From contig CANQVA010000006.1 in assembly GCA_947627175.1 (NCBI GenBank), forward strand, positions 1-64,000: DNA of 64,000 bases, read 5' to 3'. The notes beneath the pieces were generated by a model. That model did not search any database. It saw nothing but the letters and a program-made list of their open reading frames with translations, and was not told the DNA's origin. Made by a program: the position numbers and the translations under genes. Positions 1 to 64,000 of this stretch are shown in pieces. Position 1 is the stretch's first letter, and every line of letters begins with the position of its first letter. This stretch comes from an uncultured Ruminococcus sp. (lineage in GTDB: Bacteria > Bacillota > Clostridia > Oscillospirales > Ruminococcaceae).

Positions 1-48
1 AAACGTATTTTTTCAAGATTTTTCCGCTTTTCGTCCGACGGTTTTATT

Positions 49-77
49 ATTATATCATCATTTTTGTATTTTGTCAA
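49..77 (-). promoter_or_regulatory. Consensus sigma-A promoter reading out of the left edge
   Basis: Read on the minus strand, TTGACA (72-77) is followed after exactly 17 bp by TATAAT (49-54). Transcription would run leftward, out of the window, into a gene that is not visible. The gene driven cannot be named from this sequence. Confidence 0.7.
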
Positions 78-130
78 GTAAAATATTCACCTGATTATCA
101 ATATTATTTTGTGCATTTTCACTATATATA

Positions 131-162
131 AAATCTATCCCTCACCCAAAAGATGAGGGATA
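131..162 (-). terminator. Hairpin terminator after argF
   Basis: Just past the argF stop codon the minus strand forms a stem of TATCCCTCA with TGAGGGATA (arms 136-144 and 154-162), followed by a U-rich stretch. It probably ends the arginine operon. Confidence 0.65.
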
Positions 163-171
163 TAAAAATAC

Positions 172-1077
172 TTATTTAGCCATCAATTTAACCATTACGG
201 CTTTTTGAGCGTGCAGACGGTTTTCAGCCTCTTCAAAAATTTCCTTTGCGTGAGCTTCAAATACCTTTTCAGTGATTTCTTCCTCACGGTGTGCGGGTAA
301 ACAGTGGAGAACCATAGCATCATTATGGGCTACTGCCATAATTTCGTCGTTAATCTGATAGCCGGCAAACGCCTTTTTACGGATTTCGGCTTCTCCCTCC
401 TGTCCCATAGATGCCCATACATCAGTAATAAGAATATCGGCATTTTCAGCTGATTTCAGGGGCGAATCAGTAATTTCAAAATTGTTGTATCTTTCAGCAA
501 ATTCAAGAATTTCACCCGGTGGGCGGTATCCCTCCGGACAAGCAACAGAAACAGCCATTCCGACTTTAAGACAGCCGACAATTAAAGAATTTGCCATGTT
601 ATTTCCGTCACCTATAAAGCACATTTTCAGACCGTCAAAACTACCTTTAAATTCACGGATAGTCATAAGGTCGGCAAGCACCTGACAAGGGTGACAAAAA
701 TCAGTAAGTCCGTTTATTATCGGAATATCGCCATATTCAGCGAGAGCCTCAACTTCTTTCTGTTCAAATGTACGAATCATTATACCGTCAAGATAACGTG
801 AAAGAACTCTTGCGGTATCCTGAACGGGTTCACCTCTTCCAATCTGCAAATCGTGAGATGACAGAAAAAGAGGATAACCGCCGAGTTGATACATACCTGT
901 TTCAAAAGAAACACGTGTTCTTGTTGATGCTTTCTGAAAAATCATTCCGAGTGTTTTTCCCTGTAAATGGGGGTGTGGAATGCCGTGTTTCAGTTCATAT
1001 TTAAGCTGGTCAGCAAGATTTAATATATCAATAATTTCTTCTGTACTCAAATCGAGCATTTTAAGTAAATGTTTCAT
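172..1077 (-). CDS. argF: Ornithine carbamoyltransferase
   Basis: Transfers the carbamoyl group from carbamoyl phosphate to ornithine to make citrulline in the cytosol. The 301-residue protein has the usual family length, the carbamoyl-phosphate motif STRTR near residue 52, and the ornithine-loop motif HCLPA near residue 257, which separates it from aspartate carbamoyltransferases. The start is supported by AAGGAA upstream. It is the last gene of the arg block, 20 bp after a small unknown gene, and is followed by a hairpin terminator. A catabolic role is less likely, because all the other biosynthetic arg genes lie upstream on the same strand. Confidence 0.97.
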   Translation of the reverse strand: MKHLLKMLDLSTEEIIDILNLADQLKYELKHGIPHPHLQGKTLGMIFQKASTRTRVSFETGMYQLGGYPLFLSSHDLQIGRGEPVQDTARVLSRYLDGIMIRTFEQKEVEALAEYGDIPIINGLTDFCHPCQVLADLMTIREFKGSFDGLKMCFIGDGNNMANSLIVGCLKVGMAVSVACPEGYRPPGEILEFAERYNNFEITDSPLKSAENADILITDVWASMGQEGEAEIRKKAFAGYQINDEIMAVAHNDAMVLHCLPAHREEEITEKVFEAHAKEIFEEAENRLHAQKAVMVKLMAK

Positions 1078-1096
1078 ATAAGAATAATTCCTTTCA

Positions 1097-1564
1097 TTAT
1101 TGTTTATTCATAGCACCGAAAGCCTTATCAATAATTACAGCAAAAAGTGGTATATAGTCATCAAAAATTTTATCTTCAACAGTTATGTCATACTGTAAAT
1201 CACCCGAAACTGATATACGGGTACTTATTGAACCCTTTTTGTCATTATCAAGCAGAATAGAAAATTCTCGTCTGTCTTTGCTTGCAAGAGTAAATGTCAT
1301 ATCTTTTGCCTTACATATAATAGTAGGGTCAAGAAAAAGCGACTTACAGCTGATTGTCATAAATGTAGCATCATTGAGAACTATGACAAATGACGGCTTT
1401 CTTTCTTCACCTGTCTGCAATAAAGTATAAAGATTGTAGTTACTTGCATCGAGAAGAACAGACTTTGAATTTCCGAACCCCTTTTTTTTGACAGTATAAA
1501 GAAGTCTTGATTTTTTGTCCTCAACGATATATTTATTTCCTTTCGTAATTACAACTAAATCCAT
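1097..1564 (-). CDS. Unknown protein in the arginine operon
   Basis: A 155-residue soluble protein with no signal peptide or membrane segment. It is rich in beta-forming stretches (KYIVEDKKSRLLYTVKKK), which suggests a tubby/LURP-one-like beta barrel, but that is only a resemblance. The start is placed at the ATG preceded by GGAGGAATGATTTG rather than eight codons upstream, because that ribosome binding site overlaps the argD stop codon and implies translational coupling. It lies between argD and argF and is probably cotranscribed with them. No catalytic motif was recognised, so no arginine function is claimed. Confidence 0.75.
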   Translation of the reverse strand: MDLVVITKGNKYIVEDKKSRLLYTVKKKGFGNSKSVLLDASNYNLYTLLQTGEERKPSFVIVLNDATFMTISCKSLFLDPTIICKAKDMTFTLASKDRREFSILLDNDKKGSISTRISVSGDLQYDITVEDKIFDDYIPLFAVIIDKAFGAMNKQ

Positions 1565-1568
1565 CAAA

Positions 1569-2735
1569 TCATTCCTCCAGTATATCAATCAAAATTTTCA
1601 TTCCGCCTTTTATTTCTTCCATTGATATGGTAAGAGGGGGCAGAAGTCTTACTTTATCTTTGGCTGTAAGTACAAGCAGACCTTTATCAAGAGCTTTTTT
1701 CGCAATGTCGGAAGCAGTTTTTGTTTTCAGCTTTATGCCAATCATCAAGCCTATTCCGCTTACTGATTCAACTTCACTGCATTTTTCAAGTTCTTTTCTT
1801 ATAAAATCAGCTTTTTCACTTACTTCGTCAAGGAATCCCTCACTGTTAAGTCTTTCAAGAACTGCGATACCACCAGCACAGGCAACAGGATTTCCGCCGA
1901 AAGTAGAGCCGTGAGTTCCTGCTGTAAGTACATTACTGCATTTTTCGGTAGTCAGACAAGCACCTATCGGAATACCGCCCGCAAGTCCCTTTGCCATAGT
2001 TGTTATATCGGCTTTTTTCCCGAAATACTCACCCGCAAGAAATTTTCCTGTTCTTCCTGCACCTGTCTGCACTTCATCAGCAATTACAAGAACGTCTTTA
2101 TCTGCACATAATTCAAAAACAGCGTTCACAAAGTCTTGATTAAGAGCATTTACACCGCCTTCACCCTGAATATATTCAAGCATAACGGCACATACAGTGT
2201 TGTCAAGTTTTGATTTTAAATCATCAATATCATTTGCATTGACATTTATAAAGCCCTCAAGGAACGGAAAGAAATAATTATGGAAAGATTCCTGACCCGT
2301 TGCCGAAAGAGTAGCAATAGTTCTTCCGTGAAAAGATTTTACAAGAGTTATAATATTATGGCGGTTTTTTCCGTATTTGTCAAAGCTGTATTTTCTCGCA
2401 ATTTTAATTGCACATTCATTTGCTTCTGCTCCGCTGTTGCTGAAAAATACAGAATCATAGCCTGATGTTTCACAGAGTTTTTCAGCAAATTCAGCCTGAA
2501 TGCCTGTATAATAATAGTTTGAACTATGTTGAAGTGTCCTGACCTGAGTGCATACCGCATCAGCCCATTTTTCATCACAGTAACCGAGGGAATTTGTACC
2601 TATACCGCTCCCGAAATCGATATATGTCTTTCCGTTTTCATCGGTACAGCGTCTGCCCTCACCCTTCTGCATTACAAGGGGATAACGTCCATAAGAGTGC
2701 ATAACGTGTTTATCAAATTTTTCTATTGTATTCAT
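1569..2735 (-). CDS. argD: Acetylornithine aminotransferase
   Basis: PLP-dependent class III aminotransferase that converts N-acetylglutamate semialdehyde to N-acetylornithine using glutamate. The protein is about 388 residues. The PLP-lysine motif is visible as TTMAKGLAGGIPIGA, with the preceding IADEVQTGAGRTG, both typical of the ArgD/GabT superfamily. The start chosen is MNTIEKF, preceded by AAGGAGAA; the upstream in-frame extension lacks a ribosome binding site. Neighbouring argB and argF favour acetylornithine over GABA or ornithine as substrate. About 135 bp of AT-rich sequence separates it from argB. Confidence 0.96.
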   Translation of the reverse strand: MNTIEKFDKHVMHSYGRYPLVMQKGEGRRCTDENGKTYIDFGSGIGTNSLGYCDEKWADAVCTQVRTLQHSSNYYYTGIQAEFAEKLCETSGYDSVFFSNSGAEANECAIKIARKYSFDKYGKNRHNIITLVKSFHGRTIATLSATGQESFHNYFFPFLEGFINVNANDIDDLKSKLDNTVCAVMLEYIQGEGGVNALNQDFVNAVFELCADKDVLVIADEVQTGAGRTGKFLAGEYFGKKADITTMAKGLAGGIPIGACLTTEKCSNVLTAGTHGSTFGGNPVACAGGIAVLERLNSEGFLDEVSEKADFIRKELEKCSEVESVSGIGLMIGIKLKTKTASDIAKKALDKGLLVLTAKDKVRLLPPLTISMEEIKGGMKILIDILEE

Positions 2736-2870
2736 AATAAAAATTCTCCTTCTGCCGATAATAAACGACGGCAAATTTACAGTCCCTATATAATTATAAC
2801 TCTACTTGCAATATAAAATCAATATAAAGATTAAGTAAATAAGCAAATTTTCTGTTTATTTATTATTTCT

Positions 2871-3737
2871 TTATACAAATTGTGTGCCGATACCCTCATT
2901 TGAAAGTATTTCTATAAGTATTGAATGCGGTACTCTGCCATCAATAATAACTGTCTTGTGAACACCACGCCTTACAGCTTCAACACAGCAATCTATCTTC
3001 GGAATCATACCGCCCGAAATAATACCCTGCATTTTCAGAAACGGCACTTCACTTACATTTACTTCGGAAATAAGTGTTGAGGGGTCATTCTTATCTTTGA
3101 GAAGTCCTGCAATATCTGTCATAAGAATAAGATTTTCCGCACCGAGTTCAGCGGCAATTCTTGCGGCGGCTGTATCGGCATTTATATTGTATGTGTTGCC
3201 CTGTTCATCTGTTGCGACTGTTGCAATTACGGGAATGTTACCATTTGCAAGAGCGTCAAGAATAGGCTTTGTGTTTACTTCCGTAACTTTTCCGACCCAG
3301 CCTAAGTCCTGACCATCGTCTGCTGTTTGCTTTTCAGCCTTAATCATACCGCCGTCAATTCCGCAAAGTCCGACGGCATTGCCTTTATGCTGTGCGAGAA
3401 GTTGCACAAGTTCCTTGTTGACTTTTCCGGCAAGAACCATTTTAACAACATTTACAGTATCGTCATCAGTATAACGCAGACCATTTACAAAACGGCTTTC
3501 TATGCCGAGTTTACCGAGCATATCGTTAATTTCAGGACCCCCGCCGTGTACGAGTACCACCTTAACGCCTACCAGCGAAAGCAAAACTATATCAGTCATT
3601 ACGGCATCTTTAAGTTCCTTGTTTGTCATAGCGTTTCCGCCGTACTTGATTACAAGAATTTTATTATTGTACTTCTGTATATATGGAAGTGCATTTATAA
3701 GTATCTGTGATTTATCACTGTTTGAAATCTTTTCCAT
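2871..3737 (-). CDS. argB: Acetylglutamate kinase
   Basis: Phosphorylates N-acetylglutamate, the second step of arginine synthesis and the usual point of arginine feedback inhibition. The 288-residue protein belongs to the amino acid kinase family: the glycine-rich nucleotide loop KYGGNAM is near residue 33, followed by VHGGGPEI and the substrate loop NINADTAAARIAAEL. The longer N-terminus before KYGG is of the kind found in arginine-sensitive hexameric enzymes, so feedback inhibition is plausible but inferred. The ribosome binding site GAGGGGAGAG is well placed. It follows argJ by 15 bp. Confidence 0.97.
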   Translation of the reverse strand: MEKISNSDKSQILINALPYIQKYNNKILVIKYGGNAMTNKELKDAVMTDIVLLSLVGVKVVLVHGGGPEINDMLGKLGIESRFVNGLRYTDDDTVNVVKMVLAGKVNKELVQLLAQHKGNAVGLCGIDGGMIKAEKQTADDGQDLGWVGKVTEVNTKPILDALANGNIPVIATVATDEQGNTYNINADTAAARIAAELGAENLILMTDIAGLLKDKNDPSTLISEVNVSEVPFLKMQGIISGGMIPKIDCCVEAVRRGVHKTVIIDGRVPHSILIEILSNEGIGTQFV

Positions 3738-3752
3738 TTGTTTTCTCTCCCC

Positions 3753-5027
3753 TCATGAGCGGTAATCTCCGTTTATTTTTACATAATCATAAGTCAAATC
3801 ACAACCCCATGCAATGGCTTCCCCGGCATCCTGACCGACTGATATATTTATAACAATTTCTTCATCGCTGAGAATTTCTTTTGCTTTCTCTTCGGAAAAC
3901 TCCAATCCCCTGCTGCTTCTGCACACATCAATAGTACCTTTTGACGAGGCTATTGAAACATCAACCCTGTTTATATCAATATTGGCGTCTGAATATCCTA
4001 CTGCACATAAAATTCTTCCCCAGTTTGCATCTTCACCAAACATAGCAGCCTTGAAAAGATTTGACGATATAACGGACTTAGCCACTTTTTCGGCATCTTT
4101 ATCTGTCTTTGTGCCACTGCATACACACTCAATAAGTTTTGTTGCTCCCTCTCCGTCACGTGCCATCATTCTTGCAAGATTCATCATTACTGCATAAAGA
4201 GCATTCAGAAATTTTTCAAAGTCCTCATTTTCTTTATTTACGGGGGTATTTCCGGCTGTACCGTTTGCAAGTATGCACACCATATCATTAGTAGATGTAT
4301 CACCATCAACACTTACACGGTTGAGTGTGACTTTTACAACGTCATTCAATGCAAGTTGGAGAAGTTCGGCGGAAATATCGACATCAGTTGTAATAAATGT
4401 CAGTGTTGTAGCCATATTCGGGTTAATCATACCACTACCCTTTAACATACCGCCCATTGTGCAGGTTTTTCCGCCGAGTTCAAACTGAACAGCAACTTCT
4501 TTTACTCTTGTATCAGTAGTCATAATAGCTTCAACGGCTCTTGAATTTCCGTCATATGTCAGACCGTCTGCGAGTTCTTTCATTCCGTTTTCAATAGGTT
4601 CAATCGGCAATATCTGTCCGATAACTCCGGTTGATGCAACTATAACATCATTTTCATCTATGCCGAGTTCATCAGAAACAAGACTACACATTTTTTCAGC
4701 CTTTTTAACACCGTCATAATTACAGGTATTGGCATTTACGGAATTGACAATAACAGCCCTTGCGATGCCGTTTTTAATATGTTCTTTAGTTACGAGAATA
4801 GGGGCACCTTTGACTTTATTTGTAGTGTAAACCGCCGCAGCTGTACATTCTTTGTCAGCGACAATAAGAGCAAGGTCATTTTTCTTTTTAGCGGGAAGTG
4901 AATTTTCATCTGTATCAGCAAGGGGTTTATGAGCAAGTCCGCACTGTATGCCGTTTGCCTTAAAACCTTTTGATGCACATACACCGCCGTCAATAAAAGT
5001 TACTCCCTTAACTTTTTTTAAATTCAT
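3753..5027 (-). CDS. argJ: Glutamate N-acetyltransferase / ornithine acetyltransferase
   Basis: Recycles the acetyl group from N-acetylornithine to glutamate, making the pathway cyclic; some members also use acetyl-CoA. At 424 residues it has full family length. The self-cleavage site is recognisable in KGSGMINPNMATTL, where cleavage before the Thr near position 207 yields alpha and beta chains and exposes the nucleophile. No argE or argA is seen in the window, consistent with ArgJ supplying both acetylation and deacetylation. AAGGAGATGTAAAG precedes the ATG. It sits between argC and argB. Confidence 0.97.
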   Translation of the reverse strand: MNLKKVKGVTFIDGGVCASKGFKANGIQCGLAHKPLADTDENSLPAKKKNDLALIVADKECTAAAVYTTNKVKGAPILVTKEHIKNGIARAVIVNSVNANTCNYDGVKKAEKMCSLVSDELGIDENDVIVASTGVIGQILPIEPIENGMKELADGLTYDGNSRAVEAIMTTDTRVKEVAVQFELGGKTCTMGGMLKGSGMINPNMATTLTFITTDVDISAELLQLALNDVVKVTLNRVSVDGDTSTNDMVCILANGTAGNTPVNKENEDFEKFLNALYAVMMNLARMMARDGEGATKLIECVCSGTKTDKDAEKVAKSVISSNLFKAAMFGEDANWGRILCAVGYSDANIDINRVDVSIASSKGTIDVCRSSRGLEFSEEKAKEILSDEEIVINISVGQDAGEAIAWGCDLTYDYVKINGDYRS

Positions 5028-5050
5028 TCTTTACATCTCCTTATTATCAA

Positions 5051-5998
5051 TCAGACTAAACCTGTTGTTTCATCGATACCCATCATTATATTAAGGCACT
5101 GAACAGCCGCACCGCTTGCACCTTTTCCGAGATTGTCAAGGCGTGAACATAATAAAATCTGTTCATCGTTTCCAAAAACAAACACCTGCATTTTATTAAG
5201 TCCGCTGAGGGTATTTGAAGCAAGGAAAAATGTTTTCTGTTCCTCTTTCGTCATAAACGGCATAACTTCAACAAGCCGTGCATTTTCGTAATGTTTCATG
5301 TACATTTCATGAATCTTTTCAGCCGTTATATTTTTATCAATCTGTCTTGACTGTATCGGCACACTTACTACCATACCGCTGTAATAATCACATATTATAG
5401 GGTTGAACATCGGTTTATATTTAAGCCCTGAAACTGCCTGCATTTCGGGCAGATGCTTGTGTTCCTGCGAAAGTGCATACTGACGGGGACTGTTATATTC
5501 TTCCGGCTTTTCGTCACTCTCATAAACAGCAATAGCCTTTTTTCCTGCTCCGCTGTAACCTGAAGTCGCATATGCAAATACGGGGAAATCATCCGGGATA
5601 ATGCCGTTTTTTACAAGCGGATAAACTATTGATGCAAAACCGCTTGCATAACAGCCCGGCACGGCTACTCTGTCTGAATTTTTAATTTTATCTCTGTGAG
5701 CCTGTGAAAGTTCCGGGAAACCATAAGCCCACGCAGGATTAGTTCTATGTGCCGTTGAAGCGTCAATTATTCTTACATGGTCATTATCTACAAAAGACAC
5801 TGCTTCTCTTGATGCACTGTCAGGCAAGCAAAGGAAAGTATAATCCGACATATTTATAAACTTTGCTCTCTCTGCTGAATCCTTGCGTTTTTCCTCACTT
5901 ATGCGGAGAATTTCAACGTCGTTTCTGTTCTTGAAACGCTCCGATATTTTTAGTCCGGTAGTACCCTCCTGACCGTCTATATATATTTTTACAGACAT
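5051..5998 (-). CDS. argC: N-acetyl-gamma-glutamyl-phosphate reductase (type 2)
   Basis: NADPH-dependent reduction of N-acetylglutamyl phosphate to the semialdehyde. The 315-residue length and the N-terminus VKIYIDGQEGTTGLKI match the shorter type 2 AGPR group. The catalytic cysteine is in VAVPGCYASGF near residue 117. The ribosome binding site is GGAGGATAT. Gene order argC-argJ-argB-argD matches the usual Firmicutes cluster. Confidence 0.95.
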   Translation of the reverse strand: MSVKIYIDGQEGTTGLKISERFKNRNDVEILRISEEKRKDSAERAKFINMSDYTFLCLPDSASREAVSFVDNDHVRIIDASTAHRTNPAWAYGFPELSQAHRDKIKNSDRVAVPGCYASGFASIVYPLVKNGIIPDDFPVFAYATSGYSGAGKKAIAVYESDEKPEEYNSPRQYALSQEHKHLPEMQAVSGLKYKPMFNPIICDYYSGMVVSVPIQSRQIDKNITAEKIHEMYMKHYENARLVEVMPFMTKEEQKTFFLASNTLSGLNKMQVFVFGNDEQILLCSRLDNLGKGASGAAVQCLNIMMGIDETTGLV

Positions 5999-6020
5999 AA
6001 TAAATATATCCTCCGATTAT

Positions 6021-6269
6021 TTATTTTTTGTGTTTCTTTTTCTTTCGTTCATATTTAACACGCTTAGGGTCCTGAAGGTCTGATTCATCTTCAATAAGAG
6101 AGTGCCATACGCTTATTCCTATTGTAAGGCATACTATAAGGACAAACCAGAAAATATGAGCTTTCGGAATTACTGCTATCCATAAACCCATTACCAATTC
6201 TCCGACTATCCATATGACACCCATAAGTATTGACAGACCCATTATAAAAATTACATCTTTCTTTTTCAT
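6021..6269 (-). CDS. Small two-helix membrane protein
   Basis: An 82-residue protein with two hydrophobic helices (about residues 7-30 and 35-55) and a very basic tail (KRVKYERKKKKHKK) that would lie in the cytoplasm. Its ATG overlaps the argH stop in an ATGA arrangement, so it is probably translationally coupled to argH. No family was recognised. The position inside the arg operon does not by itself show a role in arginine metabolism or transport. Confidence 0.75.
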   Translation of the reverse strand: MKKKDVIFIMGLSILMGVIWIVGELVMGLWIAVIPKAHIFWFVLIVCLTIGISVWHSLIEDESDLQDPKRVKYERKKKKHKK

Positions 6270-7645
6270 ATATCAAGCGATTTCTTAGCAATTTCAATTT
6301 GTACTTTTACTGCATCGGGAGAGGGGCCGCCCTCTGATTTTCTTTCACGTACACAAGTTTCAAGATTTATAGCATTATACACGTCATCATCAAAAAGTTC
6401 TGTCATTGCTTTATAATCTTCAATCGGCAGTGTTTCAAGAGTATAGCCTTTTTCAATGCACTGTGCGACGAGTGTGCCTGTAATTTTGTATGCATCTCTG
6501 AACGGCATACCCTTTTTTACAAGATAATCCGCACAATCTGTAGCATTTATAAAACCTCTTGCGGCGGCGTTACGCATATTTTCCTTTAATACTTTCATTG
6601 TAGAAATCATTGGAATAAAAGTTTTAACGCATAACTTTACATTGTCAACCGCATCAAAAACAGCTTCCTTGTCTTCCTGCATATCCTTATTATATGCAAG
6701 GGGCAACCCTTTAAGCATGGATAAAAGCGTTACCAAATCGCCGTTTACACGTCCTGTTTTTCCTCTTATAAGTTCCGTAATATCAGGGTTTTTCTTTTGC
6801 GGCATAATTGAAGAACCTGTAGCAAAAGCATCATCAAGTTCGATAAACTTAAATTCCCATGAACACCACATTATTATTTCTTCTGAAAAACGTGATAGAT
6901 GCGTCATAATAAGCGACAACGCACAATTCAACTCTACGCAGAAATCACGGTCTGAAACACCGTCAAGACTGTTCGGCATAGGTGCAGTAAAGCCGAGAAG
7001 TTCGGCTGTCTGTTTTCTGTTGGTATGATAAGTAGTACCTGCTAAAGCACCACTTCCAAGAGGACAGTAATTCATTCTCTTTGAAGTGTCCTGAAGTCTT
7101 TCGAGGTCACGCAGGAACATAAAAACATATGCCATTAAATGATGTGCGAAAGTTATCGGTTGAGCCCTTTGCAGATGAGTATATCCCGGCATAATTGTTT
7201 CTGTATGCTGTTCAGCCATTCCGACGAGAGTTACAGCAAGTTTTTTCACAAGTTCATATATTTCCTTAATTTCATCACGCAAATATAATCTTATGTCAAC
7301 GGCAACCTGGTCATTTCTTGAACGTGAAGTGTGAAGTCTTTTTCCTACGTCGCCGAGACGTTTTGTAAGTTCTGCCTCAATGAACATATGAATATCTTCG
7401 GCAGAGGGGTCAAGCTCCAGTTTGCCTGAATCAATATCAGACAAAATACCCTTTAAACCGTCAATAATCTGTAAACTGTCCCCTTTTGTGATAATACCGC
7501 AGTCGCCCAGCATTGTGGCGTGTGCGATACTTCCCTGAATGTCGTGACGGTACATACGACCGTCAAAGGCAATCGACGAATTGAAAGCGTTTACAGTGTC
7601 GTCAATCTTTTTGGAAAATCTTCCTGCCCACATCATATCAGCCAT
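6266..7645 (-). CDS. argH: Argininosuccinate lyase
   Basis: Cleaves argininosuccinate to arginine and fumarate, the last step of the pathway. The 459-residue protein carries the fumarase/aspartase superfamily signature GSSIMPQKKNPD near residue 282, which holds the catalytic serine loop, and TSRSRNDQVA near residue 108. The start is supported by AGGAGAG. It follows the 115-aa membrane protein by about 45 bp and overlaps the small membrane gene downstream by 4 bp. Confidence 0.97.
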   Translation of the reverse strand: MADMMWAGRFSKKIDDTVNAFNSSIAFDGRMYRHDIQGSIAHATMLGDCGIITKGDSLQIIDGLKGILSDIDSGKLELDPSAEDIHMFIEAELTKRLGDVGKRLHTSRSRNDQVAVDIRLYLRDEIKEIYELVKKLAVTLVGMAEQHTETIMPGYTHLQRAQPITFAHHLMAYVFMFLRDLERLQDTSKRMNYCPLGSGALAGTTYHTNRKQTAELLGFTAPMPNSLDGVSDRDFCVELNCALSLIMTHLSRFSEEIIMWCSWEFKFIELDDAFATGSSIMPQKKNPDITELIRGKTGRVNGDLVTLLSMLKGLPLAYNKDMQEDKEAVFDAVDNVKLCVKTFIPMISTMKVLKENMRNAAARGFINATDCADYLVKKGMPFRDAYKITGTLVAQCIEKGYTLETLPIEDYKAMTELFDDDVYNAINLETCVRERKSEGGPSPDAVKVQIEIAKKSLDI

Positions 7646-7689
7646 ATTTTTTTACTCTCCTATCATTAATTTTTATTTTTACATTATTT

Positions 7690-8037
7690 CTAAAAAAATA
7701 TTGGACAAAGAAAAATAAATATTCCTGCTGTAACTAAAACAGCATTGGCAATTAAAATATTTTTTTCAAACCCTGATAATGTATCCATTACTTTCTTGTA
7801 TATAAAAAAGATAATATCATAAATTACAGAAACAGGAAGCACCCAGTATACTGCATAAACAAGGCACAACCAAAAAAATGTATTTTGAAATGCATCTGTT
7901 CCGTAAACCTTTTTATTTGTAAAAATTCCCGTTCTGAAACCTGCAAAAGCATAGTAAATCGAAATTAAATATATACTTATGTAAACAACAGCTGTCATTA
8001 CTAATATAACATCTGCTATAATATAGCCTTTTTTCAA
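7690..8037 (-). CDS. Three-helix membrane protein, unknown
   Basis: A strongly hydrophobic protein of about 115 residues with segments around ADVILVMTAVVYISIYLIS, FFWLCLVYAVYWVLPVSVIY and NILIANAVLVTAGIFIFL. The start is placed at a TTG because AGGAGG sits 7 bp before it. The ATG seven codons upstream has no ribosome binding site and would place the Shine-Dalgarno inside the gene. No family was recognised. It is cotranscribed or at least co-oriented with argH. Confidence 0.65.
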   Translation of the reverse strand: MKKGYIIADVILVMTAVVYISIYLISIYYAFAGFRTGIFTNKKVYGTDAFQNTFFWLCLVYAVYWVLPVSVIYDIIFFIYKKVMDTLSGFEKNILIANAVLVTAGIFIFLCPIFF

Positions 8038-8192
8038 AATATCCCTCCTATTTTTCATATATTTTTATTGTTCCAACAAATTTCAGTCGGCAATATTTAT
8101 TTTCATTAACGGTTATATTTCCGTCGTAAGTGAAACACTGTAATCAACAATACCAATCATAATACTTTTTATTCCTGTCATTAAAAATTCAT

Positions 8193-8675
8193 TTATTTTT
8201 CTGCCATATTCAATATATCATTTTTGTAAGAAAGAATCAGATTACGTTTAAATTTATAAATATATTCTTCGTTATCCGTAATCCAATCATCTATTTTTTC
8301 CGATTCATCAATCCAATTCTGTGGATAATCAAAATTACCATTATGTTCATAATTGCAATAATCATGTATACCATAAGCATAAATATCAGCCAATTCATTC
8401 TCATTATGTGATTTCAGGTAATTTATAACTCTTTCAGATTTTTCGCATTCATAAGAAATATTTTCGTAATACTGTCATACACCGCAACGCTGACACATAC
8501 CCTGCCATTTGTCAATTTCCATAAACATGAAAGCAACATCAGGAATTTCAGAAAAATACTTATCACTGAATATATCATAAAATAACATAAAAAAACTATA
8601 ATCGTAATTCCATAGTTCACTTAAATCTGTCTGTTCATAAGAGATAAACAAGTCATGCAATAAATCATAAGTCAT
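8193..8675 (-). pseudogene. Gene broken by an in-frame TGA (DMP19/DUF4375-like)
   Basis: One continuous reading frame is interrupted only by a TGA at 8475-8477; the frame stays open on both sides without a shift. The upstream half ends ...MCQRCGV and the downstream half begins QYYENISYEC, so a single TGG-to-TGA change would give GVWQYYEN. This resembles the GVWxYYE stretch I recall from small DMP19/DUF4375-type proteins. The start is taken at the ATG following AGGAGATAC. TGA is a normal stop elsewhere (argD, yaaA), so recoding is unlikely. A sequencing error, a nonsense mutation or a split gene are all possible. Confidence 0.7.
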
Positions 8676-8778
8676 AATATATGTATCTCCTGTTACAAAT
8701 TTCAACTTATCATCACTTTAAAGTACAACAGGCAGGAATTACCCTGCCCGTGCAAACTTATTATATCGACGAAAGAAA

Positions 8779-10008
8779 TTACTTATTATTGCGTTTCTGG
8801 TCGAGTTTAGCCTTAACGTGAATCGGTAAACCAAAGAGATTGATAAATCCTGTAGCATCAGCCTGATTATAAACTTCATCGGCATCGAAAGTAGCTACTT
8901 CTTCATCATAGAGTGTATACGGAGAAGTAACACCTGCGTTTATAATATTGCCCTTATACAGCTTTAATTTTACATCGCCTGTAACTGTTTTCTGAGTTTC
9001 TGTAACGAATGCACTCATAGCTTCACGAAGTGGTGTAAACCACTGACCGTTATATACAATATCAGCGAATTTAATTCCGAGATATTGCTTTACTCTTGCT
9101 GTTTCTTTGTCAAGGCATATTGTTTCAAGAACTTCATGTGCATGATAGAGGATAGCACCGCCGGGTGTTTCATAAACGCCTCTTGACTTCATACCGACAA
9201 GACGATTTTCAACGAGGTCTGCAAGTCCTATACCATTTTCACCGCCAAGTTTATTAAGGGTAGAAACAATTTCCGTGCCGTTCATTTCTTTACCGTCAAT
9301 AGCAGTAGGAACACCTTTTTCAAAGTGAATTGTAACGTATGTAGGTGTATCGGGGGCATTTATCGGAGATACGCCAAGTTCAAGGAATCCTTCTTTTTCG
9401 TACTGCGGTTCATTAGCAGGGTTTTCAAGGTCAAGACCTTCATGTGAAAGATGCCATATATTTTTATCTTTGGAATAGTTTGTTTCCCTGTTAATTTTAA
9501 GGGGAATATTATGTGCTTCTGCATAGTCAATTTCTTCATCTCTTGACTTAATATTCCATTCTCTCCACGGTGCAATAATAGCCATATCGGGGGCGAATGC
9601 CTTTATAGTGAGTTCAAAGCGAACCTGGTCATTTCCCTTACCTGTACAGCCATGACATATAGCGTCTGCACCCTCTTCTATAGCAATTTCAGCGATTTTC
9701 TTTGCGATAATCGGACGGGCGAAAGAAGTACCGAGAAGGTATCTGTTTTCATATACTGCACCTGCCTGAACAGTCGGGAAGACATAATCCTGAATAAACT
9801 CTTCTTTCAAATCAAGTACAATGAGTTTTGAAGCACCTGTTTTTATAGCCTTTTCTTCAAGACCGTCAAGTTCTGTACCCTGACCTACATCAGCAGAAAC
9901 AGCAATAACTTCACAGTTATTATAATTTTCTTTGAGCCACGGTATAATGATAGAAGTATCAAGTCCGCCTGAATAAGCAAGGACTACTTTTTTAATTTCC
10001 TTAGACAT
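8779..10008 (-). CDS. argG: Argininosuccinate synthase
   Basis: Condenses citrulline and aspartate at the cost of ATP to AMP and pyrophosphate. The 409-residue protein begins with the PP-loop [14 protein letters not shown] and contains the family motifs [13 protein letters not shown] and the citrulline-binding region near Y86[24 protein letters not shown] precedes the ATG. It has its own strong promoter with ArgR-like operators upstream. The downstream genes on the same strand may be partly read from here. Confidence 0.98.
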
Positions 10009-10048
10009 AATAAGAAATACCTCCTGAAATAAATCATGTAATAATTAT

Positions 10049-10076
10049 ATTATACACTTATCGGCGGAGTTGTCAA
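10049..10076 (-). promoter_or_regulatory. argG promoter
   Basis: On the minus strand TTGACA (10071-10076) and TATAAT (10049-10054) are separated by 16 bp, and the argG start lies about 40 bp downstream. The nearest ArgR-like palindrome ends only a few bases upstream of the -35 box. Confidence 0.85.
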
Positions 10077-10083
10077 GGGTATT

Positions 10084-10137
10084 TGAATAAATATTCATAA
10101 TTTTCAAAAATATTCATATTTTTCAGAATAATATTCA
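10084..10137. promoter_or_regulatory. ArgR/AhrC operator cluster (ARG boxes)
   Basis: Three AT-rich palindromic sites are spaced about 20 bp apart. The first, TGAATAAATATTCA (10084-10097), has perfect 6-bp arms. The second, around TCAAAAATATTCAT (10104-10117), is weak. The third is GAATAATATTC (10126-10136), a perfect palindrome around one base. They match the known ARG-box shape GAATnnnnATTC. Placement just upstream of the argG promoter points to arginine-dependent control by a hexameric ArgR whose gene is not in the window. Confidence 0.75.
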
Positions 10138-10270
10138 TGTTTTGCAATGCGTAATTAAAATTAACTTGAATTTATAATATTTTTTAACAATTTAATATGG
10201 AAAAAGTAACATTAAATATGCTTTGCTTTTGTGCGTTTTTACGATTTTTAATAAATTATTATTATTTCTC

Positions 10271-10298
10271 TTGATATTTTCTGTTTTTATGTTATAAT
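10271..10298 (+). promoter_or_regulatory. ldh promoter
   Basis: TTGATA (10271-10276) and TATAAT (10293-10298) have a 16-bp spacer, about 100 bp before the ldh start. The 390-bp gap between argG and ldh therefore holds the argG promoter and operators, this promoter, and an AT-rich stretch in which nothing else is recognised. Confidence 0.7.
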
Positions 10299-10398
10299 AA
10301 TATTATGTATAAGTTCGCATCGCAATCATTAAACTACTCTCTTTATCTGTATATAAGGAACGGTTCATGCGAAAAATATAATTTACGGAGGTTCTTAA

Positions 10399-11349
10399 AT
10401 GGAAGCTAATAAAGGAAGCAAAATTTCTATTCTTGGTGCCGGTAATGTAGGTGCTACAATTGCTTATACATTCGCAGTAAGCGGCACTTGCTCTGATGTT
10501 GTTCTTGTTGACATCAATGAGGCAAAGGCAAAAGGTGAGGCTATGGACATACGCCACGGTATTTCCCTTGCACATAACATTGATATTAAAGACGGTACAT
10601 ACGATGATATTGCCGGTTCTGATATTGTTGTTGTTACTCTCGGAATGGCAAGAAAACCCGGTCAGACGAGAATTGACCTTACACAGAACAATGTAAATAT
10701 CATAAAGCAGGTTATGCCTAAAGTTGCCGAAATCGCTCCCGATGCTGTTTATGTTGTAGTAAGTAACCCTATTGATATTCTTACATACACCATTCTTAAA
10801 TGTACGAATCTTAAACCAAGTCAGGTTGTAGGTTCGGGCACTGTTCTTGATAGTTCAAGACTTCGTTCTGCTATCGCTGAAAAGGCTGAAATAAGCCCGA
10901 AAAGCATTCACGCTTATGTATTCGGCGAACATGGTGATACTTCATTCGTTCCGTGGTCAACAACTACTATCGGCGGTATGAATATCTTTGACTATTGGAC
11001 TTCAACAGGACGTTCGGCAGAATCCCTTGACACAGATGCAATTGAAGAAAGTGTACGTGTTGCCGGTGCAGAAGTTATCAAAAGAAAAGGTGCTACTTTC
11101 TATGCAATCGCACTTTCAGTTAATAAAATATGTGATACAATTCTGCGTGATTCAAACAGTATTCTCACTGTTTCTACACTTGCGAACGGAAGATACGGAA
11201 TTGATGATGTATGTTTCAGTCTGCCTTGTATTGTGAACGGTCACGGCATAGCAGGCGAAATAAATCCCCCTCTTCTTGATGAAGAAGTTGCAAAACTCAG
11301 AAAGAGTGCTGACTCTCTCAAGAGCGTTATCGCACAACTTACATTCTGA
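10399..11349 (+). CDS. ldh: L-lactate dehydrogenase
   Basis: Interconverts pyruvate and lactate with NAD(H), a fermentation end step. The 316-residue protein shows the Rossmann motif GAGNVGATIAY near residue 14 and the catalytic histidine motif GEHGDTSF near residue 175. The region MARKPGQTRIDL holds the substrate-loop glutamine and arginine expected of LDH rather than malate dehydrogenase. ACGGAGGT is an excellent ribosome binding site. It is followed by a hairpin and then malic enzyme on the same strand, both acting on pyruvate. Confidence 0.95.
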   Translation: MEANKGSKISILGAGNVGATIAYTFAVSGTCSDVVLVDINEAKAKGEAMDIRHGISLAHNIDIKDGTYDDIAGSDIVVVTLGMARKPGQTRIDLTQNNVNIIKQVMPKVAEIAPDAVYVVVSNPIDILTYTILKCTNLKPSQVVGSGTVLDSSRLRSAIAEKAEISPKSIHAYVFGEHGDTSFVPWSTTTIGGMNIFDYWTSTGRSAESLDTDAIEESVRVAGAEVIKRKGATFYAIALSVNKICDTILRDSNSILTVSTLANGRYGIDDVCFSLPCIVNGHGIAGEINPPLLDEEVAKLRKSADSLKSVIAQLTF

Positions 11350-11360
11350 TATATTACACA

Positions 11361-11397
11361 AACAGCGAAGAATTGAGATTTTTCGCTGTTATTTTTG
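11361..11397 (+). terminator. Hairpin between ldh and malic enzyme
   Basis: AACAGCGAA (11361-11369) pairs with TTCGCTGTT (11382-11390) and is followed by ATTTTTG. The malic enzyme ribosome binding site comes directly after it, so it may act as a partial terminator that lowers expression of the downstream genes. Confidence 0.65.
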
Positions 11398-11415
11398 AAA
11401 GGAAGTTTATAAATT

Positions 11416-12591
11416 ATGAATTATGCAGAAGAATCACTTAAGAAGCATTATGAATGGAAAGGAAAAATTGAAGTAGTATGCCGTGCCCCTCTTGAAACAA
11501 CGGAAGACTTATCACTTGCATATACACCGGGAGTTGCACAGCCTTGTCTTGAAATTCAAAAGGATATACTGAAAAGTTATGACCTGACACGCCGTTCAAA
11601 TCTCGTTGCAGTAGTTACCGACGGAACAGCCGTTCTCGGTCTCGGTGACATAGGAGCAGAAGCAGGTATGCCTGTTATGGAAGGGAAATGTGCCTTGTTT
11701 AAGGCTTTCGGCGATGTTGATGCTATCCCGCTCTGTGTACGTTCAAAGGAAGTGGACGACATTGTTAATACTGTCAGACTTCTTGCGGGTTCTTTCGGCG
11801 GTGTGAATCTTGAAGATATTTCCGCACCAAGATGTTTTGAAATCGAAAGAAAATTAAAAGAATGTTGCGATATACCTATTTTCCACGATGACCAGCACGG
11901 AACGGCTGTTGTTACTCTTGCCGCTATGCTTAACGCCCTTAAACTTACAGGAAAGCATATTGACGAAATACGAGTTGTTACAAGCGGAGCAGGTGCGGCA
12001 GGTATTGCTATTATAAAACTTCTTATTTCAATGGGTCTTAAAGATGTTGTTCTGTGTGACCGCAAGGGTGCTATTTACAAGGGACGTACAGAGGACATGA
12101 ACCCCGTTAAGGAAGAAATGGCGGAAATCACAAATAAACAGATGAGAAAAGGAAGTCTCGCAGATGTTATAAAGGGAGCAGATGTATTTATAGGTGTGTC
12201 CGCCCCTAATTGCGTTACACCTGAAATGATAAAGAGTATGGCTAAAGACCCTGTAATTTTCCCGATGGCTAACCCTACACCCGAAATAATGCCCGAAATT
12301 GCAATTGAAGCAGGTGCAGCTGTTGTCGGAACTGGAAGAAGCGATTACCCTAATCAGATAAATAATGTACTTGCTTTCCCGGGAATTTTCAGAGGTGCGT
12401 TAGACGTTCGTGCAAGCGATATAAACGACGCTATGAAGATAGCCGCCGCAAAAGCTATTGCCTCATTTATTACAGATGATAAACTTGCACCCGATTATAT
12501 TATTCCCAGTGTTCTTGACAAATCAGTTGCACAGGCTGTTGCGAAAGCAGTCGCACAGGCTGCACGTGAAACAGGCGTTGCACGTATATAA
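11416..12591 (+). CDS. NAD(P)-dependent malic enzyme
   Basis: Oxidative decarboxylation of malate to pyruvate, or the reverse carboxylation. At 391 residues it is the short prokaryotic form with no phosphotransacetylase extension. Recognisable are YTPGVAQPCL near the N-terminus, the metal and substrate region FHDDQHGTAVV near residue 160, and the nucleotide-binding stretch VTSGAGAAGIAI. The ribosome binding site is GAAAGGAAG. It sits between lactate dehydrogenase and hydF, a pyruvate/hydrogen fermentation neighbourhood. Cofactor preference cannot be settled by eye. Confidence 0.94.
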   Translation: MNYAEESLKKHYEWKGKIEVVCRAPLETTEDLSLAYTPGVAQPCLEIQKDILKSYDLTRRSNLVAVVTDGTAVLGLGDIGAEAGMPVMEGKCALFKAFGDVDAIPLCVRSKEVDDIVNTVRLLAGSFGGVNLEDISAPRCFEIERKLKECCDIPIFHDDQHGTAVVTLAAMLNALKLTGKHIDEIRVVTSGAGAAGIAIIKLLISMGLKDVVLCDRKGAIYKGRTEDMNPVKEEMAEITNKQMRKGSLADVIKGADVFIGVSAPNCVTPEMIKSMAKDPVIFPMANPTPEIMPEIAIEAGAAVVGTGRSDYPNQINNVLAFPGIFRGALDVRASDINDAMKIAAAKAIASFITDDKLAPDYIIPSVLDKSVAQAVAKAVAQAARETGVARI

Positions 12592-12614
12592 ACTATAAAG
12601 GGAGTGAATTTATT

Positions 12615-13787
12615 ATGAGCCTTAATGATACACCGTCAGGCGAAAGAATACACATAGGTTTTTTCGGAAAGAGAAATGCAGGTAAGTCAAGCCTTGTCAA
12701 TGCTGTTACAGGTCAGGATTTATCAATTGTTTCAGAAGTAAAAGGCACAACAACAGACCCCGTTTCAAAAGCTATGGAACTCCTACCCCTCGGGGCGGTC
12801 GTAATTACCGATACGGCAGGTTATGACGATGAGGGAACACTCGGCGAAATGCGTATAAAAAAGACTAACCAGATTCTTAATAAAACTGATATAGCCGTTC
12901 TTGTCGTCGATTCCGAAACAGGTCTGACCGATACAGACAGAGAACTTTCCAGACTGTTCAGGGAAAAAAATATCCCCTATATCACTGCATATAATAAATC
13001 AGATATAAAAGAGATTGAATGCGGTGAAAATGAAATTTCCGTAAGCTCTGTAAACGGAACTAATATATATGAACTGAAAGAAAAAATCGCTTCCCTTGCA
13101 GTCAGGGAAACGGAAAAACACATTGTCGGCGACCTTATTCAGCCGAATGACGTTGTTATACTTGTAACACCCATAGATGCAGCTGCACCAAAAGGGCGTT
13201 TAATACTTCCCCAGCAAATGACAATCCGTGATATACTCGATTCAGATGGTATTGCAGTTGTAACGAAAGAATTTCAGCTTGCTGAAACGCTGAAAAAATT
13301 CCCATGCCCCAAAATGGTTATAACCGACAGTCAGGCTTTTGAAATGGTGAATAAAATAGTTCCCGAAAATATCCCCCTCACTTCTTTTTCAATACTGATG
13401 GCAAGATACAAGGGATTCCTTGAAACGGCAATAAAAGGTGCGGAGGCTATAAATTCACTCAAAGACGGCGATACTGTATTGATTTCGGAAGGCTGTACAC
13501 ATCACAGACAATGCGGAGACATAGGCAGTATAAAACTCCCAGCACTTGTAAGAAAATTCACGGGCAGGGAGATTGATATAAAATTATCTTCCGGTCATTT
13601 TTTCCCCGAGGATTTGTCACCATATGCACTTATAATGCATTGCGGGGGTTGCATGCTTAATGAGCGTGAAGTAAAACACCGTATGCAGTCGGCTGTCAGT
13701 CAGAACGTGCCGTTTACAAACTACGGTATGGCGATCGCATATATGACCGGAATACTTAAAAGAAGTATAGACATTAAGGGAATATAA
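12615..13787 (+). CDS. hydF: [FeFe]-hydrogenase maturation GTPase HydF
   Basis: Scaffold and GTPase that assembles and delivers the di-iron subcluster to [FeFe] hydrogenase. The 390-residue protein has the G1 motif GKRNAGKSSLVN near residue 18, then DTAGYDDEG (G3) and YNKSD (G4). The C-terminal iron-sulfur domain has GCTHHRQCGDIG and HCGGCMLNER, supplying the conserved His/Cys ligands. GGGAGTGAAT precedes the ATG. hydE and hydG are not in the window. Rearranged pieces of its 3' end lie directly downstream. Confidence 0.96.
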   Translation: MSLNDTPSGERIHIGFFGKRNAGKSSLVNAVTGQDLSIVSEVKGTTTDPVSKAMELLPLGAVVITDTAGYDDEGTLGEMRIKKTNQILNKTDIAVLVVDSETGLTDTDRELSRLFREKNIPYITAYNKSDIKEIECGENEISVSSVNGTNIYELKEKIASLAVRETEKHIVGDLIQPNDVVILVTPIDAAAPKGRLILPQQMTIRDILDSDGIAVVTKEFQLAETLKKFPCPKMVITDSQAFEMVNKIVPENIPLTSFSILMARYKGFLETAIKGAEAINSLKDGDTVLISEGCTHHRQCGDIGSIKLPALVRKFTGREIDIKLSSGHFFPEDLSPYALIMHCGGCMLNEREVKHRMQSAVSQNVPFTNYGMAIAYMTGILKRSIDIKGI

Positions 13788-13801
13788 TTATCTGTACACG
13801 C

Positions 13802-13926
13802 CATGCAGTCGGCTGTCAGTCAGAACGTGCCGTTTACAAATTACGACGGCGATGCGTGAGTTCACCGTTGATTTGTCACCATATGCACTTATAATGCACT
13901 GTGGGGGTTGCATGCTTTGCGAACGT
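13802..13926 (+). pseudogene. Two rearranged fragments of a hydF 3' end
   Basis: Positions 13802-13843 repeat hydF 13682-13723 with one change (codons MQSAVSQNVPFTNY). Positions 13869-13917 repeat hydF from about 13611 with a few changes and read VDLSPYALIMHCGGCMLCER. The order is swapped compared with hydF and a 20-odd bp linker joins them. Most differences are synonymous (TGC/TGT, CAT/CAC), but CMLNER becomes CMLCER, so the source may be a diverged hydF. The second fragment runs straight into a CRISPR repeat. Confidence 0.8.
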
Positions 13927-13958
13927 ATTTCAATCCACGCCCCCTGTGAGAGGGCGAA
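13927..13958 (-). CRISPR. Single orphan CRISPR repeat (type I-C-like)
   Basis: A 32-bp repeat unit starting ATTTCAATCCACGCCCC and ending GAGAGGGCGAA on the plus strand. On the minus strand it ends GCGTGGATTGAAAT, as type I-C repeats do. It is followed at higher coordinates by a leader-like sequence nearly identical to that of the second remnant. No spacer remains; the expected spacer position holds hydF-like DNA. Confidence 0.75.
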
Positions 13959-14090
13959 AAACAACTTTTTACGCCTAAGATTTTACATACAATACGATTC
14001 GATTGTAAAACTGCATATCTTAACTTTTTAAGTTGTCAGTACTTGTTTTTGTACTGATTCAATAATAGCACAAAAAAATTTTTTTGTCAA
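13959..14090 (-). promoter_or_regulatory. CRISPR leader copy 1 with promoter
   Basis: About 132 bp adjoining the single repeat. On the minus strand it carries TTGACA (14085-14090) and TATTAT (14062-14067) with a 17-bp spacer, so transcription would run into the repeat. It contains inverted repeats such as TCAGTAC/GTACTGA. It is over 90% identical by eye to 15912-16043. Confidence 0.7.
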
Positions 14091-14099
14091 TAGGTGGTG

Positions 14100-15280
14100 A
14101 GTTGCAACCACGGCAACAGCATTTACTTTTTGAGAGATAAAAGAACAGAGAGCAAAACCTCGGGATTAAGAGAAGCTTTGAACATCATTCTTTTTTTACT
14201 AAGGCGACCATATCTGGCTTTATTCAGCAATGAAAGCGCAGTTTTTCTCAAAACATTCATATTTAATGGAGAATTATTTTTCCTTGCACGGGCGGCATCT
14301 TCTCTGAAAATCACATCCAGACACCAATGGAGCTGATTTTCAACAGACCAATGTTTCCGGACTGCGTATGCAAATTCATGGATATCTGTCAGAGAAGTGA
14401 TATAGTAGCGAACATACTCCCTTTCCTTTTCACCTTCAGTCACCTTTGACCAAACCATGCCTATAGCATTCAGATTTTCCCATTCACTGCGCTGTTCCAG
14501 CCAATCTATATCTGTTGTCAGAAAGTATTTACGTTTTTCTATCCGTCCGTGTCCTTTTTCTGAAGTTTTCGTCTGCTCACTTTCTTCTGAAAATTCGGCA
14601 AAAAAATCTTTTGTATCTTCATACAGACAAGGTTGATTTCCTTTTAAGGCAATACAGTAATCGCCCTCTCCTTTGACAATTTTCTGTACAATGTTCTTCT
14701 GACAGCTCATTGAATCTGCTGTAATTATCGCATTTTCAAAATACAACAAATCAAGTAATTCAGGAACTGCGGTAATTTCATTTGATTTTTCATCAACAGT
14801 GATTTCTCCGAGGGTTATCTGATTTTCTGCAACAAATGCACTGACAACATGATATGCTTTATGTGTTTTGTCTGCACTGCCACAGATTGTCTTGCCATCA
14901 ATGGCGATGACACATCTGTCCGGTAGTTCCTCTTCCAGCCAATTGACAAGACATTCAGATAATTCTTTGGGATGAATCTTTTCAAATAGTCTTCTGAAAG
15001 TATCACTGTCGGGTATGCCATTCGGAAGTTCAAGAAATTTCCGTAAAAATTCTTCACGTTCTCTGCCAAATTCCTCCATATCAGCAAAGTCTTCGCCTCC
15101 GCATATTACTGTGCATAGCCCTATGACAATAATATCTTCCAGTTTATGTCTGATATTTCCATATCTCGTCCTTCTCGGATCTGTGAGATGTGAAAGTCTT
15201 TCTGTTAATTTTTGTATCTTCATACTTATATTCTACCATATTTTTGGAAAAAAGTAAATGCTGTTGCCGTGAGTTGCAAC
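14100..15280. mobile_element. Complete ISAs1-family insertion sequence with 9-bp target duplication
   Basis: The element spans 14109-15271 (1163 bp). Its ends are 23-bp perfect inverted repeats, CACGGCAACAGCATTTACTT... at 14109-14131 and the complement at 15249-15271. Both sides carry the same 9-bp direct repeat AGTTGCAAC (14100-14108 and 15272-15280), the scar of transposition. A single transposase gene fills it on the minus strand. The target was the loop of a GGTGGTG hairpin, which is restored if the element and one duplicate are removed. Perfect ends and duplication suggest recent insertion. Confidence 0.93.
14123..15223 (-). CDS. ISAs1-family DDE transposase
   Basis: A 366-residue transposase, full length for the family. 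The N-terminal DDE_Tnp_1-associated region contains LSHLTDPRRTRYGNIRHKL. The catalytic core is visible as VIAIDGKTICGS (first Asp), AIITADSMSCQ (second Asp), and the C-terminal signature HWSVENQLHWCLDVIFRED, which carries the catalytic Glu. No frameshift or stop is present, so it should be active. The stop codon lies 14 bp inside the left inverted repeat boundary. Promoter sequences were not resolved. Confidence 0.93.
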   Translation of the reverse strand: MKIQKLTERLSHLTDPRRTRYGNIRHKLEDIIVIGLCTVICGGEDFADMEEFGREREEFLRKFLELPNGIPDSDTFRRLFEKIHPKELSECLVNWLEEELPDRCVIAIDGKTICGSADKTHKAYHVVSAFVAENQITLGEITVDEKSNEITAVPELLDLLYFENAIITADSMSCQKNIVQKIVKGEGDYCIALKGNQPCLYEDTKDFFAEFSEESEQTKTSEKGHGRIEKRKYFLTTDIDWLEQRSEWENLNAIGMVWSKVTEGEKEREYVRYYITSLTDIHEFAYAVRKHWSVENQLHWCLDVIFREDAARARKNNSPLNMNVLRKTALSLLNKARYGRLSKKRMMFKASLNPEVLLSVLLSLKK

Positions 15281-15773
15281 AAGCCCACCACCGCTTGCTT
15301 TTGGCTATATTTAGAGGAAAAATGATATTCAGAATGTTTTTCGGGTGGTGAGTTTCAGCCATTTTAAAATATTATATATACTTTTTATCTTCTACATGAA
15401 AGGATTATATATACTCAGAAACCCACCACCAATAAAATATGAAATTCTTTATTTTTGGCTATATATTGGTAAAAATAGTAGGTGGTGAGTTGTGATAACC
15501 CCACCACCATTTTCTATGGTTCATATTATGGTGGTGGATAGAAATTTATCCACCACCGCCTGTTTTTGGCTATTTACAGGAGAAAAACAGACTTTTTTTA
15601 TTGTATGGGTGGTGGATTTGAGCCATTTATAAAAACTATATACACTTTTTTTTCTTTCTATGGGTGAAAGTTATAAAATCCGGAAATCCACCACCAATAA
15701 AGAATAAAATCACTTGTTTTTAGCTATATATCGGTAAAAATAACGGGTGGTGGATTGAAATAAATCCACCACC
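15281..15773. repeat. Two tandem 244-bp palindromic elements built on GGTGGTG hairpins
   Basis: Six hairpins share GGTGGTG/CACCACC arms: 14093-15292 (split by the IS), 15344-15430, 15481-15508, 15530-15557, 15608-15695 and 15746-15773. Each element runs short hairpin, long hairpin, short hairpin; with the IS removed both measure 244 bp, with start spacings 79/137 and 78/138 bp. TTTTTGGCTATAT...AAAAA blocks separate the hairpins. The copies have diverged but stem bases co-vary (A-T in copy 2 against G-C in copy 1), and mismatches become G-U pairs only if the minus strand is the RNA. No protein is encoded. Confidence 0.85.
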
Positions 15774-15817
15774 ACTTTATAGCTTATGCGATTCGGGGTT
15801 ATCTGTTTCTGCCTACC

Positions 15818-15911
15818 ATTTCAATCCACGCCCCCTGTGAGAGGGCGAAAACAGCATGGATTCAAAACCATATACTTTCATTTCAATCCACGCCCCCTGT
15901 GAGAGGGCGAA
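15818..15911 (-). CRISPR. Two-repeat CRISPR remnant (type I-C-like)
   Basis: Two identical repeats, 15818-15849 and 15880-15911, flank one 30-bp spacer (15850-15879). The repeat has the type I-C form on the minus strand, ending GCGTGGATTGAAAT. The leader lies at the higher-coordinate end. Beyond the older repeat (15781-15817) 37 bp could be a second spacer, after which the GGTGGTG element begins. No cas gene is in the window. Confidence 0.85.
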
Positions 15912-16043
15912 AAACAACTTTTTACGCCTAAGATTTTACATACAATACGATTTGATTGTAAAACCACATATCTTAACTTTTTAAGTTGTCAGTACTTGTT
16001 TTTGTACTGATTTAATAATATCACAAAAGAATTTCTTTGTCAA
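15912..16043 (-). promoter_or_regulatory. CRISPR leader copy 2 with promoter
   Basis: Leader adjoining the two-repeat remnant. On the minus strand TTGACA (16038-16043) and TATTAT (16015-16020) have a 17-bp spacer. Transcripts would pass through both repeats and then the 244-bp palindromic elements. It is nearly identical to copy 1, and the similarity ends exactly at the -35 box. Confidence 0.72.
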
Positions 16044-16087
16044 GCCGTTAATTTGATTTTTTCTGCAATTTCAGCAGAAGTACACAT
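16040..16087 (-). pseudogene. 5' stub of a truncated gene
   Basis: Behind GAGAGGTG an ATG opens a frame reading MCTSAEIAEKIKL, which runs into the CRISPR leader boundary at 16043 and stops at a TGA overlapping the leader -35 box. A consensus promoter lies upstream on the same strand. The stub looks like the start of a real gene cut off when the leader DNA arrived. The product cannot be named from 13 residues. Confidence 0.55.
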
Positions 16088-16217
16088 AAAAACACCTCTC
16101 TTTTTATGCAATCATACAAACTGCAAAAGTACTCCACGGTTGCAGGGCGGATAACAAATGAAGGTGTATTAGCATCAAGTGAACCCGATGGAAGCGTCCC
16201 ATTTTAAGTTCACATTT

Positions 16218-16246
16218 ATTATATCACATCGAAAGGGGGCTGTCAA
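16218..16246 (-). promoter_or_regulatory. Perfect promoter upstream of the truncated gene
   Basis: On the minus strand TTGACA (16241-16246) and TATAAT (16218-16223) are 17 bp apart. The transcript would have a leader of about 125 nt before the stub ATG and would continue into the CRISPR leader and array. Nothing recognisable was found in that leader. The rest of the gap up to mazF (16247-16383) is AT-rich with no identified feature. Confidence 0.75.
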
Positions 16247-16383
16247 CCCCCTTCTCTAAAAAAAAATTTATGCCGTTTTCTCTCTGTCTGCATATAATAT
16301 AACGTATAATCAAAACAATTCAGTCAATAATAATATCAAGCATTTTGTTTTGAATTGCTGTAATAAATATAGGAGTGAATTAT

Positions 16384-16731
16384 ATGCCGGTAAAAAGGGG
16401 AGAAATTTATTATGCAGACCTCAGCCCCGTAGTTGGTTCAGAACAGGGCGGAGTAAGACCTGTACTTATTGTTCAAAACGATGTCGGAAACAAACACAGT
16501 CCGACTGTTATCGCTGCCGCAATTACAAGCCAGCGTGACAAAACACATCTTCCGACACATATCGAAGTACAGGCAAATAAATGCGGTCTTGCAAAAGATA
16601 GTATAGTTCTTCTTGAACAAATACGCACTATTGACAAAAAACGACTTAAAGACAAAATGGGAGAACTTGACCTGCATTCAATGGATAAAGTCAACACTGC
16701 TCTTTCAATAAGTTTCGGACTTACGATATGA
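16384..16731 (+). CDS. mazF: MazF/PemK-family endoribonuclease toxin
   Basis: A 115-residue member of the MazF/NdoA family of sequence-specific mRNA interferases. It opens with [21 protein letters not shown], containing the conserved loop, followed by RPVLIVQND and the catalytic-region Thr/Ser in VIAAAITSQ. The start is the ATG preceded by AGGAG at 8 bp; the GTG three codons upstream lies inside the ribosome binding site. Most relatives follow a mazE antitoxin, but none is adjacent here. It could be an NdoA-like housekeeping toxin whose antitoxin is elsewhere, or an orphan. Confidence 0.93.
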
Positions 16732-16797
16732 ATTAGCATATTCGCCCCGAAACTCTCATATTCTGTAATGACAATAAACATGAAAGGAAGATATAAC

Positions 16798-19419
16798 ATG
16801 GGTCTTACAGAAAAAGAAGCGGCGGAAAGACTAAAAGAAGAAGGCGAAAATGTTCTTGAAAACGGTAAAAAAACAAATCCAGCCGGGATATTTTTCAGAC
16901 AGTTCAAGGACATAATGGTGATGATTCTGCTTGGTGCAACAGTCATTTCGGTTTTCCTCGGTGAAATTTCAGATGCTGTAACAATAATACTTATAGTTCT
17001 TTTAAATGCAATACTTGGTTTTATTCAGGAATACAGGACTGAACGAACGCTTGAAACGCTTAAATCAATGACTTCCCCGACTGCTAAATGTTACCGTGAC
17101 GGAGTATTAAAAGAAATAGATGCTTCATCACTCGTTACCGATGATGTTATTGAACTTGAGGCAGGCGACCGTATACCTGCCGACTGTGTTGTTCTGAAAT
17201 CATTCGGATTCTTTGCAGATGAATCAATACTTACAGGAGAATCGGAGGCAGTCGCAAAAATTGCAGGTCTTACAAATGATACTGATAATTCGCTGAACAA
17301 GGAAAATATTGTCTACTGCGGAACTTCTGCAACAAAAGGCGTTTGCCGTGCAAGAGTAATCGCAACGGGAAAACGTTCACAAATGGGAAGAATTTCCGAA
17401 ATGCTTACAGATATAAGCGACGAAATGACACCATTGCAGAAACGTCTTGCCGAACTCGGAAAAGTAGTTGCTGTTATATGTCTTGTTGTATGCGTTGCAG
17501 TTTTCACGGCGGGAGTGATGAGGGGCGAAGATGTTTTTGAAATGCTTATGACAGGTATAACAATTGCAATCGCTGCAATACCTGAGGGACTTCCGGCAAC
17601 AGTGACAATTGCCCTTGCACTTGCTGTAAATCGTATGCTGAAACAGAAAGCACTTGTAAACAGACTTCACAGCGTAGAAACATTAGGCTGTACTTCTGTA
17701 ATATGTTCTGACAAAACAGGAACGATAACTGAAAATAAAATGACTGTAACTGAATTGAGTACAGTCGGGGAGAGTTATTATTTCAGCGGTATGGGCTATC
17801 GTATAAACGGCGGACTTACAAAAGGCAATGAAAATATTTCAGTAAATCCTAATAATGAAAAATCACTTACAGAGGCTCTCAGATGCGGTGTTATATGTTC
17901 AACTGCATCTATCAGCACACCAAAACAGCCTAAAAACCGCAACAGGGGAAACCTCACAGGAAAAGGCGAATGGCAAGTTACAGGAGACCCCACGGAAATA
18001 GCTCTTCTGATTTCCGCCGCTAAAGCAGGTATAACAAAGCCGTCACTTGAAATGACTTTCCGAAAACTTGACGAATACCCATTCGACAGCGAAACAAGAT
18101 TCATGGCAGTACATTGTGCCGTATCTTCCGAAAAGAGAATATATTTCAAGGGTGCGGAAGAAGTTATTTTGCCGAGATGTACTATGTATATGGACAGTAA
18201 CGGCGAACTTAAACAAATAACGCCAAAAATCAGAAATGACATTTCAAGAAAAGTAATTGAAATGTCTGATAAGGCTTTGAGAGTTCTTGCACTTGCTTTT
18301 TGCGTTTCCGATACCCTTGAACCAAATCATGGCAATCTTATATTTCTTGGTATTGCAGGAATGATTGACCCGCCACGAGAAGAGGCTAAAACAGCTATAA
18401 GAAAATGTTCAAGTGCATCTGTTAAAACTGTTATGATAACAGGCGACCACATAAACACAGCCGTTGCAATTGCAAAAAAAGCCGGTTTGCTCAAAGGCGG
18501 AAAAGCCATGACCGGGGCGGAACTTGACAAAATAAGCGATGAGGAACTTGACCGCATAATACATAAATATACAGTCTTTGCAAGAGTAGAACCAATTCAT
18601 AAACTCCGTATAGTCCGCAGTTTCAAACGGCGTGGGGAAATAGTTACAATGACTGGCGACGGCGTAAACGATGCACCTGCCATAAAAGAAGCAGATGTCG
18701 GCGTTGCAATGGGAATAACAGGCACAGACGTTACAAAACAGGCGGCTGACGTTATACTGCTTGATGATAATCTTGCAACACTTGTAAACGCAGTTGAACA
18801 AGGTCGATGCGTATATTCAAACATCAGAAAATTTGTGCGTTATCTTCTTTCATGCAATATAGGCGAAGTTCTGACGATGTTTGTCGGTATACTAATGGGT
18901 ATGCCTGTTGTATTACTTCCCGTGCAGATACTTCTTGTGAATCTCGTTACAGACGGACTTCCGGCAATAGCTCTCGGTCTTGAACCGCCTGAAAATGATA
19001 TAATGACAAAACCACCCAGAAAGTCAACAGAAGGTTTTTTCTCCGATGGTCTTATGACAAAAATAATTTTCAGGGGCATATTCATAGGGCTTTCAACTCT
19101 TGCATCTTTCGCAGTAACAATGCGTTCGGGCGGTAGTATCGAAGCAGGACGGACAGCCGCACTGATTACACTCGTAATGTCACAGCTTATACACGTCTTT
19201 GAATGCAAATCAGAAACAAAGTCACTCTTCAAAATAAATCTTTTCAACAATATAAAACTTATTCTTGCCGTACTCGTATCATTCGGTGCATTGGCGGCAT
19301 CTGTATTAGTTCCGCAATTGCAGACCGTTTTTGAAACAGTAACACTTACTTCACAACAACTTCTTATAGCACTCGGATTCAGTGCAATAATACCGATAAT
19401 AAACGGAATATTTCGGTAG
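16798..19419 (+). CDS. Calcium-translocating P-type ATPase
   Basis: An 873-residue type IIA-like cation pump that probably exports Ca2+. Domains in order: N-terminal cation ATPase domain; actuator with ILTGESEAV; transmembrane PEGLPATVTIALALAV with the ion-binding Glu; the phosphorylation motif CSDKTGTITENK; nucleotide domain; hinge MTGDGVNDAPAIKEADVG; and C-terminal helices with NLVTDGLPAIALG. The start is the ATG after AAAGGAAG, ten codons inside the longer frame. A second, different Ca2+ pump lies at 41.8 kb. It stands alone between mazF and spoVAD. Confidence 0.93.
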   Translation: MGLTEKEAAERLKEEGENVLENGKKTNPAGIFFRQFKDIMVMILLGATVISVFLGEISDAVTIILIVLLNAILGFIQEYRTERTLETLKSMTSPTAKCYRDGVLKEIDASSLVTDDVIELEAGDRIPADCVVLKSFGFFADESILTGESEAVAKIAGLTNDTDNSLNKENIVYCGTSATKGVCRARVIATGKRSQMGRISEMLTDISDEMTPLQKRLAELGKVVAVICLVVCVAVFTAGVMRGEDVFEMLMTGITIAIAAIPEGLPATVTIALALAVNRMLKQKALVNRLHSVETLGCTSVICSDKTGTITENKMTVTELSTVGESYYFSGMGYRINGGLTKGNENISVNPNNEKSLTEALRCGVICSTASISTPKQPKNRNRGNLTGKGEWQVTGDPTEIALLISAAKAGITKPSLEMTFRKLDEYPFDSETRFMAVHCAVSSEKRIYFKGAEEVILPRCTMYMDSNGELKQITPKIRNDISRKVIEMSDKALRVLALAFCVSDTLEPNHGNLIFLGIAGMIDPPREEAKTAIRKCSSASVKTVMITGDHINTAVAIAKKAGLLKGGKAMTGAELDKISDEELDRIIHKYTVFARVEPIHKLRIVRSFKRRGEIVTMTGDGVNDAPAIKEADVGVAMGITGTDVTKQAADVILLDDNLATLVNAVEQGRCVYSNIRKFVRYLLSCNIGEVLTMFVGILMGMPVVLLPVQILLVNLVTDGLPAIALGLEPPENDIMTKPPRKSTEGFFSDGLMTKIIFRGIFIGLSTLASFAVTMRSGGSIEAGRTAALITLVMSQLIHVFECKSETKSLFKINLFNNIKLILAVLVSFGALAASVLVPQLQTVFETVTLTSQQLLIALGFSAIIPIINGIFR

Positions 19420-19487
19420 TGAAAAAAATGTATATTATAGTTCCGTCGTGAAATAATATCCGTATAATATTACGGAGGTTATTAAAA

Positions 19488-20498
19488 ATGGCTGATTATA
19501 TTTCACAAGGTGTTTTCAGACTTGCAAGTTCAGTAAAAATTGAGAGTTTTTCCGCCGTTGTAGGTTCAAAAGAGGGTAAAGGTCCCCTCGGGAAATATTT
19601 TGACAAAATAATTGAAGATAGTCATTTCGGTAAAGATTCATGGGAAAAAGCCGAAAGCAGATTCCAGCTTGAAGCCGTAAGTCTTGCTGTTCAGAAAGCC
19701 GGAATAACTAAAGAAGACATTGACGTTATATGTTCGGGAGACCTTATAAATCAATGTATCGGCTCAACTTATGGATTGCGTGAACTCGAAATACCGTTTT
19801 TAGGGCTTTACGGTGCTTGTTCAACAATGGCTGAGGGTTTAATCATATCTTCACTTCTTACTGAAAACAACGTCGCAAAACGTGCAATAGCTGTTACATC
19901 ATCTCATTTTTCAACGGCAGAAAGACAATTCCGTTTTCCTCTTTCATATGGGGGACAGCGTACACCAACAGCACAATGGACTTGTACAGCGTCGGGTGCT
20001 GTGGTACTTTCAAAAGATACGGGAGTTATTGAAGTTGTCGGCGGTTGCATCGGTAAAATAACTGATATGGGCATAAACGATATAAATAATATGGGAAGTG
20101 CAATGGCTCCCGCTGCTGCTGAAACAGTAAAGCGTTATCTCACTGCGACAAATACAGTCCCTGCGGATTATGATTATATTGTTACGGGAGATTTAGGCGT
20201 TGTCGGTAGTAAACTTATTATAGAATTTTTACAGAAACAAGACATTGATATTTCATCACAGCACCGTGACTGCGGTTGTATGATTTTCGACAATGAAAAC
20301 CAAGATACACATTGCGGTGGTTCGGGCTGTGGTTGCAGTGCAAGTACACTGTGCGGTTATTTTCTCCCCATGCTTGAAAGCGGAAAAGCAAAGAATATTC
20401 TGTTCATTGCAACAGGTGCGTTAATGTCGCCTATGTCGCTACAGCAAGGAGAGTCAATACCATCAATTGCACATCTTGTACATTTAAGAAAGGAATAG
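19488..20498 (+). CDS. spoVAD: Stage V sporulation protein AD
   Basis: Inner-membrane-associated thiolase-fold protein that binds dipicolinic acid and is needed for its uptake into the spore. The 336-residue protein reads VKIESFSAVVGSKEGKGPLG and has the family stretches LYGACSTMAEG and SHRDCGCMIFD-like HRDCGCMIFD, plus the glycine/cysteine-rich GGSGCGCSAS. ACGGAGGTT precedes the ATG. spoVAE follows 7 bp later, but spoVAC, usually just upstream, is absent. Its presence implies that the organism or its ancestors make spores. Confidence 0.94.
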   Translation: MADYISQGVFRLASSVKIESFSAVVGSKEGKGPLGKYFDKIIEDSHFGKDSWEKAESRFQLEAVSLAVQKAGITKEDIDVICSGDLINQCIGSTYGLRELEIPFLGLYGACSTMAEGLIISSLLTENNVAKRAIAVTSSHFSTAERQFRFPLSYGGQRTPTAQWTCTASGAVVLSKDTGVIEVVGGCIGKITDMGINDINNMGSAMAPAAAETVKRYLTATNTVPADYDYIVTGDLGVVGSKLIIEFLQKQDIDISSQHRDCGCMIFDNENQDTHCGGSGCGCSASTLCGYFLPMLESGKAKNILFIATGALMSPMSLQQGESIPSIAHLVHLRKE

Positions 20499-20505
20499 AA
20501 AAAAT

Positions 20506-20859
20506 ATGATTATAAAAGCCTTTATAGTAGGGGGAATAATATGTGCCATAGGACAGCTCCTGATTGACTATACAAAACTGACACCCGCACGCATATTGAC
20601 ATCTTTTGTAGTTGCAGGGGTAATATTATCAGCACTCGGAATATATAAACCGCTTGTTGACTTTGCCGGTGCAGGTGCATCTGTTCCGCTTACAGGATTC
20701 GGTCATCTTCTCGCCGAGGGAGTACGGAAAGCAATTTCACGTGACGGATTTCTGGGAATATTCACAGGCGGTATGACCTCAGCCGCCGCCGGAATAACTG
20801 TCGCATTGCTTGCCGGTCTATCCGCAGCAGCAGTATTTAAACAAAAAGATAAAAATTGA
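20506..20859 (+). CDS. spoVAE: Stage V sporulation protein AE
   Basis: A 117-residue integral membrane protein with about four helices, including FIVGGIICAIGQLLIDYTKL and GITVALLAGLSAAAVF, and the conserved AGAGASVPLTGFGHLLAEG. It is part of the SpoVA channel that moves dipicolinate across the inner spore membrane. It is placed 7 bp after spoVAD and clearly in the same operon. It is followed by a bidirectional terminator. Confidence 0.93.
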   Translation: MIIKAFIVGGIICAIGQLLIDYTKLTPARILTSFVVAGVILSALGIYKPLVDFAGAGASVPLTGFGHLLAEGVRKAISRDGFLGIFTGGMTSAAAGITVALLAGLSAAAVFKQKDKN

Positions 20860-20873
20860 TATAAAAGATAGAA

Positions 20874-20903
20874 AAAACGCCCTCCGAAAAGAGAGCGTTT
20901 TTC
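20874..20903. terminator. Bidirectional terminator
   Basis: AAAACGCCCTC and GAGAGCGTTTT form a stem with one mismatch, with A-rich and T-rich flanks, so it can serve spoVAE on the plus strand and the coiled-coil pair on the minus strand. Confidence 0.75.
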
Positions 20904-20960
20904 GTTAAAATTATTGGAGATTGATATTGGAGATAGATAGCTTTTTGTATTATCTTAGAT

Positions 20961-22043
20961 TTAGTTTTTGTCAAGATTGCTGAGAATCTTAACACCGCCC
21001 GTAGACTGAACAGTCTGCATATAGAGTTTGTTGCTTTCTTCATATGCCTTGTCAAGTTTTTCCTGAATAGCATTCTTTTCAAGAAGTACTGCATCATAAT
21101 CAGCTTTCAAGCGGTCAATCTGTTTCTGAAGTGACTGAACAGCAACTTCTGCATCTTTCTTTGCCATATTAGTTTTATAGCCGTGTTCTTTGCCGAGTTC
21201 TTTTTCTTTAGCCTCTTCACCCTCATGCATAGCCTTTTCAATAAGCTGAGGAATTTCCTCAATTTTCGCCTGAAGTTCAGCAACGAGTTCAGCTTTGCCG
21301 TCAATATCCGCCTGAAGTGTTGTGATTTCTTCCTTTACATCGGCAATAGCCTCTTCACGTCTTGCAAGTTCATCAGACCACAAGTCGTCTTCTTCTTTCC
21401 ATGTTTTAGTGAGTTTATAGCGGTATTCTTCTTCTTCTTTACTTCTTTGAAGAGCGAGTTCTTCTTTTTGTCTGATAATTTTTTCATCTGCCTCTTGTGA
21501 AAGTGCAGTTGCCTTTTCAAGTCTTTCCTGACTGCTTACAGCGAGTTTTTCAGCGGATTCTGCCAATTTTTTATTAAGTTCTTCTTTCTGCTGTGTGTGT
21601 GATTCCTCTTGTAAAATATTTTTCTTCTTGTATTCGTTAATCATGTTGACGAACTTTACAAGTTCTCCCTCAATGGCAACGAGTTCGGAATACTCTTGTT
21701 TTTTGAGTTTCTTTGCGGTGTTCAGGGCTTCAATTTCGTCCCTGATTTCAGATTTCAGGTATTTCAAATCATCTTCCTCCTCTATGGATAAACGGACGGA
21801 ATTTTTCACGGCTTTTACAGGAACGTCAACAGTTTCCGTCTTTTTTTCTTCAACTGTCGGGACTTCCCTTGTTGTTTGTGCGGGGGATTTATTGCTTTCA
21901 AGAAGTTTTATTGCGTTCAGAATGTCTGCTTTTGTACTCTTAACGCCAATACCCTTAGCCCCTGCCGGAACAACACTTACTTCCGAAACAAGCCGTTTAT
22001 ATTCCTCCAAAAGTTCTTGTTTTGTGTTTTTTTCGCTAATCAT
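20961..22043 (-). CDS. Coiled-coil protein B, paralogue of its upstream neighbour
   Basis: A 360-residue protein of unknown function. The first 45 residues form a small helical domain (KQELLEEYKRLVSEVSVVPAG...), followed by a Pro/Thr-rich linker and long heptad-repeat coiled coils from about residue 85 to 330. The C-terminus carries a motif shared with the neighbouring gene: EG-EAKEKELGKEHGY, then coiled coil, then TVQSTGGVKILSNL. The start is the ATG after GAAAGGAAGG. No signal peptide, so it is cytoplasmic. A structural or scaffold role is only a guess. Confidence 0.8.
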   Translation of the reverse strand: MISEKNTKQELLEEYKRLVSEVSVVPAGAKGIGVKSTKADILNAIKLLESNKSPAQTTREVPTVEEKKTETVDVPVKAVKNSVRLSIEEEDDLKYLKSEIRDEIEALNTAKKLKKQEYSELVAIEGELVKFVNMINEYKKKNILQEESHTQQKEELNKKLAESAEKLAVSSQERLEKATALSQEADEKIIRQKEELALQRSKEEEEYRYKLTKTWKEEDDLWSDELARREEAIADVKEEITTLQADIDGKAELVAELQAKIEEIPQLIEKAMHEGEEAKEKELGKEHGYKTNMAKKDAEVAVQSLQKQIDRLKADYDAVLLEKNAIQEKLDKAYEESNKLYMQTVQSTGGVKILSNLDKN

Positions 22044-22072
22044 GTAAACCTTCCTTTCAGGAAACAACGGTA

Positions 22073-23068
22073 TTATTTCTTGCCGGGATTGCCGTTATAT
22101 TGGCGGTTGTCCGCATTGAGAATATTTATTCCGCCGATTGAACGAACAGTATCGCTTGTAAGCTGACGGCTTTCAGCGTTGCACTTGTCAAGTTTCTGAG
22201 AGAGAGCCTCTTTCTCTGCACAGAGTGCATTATATTTTTCCTGAAGTGCATTAAGTTCATCTTTAAGTTCGTCAATCTTATTCTGATTCTCTTTATCTGC
22301 CATCCACTTGTGATAGCCGTATTCTTTATTAAGTTCTTTTTCCTTTGCTGCTGCACCCTCTTCTTTAGCTTTTTCAAGCAAGTCGGGGATATAGTCAACT
22401 TGTTCCTGCTTACTCTGAATTTCATGCAGTTTGTCAAGACAACTCTGTTTTTCCTCCTGAACTTCCTTTTCTCTGATTTGAAGTGCATTTTCACGTTCTG
22501 CAACGGCTTTTTCTCTTTCCTCTTTTTCAAGCTTTCTGGCACGTTTCAGCTGATATGTAAATTCTTCCTTTTCACGTTCAGCTTCCTGCCTGGAAGAAGC
22601 AACCTTTTCAGCCGTTTTCTGTTGGATTTCCTCAACCTGTGCATCTGCCTTTGCGGATTCCTCGTCAAGCTGTTCCTGCTTTTCCTTTTCTTCCTGCATA
22701 AGTTCATCTCTGAAAAGTTCGTCCTGTGTTCTGAGTTCTTCCGAAAATTGCTTTTCAACTGCCTGCATTGCCTGCTTTACAGCCTGCATTCCAAATTCTT
22801 CCACATCAACGCCGTAGAGTTTGTGAAGTTGTTCTTTTTCCTTTCCAATCATTTCAAGAAGTTCGGCATACTCTGCTGTAACTTCATCGCTGAGAATTTC
22901 CCTGCTGAGAACACCCTCTGCAAGAGTAAACATTTTTTCAGTTTTTTCACGCTCTGTTATACTTGCCGGTGTTTCAAGCAAACGGGCATTCGCCTGAATT
23001 GCTGAGAGTTCTTGTGCATAGGATTCAGAAATATAATCCTTAGCACTTTTTTTGTTGTCTAAAACCAT
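22073..23068 (-). CDS. Coiled-coil protein A, unknown
   Basis: A 331-residue, Glu/Lys/Gln-rich protein. A helical N-terminal segment (residues 1-110) precedes a nearly uninterrupted coiled coil (about 110-310). The tail repeats the motif of its downstream paralogue: AKEKELNKEYGY, heptads, then TVRSIGGINILNAD. AGGAGCGTATGTC provides the start. The two genes are 29 bp apart and certainly cotranscribed. Both are cytoplasmic by sequence. Nothing nearby reveals the function. Confidence 0.8.
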   Translation of the reverse strand: MVLDNKKSAKDYISESYAQELSAIQANARLLETPASITEREKTEKMFTLAEGVLSREILSDEVTAEYAELLEMIGKEKEQLHKLYGVDVEEFGMQAVKQAMQAVEKQFSEELRTQDELFRDELMQEEKEKQEQLDEESAKADAQVEEIQQKTAEKVASSRQEAEREKEEFTYQLKRARKLEKEEREKAVAERENALQIREKEVQEEKQSCLDKLHEIQSKQEQVDYIPDLLEKAKEEGAAAKEKELNKEYGYHKWMADKENQNKIDELKDELNALQEKYNALCAEKEALSQKLDKCNAESRQLTSDTVRSIGGINILNADNRQYNGNPGKK

Positions 23069-23374
23069 GACATACGCTCCTTTTTTAAAAATTTTTGTTT
23101 TGTGCCTGTTTTTCTTTCCTTTTGCCTTATTATATCATTCCAGATGTTCAAAAGTTATACAACTGGAAAATTTTTTTCATAAAATTTCTGAACTTTTTTC
23201 GTTTTATTTTTAAATATATTATATTTTTTAATTTAATATAAATCAGATAAAAAATAATAAAGTCTGACTGTAATTAAAAATAGTACAAGCAAAATTCAAT
23301 CAATCTTTTATTATATTGTAACATAATATTTTTATGTTGTCAATAGTTTTTGTAGTTATTTTATATAAATAACT

Positions 23375-23394
23375 AAAAAAAAAAAAAAAAAAAA
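23375..23394. repeat. 20-base poly(A) tract
   Basis: An uninterrupted run of 20 A in the 637-bp gap between the coiled-coil pair and the lipoprotein gene. The rest of that gap (23069-23577) is very AT-rich, with no gene or recognised site. Confidence 0.85.
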
Positions 23395-23577
23395 GTGTTA
23401 ATTTTGCACAATCGAATTTATAAACAATTTCAATACTATCCGACAAATACCGACATGATTTTACATTGTTTCCCTGCTTTTCTGCATAAAAACATTCAAA
23501 CAAAAAGCAATGAAAATTAGCAAAAATTCACAATAATTTATATTATATACCTATTATATTATTTATAGAAAAAAGCC

Positions 23578-23606
23578 TTGACATATGTAAAATATTATGA
23601 TATAAT
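23578..23606 (+). promoter_or_regulatory. Perfect promoter of the lipoprotein-GGDEF operon
   Basis: TTGACA (23578-23583) and TATAAT (23601-23606) are separated by 17 bp. Transcription would start near 23613, leaving a 5' leader of about 90 nt that contains an (ATT)9 microsatellite. Confidence 0.85.
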
Positions 23607-23642
23607 AAATGTAGGTTTAAAGAAATTTGTATAATTGCACAA

Positions 23643-23669
23643 ATTATTATTATTATTATTATTATTATT
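23643..23669. repeat. (ATT)9 microsatellite in a 5' leader
   Basis: Nine perfect ATT units, 27 bp, lie between the promoter and the ribosome binding site of the substrate-binding lipoprotein gene. Slippage here would change leader length. Confidence 0.9.
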
Positions 23670-23705
23670 GCATATTTGACAAAATACATGAGAGGAGTTT
23701 TATAT

Positions 23706-25061
23706 ATGAACTTTAAAAAATTTTGTTTTGTTCCTGCTGTTGTTCTCGCATTGACTATGACTTCATGCGGTTCGGGAAGTATCAAAAATGAAGATAAAAA
23801 ATCAGCAGATTATGCATCACTTGAACTCGGTTCAAGTTTCACTGACCTGAAAGCTAAAATCAGTGTTGTAACTTGTCGTACTGACCTTATAGACGATAAC
23901 CCCGATATACGTGATTTTAACGACTATACGGCTGAATTTAATGCAATGTATCCAAATATAGAAGTATCATATGAGGGAATAACAGATTATGACGTTGATA
24001 TGAGTACACGTCTTAATAATGCCGACTGGGACGTTTGCTTTATACCAAGTTCAACGCCTAAATCGGAATTTTCCAAATATTTTGAACCTTTTTTCAAACT
24101 CGATGAATACAAAGATAAATACGAATTTATAGATGCACAAGTTTACGACGGTCTTGTTTATGGTATACCATGTCAGGGAAACAGTCAGGGAATTGTATAT
24201 AATAAGAGAATCTTTGAAGAAGCAGGCGTTACGGAAATACCGAAAACCCCCGACGAATTTATAGATGCACTCCACAAAATAAAAGATAATACAGATGCTA
24301 TCCCGCTTTATACAAACTATGCCGCACGTTGGACTATGGGTGCATGGGATTATTATTGTTTCGGCGGTGCTACAGGAAATCCCGATTATCACCAGGTTAT
24401 GGCGAAAATGGAAAATCCTTTTTCAGAGGGAACAGCTCATTATCAGGTATACAGCATACTTTACAGAGCCGTTGCCGAAAAACTTATTGAAGATGACCCA
24501 TATAATACTAACTGGGAAATGTGTAAAGCAAGAATAAACAACGGCGAAATTGCTTGTATGGCTCTCGGAACGTGGGCTATCCCGCAAATGAAAGATGCAG
24601 GCGACCACCCCGACGATATAAGTTATATGCCGTTCCCCGTAACAGTAGACGGTGTTCAATATGCAACTGCCGCCGGTGACTATGGTTACGGAATAAATAA
24701 AAAGTCATCTGATGATGAAAAACTCGCCGCTGAATTGTATGTAAAATTTATGACGGAAAAGTCACATTTTGCTTATGACCAAGGCTGTATTCCGATTGTA
24801 AAAGGTGAAGAATACCCCGATGCATTCGCAGACTTTGAGGGCGTTGAACTCGTAAAGGATAATGTTGTAGGTGAGGGCAAAACAGATTATTATAACCTTG
24901 TAAATACTTCTTCCGGACTTAATCTCGAATCAGATTCGGAACACGTTATTTCAATCGTTGATGCAGCATATGAGGGTACAAAGGAATTTGACGAAATTAT
25001 GGACGAATGGAATGAAGCATGGAGTAAAGGTCAAAAAGAAAATAATATAGAAACAGAATAA
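23706..25061 (+). CDS. Extracellular solute-binding lipoprotein (sugar ABC type)
   Basis: A 451-residue family 1 solute-binding protein. Residues 1-21 are a lipoprotein signal ending in LTMTSC, with Cys21 as the lipidation site. The mature part has the typical two-lobe arrangement: VYGIPCQGNSQGIVYNKRIFEEAGV near the hinge and AAGDYGYGINKKSSDDEKLAAELYVKFM towards the C-terminus. The start after GAGAGGAG is preferred over the upstream in-frame codons. No permease or ATPase gene is adjacent; a membrane GGDEF gene follows 31 bp later. It may feed ligand information to that sensor rather than to a transporter. Confidence 0.9.
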   Translation: MNFKKFCFVPAVVLALTMTSCGSGSIKNEDKKSADYASLELGSSFTDLKAKISVVTCRTDLIDDNPDIRDFNDYTAEFNAMYPNIEVSYEGITDYDVDMSTRLNNADWDVCFIPSSTPKSEFSKYFEPFFKLDEYKDKYEFIDAQVYDGLVYGIPCQGNSQGIVYNKRIFEEAGVTEIPKTPDEFIDALHKIKDNTDAIPLYTNYAARWTMGAWDYYCFGGATGNPDYHQVMAKMENPFSEGTAHYQVYSILYRAVAEKLIEDDPYNTNWEMCKARINNGEIACMALGTWAIPQMKDAGDHPDDISYMPFPVTVDGVQYATAAGDYGYGINKKSSDDEKLAAELYVKFMTEKSHFAYDQGCIPIVKGEEYPDAFADFEGVELVKDNVVGEGKTDYYNLVNTSSGLNLESDSEHVISIVDAAYEGTKEFDEIMDEWNEAWSKGQKENNIETE

Positions 25062-25092
25062 AATAACTAATATAACAAAAAGGAGAACATCG

Positions 25093-26502
25093 ATGAAAAT
25101 CGAATCACACAAAAAAGGCAGTGTGGCGTTTGGCGGTAAAAGTCTTATTTCCACAATGATTCTGTTTCTATGCATCGCAATAATCTCTGTATTGCTCTCT
25201 GTCAGCCTTAATAAACTCGCAGAAAAACAATGCTATTCTATTCTTACTTCCTCAACTAATGTCGCTTTAAATAACGTTGAAAGCAATTTCCGAAGTGATA
25301 GAAACTCTCTCCGTATGCTCTCCCGTGTAGTTGCCTTTGAAAATGACCTTCAGTCTGATGCAACAAATCATTTACTTACAACATATGATGTAAGCAGTAT
25401 GGTTGTAAATATCGCTATAATTACACCCGACGGCACTATTATGCCGGTGAGAGGTGAAAAAATGTCATCTGAAGGCATAATGGATTTTGAAGAAGAAAAA
25501 AGACACGGCGAACATATGAGCGGACTTTTTCCGTCTTTGAGTAATTCAAAGACAAATGTTATACGCAGTTTTGTGCCTGTTAAAAAAAGTGGAAAAATTG
25601 CAGCAATTCTTTTTATAGAAATGAGTCCGTCCGCTATTGCAAACGCATGGAAACCCGATATATATGACGGTGCGGCTGATTTTTGCATAATAGACAGAGA
25701 TACGGGCGATTTTATTGTAGATAGCCGTGAAGAATCAGTCAGCAATATTTCTGAACTCAACGACAATTCGCTTTCCGACAGTCTTATTAACGGCGATACG
25801 GGTTTTATAGAAATGGAATCAGAATCGGGCGATAATATTTTTGTATCGTATATTCCTATGGAAATAGCAAACTGGGAACTTATGATAACTGCTAAAAAAT
25901 CAGATGTTTTTTCATTCGTCAATCAGATGAGAAAATCAATGTATATATTCTTTTTCAGCGGTGCTGCTATAGTTTTGTGTTATCTTCTCTGGCTTTTGTA
26001 CAGTAACCACCGTTCTATACTTGCAGCAGAAAAGAGTGCAAATATAGATGTTCTTACAGGATTGCAGAACAGAAACCGTTACGAAACTTTCTGTAAAGGT
26101 CTTGAAAAAGAACGTAAGGGAACTATATGTATATATATCGATGCAAACGGTCTGCATGAAATAAATAATACACAAGGTCATCTTGCGGGCGACAGAATGC
26201 TGAGATTTATTGCAGATGCACTTAAAATAAAATTCGGAGAAGACAGCGTTTACCGTATAGGCGGAGATGAATTTGTCGTATTCTGTCAGGAAAGCAAAAA
26301 AAATAAAATCGAAAAAATGCTTGACAGTATCCATGAGGAAATGGCAAGAAATAATTACCATATATCGGCAGGTTATACAGTCTGTGATTCGTCTATGACA
26401 GTTAATGAACTTATAAAATCAGCTGAAACAAAAATGTATGAGGCAAAAAAGAAGTACTACGAAAGTATCGGAAAAGAAGTAAGAAATGCACAACAACAGT
26501 AA
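25093..26502 (+). CDS. Membrane sensor diguanylate cyclase (GGDEF)
   Basis: A 469-residue protein. A transmembrane helix near residues 17-38 is followed by an extracellular Cache-like sensor of about 240 residues, a second helix (MYIFFFSGAAIVLCYLLWLLY), then a GGDEF domain with the intact motif YRIGGDEFVVF. The inhibitory RxxD site expected just before it is absent (FGED instead). It should make c-di-GMP from GTP without that product brake. The ribosome binding site is AAAGGAG. It is cotranscribed with the solute-binding lipoprotein. Confidence 0.93.
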   Translation: MKIESHKKGSVAFGGKSLISTMILFLCIAIISVLLSVSLNKLAEKQCYSILTSSTNVALNNVESNFRSDRNSLRMLSRVVAFENDLQSDATNHLLTTYDVSSMVVNIAIITPDGTIMPVRGEKMSSEGIMDFEEEKRHGEHMSGLFPSLSNSKTNVIRSFVPVKKSGKIAAILFIEMSPSAIANAWKPDIYDGAADFCIIDRDTGDFIVDSREESVSNISELNDNSLSDSLINGDTGFIEMESESGDNIFVSYIPMEIANWELMITAKKSDVFSFVNQMRKSMYIFFFSGAAIVLCYLLWLLYSNHRSILAAEKSANIDVLTGLQNRNRYETFCKGLEKERKGTICIYIDANGLHEINNTQGHLAGDRMLRFIADALKIKFGEDSVYRIGGDEFVVFCQESKKNKIEKMLDSIHEEMARNNYHISAGYTVCDSSMTVNELIKSAETKMYEAKKKYYESIGKEVRNAQQQ

Positions 26503-26507
26503 AAAAT

Positions 26508-26545
26508 ACTCTCAGATGGCTTGAAACGTCATTTGAGAGTTTTTA
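26508..26545 (+). terminator. Intrinsic terminator after the GGDEF gene
   Basis: ACTCTCAGATG (26508-26518) pairs with CATTTGAGAGT (26530-26540) with one mismatch, followed by TTTTTAT. Confidence 0.8.
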
Positions 26546-26676
26546 TATTTCTTGTCGTTTTTTTATAGGAAAATGTCTGATTTTTGAAGTGTGAAAAATC
26601 TGAAAATAATGATAGAATATAATTACAGTAAAGAACAAAAACAATATTAAAATAGATACTTTCAGGAGGAGATTTT

Positions 26677-27462
26677 ATGAAAAAGGTTAATGTATTATTT
26701 AAAAAGGTTATATCTACTTTATCAGCAGTTATCCTTGCAACAGCAGGAGCAAGCAGTTTTGCAACAAAGTCAAATGCAGCTTACGATGACCCTGATTTCC
26801 TTGAACTCGCAGAACAGGTAATTGTTCTCGTAAACGAAGCAAGAGCTGAAGAAGGTCTTGACCCGATATATGCAGTTCCTTATCTCTGTGACGCAGCTAC
26901 AATACGTTCAGAAGAATGCGTTGAAAGTTTCAGCCACACAAGAACAAACGGCGAAAAATTCACAGAAGTTATAGATTATGATGTTACACCTTGGGCTACA
27001 GCCGCTGAAAATATTGCTTGCGGTATGAGCACAGCAGAGGAAACTTTTGAACAGTGGAGAAATTCACCGAAACATTGGGCAGCAATCATGAACCCCGAAT
27101 ATACACATATGGGTGTTGGCGTTACTTATGACCCCGACAGCACATATAACTGGTATTGGGAACAGCTTTTCATCAAAGTTGACACTTATGAAGTTCCCGA
27201 CGGTGAAATTGAAGGTCAGTATATCCCCGAAAAATACAGAGTTGTTCCGCAGTCAGCAGGCGACATCACAGGTGACGGCGTTATCGATTCATTCGATTAC
27301 ATTCTTCTTTGCCAGTATATCAATAAGAAAATCACTTTGAATCCTCTTCAGGTTGAGAGTGCAGACGTACTTAAAGACGGCGTAATAACTTATTCAGATG
27401 CAGCAGGTCTTAGAAAGTATATCCTCGGTGAAGTTGAACAGCTTCCGATATCAATATTCTAA
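26677..27462 (+). CDS. Secreted CAP-domain protein with C-terminal dockerin
   Basis: A 261-residue exported protein. A signal peptide of about 34 residues ends near FATKSNA-AY. A CAP/SCP-like domain (about 45-170) has SFSHTRTNGEKF, AENIACGMS and HWAAIMNPEYTHMGVG. A type I dockerin (about 195-258) has two calcium-loop repeats, GDITGDGVIDSFDYILL and ADVLKDGVITYSDAAGLRKYI. The dockerin should anchor it to a cohesin scaffold, as in ruminococcal cellulosomes or amylosomes. The CAP substrate is unknown. GGAGGAG is the ribosome binding site. Confidence 0.93.
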   Translation: MKKVNVLFKKVISTLSAVILATAGASSFATKSNAAYDDPDFLELAEQVIVLVNEARAEEGLDPIYAVPYLCDAATIRSEECVESFSHTRTNGEKFTEVIDYDVTPWATAAENIACGMSTAEETFEQWRNSPKHWAAIMNPEYTHMGVGVTYDPDSTYNWYWEQLFIKVDTYEVPDGEIEGQYIPEKYRVVPQSAGDITGDGVIDSFDYILLCQYINKKITLNPLQVESADVLKDGVITYSDAAGLRKYILGEVEQLPISIF

Positions 27463-27467
27463 AAAAT

Positions 27468-27498
27468 AAACGGCTGAAAAAAATCAGCCGTTTTTCTT
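27468..27498 (+). terminator. Intrinsic terminator after the CAP-dockerin gene
   Basis: AAACGGCTGA and TCAGCCGTTT form a perfect 10-bp stem (27468-27477 and 27484-27493), followed by a T-run. Confidence 0.88.
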
Positions 27499-27707
27499 TT
27501 GTCTTGCGAAAAATAAACAGCAATATTGTTATTTTGACATTGAACGTTCACAATAAAGTGCAGGATCAGCAATATCGTAAATACTGCATAAGTAAATTCA
27601 TAATCCGGTTTCTTCTGAAAAAATATTTTATTGTGAAATGAAGAATTTCAATTTTTTCAAATTTTTAATCTAAAAAAGTAGAAGTAATGAATAAAATTTC
27701 CCATATA

Positions 27708-27746
27708 AAAGAAAAACCCGGAAACGGTGATATTACACTGTTTCCG
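27708..27746 (-). terminator. Terminator of the tRNA operon
   Basis: On the minus strand CGGAAAC pairs with GTTTCCG (27719-27746), with further internal pairing, followed by a U-rich tail. It ends the two-tRNA transcript. Confidence 0.8.
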
Positions 27747-27757
27747 AGATTTTGAAG

Positions 27758-27832
27758 TGGTGACCCGTACGGGAATCGAACCCATGATTCCGCCGTGAAG
27801 GGGCGATGTCTTAACCGCTTGACCAACGGGCC
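27758..27832 (-). tRNA. tRNA-Glu (TTC)
   Basis: Minus strand begins GGCCCGTTGGTCAAGCGG and folds as a cloverleaf. The anticodon loop CCTTCAC gives anticodon TTC. The acceptor stem GGCCCGT pairs with ACGGGTC, the T-arm has GGTTCGATTCC, and CCA is encoded at the 3' end. Confidence 0.93.
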
Positions 27833-27839
27833 TCTTTAG

Positions 27840-27916
27840 TGGTAGCGGCAGTAGGATTTGAACCAACGACCAATCGGGTATGAACCGAGTACTCTAGCCA
27901 ACTGAGCTATGCCGCC
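27840..27916 (-). tRNA. tRNA-Met (CAT)
   Basis: Minus strand begins GGCGGCATAGCTCAGTTGG; the anticodon loop TTCATAC gives CAT. The acceptor stem lacks the initiator-type mismatch, so it is probably the elongator, although tRNA-Ile2 with a modified C is not excluded. CCA is encoded. It lies 7 bp upstream of tRNA-Glu in one transcript. Confidence 0.92.
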
Positions 27917-27956
27917 ACATTGTCGTCGTTGCCATTACTGCCTTACGACGTTTATT

Positions 27957-27985
27957 ATTATATCACATATTTTCCGAAAAGTCAA
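27957..27985 (-). promoter_or_regulatory. tRNA operon promoter
   Basis: On the minus strand TTGACT (27980-27985) and TATAAT (27957-27962) have a 17-bp spacer, about 40 bp before tRNA-Met. Confidence 0.85.
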
Positions 27986-28100
27986 TAAGAAAATTGAAAA
28001 AAAACAAATTTTATAACATATCACAATATTTCAGACTGTTTTTGTGATATATTTAGTGAAATAACACATAACTTTATTTAGATATTATATAAATTAAGAC

Positions 28101-28129
28101 TTGACAAATTCTGAAAATCATGATAAAAT
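28101..28129 (+). promoter_or_regulatory. Promoter of the flavin reductase gene
   Basis: TTGACA (28101-28106) and TAAAAT (28124-28129) are separated by 17 bp. Confidence 0.75.
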
Positions 28130-28202
28130 ATAGTTATCTTTAAATATGATGATGAAATTTAATGAAAGTGAAAAAGATATTAAGTATAAGGAGTTAATTT
28201 TT

Positions 28203-28769
28203 ATGAGAAAGAATATAAAAACTACAGAAGCAATTTTCCCGATGCCGGTCTTAATGATTGCAACTTACAATGACGACGGCACTGTAAATGTCATGAATGC
28301 GGCATGGGGTACTATGGTTGAAAGAAATATTGTCGCACTCAATCTGACAGAAACTCATCACACAGTTTCAAATATTAAAAAAAGAAAAGGTTTCACTGTT
28401 AGTATTGCGGACAGTAAACACGTTGCAGAAGCGGATTATTTTGGGGTTGTGTCGGGAAAGAACACAAAGGATAAACTTGCCGATAGCGGTCTGACTGCCA
28501 TAAAATCCGAAAACGTTGACGCTCCTATCATCAATGAATTTCCGATTTGTCTTGAATGTGAGTTCATTGAATATCAGGACAATCAATACGGACTTGGTGT
28601 AATAGGAAAAGTTGTAAATGTTTCTGCTGATGAAAGCGTTATGAAAGGTGATAATGTTGATATTGATATGGTAGAAGCTATTGCATTTGACCCGTACACA
28701 CACGGTTACTATAAAGTAAGCGGAAGAGTTGGCGACGCTTTCAAAGATGGATTTAAATTGAAAAAATAA
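28203..28769 (+). CDS. Flavin reductase-like FMN-binding protein
   Basis: A 188-residue protein of the flavin reductase-like split-barrel family. Typical features are FPMPVLMIATYNDDGTVNVMNAAWG near the N-terminus, followed by HHTVSNIKKRKGFTVSIAD and the C-terminal YYKVSGRVGDAF. These proteins bind FMN and serve in NAD(P)H-dependent flavin reduction or electron transfer in anaerobes; the partner is unknown here. The start follows AAGGAG, 19 codons inside the longest frame. The gene is monocistronic with its own promoter and terminator. Confidence 0.9.
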   Translation: MRKNIKTTEAIFPMPVLMIATYNDDGTVNVMNAAWGTMVERNIVALNLTETHHTVSNIKKRKGFTVSIADSKHVAEADYFGVVSGKNTKDKLADSGLTAIKSENVDAPIINEFPICLECEFIEYQDNQYGLGVIGKVVNVSADESVMKGDNVDIDMVEAIAFDPYTHGYYKVSGRVGDAFKDGFKLKK

Positions 28770-28817
28770 TTGCTGAATTGTAATACTTTTGATGCGGTTT
28801 AGCATTTTGTGATTTTG

Positions 28818-28847
28818 AGTAACCCTTTCATTGGGTTACTTTTTTTA
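28818..28847 (+). terminator. Intrinsic terminator after the flavin reductase gene
   Basis: AGTAACCC and GGGTTACT (28818-28825, 28833-28840) form a perfect stem followed by seven T. Confidence 0.88.
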
Positions 28848-28881
28848 TACTGTCTGTTATTGTTAAAACATTTTTAAAAAC

Positions 28882-28906
28882 AAAAAAGCGGACATTTCTG
28901 CCCGCT
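28882..28906 (-). terminator. Terminator at the end of the peptide operon
   Basis: On the minus strand an AGCGG/CCGCT stem (28887-28906) is followed by a run of U just after the nucleotidyltransferase stop codon. Confidence 0.75.
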
Positions 28907-28916
28907 CGGTATAGAC

Positions 28917-30038
28917 TTATTCTTTACTTGAAAGAACCGTCTTTAATTCTATCATAATATTACGACGTGCTTTAAAAATAACACGTATCATTCTGTATAT
29001 ACACACAAAAGGTATAAGAATCCTGTGTTTATATGCAATCGGGCTATACTCACGATAAAATTCAGCATCAGGGAAAATTCTCTTAAATATATATTCATAT
29101 TTATTTCTTGCACCCATGTCTTTTTTCCTAATTCTGATTTTATTTTCAAATGTACCGTATGCACCGGCAAATAAATGTCTTTCAAGAAACTCTTTTTCTT
29201 TTTCCGTGAGATTAGGCTCAATAGTCGGCTTTGAAAATATTTTCCGTGCGACTTTCCTTGTCATGTGTTCATATCCGTTTATTCTCATTTTTTTAAGTTC
29301 ACATTCTATATACTCACGGTCAAGGTCAGGCTTTTTTTTCAGGTACAAATAGCAGTCAGCCAATGTACGCAGACCTGTACCGCCACTCATATGATGTTTT
29401 GCACCATGTGCCATCATGTATATATAAAAATCTTCATCTGTAAAATGATACCCATAATTATTATTTTCATCTTTTACAAGTCTTTTTTTAACGTCGTCAT
29501 AATAATTACTGAAACGGGAATGACGGGCATAAAAACGTGAAAAAAGTTCCACGTGCATTTCATAATTATAAACGGGCGGTTTCTGAAATGAATAATGATT
29601 AGCATTTTTTCCGCCCTCAACAGAATAGCCGTTTGAGAGCATATATTTTTTTAAAACTTCCAAATATCTGCGGTCAAAAAGAATATCATTATCAGACATT
29701 TCTCTCATACCTAACGAGGGATAAAATTCTTTAATAATAACACCCTTCATAGGCATATACCATATGCCTTTTTTTTCCATGAATGAAATTATTTTTTCAC
29801 GTTCAGCGTCAAGTAAAATAACTTTTCTTATTGCTTTTGCTTTACAGTCAATCCATTCTTTTGACAACTTTAATTTTGCTGACAAAAGTGCAGTGCATAC
29901 AGTTGCAGAAAGACAATGAAATTTTGACAATTTCAAAAGTGATTCAAGGTCAATATTTTCTAATATATCACGTTCCGGCACAATTCCGTTTATTGCACAT
30001 CCGGTAAGATACATCATATAGTATACAGTTTTCTTCAT
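28917..30038 (-). CDS. Nucleotidyltransferase-family protein of the peptide cluster
   Basis: A 373-residue protein resembling the NTP_transf_5 group that accompanies lasso-peptide and related peptide clusters. The core motif is visible as MPMKGVIIKEFYPSLGMREMSDNDILF near residues 95-122, where the Asp pair in SDNDIL would bind metal. A helical C-terminal half ends in a basic hydrophobic stretch (HRILIPFVCIYRMIRVIFKARR). It is the last gene of the operon, 12 bp after the exporter. Nucleotidylation of the peptide is inferred from the family, not shown. Confidence 0.85.
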   Translation of the reverse strand: MKKTVYYMMYLTGCAINGIVPERDILENIDLESLLKLSKFHCLSATVCTALLSAKLKLSKEWIDCKAKAIRKVILLDAEREKIISFMEKKGIWYMPMKGVIIKEFYPSLGMREMSDNDILFDRRYLEVLKKYMLSNGYSVEGGKNANHYSFQKPPVYNYEMHVELFSRFYARHSRFSNYYDDVKKRLVKDENNNYGYHFTDEDFYIYMMAHGAKHHMSGGTGLRTLADCYLYLKKKPDLDREYIECELKKMRINGYEHMTRKVARKIFSKPTIEPNLTEKEKEFLERHLFAGAYGTFENKIRIRKKDMGARNKYEYIFKRIFPDAEFYREYSPIAYKHRILIPFVCIYRMIRVIFKARRNIMIELKTVLSSKE

Positions 30039-30050
30039 TTTTTCTCCTTT

Positions 30051-31703
30051 TTATTCCTGCATAGCAATTATTTTATCGCATATTTCAAGTGCGGCAGGTC
30101 TGTGTGTAATTATAATAATAGTTTTGTCTGTCATACTTCTGATATTTTTCAGTAACTGTTGTTCTGTTGCAATATCGAGAGAACTTGTAGATTCATCAAG
30201 AATAAGTATCGGTGCATCTGAATAAACGGCACGTGCAACGGCTATTCTCTGCATCTGACCTTCAGACAATCCCGAACCTTTTTCGCCAAGCACATAATCA
30301 ACACCGCCGTCAAGACTTTTTACAAATTCACTTGCACAAGCTATATCAAGTGAACGCCACAACATATTTTCATCGCAATTTTCGTCTGAAATCGTCACAA
30401 CATCACGTATTGTACCGCACATAAGGCGATTACCTTGCGGAACATATGCAAAAAGTCTGTGCAATTTGCTTGTAAGCGGAATTTGACTGCCATCTTTACA
30501 TATAATAAAGCGTTCTCCTGAAGTAAGAGGATACAAACACATCATAAGTTTAAGCAGAGTTGACTTGCCACAGCCTGAATGACCTGTAAATGCAGTTGCT
30601 TTACCTTTTTCAATTGAAATATTTACATCATCAAGAACTTTTTCGCCGTCAGCATATGAAAAAGATGCGTTGCTGAATACTATTGATTCAAATTTATTAC
30701 TATAAAATTCTTTTACATCATCGTCTGAAAGTACTCCCTCGGGGCAATCGTCGGGGAAATTTTCAGCCTCCATAAGTCTTTCGGCACTTGCTATCATTGC
30801 ATAGAATTTCGGCAGATAGCCTGTAATATTTGCAAAAGGTGTCTGTATCTGTCCTATTAACTGCATTATAGCCATAAGCGTTCCATAGCTTACTGTCCCC
30901 GAAATTATGCCAAAACAAGAAAACCCGATTCCGAACAGATACATTCCGTTCATAGCAACACCAAAACCGACATTGCATAAATTTGAGAATGCATTTTTTT
31001 TCATGCGGGCTGATTTATGGGATTCCATTTTTTCACTGCATTTGTTTCCGCTTATTTTTTGTGCTGAAAATGTGCGTATTATCATAAGGTTTTCGAGGTG
31101 TTCCTGAAAAAATACCCTCAGACTGCTATCTGCCTCTTGTACTTTTTTATGCAGGCGTTTCAGAATTTTCCTGAAAGAAACGGTAAAAATTATCATCACT
31201 ATACCGCCGGGAATAATTATAAATGCAGTTTCAGGCACAAGTGTTATTATCATCAGAAGTGCAGCAACCATTTTTATAAACATTCCCAGAACACCCGGTA
31301 TTATTTCAACTGCACCATTCGCACATACAGCAGAATCAGAAGTAAGACGACTAAGCCATTCAGCGGAATGAAGTGCCGAAACATAGGCGTGTTCTTTTTC
31401 CATAAGACAAGAAAAAAGTCTGCCCTTACATTCATTTTCAATACCGCTCCTGCATCGTTCTTCAAGATGACGGAGGACGGCACGGAATGTTATTTGAAGT
31501 GCCGTAAGCAGAACAAGAAGAATAAGACTTATAATAAATTTTTTCCTGTTCTCATCTGCCGCATCATCAACGGCATTTCTGAGAAGAAGTGCAAATATAA
31601 CACTACTAAGTCCGAGTATTACCTGTATAAAGCCAAGTGCAGTAATTGCAATTTTATATTTTCCCGTGACTTTCCAAAGCCATTTTACCGCAGAATTTTT
31701 CAC
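30051..31703 (-). CDS. ABC exporter (ATPase fused to membrane domain)
   Basis: A 550-residue half-transporter of the ABCB/MsbA type. Six helices occupy about residues 1-310. The ATPase domain has Walker A FTGHSGCGKSTLLKLMM, signature GLSEGQMQRIAVARA, Walker B APILILDESTSSLD and the H-loop IIIITHRPAAL. It probably exports the modified peptide as a homodimer. No N-terminal C39 peptidase domain is present, so leader removal needs another protease. It overlaps the peptidase gene upstream by 4 bp. Confidence 0.93.
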   Translation of the reverse strand: MKNSAVKWLWKVTGKYKIAITALGFIQVILGLSSVIFALLLRNAVDDAADENRKKFIISLILLVLLTALQITFRAVLRHLEERCRSGIENECKGRLFSCLMEKEHAYVSALHSAEWLSRLTSDSAVCANGAVEIIPGVLGMFIKMVAALLMIITLVPETAFIIIPGGIVMIIFTVSFRKILKRLHKKVQEADSSLRVFFQEHLENLMIIRTFSAQKISGNKCSEKMESHKSARMKKNAFSNLCNVGFGVAMNGMYLFGIGFSCFGIISGTVSYGTLMAIMQLIGQIQTPFANITGYLPKFYAMIASAERLMEAENFPDDCPEGVLSDDDVKEFYSNKFESIVFSNASFSYADGEKVLDDVNISIEKGKATAFTGHSGCGKSTLLKLMMCLYPLTSGERFIICKDGSQIPLTSKLHRLFAYVPQGNRLMCGTIRDVVTISDENCDENMLWRSLDIACASEFVKSLDGGVDYVLGEKGSGLSEGQMQRIAVARAVYSDAPILILDESTSSLDIATEQQLLKNIRSMTDKTIIIITHRPAALEICDKIIAMQE

Positions 31704-32134
31704 CGTTTCAACCGCCTTTTCAGGAAAGAAACTCCCCTTGCAATAAATGCCCTTATCGGGAAAAAATCACACCATATATGCACATAAAGTTTATATCTCC
31801 AATCATTAACGGAAATAGTTTTTCCATTGCGGACAACAGCAGAAAGAACGCCTATAATATGGCGGTCTGTTATGCCGTATTCTTTTTGCCAGCGGTTATC
31901 CCCGCATATGACATAATCCTTTTCACGTACTTTTAATATACGGTGCAGGACATATTGACCTGAATCACGCTTATACAAAGGCACATCATATTTTTTCAGC
32001 CGTTTTTTTGGTTTACGGGTAATTATTATCAGGTCTTTTCCCTCACGTATAAGAGGCATCATGCTGTCGCCTTTATTTTTATATACAAGTTTACCCGACT
32101 TTTTAATTACTTCCTCAAAAGTTGATTTAATCAT
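31700..32134 (-). CDS. S24/S26-family serine peptidase-like protein
   Basis: About 144 residues. The catalytic serine region reads NKGDSMMPLIREGKDLI, typical of signal-peptidase-like S26 and LexA-like S24 enzymes. The later YVLHRILKV and VICGDNRWQKEYG are typical of the short variants in peptide gene clusters. The C-terminal part is basic and amphipathic with one hydrophobic stretch (VHIWCDFFPIRAFIA), suggesting membrane contact. It may remove the leader of the small peptides. It overlaps the PqqD-like gene and the exporter gene, so translation is tightly coupled. Confidence 0.85.
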   Translation of the reverse strand: MIKSTFEEVIKKSGKLVYKNKGDSMMPLIREGKDLIIITRKPKKRLKKYDVPLYKRDSGQYVLHRILKVREKDYVICGDNRWQKEYGITDRHIIGVLSAVVRNGKTISVNDWRYKLYVHIWCDFFPIRAFIARGVSFLKRRLKR

Positions 32135-32387
32135 CAATAGCACCGATATTTCTTAAAGTTTTTATAATTTTTTTAACATCAGCTGAAATAACATCTTTCG
32201 GAGCATCATATATTTTTGCCATTTTTTCGACTATCTGCTTTTCAGTTGTTTCTTTTTTCAGGCAGTCAACAATAAAAGCGGCGGTATCATTACTGCGTAC
32301 AATACCGCTGAATTGTTCATTTCCTGCGGCAACAAGAATCTGTTCACCGCCTGAACTATGTGTAATAAATCCGTCTTTAAGTTTCAT
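32127..32387 (-). CDS. PqqD-like peptide-recognition protein
   Basis: An 86-residue protein matching the PqqD family: ILVAAGNEQFSGIVRSNDTAAFIVDCLK, then ETTEKQIVEKMAKIYDAP and KTLRNIGAI. Such proteins (RiPP recognition elements, the B1 proteins of lasso clusters) bind the leader of a precursor peptide and present it to modifying enzymes. It lies between the HprK-like kinase (10 bp upstream) and the peptidase (overlapping). Its presence is the main reason to read this operon as a RiPP-like cluster. Confidence 0.9.
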   Translation of the reverse strand: MKLKDGFITHSSGGEQILVAAGNEQFSGIVRSNDTAAFIVDCLKKETTEKQIVEKMAKIYDAPKDVISADVKKIIKTLRNIGAIDD

Positions 32388-32396
32388 GTTTCAATT

Positions 32397-33134
32397 TTAT
32401 CCTTTCATAGCATTATATGACGTTTCAGCCGCTGAAATGTCCATATTACAGCCGAGTACATATAATGGCACATTATTCATAAGTTTTTCAATAAGAGTGA
32501 GAAGTTTTGCGGTTTTTTGGGCATTTGCGGGACGATATGACTGTTGGAGAATCAACGGATATACTGAAGAACGATTGCCGACTTTTTCTATGTGATTCTC
32601 CTTATCTCTTTTCAACACACATATTGCCTTCAAAGGTACGGCAATATTTTCGCCGAGACGGTGCTTTCCGTTCCACGGAGTGCCATAAGCTGTAACGCCT
32701 GTATCACTTATCATAAGTAAAGGTTTATCATCATTCACCATAACAGCACGTTCACCGAAATATTCCCTCCAAAGGCGTGTATGCGTTGATTTTCCTGTAC
32801 CGCTTTTAGCGGTGAACAGATAGCCCTCACCGTCTACCGCCACAACCGAACCATGAAAAAGAATTTTGTCATCTTCAATTATTTTTTCGGCTATTTTGCG
32901 GTAAACGGCGAGAGTTTCAAGATAGCTGTCACTGTAATTTATTACTTCGTGTCCCTCTTTTATATCCTGTGATGCTGAACGCATTCTTTCATATGTAATA
33001 TCATCTGCGGATATAGTCACTACAAAATCAGGTTTATCTGATGTTTCGTAACCTTTGCAAAGAGAATGCACGCCCTCAAACAGCGAACACACTTCAATAT
33101 TTGTGTCGGCAATCCTGTATGTTCTGCTTATCAT
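32397..33134 (-). CDS. HprK-like serine kinase of the peptide cluster
   Basis: A 245-residue protein with the HPr kinase/phosphorylase fold: Walker A FTAKSGTGKSTHTRLW near residues 107-122, then VMVNDDKPLLMI with the metal-binding acidic pair, and YGTPWNGKHRLGENI. Relatives in paeninodin-type lasso clusters phosphorylate a C-terminal serine of the precursor. Peptide 1 encoded immediately upstream ends in Ser. Its ATG overlaps the peptide 1 stop in an ATGA, the strongest sign that the two work together. It is not the carbon-catabolite HprK, which is longer. Confidence 0.88.
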   Translation of the reverse strand: MISRTYRIADTNIEVCSLFEGVHSLCKGYETSDKPDFVVTISADDITYERMRSASQDIKEGHEVINYSDSYLETLAVYRKIAEKIIEDDKILFHGSVVAVDGEGYLFTAKSGTGKSTHTRLWREYFGERAVMVNDDKPLLMISDTGVTAYGTPWNGKHRLGENIAVPLKAICVLKRDKENHIEKVGNRSSVYPLILQQSYRPANAQKTAKLLTLIEKLMNNVPLYVLGCNMDISAAETSYNAMKG

Positions 33135-33268
33135 GAACCAACAACTGGTGCGTCTATGTCAGGACTAACAGGATCAGGGTCAGTTGTAAAACCACCACTT
33201 GTTGTTATAACATCTTCACATTCAAATTTAATAACCTGCATTTTGGGCTTTTTGTAAGATTTCTTCAT
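33131..33268 (-). CDS. Candidate precursor peptide 1 (45 aa)
   Basis: A small gene behind GAGGAATTC. The peptide has a basic N-terminus with Y5-K-K-P-K-M, then VIKFECEDVITTSGG, then an acidic Pro/Asp/Thr core of about 19 residues (FTTDPDPVSPDIDAPVVGS) ending in Ser. The first 26 residues are almost the same as in peptide 2, while the core differs completely: the pattern of a conserved leader and variable core. The YxxP...T form recalls lasso-peptide leaders. It overlaps the kinase gene by 4 bp. The product and its modification are inferred. Confidence 0.85.
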   Translation of the reverse strand: MKKSYKKPKMQVIKFECEDVITTSGGFTTDPDPVSPDIDAPVVGS

Positions 33269-33297
33269 AATGAATTCCTCATTTCATTATAGTTTTA

Positions 33298-33726
33298 TTA
33301 TTCTACAGGGACAAACGGCAATTCAATATAGCTTTCTTCAGACTGATTTTCTTCAGCCTGCGGCATATCATTTGATTCACTTTCGGCAGATTCGGAATTT
33401 TCAGCATCTTCAATGACAAATTCAAATTCACCGTCGGGAATATCGCTGTTTTCCTCTGTAGTATCAGATTCTGTTGATGTTGTTGTAGTAGTAGTTTCAG
33501 CAGATTCTGTTGTTGTTTTTGATGTAGTTGTAGTTTCAGCAGTTGTTTCAGTTGTTTCAGTTGTTTCCGTCGTTTCTTCTGTTTGCGTTGTTTCTTCTGT
33601 CGTTACTTCAGCGACAAGAACCGCATCTTCCGACAATGAAATTTCATTGCTTTCATTCTTTCCGGAATTGCACGCACAAAGCAAAACCGCTGAACATAGC
33701 GTTAAAATAAATGGTATTTTCTTCAT
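33298..33726 (-). CDS. Thr/Glu-rich lipoprotein
   Basis: A 142-residue protein. A lipoprotein signal ends in VLLCAC, followed by a low-complexity stalk of Thr and Glu (repeats of TTETT) over about residues 40-95 and an acidic, Ser/Glu-rich tail. No folded domain is recognised. The start is the ATG after AAAGGA. It lies between the two small peptide genes and is probably a surface-anchored, possibly glycosylated, spacer protein. A role in peptide immunity or display is speculative. Confidence 0.8.
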   Translation of the reverse strand: MKKIPFILTLCSAVLLCACNSGKNESNEISLSEDAVLVAEVTTEETTQTEETTETTETTETTAETTTTSKTTTESAETTTTTTSTESDTTEENSDIPDGEFEFVIEDAENSESAESESNDMPQAEENQSEESYIELPFVPVE

Positions 33727-33743
33727 GACAAATCCTTTCATAT

Positions 33744-33787
33744 AAAAAAACATTGAAGGAAGCTACCCGTTTGGGTAGCTCCCTTTT
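33744..33787 (-). terminator. Attenuator-like hairpin between peptide 2 and the lipoprotein gene
   Basis: An 11-bp stem (33758-33768 with 33773-33783) contains one mismatch that becomes a G-U pair in minus-strand RNA. It is followed after 8 nt by a U-run. It may stop part of the transcripts after peptide 2, giving more peptide 2 than downstream proteins. Confidence 0.6.
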
Positions 33788-33796
33788 ATTTGATTA

Positions 33797-33937
33797 TCAG
33801 AATCCAAGTTCGTAGTCCGGTACTTCATCGCTTCCCGGGTTAGATATGTGATCCTCCACGCCACCGCTTGTTGTGATTACATCTTCGCAGTCGAATTTTA
33901 TTACGTCCATCTTAGGTCTTATATAAGCTTCTTTCAT
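33797..33937 (-). CDS. Candidate precursor peptide 2 (46 aa)
   Basis: A small gene behind AAAGGAATT, 25 bp after the giant transglutaminase-like gene. Residues 5-26 read YIRPKMDVIKFDC then EDVITTSGG, nearly identical in protein sequence to peptide 1 although codons differ. The remaining 20 residues (VEDHISNPGSDEVPDYELGF) share nothing with the peptide 1 core except acidity and prolines. The conserved part should be the PqqD-bound leader, with cleavage near the Gly-Gly. It could instead be an unmodified secreted peptide. Confidence 0.84.
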   Translation of the reverse strand: MKEAYIRPKMDVIKFDCEDVITTSGGVEDHISNPGSDEVPDYELGF

Positions 33938-33962
33938 ATAATCAATTCCTTTCTGTAATTTA

Positions 33963-36900
33963 CTATTTAATGCTCTGATAGCTTACTGCTGCCTGATTGT
34001 AGAGGTAGAGTGCCTTTACAAGGCTCTTTATGCTGCTGTTTGCATGAGAATTTGAAAGAACAGCATACGCATAGCTGAGAGGGCTTGCACTTATTGTGAA
34101 GTTACCCTTTCCACAATTCTGCGGTTTACTGAGATTCTGTGCAATGATATTTGGAATATCGCAGTAGTAAAGTCCGGGTTCTTTCTGAGTAAGTCCGAGG
34201 CTTGCTATAGCGTTTTCTTCTGTTACATCGAAGTAATGACGGAGAGTTGTTTCAGATTCGAGTATAAGGCTTGTGCTTCTGTATTTTACGCCGTCAGGAA
34301 GAGTTCCTGTTTTAGATGCCTGATAATTTGCAAGTGCTTCAGCTGTAACTGCTTTCATTGCTTTTGTTTCAGTAATATCTGTCTTTGCAAAGTATGCATT
34401 TGCAACTTCGCCGTATGTCTTGAGAGCTGTTGCGAGATTCTGCTCTTTAGCGTATTTCTCTGTTTCGTTGAGGATAGTTGTGAGGTAGTGTTCAACAGAA
34501 CAAGTGTTTTCTGTATCTACTACATCATTAACTTTAACTACAAGTTTAACGTCCTTATTGATGTCCTTTGCAGATACTTCGCAATGAATCTTGTATGTGT
34601 TAGGCATATCGTTGTTTTCATATTTGAGAGCTTCTGTGATGTCCTGTGTATCAGTCGATCCGTCAGGGAGAGTAATTATAGCCTTAGCACCTTCAACATC
34701 TTTAGCATCTTTGAACTCAACATAGAAGTTAAGACCGATATTTCCGCCGAGGGAGATGTTGTGACCAACTACAGCACTGAAACCGTCTTTGAATTTTGAG
34801 GTTGTTTCGTGAGGTTCAACTGTTTCGCCTTCATTCCTCTCTGCCTCTTTTGTTTTAACTGTTTCAGAAACGAACTGTACATCAATTACTGCACTATTTC
34901 CGTCAATCTTTTCAAGCTGTTCATAGTCAACTTGAATTTCTGCACTGTTTTTGTTATCATCTGTTATTTCATAAGATTTATCGCCAATCTTAACAGACTC
35001 AATGTCATAATTTGGGTCAGCTTCGATTTTGACAGTAGCTGTTTCGCCCTTGTTGAGGATTATTGTGCCAGATTTTTTTGGATCCTGCTGATTTGAAGAA
35101 ACTGTTCCGCCGATAGTCTTTGATGTGAAGACTACAGATTCCTGTGTGCGTGACTTATCAAATTCAGTTTTTTCAGTTCCCGAAAGAGTTAATTCTGCTG
35201 TTTCAACGTCAATCGGAACAACAGCGAACGGGCTGAATGCATCGCACCATACAACAAGACCGTATTCTGTGATTTCACAAGGAATTTCGTTTACGCCTGT
35301 GATGTTGCCTTTTTCGTCTTTAGAGAAGTGGTAAACTTTGAAAGTTTTGCCTTTGTCTTCCGGACCGTAGCCTGCCGGGAATCCGAGTGTTACACGAACT
35401 GCCTGACCTGTGCTTACAATCTGAGATTTACAGAGTGTGAGGTTGATGTTGTAGTATTCAGCATTATCAATTTCAGCTGCTTCTTTAAAACCGTTAAGAC
35501 CGCCCTCATTATTTGAAAGTAAATCGTCCATTTCCTGTTCCTGTTTTTCGTTTGCGTCTGTAGCAACGAGAACCATTCTGTGTGTAAGACCTTTGAGAGC
35601 CTCATTCAAATCATCAAATCCATCTGTCATATCGCTTGAATCGCCATTCATCTTGAATTTTTCATTATTGAAGTCAAAACTGCTGAGGTCATCCATAAGA
35701 GTAGGCTTGCCGAATACGTTCCAATCATAACCCTGTGACTGGAAAGCGTGCGCTGCACATCTGTGAGCTGCGAGGTAGCTTATAGCGATTGGCTCTTTGC
35801 CCTTTATTATTGTTGTCTTAACATCAACGCCGGGTTCGGGATAAGTTCCGTCTGATCTCATTTCCTGATATTCAAACTGTATATCATTTCCTCTTATGCC
35901 TTTAACGTCAAAATCATAGAAGATATTGTCATCAGCATACATTGTACTTGGTGTGAAGTCAAATTTGTAACCTATGATTGTTTCATCAGCGAGTGTGCTT
36001 GGGTCAATGCCGTCAAATGTTCTTGTGTATTCATCAAATTCCTGTAATATAACAGCATCACGAGTATATTCATCTGCTTTCTTATCAATAAATCTTACAT
36101 CACATGATACAGGTTCAGTTTCTTCACCGTTTGCAAGTATAAGTCTAAGATTTGTGAAAGCACTGTGTTCAAAACCTGATGTATTTGCAATGTCATACAT
36201 ATCCTGAATATCAACTCTGAGTGAAATTCTTCCATTATTCTCTGCAAGATATTCTTTATCAATGTGGAGATTCTGGTCAAATGTTGCACTTATTTCACGT
36301 GTACCGTCATCAATAAGAAGTGCACTTGTAAGTCCGGGAGAAACCTCTTTCGGATATGGAGGAGCTTTATACATTCCGTTTTTGTTAAAAACTGAATCAC
36401 TTGCTGCAATTAAATCTTCCTGTGTACCTCTGAAAGTATTGTCATACATTTTAGCGTGTGTCTTAGGGTCTTCATATGTTACCTTAGGTTCAAGTTTTGT
36501 TACAGCAAATTTTACATACGGTGTCTGTGGAAGTTTGATAACAAAGTAGTTTGGAGTATCATAGAAATCGATATTTTCTGCATCTCCCTCATTTTCAAAG
36601 AATGGAGGAGCCTGAACGCCTGTACCCATGAATACGTATCCTGTCCAAGCAAGGTCACCGATTCCTGCTTCTGCAACGAGCTGATCATAAGACTTATCGC
36701 CTTTGTCTGTGCTTCTGCTCTGGCTTGATACACCGCCTCTTTCAACAAAGCAGTCATACATGAAGTTGTAACCTGCTTCTTTTGCGGCATTGAATCCCAT
36801 TCCCTTATAGCTTACCTTGAAAACTCCACATTCTTCGCCTTCTTTCTGTGTACCCTCTTCAAATTCAACCATAAGACCGTTTGTATTGTAAACTACTTCA

Positions 36901-37937
36901 TTGCCGTAGTTGTCATAGTTGAGTGGAGGATAAGTAAATTCATAGTTTGATTCAGAACGGATTCCGCTGGGAGCGTATTTAACAGCCATTTTGTTATCGC
37001 CCTTGAGGAGATATTCGTGGTTTTCAAAACCGTCAACGCCTAATGTATTGCCTTTTGTATTTGTCGGGTCATCGATTGTCGGGTCAACTGCGTACCATGC
37101 ACTGTCAAGTTCTACATATGTCCACATATGAAGTTCATATGATTCCGGAGTAGGTTTATATGCACCCTGAATAAGTACACAAGGGATTCCTTTTTTGTCC
37201 ATGAATGCCTTGAAAAGTCTTGCGTAGCCCTCACATACAGCTTTATGATTTACGAGAGAACCGTAAGATGTTCTGATGAGGTACTGTGCTGTGTCGATTG
37301 AGTCGAATTTGTTTTCAAGTCTGTATGATGTATGCTTTGTGATATAGTCGTGTGCTGATTCAATAAATTCTGCATCTGTGCCATCTACTTTAAGTGTGCT
37401 GTAAGCTGCTTCAAATTCTTCATTGTATGTGTTGATAGCGGTCTGAACGTCACCAGCAGATTTGAAAGATTCTGTCCAGTAATTCTCACGTCTGCCTGAA
37501 CCAAGATAAAGATGATATTGGTTATTGCTATCTCTCTTGATTCTGATTGAGAGTGCTGAGAAGTCAACATAGAATACTTCGGGGTGGTCGCCTGTGAAAG
37601 CGTCTCTTGCTGCTCCGTATATATTGAGGACATTGCCTTTACCGCCTGCATAAGCTGAAACTTGTTCTGATGTGAAGTAACCTGCACTTACAAGGTCGAG
37701 GTCTTCGCCTTCTACGAAAAGTCCGTCGTTGAGCATTTGCTCCATAGCGTTATAGAATTTCTTATGTTCCCCTGTGGAAAGCTGATCATAGAAGTAGCCT
37801 TTTGAAGATGCTACAAAAGCAGCATTAACTGTAGTTGAGATAACTGTCGTGGGAACAAAGTTTGTAACTGCCGGTACGGAAGAGATTGTCATTGCTGCTG
37901 CAAGAATCGATGCAAAAAATTTTTTAGTTTTCATCAT
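33963..37937 (-). CDS. Giant secreted transglutaminase-like protein
   Basis: About 1324 residues. A signal peptide (about 1-40) ends near TTVNAAF. A transglutaminase/cysteine protease-like domain has Cys235 (NHKAVCEGYARLFKAFM), His270 (YELHMWTYVEL) and Asp285 (WYAVDPTIDDP), a complete triad. Long beta-rich regions follow, with a C-terminal module around GHNISLGGNIGLNFYVEF that recurs in large ruminococcal surface proteins. No LPxTG or dockerin was seen. The start follows GAGGTGAT. It is the first gene of the peptide operon and could crosslink or process extracellular partners; that link is inferred from position. Confidence 0.88.
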   Translation of the reverse strand: MMKTKKFFASILAAAMTISSVPAVTNFVPTTVISTTVNAAFVASSKGYFYDQLSTGEHKKFYNAMEQMLNDGLFVEGEDLDLVSAGYFTSEQVSAYAGGKGNVLNIYGAARDAFTGDHPEVFYVDFSALSIRIKRDSNNQYHLYLGSGRRENYWTESFKSAGDVQTAINTYNEEFEAAYSTLKVDGTDAEFIESAHDYITKHTSYRLENKFDSIDTAQYLIRTSYGSLVNHKAVCEGYARLFKAFMDKKGIPCVLIQGAYKPTPESYELHMWTYVELDSAWYAVDPTIDDPTNTKGNTLGVDGFENHEYLLKGDNKMAVKYAPSGIRSESNYEFTYPPLNYDNYGNEVVYNTNGLMVEFEEGTQKEGEECGVFKVSYKGMGFNAAKEAGYNFMYDCFVERGGVSSQSRSTDKGDKSYDQLVAEAGIGDLAWTGYVFMGTGVQAPPFFENEGDAENIDFYDTPNYFVIKLPQTPYVKFAVTKLEPKVTYEDPKTHAKMYDNTFRGTQEDLIAASDSVFNKNGMYKAPPYPKEVSPGLTSALLIDDGTREISATFDQNLHIDKEYLAENNGRISLRVDIQDMYDIANTSGFEHSAFTNLRLILANGEETEPVSCDVRFIDKKADEYTRDAVILQEFDEYTRTFDGIDPSTLADETIIGYKFDFTPSTMYADDNIFYDFDVKGIRGNDIQFEYQEMRSDGTYPEPGVDVKTTIIKGKEPIAISYLAAHRCAAHAFQSQGYDWNVFGKPTLMDDLSSFDFNNEKFKMNGDSSDMTDGFDDLNEALKGLTHRMVLVATDANEKQEQEMDDLLSNNEGGLNGFKEAAEIDNAEYYNINLTLCKSQIVSTGQAVRVTLGFPAGYGPEDKGKTFKVYHFSKDEKGNITGVNEIPCEITEYGLVVWCDAFSPFAVVPIDVETAELTLSGTEKTEFDKSRTQESVVFTSKTIGGTVSSNQQDPKKSGTIILNKGETATVKIEADPNYDIESVKIGDKSYEITDDNKNSAEIQVDYEQLEKIDGNSAVIDVQFVSETVKTKEAERNEGETVEPHETTSKFKDGFSAVVGHNISLGGNIGLNFYVEFKDAKDVEGAKAIITLPDGSTDTQDITEALKYENNDMPNTYKIHCEVSAKDINKDVKLVVKVNDVVDTENTCSVEHYLTTILNETEKYAKEQNLATALKTYGEVANAYFAKTDITETKAMKAVTAEALANYQASKTGTLPDGVKYRSTSLILESETTLRHYFDVTEENAIASLGLTQKEPGLYYCDIPNIIAQNLSKPQNCGKGNFTISASPLSYAYAVLSNSHANSSIKSLVKALYLYNQAAVSYQSIK

Positions 37938-38041
37938 AAAAATCACCTCATAAAATATTTTTGGTTGTTTAGTTTAGTAAGACCATTTGAGAATCTAAGC
38001 TGTATTTTTTATTTCCTACGTCTGTCTCATGTCTTGATTAT

Positions 38042-38069
38042 ATTATACTTAGATTTTCCAAAAAGTCAA
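38042..38069 (-). promoter_or_regulatory. Promoter of the transglutaminase/peptide operon
   Basis: On the minus strand TTGACT (38064-38069) and TATAAT (38042-38047) have a 16-bp spacer, giving a 5' leader of about 95 nt. The remaining gap up to feoB (38070-38324) is AT-rich; no Fur-like operator was identified with confidence. Confidence 0.78.
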
Positions 38070-38324
38070 CGGGGTTTTGAAGGGTTGACTTTTTTGTGAG
38101 GTAATTTGTCTGATTTTTATAGGGTTTTATCTTTTTTTCACCGATTCTTTACTTAATTATACAGTATTTCAAGGGTAAAAGTCAATAGTTTTCCAAAATA
38201 TTTATGTGAAAAACATATTTTTTATAATATATAACCAAAAAAGCACGCTATTGTTTTTTCATATTTCAAGTCATATTATTATATTTTACGGCATATTATT
38301 TTCTGATGTAACGGAGGTGATATA

Positions 38325-40373
38325 ATGGAAAACAATAAATATCTTGTCGCTCTTGCGGGAAATCCGAATGTCGGAAAATCAACGGTTTTCAATGCTCTTA
38401 CGGGTATGAATCAGCACACGGGAAACTGGGCAGGAAAAACTGTATCAAGTGCAGAGGGATATTTTGAATATAAGGATATGAAAATTACTCTTGCAGATAT
38501 TCCCGGCACATATTCTTTGCGTACAAACTCAGCAGAAGAAAACACTGCAAGTGATTTTATATGTTTTTCAGATGCAGATGCTGTTATTGTAGTATGTGAT
38601 GCAACGTGTCTTGAACGAAATTTAAATCTTGCTTTACAAGTCATTGAGGCTATGCCTAAAAGCATATTATGTGTAAATCTTCTTGATGAGGCAAAATCAA
38701 AGGGCATTGAAATAAATCTTGACCTTTTAAAAGAATTGCTCGGTGTAAACGTTGTTGGTGTAACAGCACGGAGCGGAAAAGGTCTTGATGAACTTCTTGA
38801 ATGTCTTTACAACTGCATAAATAATGATTCAGATATAACACCGCATTCTGTTTTACTTCCTGAAACAATAGAAAAAGCTGTTTCCGAAACTTGCAAAATT
38901 ATTGAAAATAATATACATAAACTTCCCGCACGTCTTACGGCTATGCGTATTATTGAGGGCGATACGGATTTTGTCAGAAAAGCCGAACAATACGAAAACA
39001 CGGATATTTTTAACAGTCCTGAAATTGAAAAAATAAAGTCCGATTTACATAATGACGGATTTACAGAGGAAAAAATCACTGATGAAATTATTTCTGCTGT
39101 TATCGGAAAATCCGCTGAAATAGCCGAAAAAACTGTAAATTATAACAAATCATCTCCATATGTACGTGACAGAAAACTTGACAGAATTTTTTTAAGCAAA
39201 CGTTTCGGAATACCTATAATGATTCTTTTACTCGGGCTGATTCTATGGATTACAATTATAGGTGCAAATTATCCGTCTGACCTCCTCGGAAAAATTCTTT
39301 TCGGGTTTGGTGATGTTCTTTCCGACGGTCTGCATGAAATTCACGCTCCGCAATGGCTTGAGGGCGTACTTATTCAAGGAATTTACCGTGTGCTTGCATG
39401 GGTTGTTTCCGTGATGCTTCCGCCTATGGCTATATTTTTCCCTATGTTTACACTTCTTGAAGATTTCGGATACCTTCCACGGATAGCTTTTAATCTTGAC
39501 CACGGTTTCAGGTGTGCCAATGCCTGCGGAAAACAAGCTATAACTATGGCTATGGGGTTTGGCTGTAACGCCTGTGGAGTCACGGGCTGTAGGATTATTG
39601 ATTCTCCCCGTGAAAAACTTATTGCAATACTCACAAATAATTTTGTCCCATGCAACGGACGTTTTCCGACTATCATAATGATAATTACAATGTTCTTTGT
39701 AACATCAGGTAGTATAATGTCTGCTGTTGTTCTGCTTGGCGTAATTATTCTTGGAGTTTTAATGACGCTCATCATGTCAAAATTTTTGTCATGTACTATA
39801 TTGAAAGGCGTTACTTCGTCATTTACTCTTGAACTTCCCCCTTACCGCCGCCCGCAGTTCACAAAGGTTCTTATACGTTCAATTTTTGACAGAACTATTT
39901 TTGTGCTTGCAAGAGCCTGCACTGCTGCTGCACCGTGTGGTCTGCTGATATGGATTGTTGCAAATGTCAAAATTGGAGAAAATACACTACTTTCAATAAC
40001 GGCGGATTTCCTTGACCCTTTTGCCTCACTCATGGGTCTTGACGGTGTTATACTTCTTGCATTTATACTCGGATTCCCTGCAAATGAAATTGTTTTCCCG
40101 ATAATACTTATGACATATCTTGCACAAGGCAGTCTGACTGAAATATCAGACACTATTCAAATTCATTCCCTGCTTACGGAAAACGGCTGGAATATAACTA
40201 CAGCTTTATGTATGATGATTTTTACATTGTTTCATTTTCCGTGTGCAACAACCTGCATGACCATAAAAAAAGAAACGGGCAGTATAAAATGGACTGCATT
40301 AAGCTTTGCACTTCCTACAATAACCGGAATTATTATATGTATGATTATAAATGCAATAAGCATTATAATATGA
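38325..40373 (+). CDS. feoB: Ferrous iron transporter B
   Basis: A 682-residue GTP-gated Fe2+ permease of the cytoplasmic membrane. The N-terminal G domain has G1 AGNPNVGKSTVFNALTG, G3 DIPGTYSL and G4 VNLLDE. A helical GDI-like spacer (about 165-270) and the polytopic channel with GCNACGVTGCRI (Gate motif) and LPPYRRP follow. feoA is not adjacent, which is common in Clostridia but leaves the partner unidentified. ACGGAGGTG precedes the ATG. It has a terminator downstream. Confidence 0.96.
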   Translation: MENNKYLVALAGNPNVGKSTVFNALTGMNQHTGNWAGKTVSSAEGYFEYKDMKITLADIPGTYSLRTNSAEENTASDFICFSDADAVIVVCDATCLERNLNLALQVIEAMPKSILCVNLLDEAKSKGIEINLDLLKELLGVNVVGVTARSGKGLDELLECLYNCINNDSDITPHSVLLPETIEKAVSETCKIIENNIHKLPARLTAMRIIEGDTDFVRKAEQYENTDIFNSPEIEKIKSDLHNDGFTEEKITDEIISAVIGKSAEIAEKTVNYNKSSPYVRDRKLDRIFLSKRFGIPIMILLLGLILWITIIGANYPSDLLGKILFGFGDVLSDGLHEIHAPQWLEGVLIQGIYRVLAWVVSVMLPPMAIFFPMFTLLEDFGYLPRIAFNLDHGFRCANACGKQAITMAMGFGCNACGVTGCRIIDSPREKLIAILTNNFVPCNGRFPTIIMIITMFFVTSGSIMSAVVLLGVIILGVLMTLIMSKFLSCTILKGVTSSFTLELPPYRRPQFTKVLIRSIFDRTIFVLARACTAAAPCGLLIWIVANVKIGENTLLSITADFLDPFASLMGLDGVILLAFILGFPANEIVFPIILMTYLAQGSLTEISDTIQIHSLLTENGWNITTALCMMIFTLFHFPCATTCMTIKKETGSIKWTALSFALPTITGIIICMIINAISIII

Positions 40374-40380
40374 AAAATAA

Positions 40381-40413
40381 AACCTGTGCTGAAAAAAATC
40401 AGTACAGGTTTTT
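40381..40413. terminator. Bidirectional terminator between feoB and terD
   Basis: AACCTGTGCTGA and TCAGTACAGGTT form a stem with one mismatch, flanked by A-rich and T-rich runs, serving the convergent feoB and TerD genes. Confidence 0.82.
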
Positions 40414-40446
40414 TCAATGATTTCAAGTTTTCCGCCGGACTTTATT

Positions 40447-41031
40447 TCAGACGTTTCCGCCGTATGAACGGACAATAGCTTCAAGTCCGCCCTGATAACC
40501 TGCTGCTACAGCATTGAATTTCCATTCACCGTTCCTATAATAAAATTCAGCTACTACAAGTGCAGTTTCAATTGAAAATTCTTCTTCAAGGTCAAATTCA
40601 AGTACAGTTTCACCTACTGTATCAAATTCATCTTTAATTTTTGCAACCCTTATATAAGCATTTGAAACTTGTCCGAAATTCTGCTTTCTTACATTAGCCT
40701 CATAAATGGTTACACATATAGCTATCTTTTTGATTTCGGGCGGAATCTTTGTGAAGTCAATCAGAATAACTTCGTCATCGCCTTCGCCGTCACCTGTAAG
40801 ATTATCGCCTGTATGAATTACAGCACCGTCTCTTCCGTTGAGATTGTTGTAAAAAACAAAATCCTCATCTCTTATAAGTTTTCCGTTTTCTCCGAGAAGA
40901 AAAGCAGAGGCATCAAGGTCAAAATCATAACCCCCGTCATAACGGTTTGTATCCCAACCAAGACCCACAAGAGCAAGTTTCATTGAATCGTCAAGTGCGA
41001 CACGCTGACCTTTCTGTAAATTGATTGCCAT
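40447..41031 (-). CDS. TerD-family calcium-binding stress protein (copy 2)
   Basis: A 194-residue TerD-domain protein. It begins MAINLQKGQRVAL and contains the paired Ca2+ site sequences DFDLDASAFLL and HTGDNLTGDGEGDDEVILIDF. It ends with the typical EFYYRNGEWKFNAVAAGYQGGLEAIVRSYG. The start is the ATG after AAGGAGGAA, 35 codons inside the longest frame. It follows the other TerD gene by about 90 bp. TerD proteins bind Ca2+ and belong to tellurite/chemical stress systems whose mechanism is unsettled. Confidence 0.93.
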   Translation of the reverse strand: MAINLQKGQRVALDDSMKLALVGLGWDTNRYDGGYDFDLDASAFLLGENGKLIRDEDFVFYNNLNGRDGAVIHTGDNLTGDGEGDDEVILIDFTKIPPEIKKIAICVTIYEANVRKQNFGQVSNAYIRVAKIKDEFDTVGETVLEFDLEEEFSIETALVVAEFYYRNGEWKFNAVAAGYQGGLEAIVRSYGGNV

Positions 41032-41119
41032 AATAATTTTCCTCCTTTTTTTAATAAACTGCGGAGAAACTTTTTCACATATAAAAATCAAAGTGAAAAT
41101 CCCTCCGCAGATTTCAATA

Positions 41120-41737
41120 TTATTTGTAAATTGCAACTAATGCGTCAAGCCTGCTGGCTTCTTGTACAGGTTGTCCGACAGCGTTGAATTTCCATTCACT
41201 GCCTCTGCGGTATATTTCCCCTACTACAAGACCCGTCATGTTGTTATAATTTTCTGAAAGATTGAAACGGCAGATTTCCTGGTTGTTTTCCATGTTTACA
41301 AGTCTGATGAAAGCGTTTTCAATAAGACCGAAATGCTGTCCCCTTGTACGTGCATCATAAATATTTACAACGAATACTATCTTTCCTACTTCTGACGGCA
41401 AACGGCTTATATCAACCATAATCTGCTCATCGTCGCCATCTCCTGCACCTGTAAGGTTATCACCCTGATGAATAATTGCACCGCTGGGGTGTTTGAGATT
41501 TCCATAATAAACAACACTCTGCTTTATATCATTGCTGATAACTTTTCCGTTGTTGCCACAGATTATAACGGAAGCATCACAGTCAATGTCCTGCGGTTGT
41601 TGTTTGAATAATCCGAGGAAACCGCCGCCGTTATTGACCTTTTTTACTTCGTCCCAGCCAAGACCGACCATTACTTTTCTAAGACCGCCGCCTTTTGTAA
41701 GGTCAATTTTCTGTCCTTTCTGAAGATTTATACTCAT
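41120..41737 (-). CDS. TerD-family calcium-binding stress protein (copy 1)
   Basis: A 205-residue paralogue of its downstream neighbour, with INLQKGQKIDLTKGG, the glycine-rich insertion KKVNNGGGFLGLFKQQPQDIDCDAS, and the Ca2+ region HQGDNLTGAGDGDDEQIMVD. The insertion resembles the TerD/TerZ variants. AAAGGAGGAA precedes the start. It lies 16 bp downstream of a Ca2+ ATPase, suggesting a shared calcium or metal stress function. No TerC was found in the window. Confidence 0.93.
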   Translation of the reverse strand: MSINLQKGQKIDLTKGGGLRKVMVGLGWDEVKKVNNGGGFLGLFKQQPQDIDCDASVIICGNNGKVISNDIKQSVVYYGNLKHPSGAIIHQGDNLTGAGDGDDEQIMVDISRLPSEVGKIVFVVNIYDARTRGQHFGLIENAFIRLVNMENNQEICRFNLSENYNNMTGLVVGEIYRRGSEWKFNAVGQPVQEASRLDALVAIYK

Positions 41738-41753
41738 TCTCTTTATTCCTCCT

Positions 41754-44348
41754 TTATTGTTTTTTAGTAACTGATTTGCGTATTATGTCAATAGGAATTA
41801 CCATAAACGCAATTACAATACAGATTAACCATGTCTTTATATTAAGTGCCTCAACGCTAAGGAATTTACCGCCGAATGTTACGAATACAAACTGAATTAA
41901 AAGAAGTGCAAACATTACAATTAAGAAATTCTTATTGCGTCCGAGATGTTCAAATACATTTACTTTTTCAGTACGTGCATTGAAACCGTTGAAAGTAATA
42001 GCCATCATAAACGTTGCGAAAAGTGCCGAACGCAGATAAGTGTCATCAACGTTTCCGAAAATATCACGAATTGCAGGAACGAAACGAATAACAAGACAAA
42101 TTGCTGTAATATAAAGACCGCTTATAATTACCTGTATAAGCATTGATTTACTTACAATACTTTCATTTCGTGGAATAGGTTTATCTTTCATATACTCTTT
42201 AAGAGCCGGTTCACTTCCGAATGCAATAGCTGCAAGAGTATCCATAGCAAGGTTTACAAGAAGAAGCTGAATAACTGTCAGCATAGTAGGTTCACCCATA
42301 AGAGGGCCTAAGAAACAAGTAAGAACTGCGGCAACATTTACTGTAAGCTGGAATATGAGGAATTTTCTAATGCCTTTAAACATTGTACGGCCGTAAAGAA
42401 TAGCTTTTGCAATTGATGAGAAGTTATCATCAAGAATTGTAATATCTCCTGCTTCCTTTGCAACTTCCGTACCGCTTCCCATTGCAAAACCGACATCTGC
42501 CTTTTTAAGTGCCGGTGAATCGTTTACGCCGTCGCCCGTCATGCCTACTACATAATCAAGTTCCTGAGCACATCTTACAAGACGGCTCTTGTCCGTCGGT
42601 AATGCACGTGCAACAACTCTGAGATTCGGAATAACTTTTTTAAGTTCTTCATCTGATTTTTCGTTAAGTTCTGCTGATGTAAGTGCAACATCACTCGGAT
42701 TTCTTATAAGACCGGCTTCTTTTGCGATAGCAACAGCAGTTTCTTTTCTGTCACCTGTTACCATTACAACCTGAATGCCTGCGTCCTGTACTTCCTTAAT
42801 AGCGTCAACTGCCTCTTTACGCACATTATCTCTTATACAAAGAATACATACAAGAGTTAAGTCGCCCTCATCGCTGTCGCCGTCACGCTTTGCAACTGCA
42901 AGAAGTCGCATTGAACGTGCTGCCTGTTCGTCAATATAAGCTGTAATTGCGGAATGATTTTTAAGAGCGTTTATATTTCCGTCGGAGTCAACATATTGTG
43001 TACATCTTACAAGAAGTTTTTCAGGAGCACCTTTTACATAAGTATAACTGTTTCCGTTTCTTGAAATAGTTACACTTGACATTTTCTTTGTAGAATCAAA
43101 TGAACTGAAATTTGTAACTTCATCTTTGTTTATTTTGTTTTCTGCCTTTGCATCTATGATGAAATTCATCAATGCACGGTCTGTACTGTTTCCGCCGATA
43201 ACATTACCGTCACTTGCGGCTGCACTGTTATTTACGCCTGCACCTACTACAATATCATCAAGAAATTTTGCTGACGTATCAGAAAGTTTATTGAACTTCT
43301 TTACATCACCTGTGATAAATTCAACTACTGAAAGTTTTCCCTCTGTAATTGTACCTGTTTTATCACTGTAAAGCAAACTAAGACTTCCCGCTGTTTCAAG
43401 ACCGTTTATTTTTCTTACAAGAACGTTGTCTTTTGACATTTTCAGACTCTGGAATGAAAGAAGTATAGATGTAAGCATCGGCAGACCCTCGGGAACTGCA
43501 CATACTATAATAGTAACTGCTACAGTGATAGCTTCAATGAATAACTTAACCCAATCAATAAAAGTGCCGGGAGCATCACCGCCAATAACTGTTTTTAATA
43601 TTATGCTGACAATAATAGCAATTGCACCTATATAACCGAATGTTGAAATTTGTTTTGCAAGTTTTGCCAATTTTACTTGTAAAGGCGTTGCTCTCTGGTC
43701 TTCCTGAACTTCAAGTGCAAGTTCACCAAACAGAGTTTTATCACCTACAACTTTTACTTCCATATGTGCTTCACCGCCACATACAACCGTACCACGATAA
43801 GCATAATGTTTGTTAAGCAAGTCTTTTGTATCATAACTTTCGCCGGAATTTACAGGGCGTTTTGTAGCCTCTTCCGTTTCGCCGTTAAGTGCAGCCTGGT
43901 CAACTTTTACTTCACCTTCAACAATTTCACCATCAGCGGCAATTTTGTCACCCGCCTGCAAATAAACTATATCCCCGACTACTACTTCACTTACATGAAT
44001 TTCAGTGAGTTTTCCGTCACGTACAACTTTTGCCATTTCTTTAGCCTCTTCTTCTTCTTTCAGAGCAGAAGCCTTGTTTTCTTGTTTGTATTCACTGATT
44101 GAAGAAACACCATTTGCAATAAGAATTGCAATAAGTATTCCGACAGGTTCAAACCAGTCTGCCTCACCCATGAAGAAAAGCACAACCTGTATCACCAATG
44201 CGACAAGAAGAATCATAATCATAGGGTCTTTAAAACCCTCAAGAATTTTCTTCCACAATGGGTCGGGCGGAATTTGAGTCAGGTTATTATCGCCATATTT
44301 TTTACGGCTTTCTTCAACCTCTTTTTTTGACAGTCCATTAAGATTCAT
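41754..44348 (-). CDS. Calcium-translocating P-type ATPase beside TerD genes
   Basis: An 864-residue plasma-membrane-type (IIB-like) calcium pump. Motifs in order: actuator QAALNGETEEATK (a variant of TGES), membrane VPEGLPMLTSILLSF, phosphorylation site YSDKTGTITEGK, nucleotide domain KGAPEKLL, hinge MTGDGVNDSPALKKADVG, and C-terminal NLAMDTLAAIAFGSEP. The start after AAGGAGAT is chosen over an upstream frame extension that crosses the promoter. It is cotranscribed with the two TerD genes. Substitution of TGES by NGET is a family variation, not obviously a defect. Confidence 0.93.
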   Translation of the reverse strand: MNLNGLSKKEVEESRKKYGDNNLTQIPPDPLWKKILEGFKDPMIMILLVALVIQVVLFFMGEADWFEPVGILIAILIANGVSSISEYKQENKASALKEEEEAKEMAKVVRDGKLTEIHVSEVVVGDIVYLQAGDKIAADGEIVEGEVKVDQAALNGETEEATKRPVNSGESYDTKDLLNKHYAYRGTVVCGGEAHMEVKVVGDKTLFGELALEVQEDQRATPLQVKLAKLAKQISTFGYIGAIAIIVSIILKTVIGGDAPGTFIDWVKLFIEAITVAVTIIVCAVPEGLPMLTSILLSFQSLKMSKDNVLVRKINGLETAGSLSLLYSDKTGTITEGKLSVVEFITGDVKKFNKLSDTSAKFLDDIVVGAGVNNSAAASDGNVIGGNSTDRALMNFIIDAKAENKINKDEVTNFSSFDSTKKMSSVTISRNGNSYTYVKGAPEKLLVRCTQYVDSDGNINALKNHSAITAYIDEQAARSMRLLAVAKRDGDSDEGDLTLVCILCIRDNVRKEAVDAIKEVQDAGIQVVMVTGDRKETAVAIAKEAGLIRNPSDVALTSAELNEKSDEELKKVIPNLRVVARALPTDKSRLVRCAQELDYVVGMTGDGVNDSPALKKADVGFAMGSGTEVAKEAGDITILDDNFSSIAKAILYGRTMFKGIRKFLIFQLTVNVAAVLTCFLGPLMGEPTMLTVIQLLLVNLAMDTLAAIAFGSEPALKEYMKDKPIPRNESIVSKSMLIQVIISGLYITAICLVIRFVPAIRDIFGNVDDTYLRSALFATFMMAITFNGFNARTEKVNVFEHLGRNKNFLIVMFALLLIQFVFVTFGGKFLSVEALNIKTWLICIVIAFMVIPIDIIRKSVTKKQ

Positions 44349-44381
44349 AAAAAATCTCCTTCTTAAATATATTCTTTTTAA

Positions 44382-44400
44382 ATGCAAAAAAATCTTGCAT
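44382..44400. promoter_or_regulatory. Inverted repeat ATGCAA/TTGCAT downstream of the Ca2+ ATPase promoter
   Basis: ATGCAA (44382-44387) and TTGCAT (44395-44400) flank a 7-bp spacer, between the promoter and the ribosome binding site. It could be an operator or a small leader hairpin; the evidence is only its symmetry and position. Confidence 0.35.
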
Positions 44401-44411
44401 TTAATAATATT

Positions 44412-44440
44412 ATTATACATTCCGGCACATGATTTGTCAA
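44412..44440 (-). promoter_or_regulatory. Promoter of the Ca2+ ATPase-TerD operon
   Basis: On the minus strand TTGACA (44435-44440) and TATAAT (44412-44417) have a 17-bp spacer. The 450-bp divergent gap also contains a parS site and, at 44760-44765, a TATAAT for the flavodiiron gene. Confidence 0.85.
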
Positions 44441-44619
44441 TATATAGCAAGACAAAATGTCTTTTTTCCGCTTATTTTAGCGAAATAAACAAATTATTCA
44501 AATTCAATTTGTGAAAAATAACGTTGGTAAAATACTCCGCTTTTATATGTTTAACAATATTATGGATAATATTCAAATATAACGATATTCAGGAAAAAAC
44601 AGCTTTTTTCATTTTCAAA

Positions 44620-44635
44620 TGTTCCACGTGGAACA
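44620..44635. promoter_or_regulatory. Isolated parS site
   Basis: A perfect 16-bp palindrome, TGTTCCACGTGGAACA, identical to the units of the array near parA. It lies in the Ca2+ ATPase/flavodiiron intergenic gap, about 5 kb from the array. Confidence 0.88.
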
Positions 44636-44798
44636 TTATTATTATGATGATTTTTTGTGAAAATTCCACATAAAAAAATATACCTGTATTTTTTTCATTA
44701 TTCAAATTTTATACATGAAATTTTTTCATAATACTCTTTTATTTTTCTTCAATATGTGATATAATAATATTATAATTTTATGAAAAGAGGTATTAAAA

Positions 44799-45953
44799 AT
44801 GAATATAACGGAAGATATTTTCTATGTCGGAGTAAATGACCATAAAACAGACTTGTTTGAAGGTCAATATGTCGTACCGAACGGCATGGCTTATAATTCA
44901 TATGTAATTGTTGACGAAAAAATTGCTGTAATGGATACTGTTGACGCTGATTTTTCAGATGAATGGCTCAACAATATCAATAACGTTCTCAACGGCAGAA
45001 CGCCCGATTACCTTATAGTCAATCATATGGAACCCGACCACTCCGCAAATATCATGAAATTTATCAATGCTTATCCCGATACAGTAATTGTCGGAAATGC
45101 AAAGACTTTCAACATGATGGCAAATTTTTTTGAAAACACTGATTCAGTGAATAAACTCATTGTCAAGGAAAATGACACTCTTTCACTTGGTAAACATCAG
45201 CTTTCATTTATTTTTGCCCCTATGGTTCATTGGCCTGAAGTAATGTTTACTTATGACAGCACGGAAAAAGTTCTTTTCTCGGCTGATGCTTTCGGAAAAT
45301 TCGGTGCATTGGACGTTGATGAGGACTGGGCTTGTGAAGCAAGAAGATATTATTTCGGTATTGTCGGAAAGTACGGTGTACAGGTTCAGACAGTTCTGAA
45401 AAAAGCATCTGCAATTGATATAAATATTATATGTCCCCTCCACGGTTCTATACTTACTGAAAATCTCGGTTACTATCTCGGACTTTATTCAACATGGTCA
45501 TCTTACAGTGTTGAAAGTGAAGGCGTAATGATTGCATATACTTCAGTATACGGCAACACAAAAAAAGCCTGCGAAATTCTTGCGGACAGACTTAAAGAAA
45601 AAAATTGCCCGAAAGTGGTTATGTGTGACCTTGCCCGTGAGGATATGGCAGAGGCAGTTGAAGATGCTTTCAGATACGGAAAACTTGTGCTTGCCTCTAC
45701 TACATACAACGCTGATGTATTCCCATTCATGAAACAATTTATAAACGCTCTTACAGAAAGAAATTACCAGAACCGCACAATAGGAATTATTGAAAATGGT
45801 TCATGGGCTGTAACTGCCGGAAAAGTAATGAAAGAGATGTTCAGCAAATCAAAAAATATCACATGGCTTGAAAATACCGTAACAATAAAATCTGCTGTAA
45901 AGTCTGAAAACATCACACAGATAGAAGCAATGGCTGATGAACTGATAATCTGA
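44799..45953 (+). CDS. Flavodiiron protein (FprA family)
   Basis: A 384-residue A-type flavoprotein that reduces O2 to water (or NO to N2O) to protect anaerobes. The N-terminal metallo-lactamase-like domain has the diiron ligands VNHMEPDHSANI, FSADAFG and CPLHGSIL. The C-terminal flavodoxin domain binds FMN at AYTSVYGNTKKACEIL. No rubredoxin or reductase domain is fused, so an external electron donor is needed. GAGGTATT precedes the ATG. It is followed by FTR-like and thioredoxin genes, forming an oxygen/redox defence group. Confidence 0.94.
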   Translation: MNITEDIFYVGVNDHKTDLFEGQYVVPNGMAYNSYVIVDEKIAVMDTVDADFSDEWLNNINNVLNGRTPDYLIVNHMEPDHSANIMKFINAYPDTVIVGNAKTFNMMANFFENTDSVNKLIVKENDTLSLGKHQLSFIFAPMVHWPEVMFTYDSTEKVLFSADAFGKFGALDVDEDWACEARRYYFGIVGKYGVQVQTVLKKASAIDINIICPLHGSILTENLGYYLGLYSTWSSYSVESEGVMIAYTSVYGNTKKACEILADRLKEKNCPKVVMCDLAREDMAEAVEDAFRYGKLVLASTTYNADVFPFMKQFINALTERNYQNRTIGIIENGSWAVTAGKVMKEMFSKSKNITWLENTVTIKSAVKSENITQIEAMADELII

Positions 45954-46010
45954 ATTAAATTATGATTTGAAGTCCATAATAATAAAAAAGATGAAAAAGG
46001 AGTATTCAAT

Positions 46011-46214
46011 ATGAAAATTACTCTGAATCCCGACAAGGAAGTTGTTGCAAAAATAAAAGAAGGACTGAAAAAAAAGGGCGGCTATTGTCCGTGCAGAATA
46101 CCACGAATACCCGAAAACAAATGTATGTGTAAAGAATTTCGTGAACAGATTGCAGACCCTGATTTTGAGGGGTTCTGTCACTGTCAGTTATACTATAAAT
46201 CGAAAGAGGGGTGA
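46011..46214 (+). CDS. Ferredoxin-thioredoxin reductase catalytic-chain-like protein
   Basis: A 67-residue protein, shorter than plant or cyanobacterial FTR beta chains but carrying their cysteine pattern. Cys26-Pro-Cys28 lies in GGYCPCR, Cys38/Cys40 in ENKCMCKEF, and Cys56-His-Cys58 in GFCHCQLYY. These should hold the [4Fe-4S] cluster and the redox disulfide. AAAAGGAG precedes the ATG. The thioredoxin gene starts 5 bp after its stop, so it is the likely reductase for that thioredoxin. The electron donor is not identified. Confidence 0.9.
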   Translation: MKITLNPDKEVVAKIKEGLKKKGGYCPCRIPRIPENKCMCKEFREQIADPDFEGFCHCQLYYKSKEG

Positions 46215-46218
46215 TTTT

Positions 46219-46530
46219 ATGGCTGAAATTGTCATCACAAAGGAAAATTTTGATGAAGAAGTGCGAAACTACAAAGGAATTGTACTGCTTGACTTCTGGG
46301 CTGAATGGTGTGCTCCGTGCATGATGCTTTCTCCTGTAGTTTCAGAAATTGCAGAAGAACTTGACGGAAAAATTAAAGTCGGCAAAGTAAATGTTGATGA
46401 ACAGATGGAACTTTCTATGGCGTTCAAAGTAGAAAATATTCCGCTCCTTGTCGTTGTAAAAGACGGCATTATTCAAAAACAGTCAGTAGGCGTTATTCCG
46501 AAAAACAGTATACTTGAAATGCTGAAATAG
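46219..46530 (+). CDS. Thioredoxin
   Basis: A 103-residue thioredoxin with DFWAEWCAPCMMLSPVVSEIAEEL, redox pair Cys31/Cys34, and the cis-proline region VENIPLLVVVKDG. The usual cis-Pro motif is IPT; here it is IPLL, a variation. The start is the ATG after AGAGGGGTG, not the upstream frame that overlaps the FTR-like gene. It forms a two-gene redox couple with that gene. Confidence 0.93.
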   Translation: MAEIVITKENFDEEVRNYKGIVLLDFWAEWCAPCMMLSPVVSEIAEELDGKIKVGKVNVDEQMELSMAFKVENIPLLVVVKDGIIQKQSVGVIPKNSILEMLK

Positions 46531-46536
46531 AAAAAT

Positions 46537-46566
46537 AGTCCCGAAAAAAAATCGGGACTTTTTTTG
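46537..46566 (+). terminator. Intrinsic terminator after thioredoxin
   Basis: AGTCCCGA and TCGGGACT (46537-46544, 46552-46559) form a perfect stem followed by a T-run. Confidence 0.9.
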
Positions 46567-46612
46567 TTTATATATCATGAAATTTCATATAATATATAAA
46601 GAGGTGGAATTT

Positions 46613-46723
46613 ATGATTAACTTTCTGCTTGGTTCTTTTTTCGGCGGTACTGTAGGAATTTTCACAATGTGCCTTTGTACCGTCGCCAAAGAAGCCGACA
46701 AACAAAACGGTGTGGACGAATAG
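46613..46723 (+). CDS. Small membrane protein, DUF3789-like (36 aa)
   Basis: A 36-residue protein behind AAAGAGGTGG. It has one hydrophobic helix, INFLLGSFFGGTVGIFTMC, followed by LCTVAKEADKQNG. This matches the DUF3789 family of tiny proteins as I remember it (GGTxGxFTMCL...A.EAD). Function is unknown. It stands alone between the thioredoxin terminator and the convergent serS gene. Confidence 0.75.
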   Translation: MINFLLGSFFGGTVGIFTMCLCTVAKEADKQNGVDE

Positions 46724-46736
46724 TCCATACTGTTTT

Positions 46737-48056
46737 TTATTTTTTTACGGGTATAACATCCTTACGCATATAAGGTCTTAATGCTTGCGGTATTCTTATA
46801 CTGCCGTCTTCATTGAGATTATTTTCAAGAAAAGCAATTAACATTCTCGGAGGTGCGACAACAGTATTATTAAGAGTATGTGCAAAATATGTTTTCTTGT
46901 CGGCTGTCTTTACCTTTATATTAAGACGGCGTGCCTGTGCATCACCAAGATTTGAACAACTTCCGACTTCAAAATATTTCTTCTGTCTTGGTGACCATGC
47001 CTCAACGTCGATACTCTTTACTTTAAGGTCTGCCAAATCGCCTGAACAACATTCAAGAGTACGTACAGGTATATCAAGTGTGCGGAAAAATTCAACTGTA
47101 TAACTGTAGAGTTTTTTAAACCAGTCCATGCTTTCTTCCGGCTTGCATACAACAATCATTTCCTGCTTTTCAAACTGATGTATTCTGTAAACTCCTCTTT
47201 CTTCAAGTCCATGGGCTCCTACTTCCTTACGGAAACACGGCGAATAACTTGTAAGAGTTTTCGGCAATTCTTCTTCGGGAATTTTAGTATCCATGAACTT
47301 TCCTATCATAGAATGTTCACTTGTGCCTATCAGATAAAGGTCTTCACCTTCAATTTTATACATCATGCCTTCCATTTCGGCAAAACTCATTACACCTGTA
47401 ACAACACTGCTTCTTATCATAAACGGCGGAATATAATATGTAAATCCCTTGTCAATCATGAAATCCCTTGCATATGAAAGTATACATGACTGAAGTTGTG
47501 CAATATCTCCGCAAAGATAATAAAAACCGTTTCCGCTTGTCTTATCTCTTGCACTGTCAAGGTCAATGCCGTTTACCTTTTCCATTATGTCTACATGATA
47601 TGGCACTTCAAAATCAGGCACAACAGGTTCACCAAATTTTTCGACTTCAACGTTTTCGCTGTCGTCCTTGCCAATAGGAACACTTTCGTCAATGATGTTC
47701 GGAATAACAAGCATTATTTTTCGTATTTCATCATTAAGATTAGATTCAATTTTTTCAAGTTCAGCACGCCTTTTATCAATTTCTTCTATTTCTGCCGTCA
47801 GTTTTGCAATACTTTCCTTTGCTTCAGCCTGTGCGTTTTCGTCCCCGTTTTTAAGAATAGCATTATACTTTCCAAATTCCTTGCTTTTCTTGTTTTTCTG
47901 ATTGCGGAGGTCATCGCCGTCAGATTTTGCTTTTCTGCACTGTTTGTCAAACTCAATAACTTTGTCAACAAGTTCAAGTTTTTCGTCCTGAAACTTCTTT
48001 TTAATATTTTCCTTTACAAGCTCCGGATTTGTACGTATCAATTTTATATCAATCAT
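46737..48056 (-). CDS. serS: Seryl-tRNA synthetase
   Basis: Charges tRNA-Ser. The 439-residue protein has an N-terminal coiled-coil tRNA-binding arm (about residues 30-105) and a class II core with motif 2 TSYSPCFRKEVGAHGLEERGVYRIHQFEKQE-type sequence and motif 3 near NNTVVAPPRMLIAFLEN. It lies 15 bp downstream of parB, so it is probably in the same transcript, and no T-box leader fits in that gap. Confidence 0.96.
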   Translation of the reverse strand: MIDIKLIRTNPELVKENIKKKFQDEKLELVDKVIEFDKQCRKAKSDGDDLRNQKNKKSKEFGKYNAILKNGDENAQAEAKESIAKLTAEIEEIDKRRAELEKIESNLNDEIRKIMLVIPNIIDESVPIGKDDSENVEVEKFGEPVVPDFEVPYHVDIMEKVNGIDLDSARDKTSGNGFYYLCGDIAQLQSCILSYARDFMIDKGFTYYIPPFMIRSSVVTGVMSFAEMEGMMYKIEGEDLYLIGTSEHSMIGKFMDTKIPEEELPKTLTSYSPCFRKEVGAHGLEERGVYRIHQFEKQEMIVVCKPEESMDWFKKLYSYTVEFFRTLDIPVRTLECCSGDLADLKVKSIDVEAWSPRQKKYFEVGSCSNLGDAQARRLNIKVKTADKKTYFAHTLNNTVVAPPRMLIAFLENNLNEDGSIRIPQALRPYMRKDVIPVKK

Positions 48057-48071
48057 TTCTATGATTCTCCT

Positions 48072-48917
48072 TTATTCATCTCTTGCGAGTTTTTCCGCAA
48101 TTTCTGCCAAATCATTTTTATCATAAAATTCAAGAACAAGCACACCCTTGTTTTTTCCGTAATCTACTTTTACTCTGCGTCCGAGTTTTTCATTAAGTGA
48201 AATTTCCATTTCAACAAAATAATTATCAATGTGCTTGTCTGTAACTTTATTCTTTTCGTTCTCTGTGGATTTTTTTACAGCACTTTCAACTTGCCTGACA
48301 GTCATACCGCCATTTGATGCTTTTTCTGCAATATTTATTAAAAGTTCCCTGTCTTCACAACTGAGCAGTGCCTTTGCATGACCGACAGACAAATCGCCCT
48401 TTTCTATCATATCAAGAACAGATTGGGGGAGTGTCAGTATTCTTATTGAATTTGCCACTGATGACCGTGAACGTCCAACCATTTTAGCAACCTTATCCTG
48501 TGTCATGCCGTATTTTTCAATAAGTTCATTATATCCGTTTGCCTCTTCAATGGGATTTAAATTTTCACGCTGTAAATTCTCAATAATTGCAATTTGCATT
48601 GCTTCTGAATCGGATAATTCACGGATATTTACGGGTACTTCATCAAGACCAAGCATTTTAGCTGCACGCCATCTGCGTTCACCTGCGACAATCTGATAAC
48701 TTCCCACAGGCAACGGGCGTACAAGAATAGGCTGTAACATACCATGTTCACGGATTGAATCAGCAAGTGATGTTATAGCTTCATCACTGAATTTTTTTCG
48801 GGGCTGTTCACGGTTAGGTTCAATTTCAGAAGTGCGGAGTGTTTTTTTTACCTGCACTTCATTTGTATTGTCACTGAACAGACTGTCAAGACCTGCACCA
48901 AGACCACCAATAGCCAT
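48072..48917 (-). CDS. parB: Chromosome partitioning protein ParB
   Basis: A 281-residue ParB/Spo0J. The N-terminal CTPase domain includes QPRKKFSDEAITSLADSIREHGMLQPILV and the GERRWRAAKMLG motif. The central helix-turn-helix has YGMTQDKVAKMVGRSRSSVANSIRIL and binds parS. The C-terminal domain dimerises. It loads at parS and spreads, recruiting SMC and acting with ParA in origin segregation. It follows parA by 18 bp. Ten parS-like sites are in the window. Confidence 0.95.
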   Translation of the reverse strand: MAIGGLGAGLDSLFSDNTNEVQVKKTLRTSEIEPNREQPRKKFSDEAITSLADSIREHGMLQPILVRPLPVGSYQIVAGERRWRAAKMLGLDEVPVNIRELSDSEAMQIAIIENLQRENLNPIEEANGYNELIEKYGMTQDKVAKMVGRSRSSVANSIRILTLPQSVLDMIEKGDLSVGHAKALLSCEDRELLINIAEKASNGGMTVRQVESAVKKSTENEKNKVTDKHIDNYFVEMEISLNEKLGRRVKVDYGKNKGVLVLEFYDKNDLAEIAEKLARDE

Positions 48918-48935
48918 ATTTTTCTCCTTTCCGGT

Positions 48936-49745
48936 TTATTTTTTGAAAGAAAAAATTCCCCTGCGTTTTTTCTTTGGCAGTTCAAGAGGTTCGCCCAAAA
49001 GTTCATGTCCTAAAAGTTCATAAGCCTCTGCACCCTTTGATGATTTATCATAATACATAACGGGTTTACCATGACTGGGGGCTTCTGAAAGACGAACATT
49101 TCTCGGAATTTTAGTCTTGAATACCTTTTCAGGAAAATATTTCTCAACTTCCGCAACAACATCATTTGCAACGTTGAGCCTTCCGTCAAACATAGTGAAA
49201 ACAATTCCCTCAATGTCAAGCGACGAATTATAATTTGCCTTTACAATTTTTATCGTATTGACAAGCTGTGATAAACCTTCAAGTGCAAAAAATTCCGCAA
49301 GCATCGGAACAATTATTGTATCACAAGCAACAAGTGCATTGATAGTCACAAGCCCTAAAGCCGGGGGACAGTCTATAAATATGTAATCATAATCTTCACG
49401 ACAGGTAAGTACTTGCATTTTCAGGCGTTTCATTCTGTTTTCATAATTTATAAGTTCAATTTCACAACCGGCAAGTGATTCAGTTGCAGGAACTATTGAA
49501 ACATTACTAAATTCAGTCGGCACAACTGCGTCCTGAATACGTGCTTTTCCAATGATAATATCATAAGTTGAAGCACTGACAGACTTTTTTTTCACACCGA
49601 AAGCAGTAGTTGTATTGCCTTGCGGGTCAGAATCAATACAGAGAACTTTAAAACCTCTTGAACCGAGATAAGCGGCAAGGTTAACGGCAGTAGTTGATTT
49701 TCCTACTCCGCCTTTCTGATTTGCCACAGCAATTATTTTGCTCAT
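48936..49745 (-). CDS. parA: Chromosome partitioning ATPase ParA (Soj)
   Basis: A 269-residue deviant-Walker ATPase: IAVANQKGGVGKSTTAVNLA at the N-terminus, then DSDPQGNTT and DYIFIDCPPALG. It drives ParB-parS complex movement and, in relatives, modulates DnaA. The C-terminal tail LPKKKRRGIFSFKK is basic. The parS array lies directly upstream, between it and the second ParB-like gene. Confidence 0.96.
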   Translation of the reverse strand: MSKIIAVANQKGGVGKSTTAVNLAAYLGSRGFKVLCIDSDPQGNTTTAFGVKKKSVSASTYDIIIGKARIQDAVVPTEFSNVSIVPATESLAGCEIELINYENRMKRLKMQVLTCREDYDYIFIDCPPALGLVTINALVACDTIIVPMLAEFFALEGLSQLVNTIKIVKANYNSSLDIEGIVFTMFDGRLNVANDVVAEVEKYFPEKVFKTKIPRNVRLSEAPSHGKPVMYYDKSSKGAEAYELLGHELLGEPLELPKKKRRGIFSFKK

Positions 49746-49827
49746 AGGATTTACTTCCTTTCACTTTTTTATATTTAATATTATATCACTTTTGAAACGT
49801 TTTGTAAATAGATATTTTCAATAAAAA

Positions 49828-50183
49828 TGTTCCACGTGGAACAATTCTAAAATCAGCAAAAATAATTTGCATGAAAATGTTCCATGTGGAACAATTGCAA
49901 AATCAGTAAAAAAATTGCATAAAAATGTTCCATGTGAAACAATTGCAAAATCAGCAAAAAAATTGCATAAAAATGTTCCACGTGGAACAATTGCAAAATC
50001 AGCAAAAAGAATTGCATAAAAATGTTCCACGTGGAACAATTGCAAAATCAGCAAAAAGAATTGCATAAAAATGTTCCACGTGGAACAATTGCAAAACAAC
50101 AAAAAGAATTGCATAAAAATGTTCCACGTGGAACAATTGCAAAACAGCAAAAAGAATTGCATAAAAATGTTCCACGTGGAACA
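49828..50183. repeat. Tandem array of eight parS sites
   Basis: Sites start at 49828, 49878, 49926, 49974, 50023, 50072, 50120 and 50168, a period of 48-50 bp. Six are the perfect palindrome TGTTCCACGTGGAACA; the second and third vary (CATGTGGAACA, CATGTGAAACA). The 32-34 bp between sites is also conserved, each with ATTGCAAAA...AGAATTGCATAAAAA, so the whole unit was duplicated. It fills the 443-bp parA upstream gap and may also let ParB autoregulate parA. Confidence 0.93.
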
Positions 50184-50188
50184 ATTTA

Positions 50189-50998
50189 CTATTTTGTTTT
50201 CTGAATCGGAATCTTCACACGGTATTCAATATAGTCCTCATTCTGAATTTTTTTCGCATCTGCCTGAATCCCTTCTGACTGCATTGTTTCTACTGCCTTA
50301 TTTATGGTATTCACAAACATTTTCACATTCTGAAAAACCTTTGACCTCTTTTTATAGCTTGCTTTTTCTTTCTGATTTCCGATATACTCATCAATTACAC
50401 GTTCAGTGCGTTCGACATTAAGATTATTCTTGATTATTTTTTCAAGAATTTCAAGTCTGTCTGCCGGGCTTGCGAGTTTAAGCAAAGCCCTTGCATGACG
50501 TTCGGTAAGATTGAATTTTACAATAAGTTCTCTCTCTTCCGATGTAAGACGCAAAAGGCGTAACTTGTTTGCGATAGTGCTTTGAGCCTTTCCGAGTTTT
50601 TCGGCTGCGTCCTCCTGCGTCATACCATAATATGTAATCAATTTTTCTATTGCCGATGCTTCATCAAAAAAAGATAAATTCTGTCTTTGAATATTTTCAA
50701 CGAGTGCAAGAACAGCTGAATCTTTGTCACTGATTTCATGAACGATGCACGGAACTACAGTAAATCCGCACATTTTTGCAGCTTTCAGCCGTTTTTCACC
50801 TGCAAGCAATTCAAAAACATTTCCGCAGCGTCTTACAGAAAGTGGCTGTAAAATTCCGTTCTGTAATATTGATTCTGCAAGAGCGGAAATTTCAGAATCC
50901 TGAAATTCAGGCTTATTCGGATTAGTAATAATCATATCAACTTCAATTTCGATTACTTTATTTATCGGTTTTTCTTTTGTTTTTAAAAATCCTGCCAT
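50189..50998 (-). CDS. Second ParB-family protein, Noc-like
   Basis: A 269-residue ParB paralogue: IIITNPNKPEFQDSEISALAESILQNGILQPLSV, the AGEKRLKAAKMCG motif, and a helix-turn-helix around YGMTQEDAAEKLGKAQSTIANKLRLL. Gene order rsmG-this gene-parA-parB matches Bacillus, where the equivalent gene is noc (nucleoid occlusion). The recognition helix differs from ParB, so it may bind another site. A membrane-binding N-terminal helix like that of Noc (MAGFLKTKEK here) is not convincing. The start follows GAGGAAAAG. Confidence 0.88.
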   Translation of the reverse strand: MAGFLKTKEKPINKVIEIEVDMIITNPNKPEFQDSEISALAESILQNGILQPLSVRRCGNVFELLAGEKRLKAAKMCGFTVVPCIVHEISDKDSAVLALVENIQRQNLSFFDEASAIEKLITYYGMTQEDAAEKLGKAQSTIANKLRLLRLTSEERELIVKFNLTERHARALLKLASPADRLEILEKIIKNNLNVERTERVIDEYIGNQKEKASYKKRSKVFQNVKMFVNTINKAVETMQSEGIQADAKKIQNEDYIEYRVKIPIQKTK

Positions 50999-51084
50999 TT
51001 TTCTTTTCCTCACATAATTACTCGGGAATATTCCCTGTAAATAAATTCTAACATCTGCGGGAAATAATTACTACACAAAAAAAT

Positions 51085-51114
51085 CGCTGATTTTCAATAA
51101 ATCAGCGTTTTTTT
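51085..51114. terminator. Bidirectional hairpin between rsmG and the Noc-like gene
   Basis: CGCTGATTT and AAATCAGCG (51085-51093, 51099-51107) form a perfect stem with T-rich tails on both strands. It probably separates the mnmE-mnmG-rsmG unit from the partition genes. Confidence 0.82.
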
Positions 51115-51132
51115 CGACAAAAGAAAATAAAA

Positions 51133-51837
51133 TCAGAGGGATTTTTTCTTAATTTGACTGCTATTTCTGGGATATTTTGTCATAGTGTGCGATATTTTTT
51201 TTATGATTATTATTTTCCGTCCTTCTCCCGAAATATCATATTCAAACTGATTTTCAATTTTTCCTCCGAGAATCTGAATGGCGTTATTTCCTTTGGAAAT
51301 ATCCTCATTAGGCCCTTTCATGGCTGTAAAAATACCGCCAACTTTTACAAACGGAATGCACATTTCACTTAAAACTGACATATTTGCAACTGCCCTTGCA
51401 CATGATACATCAAATTTTTCCCTGTACTCCGCCATTTTTCCGGCATTTTCAGCACGTTCATGAATAAATTCCGCCTGAATGCCGAGTTTTTCGCAGAGTA
51501 TTTGCAAAAATGTTATACGTTTGTTCAAACTGTCAAGAAGTGTTATATTCAGGTCAGGGCGGAAAAGTTTCAGCGGTACAGACGGAAAACCCGCACCCGT
51601 TCCGACATCAATAAGACTTGCATTTTTCGGAATTTCCGCATACTTTGCAAGCAGAATACTATCAATGAAATGCTTGTATAAAATTTCTTCGGGTTCTGTT
51701 ATCGCTGTAAGATTTACATTTTTATTGTACTCAACGAGAAATTCCGCATAAATATCGAGTTTTTCATAGAGAGTTTTCGACAATTCAACGTTAAAATGTT
51801 GAAAAGCTGACGCACACAAAGTATATTCAGGAAGCAT
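51133..51837 (-). CDS. rsmG: 16S rRNA (guanine-527-N7)-methyltransferase
   Basis: A 234-residue SAM-dependent methyltransferase of the GidB family. It shows [10 protein letters not shown], the SAM-binding loop [17 protein letters not shown], and [12 protein letters not shown]. It modifies the 530-loop of 16S rRNA; loss gives low-level streptomycin resistance in other bacteria. The chosen start overlaps the mnmG 3' end by 11 bp with GGGGGACGG in front; an alternative ATG lies six codons upstream. Confidence 0.95.
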
Positions 51838-53716
51838 CGCCGTCCCCCGTTTCATGCTGTAACCATACAGTAATAAGTGATATATCAGCAGGCGAAACAC
51901 CTGAAATTCTTGAAGCCTGTCCTATAGATGCAGGCTGAATTTTATTAAGTTTTTCAATTGCCTCAAGTCTGAGACCGTGTACTGTATTATAATCAGTATT
52001 TTCAGGCAATTTTTTTGATTCATATTTTCTCATCTGTTCAATCTGTGCCATTTGTTTTGATATATAGCCCTCATATTTTATCTGCAATTCAACTTGTTCA
52101 GCAATTTCGTCTGAAAGTTCCGGACGTTCTTCATCAAAAGGTTCAAGCATACTGTAATTCAACTGCGGACGGCGTATAAGGTCTGCAAGCTTACAGCCCG
52201 TCGAAATAGGAGCAGTGCCCATTTTTTCAAGAAAATTGTTAAGACTGTCACTCGGTGCAATATTCAGACCGCTGACACGTTTTATTTCTGCATCAACAGC
52301 ATCTATTTTTTCAAGGAGTTTATTATATCTTGTTTCATTGATAAGCCCTATTTTGTAACCAATGGGCGTTAATCGCTGGTCGGCATTATCCTGACGGAGA
52401 ATAAGCCTGTATTCACTTCTTGAAGTCATCATGCGATAGGGGTCTGAACATCCCTTTGTCACAAGGTCATCAACAAGAGTTCCTATATATGAACTTGCAC
52501 GGTCAAGAATCATAGGTTCACGTTTTTTTATTTTGAGTGCGGCATTTATGCCTGCAACAATTCCCTGTGCCGCCGCTTCCTCATATCCTGAACTTCCGTT
52601 GAATTGTCCTGCACCATACAGACCGCTTATTTTCTTAAATTCAAGCGTCCCTGAAAGCTGTGTAGGGTCACAACAATCATACTCAATTGCATATGCAGGA
52701 CGCATAATTTCAACGTCCTCCAATCCGTCAATTGTACGCAAAAAAGAAAGCTGAACATCTTCCGGCAGTGATGATGACATACCCTGTAAATAATATTCCT
52801 CTGTTGAAAGACCCATTGGTTCAACGAAAAGCTGATGTCTCGGCTTGTCGGAAAAACGCACTATTTTGTCTTCGATAGACGGACAGTATCTGGGGCCTAC
52901 ACCTTCTATTTTTCCTGAGTAAAGAGGTGACCTGTCAAGGTTTGCAAGAATGACTTCATGTGTTTTACTATTTGTATAAGTCACATAACAGCTTACTTTA
53001 TTTGAAAGATTGTCAACAGGAGTTTCAAAAGAAAACGGTACTATTTTTTCGTCGCCGTCCTGACGTTCCATAATATCAAAGTTTATACTTCTCTTGTTCA
53101 CACGGCACGGTGTACCGGTCTTGAAACGACGGAGTTTAACACCATTTTCAATAAGGCTTTCAGAAAGATATTTACTCGGCAATGCCGAATCAGGGCCGCT
53201 TTCATATGAAACTTCGCCTATATGAATTTTACCTTTTAAATACGTTCCTGTAGCTATTATAACGGCTTTTACGGAATATTCAGCACCAAGCGACGTTATA
53301 ACACCTGTTATTTTTCCGTCCTCAACAATAATTTCAGCTATTTCAGCCTGTTTTACATAAAGATTACGCTGTTTTTCGCAAACATTTTTCATATAGTCAT
53401 GATACATAACACGGTCTGCCTGTACTCTTAAACTGTGTACAGCAGGACCTTTTCCACGGTTAAGCATACGGCTCTGAATAAAGCACTTGTCCGCACCTTT
53501 TCCCATTTCACCGCCAAGAGCGTCAATTTCCCTTACAAGATGACCTTTTGCAGTACCGCCTATTGACGGATTACAGGGCATATTTGCAATCTGGTCAAGA
53601 GATATTGTAAACATTACAGTCTTACATCCAAGCCGAGCAGCCGCAAGAGCAGCTTCAATCCCTGCATGACCTGCCCCCACTACTGCAACATCAAAACTTC
53701 CCATTTTATATGACAT
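51827..53716 (-). CDS. mnmG: tRNA uridine-5-carboxymethylaminomethyl modification enzyme MnmG
   Basis: A 629-residue FAD protein that, with MnmE, modifies U34 of certain tRNAs. The dinucleotide motif [22 protein letters not shown] opens the protein; [20 protein letters not shown] and the C-terminal helical tRNA/MnmE-binding domain follow. The start is the ATG after GGAGGTGGAG. A parS palindrome lies just upstream, between mnmE and mnmG. It is cotranscribed with mnmE and rsmG. Confidence 0.97.
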
Positions 53717-53733
53717 AATCTCCACCTCCAAAA

Positions 53734-53749
53734 TGTTCCACGTGGAACA
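53734..53749. promoter_or_regulatory. parS site between mnmE and mnmG
   Basis: TGTTCCACGTGGAACA, a perfect palindrome. It lies immediately after the mnmE stop codon and before the mnmG ribosome binding site. Confidence 0.9.
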
Positions 53750-55111
53750 TTATTTTCCGACGCAGAATCTCGAAAAGACTTCGTCCACAACTGCATCTGT
53801 AACTTTTTCACCCGTCAGACTTAATAAATTCTGTTCTGCCTCATCAATAAGAACGTTTACAGCATCAAGAAATTCGCCGTTTTTCAATGCAGAAACTGCT
53901 GATTCAACACACATCAAAGCAGAATCAATGCATTTTTTCTGACGTTCATTTACGGCAACAGCCGATGAAAAAGAATTTTCATTGATTTCAAAAAGCGACT
54001 CAACAGCAGATTTAAGACGTTCAATTCCGTCATTTTCCTTTGCCGATAAATATACAGTCTGTTGAATATATTTTTCAATTTCGGAAATATCAAGACATAT
54101 TTCAAGGTCACTCTTGTTAATTACAGCGATGCATTTTTTATAATTAAGTTTTTTAATTAAATTCAAATCGTCCACCGTGAGCGGACAATTTCCGTCAAAG
54201 ACTGCAATAATCAGTTCTGACGAATCAATAAGTTTTTCAGCAATGTCCACGCCTATTCCCTCAATAATGTCATCAGTCTGACGTATTCCGGCAGTATCAG
54301 CAAGACGGAGTGTAATATCACCGAGCCTGACAGACTCTTCAACAACGTCCCTTGTAGTGCCTGCAATATCAGTTACAATGCTTCTTTCGCAACCGCTGAG
54401 ACAGTTGAAAAGCGTTGATTTTCCGACATTAGGTCTGCCCACAATAGCAGTAGAAATACCCTCACGCAGTATTCTTCCACAGTCATAATTTTCCGTGAGA
54501 GATGAAAGCTCTTTCCTGACTTCTTCAAGTTCTTCACAAAGATTTTCAGGTCTGACTTCGGGAATATCTTCTTCCGGATAATCCGCCCATGCGGCAAGGT
54601 CGCCGAGAATCTTCAAAAGTTTATCGGAACAGGCTTTTGCCTTTTTGAAAGCAAGCCCATCACGGAGATTTTCAGCCATTTTAAGTTCACGTTCACCCTT
54701 TGCGGAAATAATATCCATAACTGCTTCCGCCTGAGTAAGGTCAAGTTTTCCGTTAAGGTAAGCCCTTTTTGTAAATTCACCCGCACCGGCATTTTCTGCA
54801 CCGTTTTTAAGAATGGCACGCAGAATACGCTTAGTTACATAAAGTCCGCCGTGACATGATATTTCAGCTATATTTTCACCTGTATAACTATGAGGTTCAC
54901 GAAAGACTGTAAGTATACAGTCATCAAGACGTTCACCGCCGTCATGGGCTATTCCGTAGGCACAAGTATATCCTTCCATATCCTGCACATTCTTATTTCC
55001 GGCAGGAGTAAAAACTTTTTCCGCAATATTCAATGCATCTTTTCCGGAAATTCTTATAACAGCTATTCCCCCGGGAGCATTCGGAGTTGAAACAGCAGCA
55101 ATAGTTGACAA
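53750..55111 (-). CDS. mnmE: tRNA modification GTPase MnmE
   Basis: A 453-residue three-domain protein. The N-terminal tetrahydrofolate-binding domain has STPNAPGGIAVIRISG. The G domain is inserted in a helical domain, with G1 VGRPNVGKSTLFNCLSG, G3 DTAGIRQTDD and G4 NKSD. The C-terminus ends in FCVGK, matching the conserved C[ILV]GK with its catalytic-type Cys. The start is probably a TTG, because AGGAG lies 8 bp before it; the GTG three codons upstream overlaps that site. It partners MnmG, encoded next. Confidence 0.95.
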   Translation of the reverse strand: MSTIAAVSTPNAPGGIAVIRISGKDALNIAEKVFTPAGNKNVQDMEGYTCAYGIAHDGGERLDDCILTVFREPHSYTGENIAEISCHGGLYVTKRILRAILKNGAENAGAGEFTKRAYLNGKLDLTQAEAVMDIISAKGERELKMAENLRDGLAFKKAKACSDKLLKILGDLAAWADYPEEDIPEVRPENLCEELEEVRKELSSLTENYDCGRILREGISTAIVGRPNVGKSTLFNCLSGCERSIVTDIAGTTRDVVEESVRLGDITLRLADTAGIRQTDDIIEGIGVDIAEKLIDSSELIIAVFDGNCPLTVDDLNLIKKLNYKKCIAVINKSDLEICLDISEIEKYIQQTVYLSAKENDGIERLKSAVESLFEINENSFSSAVAVNERQKKCIDSALMCVESAVSALKNGEFLDAVNVLIDEAEQNLLSLTGEKVTDAVVDEVFSRFCVGK

Positions 55112-55134
55112 AAAAATCACTCCTAAAAAAACAA

Positions 55135-55192
55135 CGGCAGTTTTGCCGCTGAAAAAATTTTGTTTCGGGATTCTGCACTTTACAGAATCCCG
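55135..55192 (-). terminator. Double hairpin between khpB and mnmE
   Basis: On the minus strand CGGGATTCTG/CAGAATCCCG (55166-55192) is followed by an A/U-rich run, then a second stem CGGC/GCCG (55135-55148) with a T-run. It probably attenuates readthrough from the rpmH-khpB operon into mnmE. Confidence 0.75.
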
Positions 55193-55199
55193 TAAAAAA

Positions 55200-56423
55200 T
55201 CAAAGTTCTATTTTACCGTAAAGACCGCCTTCAATAGCGTCCTCCGGCTTTGGACGCTTATAATCCTTTTCAAAACTCGTTGAAACATCTACTTTTTTTC
55301 TTTCAAAGTTATTGTTGTCATGATTTTTCGGACGGCTGTTTTTTCTGTCGTTTCTCTGATTGTCACGGCGGTCACGTTTTCTGTTGTTATTGTTTCTCTG
55401 ATTCGGTTGATTTGAAGAAATAATAATCTTTCTGTAAGGTTCTTCACCTACTGAACGTGAGGAAACGCCGTCAATAGCTGATATAGCAGAATGAATAACA
55501 CGTCTTTCATATGGATTCATAGGTTCAAGAGGCTGTGAACGTCCTGTTCTTAGTACTGACTTTGCAACTTTTGCGGCAAGCTGTTCAAGCGTTTCTTTTC
55601 TCTTCTGACGGTATCCGAGACAATCAATCGTTATACGGAAATAGTCTTTATCGCCTTTGTTAGCGATAATAGAACAAAGATACTGTATTGAATCAAGTGT
55701 TTCGCCACGTCTGCCTATGATAGTGCCGTTGTTGTTGCTGTCAATATTTATTATCACACCTGTATCATTCTGATAAACATTGTATTCAGCATCAATGTCT
55801 ATTGCTTTCAGAATGCTTGTAATATAATCAAGAGCGAGTTTTACTTTTGGATTCATAAGCGATTCATCTTGTATGAGAGTGAAATTCTCAATAGAATAAT
55901 CATCTTCACTTTCAAGACTGTTTTTTTCAACCGTTTCAACATATGGCTCTGTTGATGCTTCAGATGCATTTTCAGGCGTTTCAGACGGCTTGTCAATGTA
56001 ATTACATTCCTGTATTTCAGCGGGCGTTTCAGGGGCATTTAAAGCCTGTTTTTCTTCCGCTGTAATTTTTTCGTCAGAAACTGTCTTTTCAGGCTCTGTT
56101 TCTTCTACAGTTTTAACTTCTTCTACAATTTTCTTTTTTGTCTCTTCTACAGCCTTGACTTCTTCTACAGTTTCAGGTTTTGTTTCTTCTACAGTCTTGA
56201 CTTCTTTTACAGTCTTGACTTCCTTTTTAACTTCTTTAACTTCAGAAACAGGCTTTTCAACATAAGTAGCTTTCACTTTTGCGTCTTTTGCTCCTATGCC
56301 GAGAATGCCTTTTCTTGGCTCTTCAATTACTTCAAATTTAATGCTTTTAATATTTTTGCCAAACTTTGCGGCAGCAAGTTTCTTTGCATCCTCAATAGTT
56401 TTAGCAGTAAAAATCTCTGTCAT
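55200..56423 (-). CDS. khpB: RNA-binding protein KhpB (Jag/SpoIIIJ-associated)
   Basis: A 407-residue protein. The Jag_N domain (1-55) has MTEIFTAKTIEDAKKLAAAKFG. A long low-complexity acidic linker (about 55-185) has repeats of VEEVKTVEET. A KH-II domain with IIGRRGETLDSIQYL and an R3H domain with PMNPYERRVIHSAI follow, then an Arg/Asn-rich tail. It works with KhpA as a global RNA chaperone affecting cell division in relatives. The linker is much longer than in Bacillus Jag. It is located just after yidC, as usual. Confidence 0.93.
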   Translation of the reverse strand: MTEIFTAKTIEDAKKLAAAKFGKNIKSIKFEVIEEPRKGILGIGAKDAKVKATYVEKPVSEVKEVKKEVKTVKEVKTVEETKPETVEEVKAVEETKKKIVEEVKTVEETEPEKTVSDEKITAEEKQALNAPETPAEIQECNYIDKPSETPENASEASTEPYVETVEKNSLESEDDYSIENFTLIQDESLMNPKVKLALDYITSILKAIDIDAEYNVYQNDTGVIINIDSNNNGTIIGRRGETLDSIQYLCSIIANKGDKDYFRITIDCLGYRQKRKETLEQLAAKVAKSVLRTGRSQPLEPMNPYERRVIHSAISAIDGVSSRSVGEEPYRKIIISSNQPNQRNNNNRKRDRRDNQRNDRKNSRPKNHDNNNFERKKVDVSTSFEKDYKRPKPEDAIEGGLYGKIEL

Positions 56424-56452
56424 TTTTTGTACCTCCATCATGAAGAATAATA

Positions 56453-57598
56453 TTATTCTTCATCATCATCGTTTTCATCATATTCTTCGCCGTATTTTTC
56501 AGCCATGCGTCTGCGTGCTTCCTTTATTTTGTCACGGTTTTGTCTGTTCATTTCAGAACGTGAAATTTTATTTGAATTAGAAGTCCCTGAACCGCCGTTC
56601 TGTTGTTGTTCAAGAAGTGCTTGCTGTTCAAGCATTCTCTGCATAAAAGTCTTCTTTTCGGGGTGTTTTTCGGCATAAATTCTTGCCTTTTCCTTTTCCT
56701 TTTCGTTAATTCTCTCAGTGCGTTCAGGCGTGAAATAGTGATTAAGCCCAAGATTGATAAAGAAAGAAAACAGCGACGACCAAATCCAATAAAAGCCTAT
56801 ACCGGCAGGGAGTGCAAATGCCCATACTACAGACAAAACAGGCATAAGGTACAACATGAGTGACATACAGCCGCCCCCCTGCATTTCGGGATTTGTTTTT
56901 TTCTGATGCACCTGACTGTAAATTGACTGTACAAGCTGTGCAAGACCTGCAAGAAACGGAATACAGAAAAGTATTACAGCTTCAGTATTCCATGTTTCGG
57001 GGTGAAATTCAGGAATTTTTCCGAGATTTGCCCCTAAAATCGTATAATGCTCATTAAATTCATTTACTCTTCCTGCGAAATTTTCGGCAAGATTAGTGAA
57101 TTTATCAGCGTGTTTGTCAAGCTGTTCCATAGTTATCAGTTCACTTCTGAGCGATTTGAAATCGAAACCTTTTTCACCGCTTAATTCAGAAGCTATTTTA
57201 AAAGCCGCCTGTCTTACATTCTTTGATATATGCAAGATATGCGTAATAGGCTTGTATACAACGTCAATTACACCGAAAAGCAAAAACATCTGTACAAATG
57301 CCGGCAGACATGAACCCATGGGATTTATACCTTCCTGCTGATACAGTTTTTGCTGTTCCTCCTGAAGTCTTTGCGGATTGCTTGCAAAACTCTTTCTCAG
57401 CTTTTCCATTTTCGGATTAAGTAATTGCATACGTGCCGAACTTTTTTGAGTATGATAGTTTACAGGAAAAAGCAGCAACTTTGTAACTACCGTAAAAATA
57501 ATAATCGCAAAAGCGTAATTATGGCAAAGGGAATAAATAAGATACATCAGATACCCGAAAGGGATACCGATAATGTCATAAAGTGAATTCAATTTCAA
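56453..57598 (-). CDS. yidC: Membrane protein insertase YidC
   Basis: A 381-residue YidC/OxaA1 family protein. Hydrophobic segments include YAFAIIIFTVVTKLLLFPVNYHTQKSS (with the substrate-groove Arg expected just after, in SSARMQ), LPAFVQMFLLFGVIDVVY, and LPAGIGFYWIWSSLFSFFINLGL. The C-terminus is long, basic and then acidic (ENDDDEE). No lipoprotein signal was recognised, unlike Bacillus SpoIIIJ. It inserts membrane proteins alone or with Sec. It lies 6 bp downstream of yidD. Confidence 0.95.
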   Translation of the reverse strand: MKLNSLYDIIGIPFGYLMYLIYSLCHNYAFAIIIFTVVTKLLLFPVNYHTQKSSARMQLLNPKMEKLRKSFASNPQRLQEEQQKLYQQEGINPMGSCLPAFVQMFLLFGVIDVVYKPITHILHISKNVRQAAFKIASELSGEKGFDFKSLRSELITMEQLDKHADKFTNLAENFAGRVNEFNEHYTILGANLGKIPEFHPETWNTEAVILFCIPFLAGLAQLVQSIYSQVHQKKTNPEMQGGGCMSLMLYLMPVLSVVWAFALPAGIGFYWIWSSLFSFFINLGLNHYFTPERTERINEKEKEKARIYAEKHPEKKTFMQRMLEQQALLEQQQNGGSGTSNSNKISRSEMNRQNRDKIKEARRRMAEKYGEEYDENDDDEE

Positions 57599-57604
57599 TA
57601 CCTC

Positions 57605-57892
57605 TCAATTTTTGTTGTCATCATTATCATTATCATCATGCCCGCAGAAATAATCATATTTTTTCACTCTGAATGTGAATTTTTCAGGCACATAGTCAAT
57701 ACCGCCGAGTGACCACGGATTACAACGCAGTATTCTCCATATTGCAAGGAGAGAACCTCTGAAAACTCCGAAACGTTCAACGGCTGTCAGTGCGTATGTA
57801 CTGCAAGTAGGATAATACTTACAGCACGGCGGGAAAAGTGGAGAAATAAATCTCCTGTAAAATTTAATCAAAGAAATAAAAATAAATTTCAT
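57605..57892 (-). CDS. yidD: Membrane protein insertion efficiency factor YidD
   Basis: A 95-residue protein with the family core [34 protein letters not shown] and [16 protein letters not shown]. It is amphipathic and membrane-associated, thought to help YidC. The tail [11 protein letters not shown] is acidic. It overlaps rnpA by 4 bp. Confidence 0.95.
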
Positions 57893-58257
57893 GTCTGTTG
57901 CCTGTCTGAAAAAAATTTTTCATACATTCTTATAATTTCCGGAACACCGTATTTTTCCATATAACTGCAATATTCCTGAGATTTTATTCGGCATATCGGA
58001 CTTCTTGCGACAATGACAATATCAATGCCGACGGGTAGTCTTATCTCTGCATTTCTGTATGCAAGCCTTATAAGCCTTTTTGCCCTGTTTCTACAGACAG
58101 CATTTCCGACTTTCTTGCCTGCGGTAATACCGAAACGGTTAAATGGTCTGCCGTTCGGTTTTATGTATATTACTGAATACTTTGATGCAGTGAACCTGCC
58201 TTTTCTGTAAAGATTGTTAAAATCTCTGTTATCATTAAGAATTTCCGTATAAAGCAT
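57889..58257 (-). CDS. rnpA: Ribonuclease P protein component
   Basis: A 122-residue basic protein that binds RNase P RNA and matures tRNA 5' ends. The RNR-type motif is [22 protein letters not shown], near residue 45. It is the second gene of the rpmH operon, overlapping yidD by 4 bp. Confidence 0.96.
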
Positions 58258-58315
58258 AATAAATACCTAAAAGCGGGACACAAAGCCGTCCCTTTGATAG
58301 AAAATAGGATTTAAC

Positions 58316-58346
58316 AAAAAAGACCACAAAAATAGATTTTGTGGTC
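58316..58346 (-). terminator. Hairpin after rpmH
   Basis: GACCACAAAA and TTTTGTGGTC form a perfect 10-bp stem (58322-58346) followed on the minus strand by six U. It probably reduces rnpA expression relative to L34. Confidence 0.82.
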
Positions 58347-58353
58347 AGCCTCG

Positions 58354-58488
58354 TTAGTGAGTTAATCTTGCTCTGCCCTTAGATCTTCTACGAGCTAAAA
58401 CCTTTCTGCCGTTCTTAGTAGCCATTCTTTTCATAAAACCGTGCTCCTTCTTTCTGTGGAGCTTTTTAGGCTGATATGTTCTTTTCAT
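58354..58488 (-). CDS. rpmH: Ribosomal protein L34
   Basis: A 44-residue very basic protein: [18 protein letters not shown] then [20 protein letters not shown]. It is the complete L34 family length. GAGGATGCG precedes the ATG. It is the first gene of the operon leading leftward from the origin, opposite dnaA as in most Firmicutes. Confidence 0.97.
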
Positions 58489-58596
58489 TAACGCATCCTC
58501 CTCTCTGCGAAATGTATAAAGGAAACAGGAAACACTCCTGCTGTCCTGATTGACAAAACAAAGTAATACAAGCTATTGTCCGCATTACACTTGAAT

Positions 58597-58625
58597 ATTA
58601 TATAACAAAAAAATAATTCTGTCAA
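58597..58625 (-). promoter_or_regulatory. rpmH promoter
   Basis: On the minus strand TTGACA (58620-58625) and TATAAT (58597-58602) are exactly 17 bp apart, about 110 bp before the rpmH start. Confidence 0.87.
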
Positions 58626-58739
58626 GCAATTTGAGAAATTTTTTTCAGATTTCGGATATTTTCATATTTTTTTACCAATAAATTATAAATCATTACATAT
58701 CATTTATGGCATAAATCATATATTTTCGCACTGCCAGCG

Positions 58740-58925
58740 GATAATTTTTTCAAAAAAGTTATTAACAAAACCGCTGTTGAAACTGTTGAAAACTATTTTT
58801 ATCGGAAATTGAAAATTGATTTTTCTTAACATTTTCAACAGCCCGAATATTTAATATCAATTCAACAAAGTTTTCCACATAATGTTGAAAAAAAACGTGG
58901 AAAACACGGTTTTTTTCTTCATTTT
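58740..58925. other. Origin region upstream of dnaA (DnaA-box cluster)
   Basis: The rpmH-dnaA gap (604 bp) contains TTTTCCACA at 58871-58879, CGTGGAAAA just downstream, and several TTTTCAACA/TGTTGAAAA motifs within 58760-58890. Together with the dnaA-dnaN gap it makes a bipartite oriC as in Bacillus. The parts outside this cluster hold only the rpmH and dnaA promoters. Confidence 0.75.
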
Positions 58926-58940
58926 AAGCATCAAAACTTC

Positions 58941-58969
58941 TTGCAATTTCAGCTGTAATATGTTATAAT
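58941..58969 (+). promoter_or_regulatory. dnaA promoter
   Basis: TTGCAA (58941-58946) and TATAAT (58964-58969) have a 17-bp spacer. DnaA-like boxes lie directly upstream, consistent with autoregulation. Confidence 0.78.
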
Positions 58970-59092
58970 AGAGTATACATTATAAATAAGAAGGGGGATA
59001 AATTTTTTCAGCCCTCTTCCGGTACCTGAAACGCCATTCAGAAGCACGCATAAATGACAAAGGGTACTGCCAAAAGGAAATGGAGGTTAAAT

Positions 59093-60463
59093 ATGAACTC
59101 TTTTGAGGAAGTTTTTGAAAATGTAAAAAAATACTGCCTTGAAAACAACAAAATTCCTGCCATCGGTCTTAAAACATGGATTGACCCGTTAAAACCGGTC
59201 AGCTTTGACGGCTCTAACGCTGTTTTTAAAATCCAGACAGGCTTTCAGCGTGGCATTGTTATGTCAACATACGGTTCAATACTTAAAGAAGCGTTTCTTA
59301 CTCTTCTTGGACTTGATGTGAATATAATAATCAACGTTGAATCAGAAAAGGCATCAAGAATCAATGTTCTCACAAATGACGAACTTGACCAGAAACACGC
59401 CGAACTTCAGCAGACATATAAATTTGCCAACTATGACTATACGTTCGACACATTTATTCAGGGACGTTCAAACGAATTTGCTCTTGCGTGCTGTAAATCC
59501 GTTGCCAAAAACTGTGGCGAAAGGAAAGTACCCGAATATAATCCGCTGTTTATATATGGCCCTTCGGGAATGGGAAAAACCCACCTTATAACGGCAATTT
59601 CAAATGAAGTAAGAAGAAAACACCCGAACTTAAATATTGTCTATGTGACGAGTGAAACGTTCGGAAATGACCTTGTAAGTTCTCTTAGTGACAAAAATAT
59701 TTCTGATTTTCATGAAAAATACAGAAATGCTGACATACTGCTTATTGATGACATTCAATTTTTCGTCGGAAAGGAACGTATGCAGGAGGAATTTTTTCAT
59801 ACGTTCTATAAACTTCACCAGGAGGGCAGACAAATTGTCATTACGTCGGATAAAGCCCCTAAAGAACTTCAGACACTTGAAAAACGTCTTATAACACGAT
59901 TTGAGGGCGGTCTTATTGCCGATATTTCCGCCCCCGACTATGAAACAAGACTTGCTATCATAAACAGGAAGTCGGAACTTTTAGATTTGAGAATGCCGGG
60001 AGAAGTCGCTGAATTTATGGCAAACCGCCTTAAATCCAATATCAGACAGCTTGAAGGGGCAGTGATGCGGCTTAAAGCACTTAATCACTTTGCAGGAAGT
60101 GCAATAACCATTTCAATGGCTCAAAGTGTAATAAGGGACGTTCTCACAAATGAACAACCGATTCCGATTACCGTTGAAAAAATAATATCGGAAGTTTCAT
60201 CTGCTTATGGTGTATCTCCTGATGACCTACGTTCAAATAAGCGTTCCGCACAAATATCTACAGCAAGAAAAGTTGCTATCTACGTTGTGAGAGAAATCAC
60301 TCAAATGCCACTTGCAACTATCGGAACTGAGTTCGGCGGACGTGACCATTCGACTATTGTCTACTCAGTTACGAGCATTTCGGAGGCTATGAAAAAAGAC
60401 CAAAATTTACAAAAACTCGTCAATGATATTATGAAAAATATACAAGACAGAAGTAAACATTAA
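59093..60463 (+). CDS. dnaA: Chromosomal replication initiator DnaA
   Basis: A 456-residue AAA+ protein. Domain I is at the N-terminus, a short domain II follows, then domain III with Walker A YGPSGMGKTHL and Walker B ILLIDDIQFF. Domain IV has the DnaA signature region FGGRDHSTIVYSV that binds DnaA boxes. The start is the ATG after GGAGGTTAAAT rather than the upstream frame start. It is flanked on both sides by DnaA-box clusters. Confidence 0.97.
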   Translation: MNSFEEVFENVKKYCLENNKIPAIGLKTWIDPLKPVSFDGSNAVFKIQTGFQRGIVMSTYGSILKEAFLTLLGLDVNIIINVESEKASRINVLTNDELDQKHAELQQTYKFANYDYTFDTFIQGRSNEFALACCKSVAKNCGERKVPEYNPLFIYGPSGMGKTHLITAISNEVRRKHPNLNIVYVTSETFGNDLVSSLSDKNISDFHEKYRNADILLIDDIQFFVGKERMQEEFFHTFYKLHQEGRQIVITSDKAPKELQTLEKRLITRFEGGLIADISAPDYETRLAIINRKSELLDLRMPGEVAEFMANRLKSNIRQLEGAVMRLKALNHFAGSAITISMAQSVIRDVLTNEQPIPITVEKIISEVSSAYGVSPDDLRSNKRSAQISTARKVAIYVVREITQMPLATIGTEFGGRDHSTIVYSVTSISEAMKKDQNLQKLVNDIMKNIQDRSKH

Positions 60464-60540
60464 AAATTTTAATTTATACAATGTTTGTTAATTTTTGTAT
60501 TTGATTAAAATATGATATTAACTTACTATTCGCTCATATG

Positions 60541-61640
60541 AGAAAAGTTTTCCACAGCTTTCAACACTAAACTAACAGGTTTTCAACAGTATGTTGAAAA
60601 CTGGCTTTCGTTCCTATATATCGTTATTTTCAGGGGGTAGACTATGCAAAAAACGGCAAGTTTTCAACAAAAAGTTTTCAACAATTTGAAAAGTAGACAT
60701 TTTTTAAGTAGTTCGTATAATATTTTAGGGAGTATTAAATCTTTTACAAAAAAAGTTTTCAACAGTTTTCAACACTAAACTAACAGGTTTTCAACAAAAT
60801 TTGTATATGCTAACAAAGGGCATTTTAAAAATATGAACACCAGAGATTTCGCTACAAAGTGCCATTTTGGGGGTATTTAATTAAAAAATCTTTCAACAGT
60901 TTCAACACTTTCAACACTCGAGTTTTCCACAATTTTTCCGCACCGAAATATGAAATTTTCATGAAATTTCTGTTAATAAAACCCGCCCTCCGAATTTGGC
61001 TAAAAACCGTTTTCAAAATTACCCCAAAAACAGAGTTTTCCACACTAAACTAACAGCTTTCAACAAGTTTTCAACAGTCAAGTTAAATTAGTTAACATCA
61101 AATTCTAATCTGTTTAAAGCCGTAAAAAATATGTTGTTATTTTTAATCAAAAAGTTTTCAACACTTTCAACAATAAAGTTTTCCACAATGCCCGTTGAAG
61201 CCAATTTATTCACTGATTTAACACTGTAATTTTGTGCAGTCACAATTTGTTCATAATGTTGAAAACTCCATTTTTAGCGTGTGCTAACAAAAGTTTTCCA
61301 CACTAAACTAACAGCTTTCAACAAGTTTTCAACAGTCAAGTTAAATTAGTTAACATCAAATTCTTATCTATTTCAAGCCTTAAAAAATATGTTGTTAGTT
61401 TTAATCAAAAAGTTTTCAACACTTTCAACATTTGACTTTCAACATATGTTGAAAACTTTTTCAAATCTTTGTTCGATTTTGCCGAGTTTTCAACAATTTT
61501 TTCCACAATCTTTCAACACTTTCAACAGTGTAAAAGATTTTACCAAAGTTTTCAACAGTTTTCCACAATCTTTCAACAGTCCATTGTTGAAAACTTTCGA
61601 CCGTATATCGCTACAAAACATAGTTTTCCACAGTTTCAAC
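60541..61640. repeat. Dense TTTTCAACA/TTTTCCACA box array in the dnaA-dnaN gap
   Basis: The 1346-bp gap carries roughly 25 copies of (T)TTTCAACA and about eight of TTTTCCACA, mostly in the same orientation, with a few inverted TGTTGAAAA. The sequence CACTAAACTAACAG, followed by such a box, recurs at 60565, 60773, 61043 and 61301. TTTTCCACA is one base from the canonical DnaA box TTATCCACA. Open frames across this region are artefacts of the repeats. Confidence 0.85.
61034..61430. repeat. 139-bp direct repeat in the origin
   Basis: Positions 61034-61172 and 61292-61430 align without gaps at about 96% identity by eye. Each copy holds one TTTTCCACA and four (T)TTTCAACA motifs, so the duplication doubled a set of candidate initiator sites. 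Confidence 0.9.
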
Positions 61641-61780
61641 ACCCCCTACTACTACTACTATATTTATTTACGTTTTTTTTCTTTTTTTTTTTCGCAACAA
61701 AAAAAATTTTTTTTCAGTCAAAAAAAACCAAACCAAAATTATACGAACTAACAGTTTTTTACAGCAAAATCATTTAACAA
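61624..61780. other. Candidate unwinding element: DnaA box, C-run, DnaA-trio, AT-rich DUE
   Basis: TTTTCCACA (61624-61632) is followed by TTTCAACA, then CCCCC (61642-61646), four to five TAC/TAT triplets (61647-61661), and about 100 bp of A/T, mostly homopolymer runs. This is the order of the Bacillus basal unwinding system, where DnaA loads from the box onto the trio strand. It ends just before dnaN. Confidence 0.75.
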
Positions 61781-61809
61781 ACTGTCAGTTTTTTCAAGGA
61801 GGATTATTT

Positions 61810-62907
61810 ATGAAATTCATATGCAACAAAAACGAAATCAGTGAGGCTATTAGCAATGTCTCAAAAGCTGTATCATCAAAATCAGTGATACCTGCTCTTG
61901 AGGGAATAAAAGTGAAGGTTACTTCAGGAGAGGTTGAACTCACTGCTTACAATCTCGAAATGGGTATACGCACTTCTATCAGGTCAACAACAGAGGGAGA
62001 GGGGGAATTTGTAGTAAGTTCAAGATTGTTCAGTGAATTTACAAGACGTATGTCAGGAGATGAAATAACTTTCAGCATTAACGAAAGTCTTATCATAAAT
62101 ATTTCATGCAGTTCAACTGAATGTAGTTTTTCAGCAATGTCAGCAGAAGATTATCCCGACTTGCCTGTAGTCGATTCACAGAGGGGATTCAAAATAAAAA
62201 ACTCTCTCTTGAAGTCAATGATAAATCAGACAAGTTATGCGGCATCTCTTAATGAAAACAAACCAATACTTACAGGTGAACTTTTTGACATCGAAAACGG
62301 AAAGTTCAATATGGTAGCAATTGACGGATTCCGTCTTGCTATAAGAAGTGAGGAAATTGAAAGCGATGAAAACTATTACTTTGTAGTCCCTAAAAAAGCA
62401 CTCCTTGAAATTTCATCTCTCATGAAAGATGAGAATGAATGCATAGTTTACACGAACGACCGCCATATAATTTTTGAAACAGGCAATTTATTTGTCATTT
62501 CACGTCTACTTGAAGGAACTTTCCATAATTACAAAGTCAGCATACCACTTGAACACAAAACAGAGGTAATTATAAACAAGAGAGAATTTTCTACCTGCCT
62601 TGAACGCTGTTCACTTCTTATCGATGATAAAAACAAATCTCCTATCCGCTGTGAAGTTAATGACGGTGAAGTGAAAATAAGCTGTAAGACAGGAATAGGA
62701 CGTATAAACGATTCTCTCTCCGCTGATATAACAGGGGAAGCTGTTACAATAGGATTCAATAACAAATTGCTCCTTGATGCACTCCGTGCAGCAGAGGGGG
62801 ATAAAATACGCATACGTTTCAGCGGTGCTACAAAGGTAATAGAAATTCTTCCGCTTGAAGGAGAGAATTTTATATTCCTTGTAATGCCTGTTCAGCTCAA
62901 AAACTGA
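61810..62907 (+). CDS. dnaN: DNA polymerase III beta subunit (sliding clamp)
   Basis: A 365-residue protein with three repeated clamp domains. It begins [33 protein letters not shown] and ends in the conserved FLVMPVQL, with the partner-binding pocket near the C-terminus. CAAGGAGGAT precedes the ATG. It tethers the replicative polymerase and starts the dnaN-yaaA-recF unit. Confidence 0.97.
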
Positions 62908-62932
62908 TTATACTGAAAGTGAGGTTAACGAC

Positions 62933-63142
62933 GTGACTGAAACAATAAAAATAAAAACGGAATTTATAAAGCTTGACGCTCTTCTCAAATTTGCATCTCT
63001 TGTAAATTCAGGCGGAGAAGCAAAAATGCTTATTCAGAATGGGCAGATTCTTGTAAACGGGGAAATCTGTACCATGAGGGGTAAGAAGATAAGGTCAGGC
63101 GACAGAGTTTCATACGGTGATAAAGAGGTAGTTGTAGAGTGA
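62933..63142 (+). CDS. yaaA: S4-domain RNA-binding protein YaaA
   Basis: A 69-residue protein consisting of one S4 domain: [21 protein letters not shown] then [24 protein letters not shown]. It starts with GTG behind GTGAGG. It is always found between dnaN and recF in Firmicutes and is thought to bind ribosomal RNA in ribosome assembly. Its stop overlaps the recF start (GTGA). Confidence 0.93.
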
Positions 63143-64000
63143 TTGTCACTTATGCTGAAATTGACGGTTTCAAGAATCTTTCGGAAATATCTTTTGTTCC
63201 TGACCCTAAGTATAATATCATATCAGGCAGAAACGCTCAGGGAAAAACAAATCTCATTGAGGCGATATGGATAATGTCAGGCTGTAAAAGTTTCAGAGGT
63301 TCAAAGGAAAAAGATTATATAAATCTTGACAGAAACAAAATGACAGCAGAAATAAAAATACATGATGCAGTAAGGGAACAGAAAATAGAATTTGAAATGA
63401 CAAAGGGAGTAAACAGTGCTAAACTTATACGCCTTAATGGAGTAAAGCAAAAAGGCACAAAAGCACTTTTCGATGTTTTCAAATGCATTGTCTTTATTCC
63501 TGACGATATTGAACTCATAAGGGGGTCGCCGGAAAAGCGACGCAGTTTTATAGACATGGCGGCTTCACAACTTAACCCCGTTTCGATTGTTCACCTGAAT
63601 AAAAATAATATAATCATGAACCACCGCAACGCACTCCTGAAAGAAATCATGCAGGGCAATGCGGGGGAAGATGTTCTTGAAGTATGGGACAGACAGGCGG
63701 CTTATGAGGGTGCTTTTATCTCTTATATGCGTAATGATTATGTAAAAAAAATAAATGAAATATGCCATAGACTGTACTGCACAATTTCAGGAGGAACTGA
63801 AAAACTTGAACTTGAATACAAGTCAAATATATATAAGCCGTCGGACTTTGAAAAACCCCTTGATGAAGAATCAGTTGAAATTTATTATAATAAACTTCGT
63901 GAAACATCTGCTTATGATATAAGGACAGGTTCAACCCATGCCGGAGTAAACAGAGATGAAGTGCTTATAAAAATAAACGGAATAAGTGCGAAAGAGTATG
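63139..64000 (+). CDS. recF: DNA replication and repair protein RecF (3' end outside the window)
   Basis: The first 287 or so residues are present, with no stop before the window edge. The start is a GTG overlapping the yaaA stop. Walker A is [15 protein letters not shown] near residue 31; the motifs [24 protein letters not shown] and [10 protein letters not shown] follow, typical of RecF. It loads RecA at gaps with RecO and RecR. The signature and Walker B motifs near the C-terminus lie beyond the window. Confidence 0.95.

Follow-up and report, generated by a model that had tools for sequence, protein, structure and literature searches.

The window analysed here, a stretch of 64,000 nucleotides from an uncultured Ruminococcus sp., carries on its minus strand a row of genes that runs, from right to left, from an exported-looking protein through peptide B, a lipoprotein-like protein and peptide A to a kinase, an RRE, a signal-peptidase-like protein, an ABC exporter and, at the end, an NTP_transf_5 protein. 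The features are listed below, with the Lpp names in brackets taken from the lpp cluster of Paenibacillus alginolyticus, described for linear polyphosphorylated peptides (LPPs) in the main text of Popov et al. (May 2026, PMC13381572):

33963..37946, minus strand: exported-looking protein of 1327 aa with a transglutaminase-like core (PF01841, 3e-8) and a signal-like N-terminus
33966..34781, minus strand: C-terminal domain (CTD) of the 1327-aa protein, matched by no Pfam or NCBIfam family
33797..33937, minus strand: putative precursor peptide B (46 aa), which follows the gene of the exported-looking protein at a distance of 25 nt
33756..33785, minus strand: terminator-like hairpin of 13 pairs directly behind precursor B (pattern match)
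33298..33753, minus strand: Thr/Glu-rich stalked lipoprotein-like protein with the end IELPFVPVE
33131..33268, minus strand: putative precursor peptide A, 45 aa, with a YxxP leader running to TTS and a variable tail
32397..33134, minus strand: HprK-like kinase (LppK-like) with the Walker A motif GTGKST; weak family scores under the curated cut-offs
32127..32387, minus strand: discrete RRE of the PqqD family (LppB-like), PF05402 1.3e-13
31700..32143, minus strand: SipW/archaeal-type signal-peptidase-like protein (LppS-like), sigpep_I_arch 2.5e-7 and SipW 2.6e-5, both below their cut-offs
30051..31703, minus strand: ABC exporter (LppD-like), ABC_membrane and ABC_tran (Pfam)
28917..30038, minus strand: NTP_transf_5 nucleotidyltransferase-like protein (LppN-like), PF14907 1.8e-37
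28886..28907, minus strand: terminator-like hairpin behind the NTP_transf_5 gene (pattern match)

The two small genes had been proposed in an earlier, sequence-only reading of this DNA, which gave no strand. Both are present, on the minus strand and with the lengths above counted without the stop codon, and the good ribosome-binding sites that it had described are AGGA-type sites before each of them. The near-identical leader was also recovered, as 20 of the first 26 residues are the same in A and B, and 12 of these 20 use different codons, in line with the remark that the protein motif was kept while the codons changed; over the 26 residues, the nucleotide differences at codon positions 1, 2 and 3 are 3, 2 and 15. 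In local BLOSUM62 scoring, the leaders reach 110 and the tails 14. Considering that, of the other 52,649 pairs that can be formed from the window's ORFs of 30-60 aa, four also score at least 99 (165, 161, 139 and 99), the score of the pair alone is no proof, which comes instead from the homologues. The same reading would have been refuted by a lack of homologous small ORFs in relatives, but these were found: a profile of the pair matched 39 of 99 genomes, the window's own included, and a leader-only profile matched 43 of the 99. The genome to which the window belongs (2.6 Mb, 98.7% complete) yielded no precursor copies other than A and B. The first 4 nt of the kinase gene also belong to the ORF of precursor A. 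As terminator-like hairpins stand after B and after the last gene of the row, B can probably be grouped with the exported-protein gene, and A with the operon of the lipoprotein and the enzymes.

We also characterized the enzymes of the cluster. The kinase scores weakly and under the cut-offs of its families (Pfam 0.019, ScmC 6.2e-5, hpr-ser 0.0012), gave no match in a profile search of the PDB and yielded a structure model of very low confidence (pLDDT 31). Its GxGKST motif is invariant in 10 of 10 sequences, and the kinase of L036, the closest match with a name and a MAG labelled as an uncultured Ruminococcus sp. (Clostridia), is 92% identical to it. The RRE passes the Pfam cut-off (PF05402, 51.5 vs 23.4 bits); lasso-type PqqD models are its best NCBIfam match, below cut-off, and the lasso RRE TfuB1 is its nearest solved chain in the PDB profile search (E 3.1e-4). 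One PqqD-family protein was found in the genome. In the signal-peptidase-like protein, whose true start may be the ATG at 32134, Ser27, His67 and Asp82 (the Asp of GDN, with a putative catalytic role) are invariant in 9 of 9 sequences, and the PDB profile search returned no solved relative and one unrelated weak match. The ABC exporter matches MsbA_lipidA (4.8e-62, under its cut-off), and the Pfam scan detected no peptidase C39 domain on it. A role in anti-phage defence was rejected, as the four cluster proteins compared with PADLOC matched 0 families. Adjoining the cluster and divergent from it lies, at 38325-40373 of the window on the plus strand, what we take to be a FeoB-like ferrous iron transporter; farther on, two adjacent minus-strand proteins at 40447-41136 and 41120-41737 presumably are stress proteins of the TerD type.

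The leader family and its enzymes across genomes

To describe the family, 87 precursors were extracted, 50 of them from 42 loci (the window, L036 and 40 genus-level loci) and 37 from 40 loci of other families, the latter not being a random sample, since 34 were picked for leader matches (including four many-copy genomes) and 6 for the kinase. Results showed a family leader of the form Y-x-x-P ... E-D-[VI]-I-T-x-S. The Asp, Thr and Ser of DxxTxS are each present in 87 of 87 precursors, a count that is not independent because the search profile contains these columns, and Y..P is found in 79 of the 87. In 14 more divergent peptides, located behind genes with the CTD, the Ser is conserved in 14 and the Thr in 13, the strict Y..P in one and the relaxed form [YF]..[PA] in 10. 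The tails are 6-44 residues long (median 17), 84 of the 87 are distinct, and all 87 together contain three Cys. In four genomes of other families, G111, G112 and G141 (L096-L106, L108-L112) and G280 (L088-L095), we observed 11 to 21 leader matches each; the precursors extracted from them have upstream proteins with other C-terminal domains and longer tails, which are mutually alike within G111, G112 and G141.

The proposal of a conserved leader followed by a variable core was borne out in part. The tails of A and B are unrelated, but the Gly-Gly that had been taken as the boundary is present in 8 of 87 relatives, and the conserved part ends at T-T-S. Bacteriocins with double-glycine leaders are small exported peptides, and the Gly-Gly of both window copies recalls them. 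As Gly-Gly is no leader boundary in this family, and as no C39 domain was detected on the exporter, the locus does not have the appearance of a double-glycine system, and this assignment was rejected.

The leader and the kinase tend to be found in the same genomes. Among the 99 genomes, 38 matched both profiles, 5 the leader only, 2 the kinase only and 54 neither, which gives 40 genomes with the kinase and a Fisher value of 1.8e-19 with kinship ignored; in the genus alone, the corresponding numbers are 30, 5, 1 and 24. The five genomes with a leader and no detected kinase have a completeness of 66, 73, 90, 91 and 99%. In the 30 genus genomes with both, there are 114 leaders and 35 kinases, and a single genome of the genus can hold up to 14 precursors. 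Of the 114 leaders, 22 are within 10 kb of a kinase, 10 are farther away on the same contig and 82 are on another contig, distances that fragmented assemblies overstate. Judging from these gene positions, a single set of enzymes seems to act on numerous precursors at dispersed sites. In a class sample of 393 genomes, leaders were found in 39, and the kinase was detected in 37 of these (E <=1e-20). No leader match was obtained in 55 of the 92 kinase genomes of this sample, which means that their leaders are too divergent for the profile to detect, or else that their kinases act on other substrates.

The suggestion that the small genes are precursors of ribosomally made, modified peptides (RiPPs) beside PqqD/HprK-like genes is supported by the order of the cluster, which is lppA-K-B-S-D-N as in the main text on LPPs (PMC13381572), and by the homologous leaders; with this gene order, the class is one that was already known. 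We consider A and B likely, and with good support, to be LPP-type precursors of a clostridial branch. A different possibility is that the small ORFs are translated and never modified, and that they have an intracellular role, such as regulation of the RRE and kinase or of the translation of the upstream gene. The deletion of lppN, which according to the main text had no effect in the published system (PMC13381572), would fit such a role, but the invariant Ser and Thr, the RRE-binding motif, the co-occurrence with the kinase and the presence of an exporter and a peptidase in the cluster all speak against it, and we regard it as improbable.

Exported proteins in front of the precursors

We also looked at the genes that precede the precursors. 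A same-strand upstream ORF of at least 120 aa ends within 400 nt in 83 of the 87 cases, and in 75 of the 87 the distance from the preceding ORF to the precursor is -20 to 60 nt. Of these 75 preceding ORFs, 70 are not truncated at a contig end, and a simple rule of hydrophobicity assigns a signal-like N-terminus to 62 of the 70. When all ORFs of at least 200 aa from these loci were judged by one rule, such N-termini were assigned to 62 of 74 upstream genes vs 125 of 319 others (p 1.4e-12). This link to exported proteins applies to most of the extracted precursors, both within the genus and among those from other families of the class; at L040, a kinase and no exported protein precedes one precursor. 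Of 14 upstream proteins that were scanned, some contained BspA-type LRR, NEAT, Big_2, pectinesterase and GDSL, or DPBB domains, and 5 had no Pfam match at 0.001.

Many of the upstream proteins of the genus have in common a CTD of about 270 aa, and other upstream C-terminal domains also exist. Among 60 relatives, the CTD was found in 18 genomes, all 18 with leaders, and a leader lay within 220 nt downstream of 32 of 47 CTD matches, the profile having been built from peptide-paired proteins. The relation was then read outwards in other families. In the class sample, 53 of the 66 CTD rows outside genomes G000 and G077 were typed and 13 were dropped, mostly second fragments of one frame. Of the typed rows, 47 had no leader match, and 26 of the corresponding regions were retrieved. 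After removal of 3 regions in which the CTD sits within a longer frame, 23 genes from 10 genomes remained, all selected only by their CTD and with no leader match on record. At an HMM score of at least 3, a leader-like small ORF follows 14 of these 23 CTD-ending genes vs 0 of 306 control genes; L139, leader-like by eye and below the threshold, was counted as a miss. Six more CTD genes of the class sample were paired by genome scan, so that 20 of the 29 examined have a peptide gene and 9 have none at the threshold. Of the unmatched CTD rows at genus level, 14 of 15 were fetched: two have a leader-like ORF, two a stalked lipoprotein, and the rest neither or an internal domain. The idea that the CTD might be a widespread, peptide-independent domain fails in the 60 relatives and partly holds in the class sample, where leader matches were lacking in 6 of 17 genomes with the CTD; among those six, G208 and G277 have unlisted peptide genes, and in G362 the domain forms part of longer frames.

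An AlphaFold2 model of the CTD, made from two sequences, had a pLDDT of 69.9 and a pTM of 0.65. Foldseek searches of the PDB with this model returned nothing at E <=0.001, with loose Ig-like matches only, and a CTD profile gave weak matches to cellulosome proteins in the PDB, the best at 0.018.

These observations bring in a reading that we hold tentatively, according to which each mature peptide would have a partner of its own in the exported protein whose gene lies upstream, and would bind the CTD of that protein through its variable core. The close spacing of precursors behind signal-like ORFs argues for it, as do the leaders of all CTD genomes among the 60 relatives and the ability of the CTD to predict a peptide gene in other families. 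Against it stand the other C-terminal domains on upstream proteins, the CTD genes for which no peptide was detected and the kinase upstream at L040.

The cores were examined in the same light. In the genus, similarity between tails from different genomes tracks the likeness of the upstream C-terminal domains (0 of 1000 permutations as large), more than similarity between leaders does (30 of 1000), as a partnership would lead one to expect. Across all families, tails and leaders both track the type of upstream domain (0 of 1000 each), which weakens the argument, and gene pairs that duplicate together would produce a tail-domain correlation as well; common descent of the gene pairs explains part of it. 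The motif E[LTM][PEQSKG], picked after inspection, is found in 20 of 33 CTD-paired tails vs 4.0 expected from shuffling, which again favours a partner role.

A further link comes from the stalked lipoproteins. We found 13 distinct lipoprotein-like proteins with a Thr/Ser/Glu-rich stalk and an [IV][ED]LPxx-like end, a motif of a kind that the search itself required, and their ELPxxP-like end is also seen in some peptide cores. At L057 (6500-7161, plus strand), the lipoprotein and the precursor behind it share their last ten residues, PIELPLVPLR; the peptide core of L057 looks as if copied from the tail of the lipoprotein. At L073 (6012-6425, minus strand), a lipoprotein with a Thr-rich stalk ends in the whole leader motif and a core, and looks like a naturally arisen fusion. 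At L153 (641-1060, minus strand) and L155 (832-1260, plus strand), a stalked lipoprotein lies behind a CTD gene, with gaps of 51 and 54 nt, in the slot where the precursor is expected. The shared ends of L057 and the replacement at L153 and L155 are what a partner role would predict, but a clear ELPxxP is absent from both tails of the window. In a fuller form of the partner reading, to which we give the same tentative weight, the phosphate or a sugar on the Ser would link the peptide to the envelope, and the stalked lipoprotein would be a membrane-bound version of the core. A broader and slightly more doubtful proposal is a dispersed clostridial system of surface display, in which one machine would supply many genes with peptide tags bearing phosphate or sugar that dock to the CTD of the upstream protein, the stalked lipoprotein presenting the same docking motif on the membrane.

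Secreted signals and antimicrobials are the usual role of RiPPs. The peptides might equally be free secreted products of this kind, sharing operons with exported proteins since both are needed under the same conditions, and the exporter in the cluster and the high variability of the cores agree with this. By itself, such a role predicts neither the adjacency of CTD and peptide genes across families nor the ends shared with lipoproteins. It is a reading that we also hold only tentatively, about as likely as the partner role, and both are nested in the LPP explanation.

The role of LPPs is given as unknown in the main text of PMC13381572, the one paper naming LPPs that we found, and the link to exported proteins offers a testable clue to their function. 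If it is true, LPPs, so far presumed to be natural products, would have to be seen more as components of the cell-surface machinery, and their role would be open to tests of binding and localisation, the unclassified CTD being a likely counterpart.

Proposed maturation and known peptide classes

Within the LPP explanation, the gene set points to linear phosphopeptides, and we infer the phosphorylation, the cleavage and the partnership with exported proteins from homology and gene context. Homology to the Paenibacillus system, which has been tested, suggests that the PqqD-like RRE would bind the YxxP leader and that the HprK-like kinase would phosphorylate the invariant Ser of T-x-S. Signal peptidases follow a -3/-1 logic; considering this, the SipW-like peptidase would remove the leader most likely after the invariant Thr, with a hydrophobic residue at -3 and Thr at -1. 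The acidic, Cys-free core of about 23 residues would be exported by the ABC exporter, and the NTP_transf_5 protein may decorate the phosphate further. A single enzyme set would act on precursors encoded at scattered sites of the genome, for the most part immediately after the gene of an exported protein. In the published system, the main text reports that LppK adds several phosphates to Ser3 and that LppS, aided by the RRE LppB, cleaves after Thr-1 (PMC13381572). Here, a cut after the Thr would leave the Ser at position 2, and a cut one residue earlier would place it at position 3 as published. As for the NTP_transf_5 protein, a parallel is found in pseudomycoidin, for which PsmN, annotated as a nucleotidyltransferase, is needed for the hexose on the phosphorylated Ser (PMC9266682, in the sections drawn on here).

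The paeninodin-type lasso peptides, in the parts of PMC13381572 and PMC9266682 drawn on here, resemble the cluster in having an HprK-like kinase, an NTP_transf_5-like protein, a PqqD-type RRE and an ABC exporter. The window peptides could be lasso peptides if the cyclase and the B2 protease were encoded elsewhere in the genome, and the YxxP leader, the lasso-type PqqD models as best NCBIfam match of the RRE and the Thr at -2 before Gly in both window peptides would agree with that, as would the Asn_synthase homologues of the genome, 5 matches with none on the window's contig. The nine ORFs scanned in the cluster region contained no Asn_synthase cyclase, though, and the B2 protease PF13471 had 0 matches in the window's genome and was over the cut-off in only 6 of 99 relatives, the peptidase slot of the cluster being taken by the SipW-like protein. 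In addition, the leader has Tyr where that of the paeninodin type has Trp, and a lasso-like Gly after TxS with Asp/Glu at positions 7-9, counted from that Gly, was found in only 17 of 87 tails, A having it and B not. With no B2 protease and no local cyclase, membership among the lasso peptides was rejected, and we judge it highly improbable. Genes for an HPr kinase, PqqD and a nucleotidyltransferase have also been predicted in rumen genomes, Ruminococcus included; in the part of that report drawn on here (PMC7533575) they are filed as lasso peptides, and neither a signal peptidase nor a pairing with exported proteins is named.

The LPPs remain the closest known system. According to the main text, the authors name the family by its gene set and its linear phosphorylated product, and their consensus describes the precursors that they found (PMC13381572). 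The window shares with it the gene set and the order A-K-B-S-D-N, the discrete RRE, a candidate SipW-like peptidase, a cluster without cyclase, and a YxxP leader ending in Thr that is followed by a conserved Ser in front of a variable core. The published consensus YxxPxVLxHQxIxFETxxS (PMC13381572, main text) does not describe the window family in full: Y, P, the final Thr and the Ser agree, whereas HQ, FET and the spacing differ, the family having TxS where TxxS was published, along with other inner leader residues. With T and S one residue closer, the positions of cut and phosphorylation may differ from those published. The main text of PMC13381572, in a search covering that text, gave no match for Ruminococc, Clostridi, Lachnospir or surface, and in our searches of the open-licence PMC literature, preprints aside, we found no report that pairs LPP precursors with exported proteins. 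Unlike the published arrangement, as its main text presents it, many precursors are here encoded in trans, most of them behind an exported-protein gene, and a stalked lipoprotein belongs to the cluster. Dispersed precursors coupled to exported proteins are a variant of the LPP kind that is new relative to what these searches of the open-licence PMC literature found.
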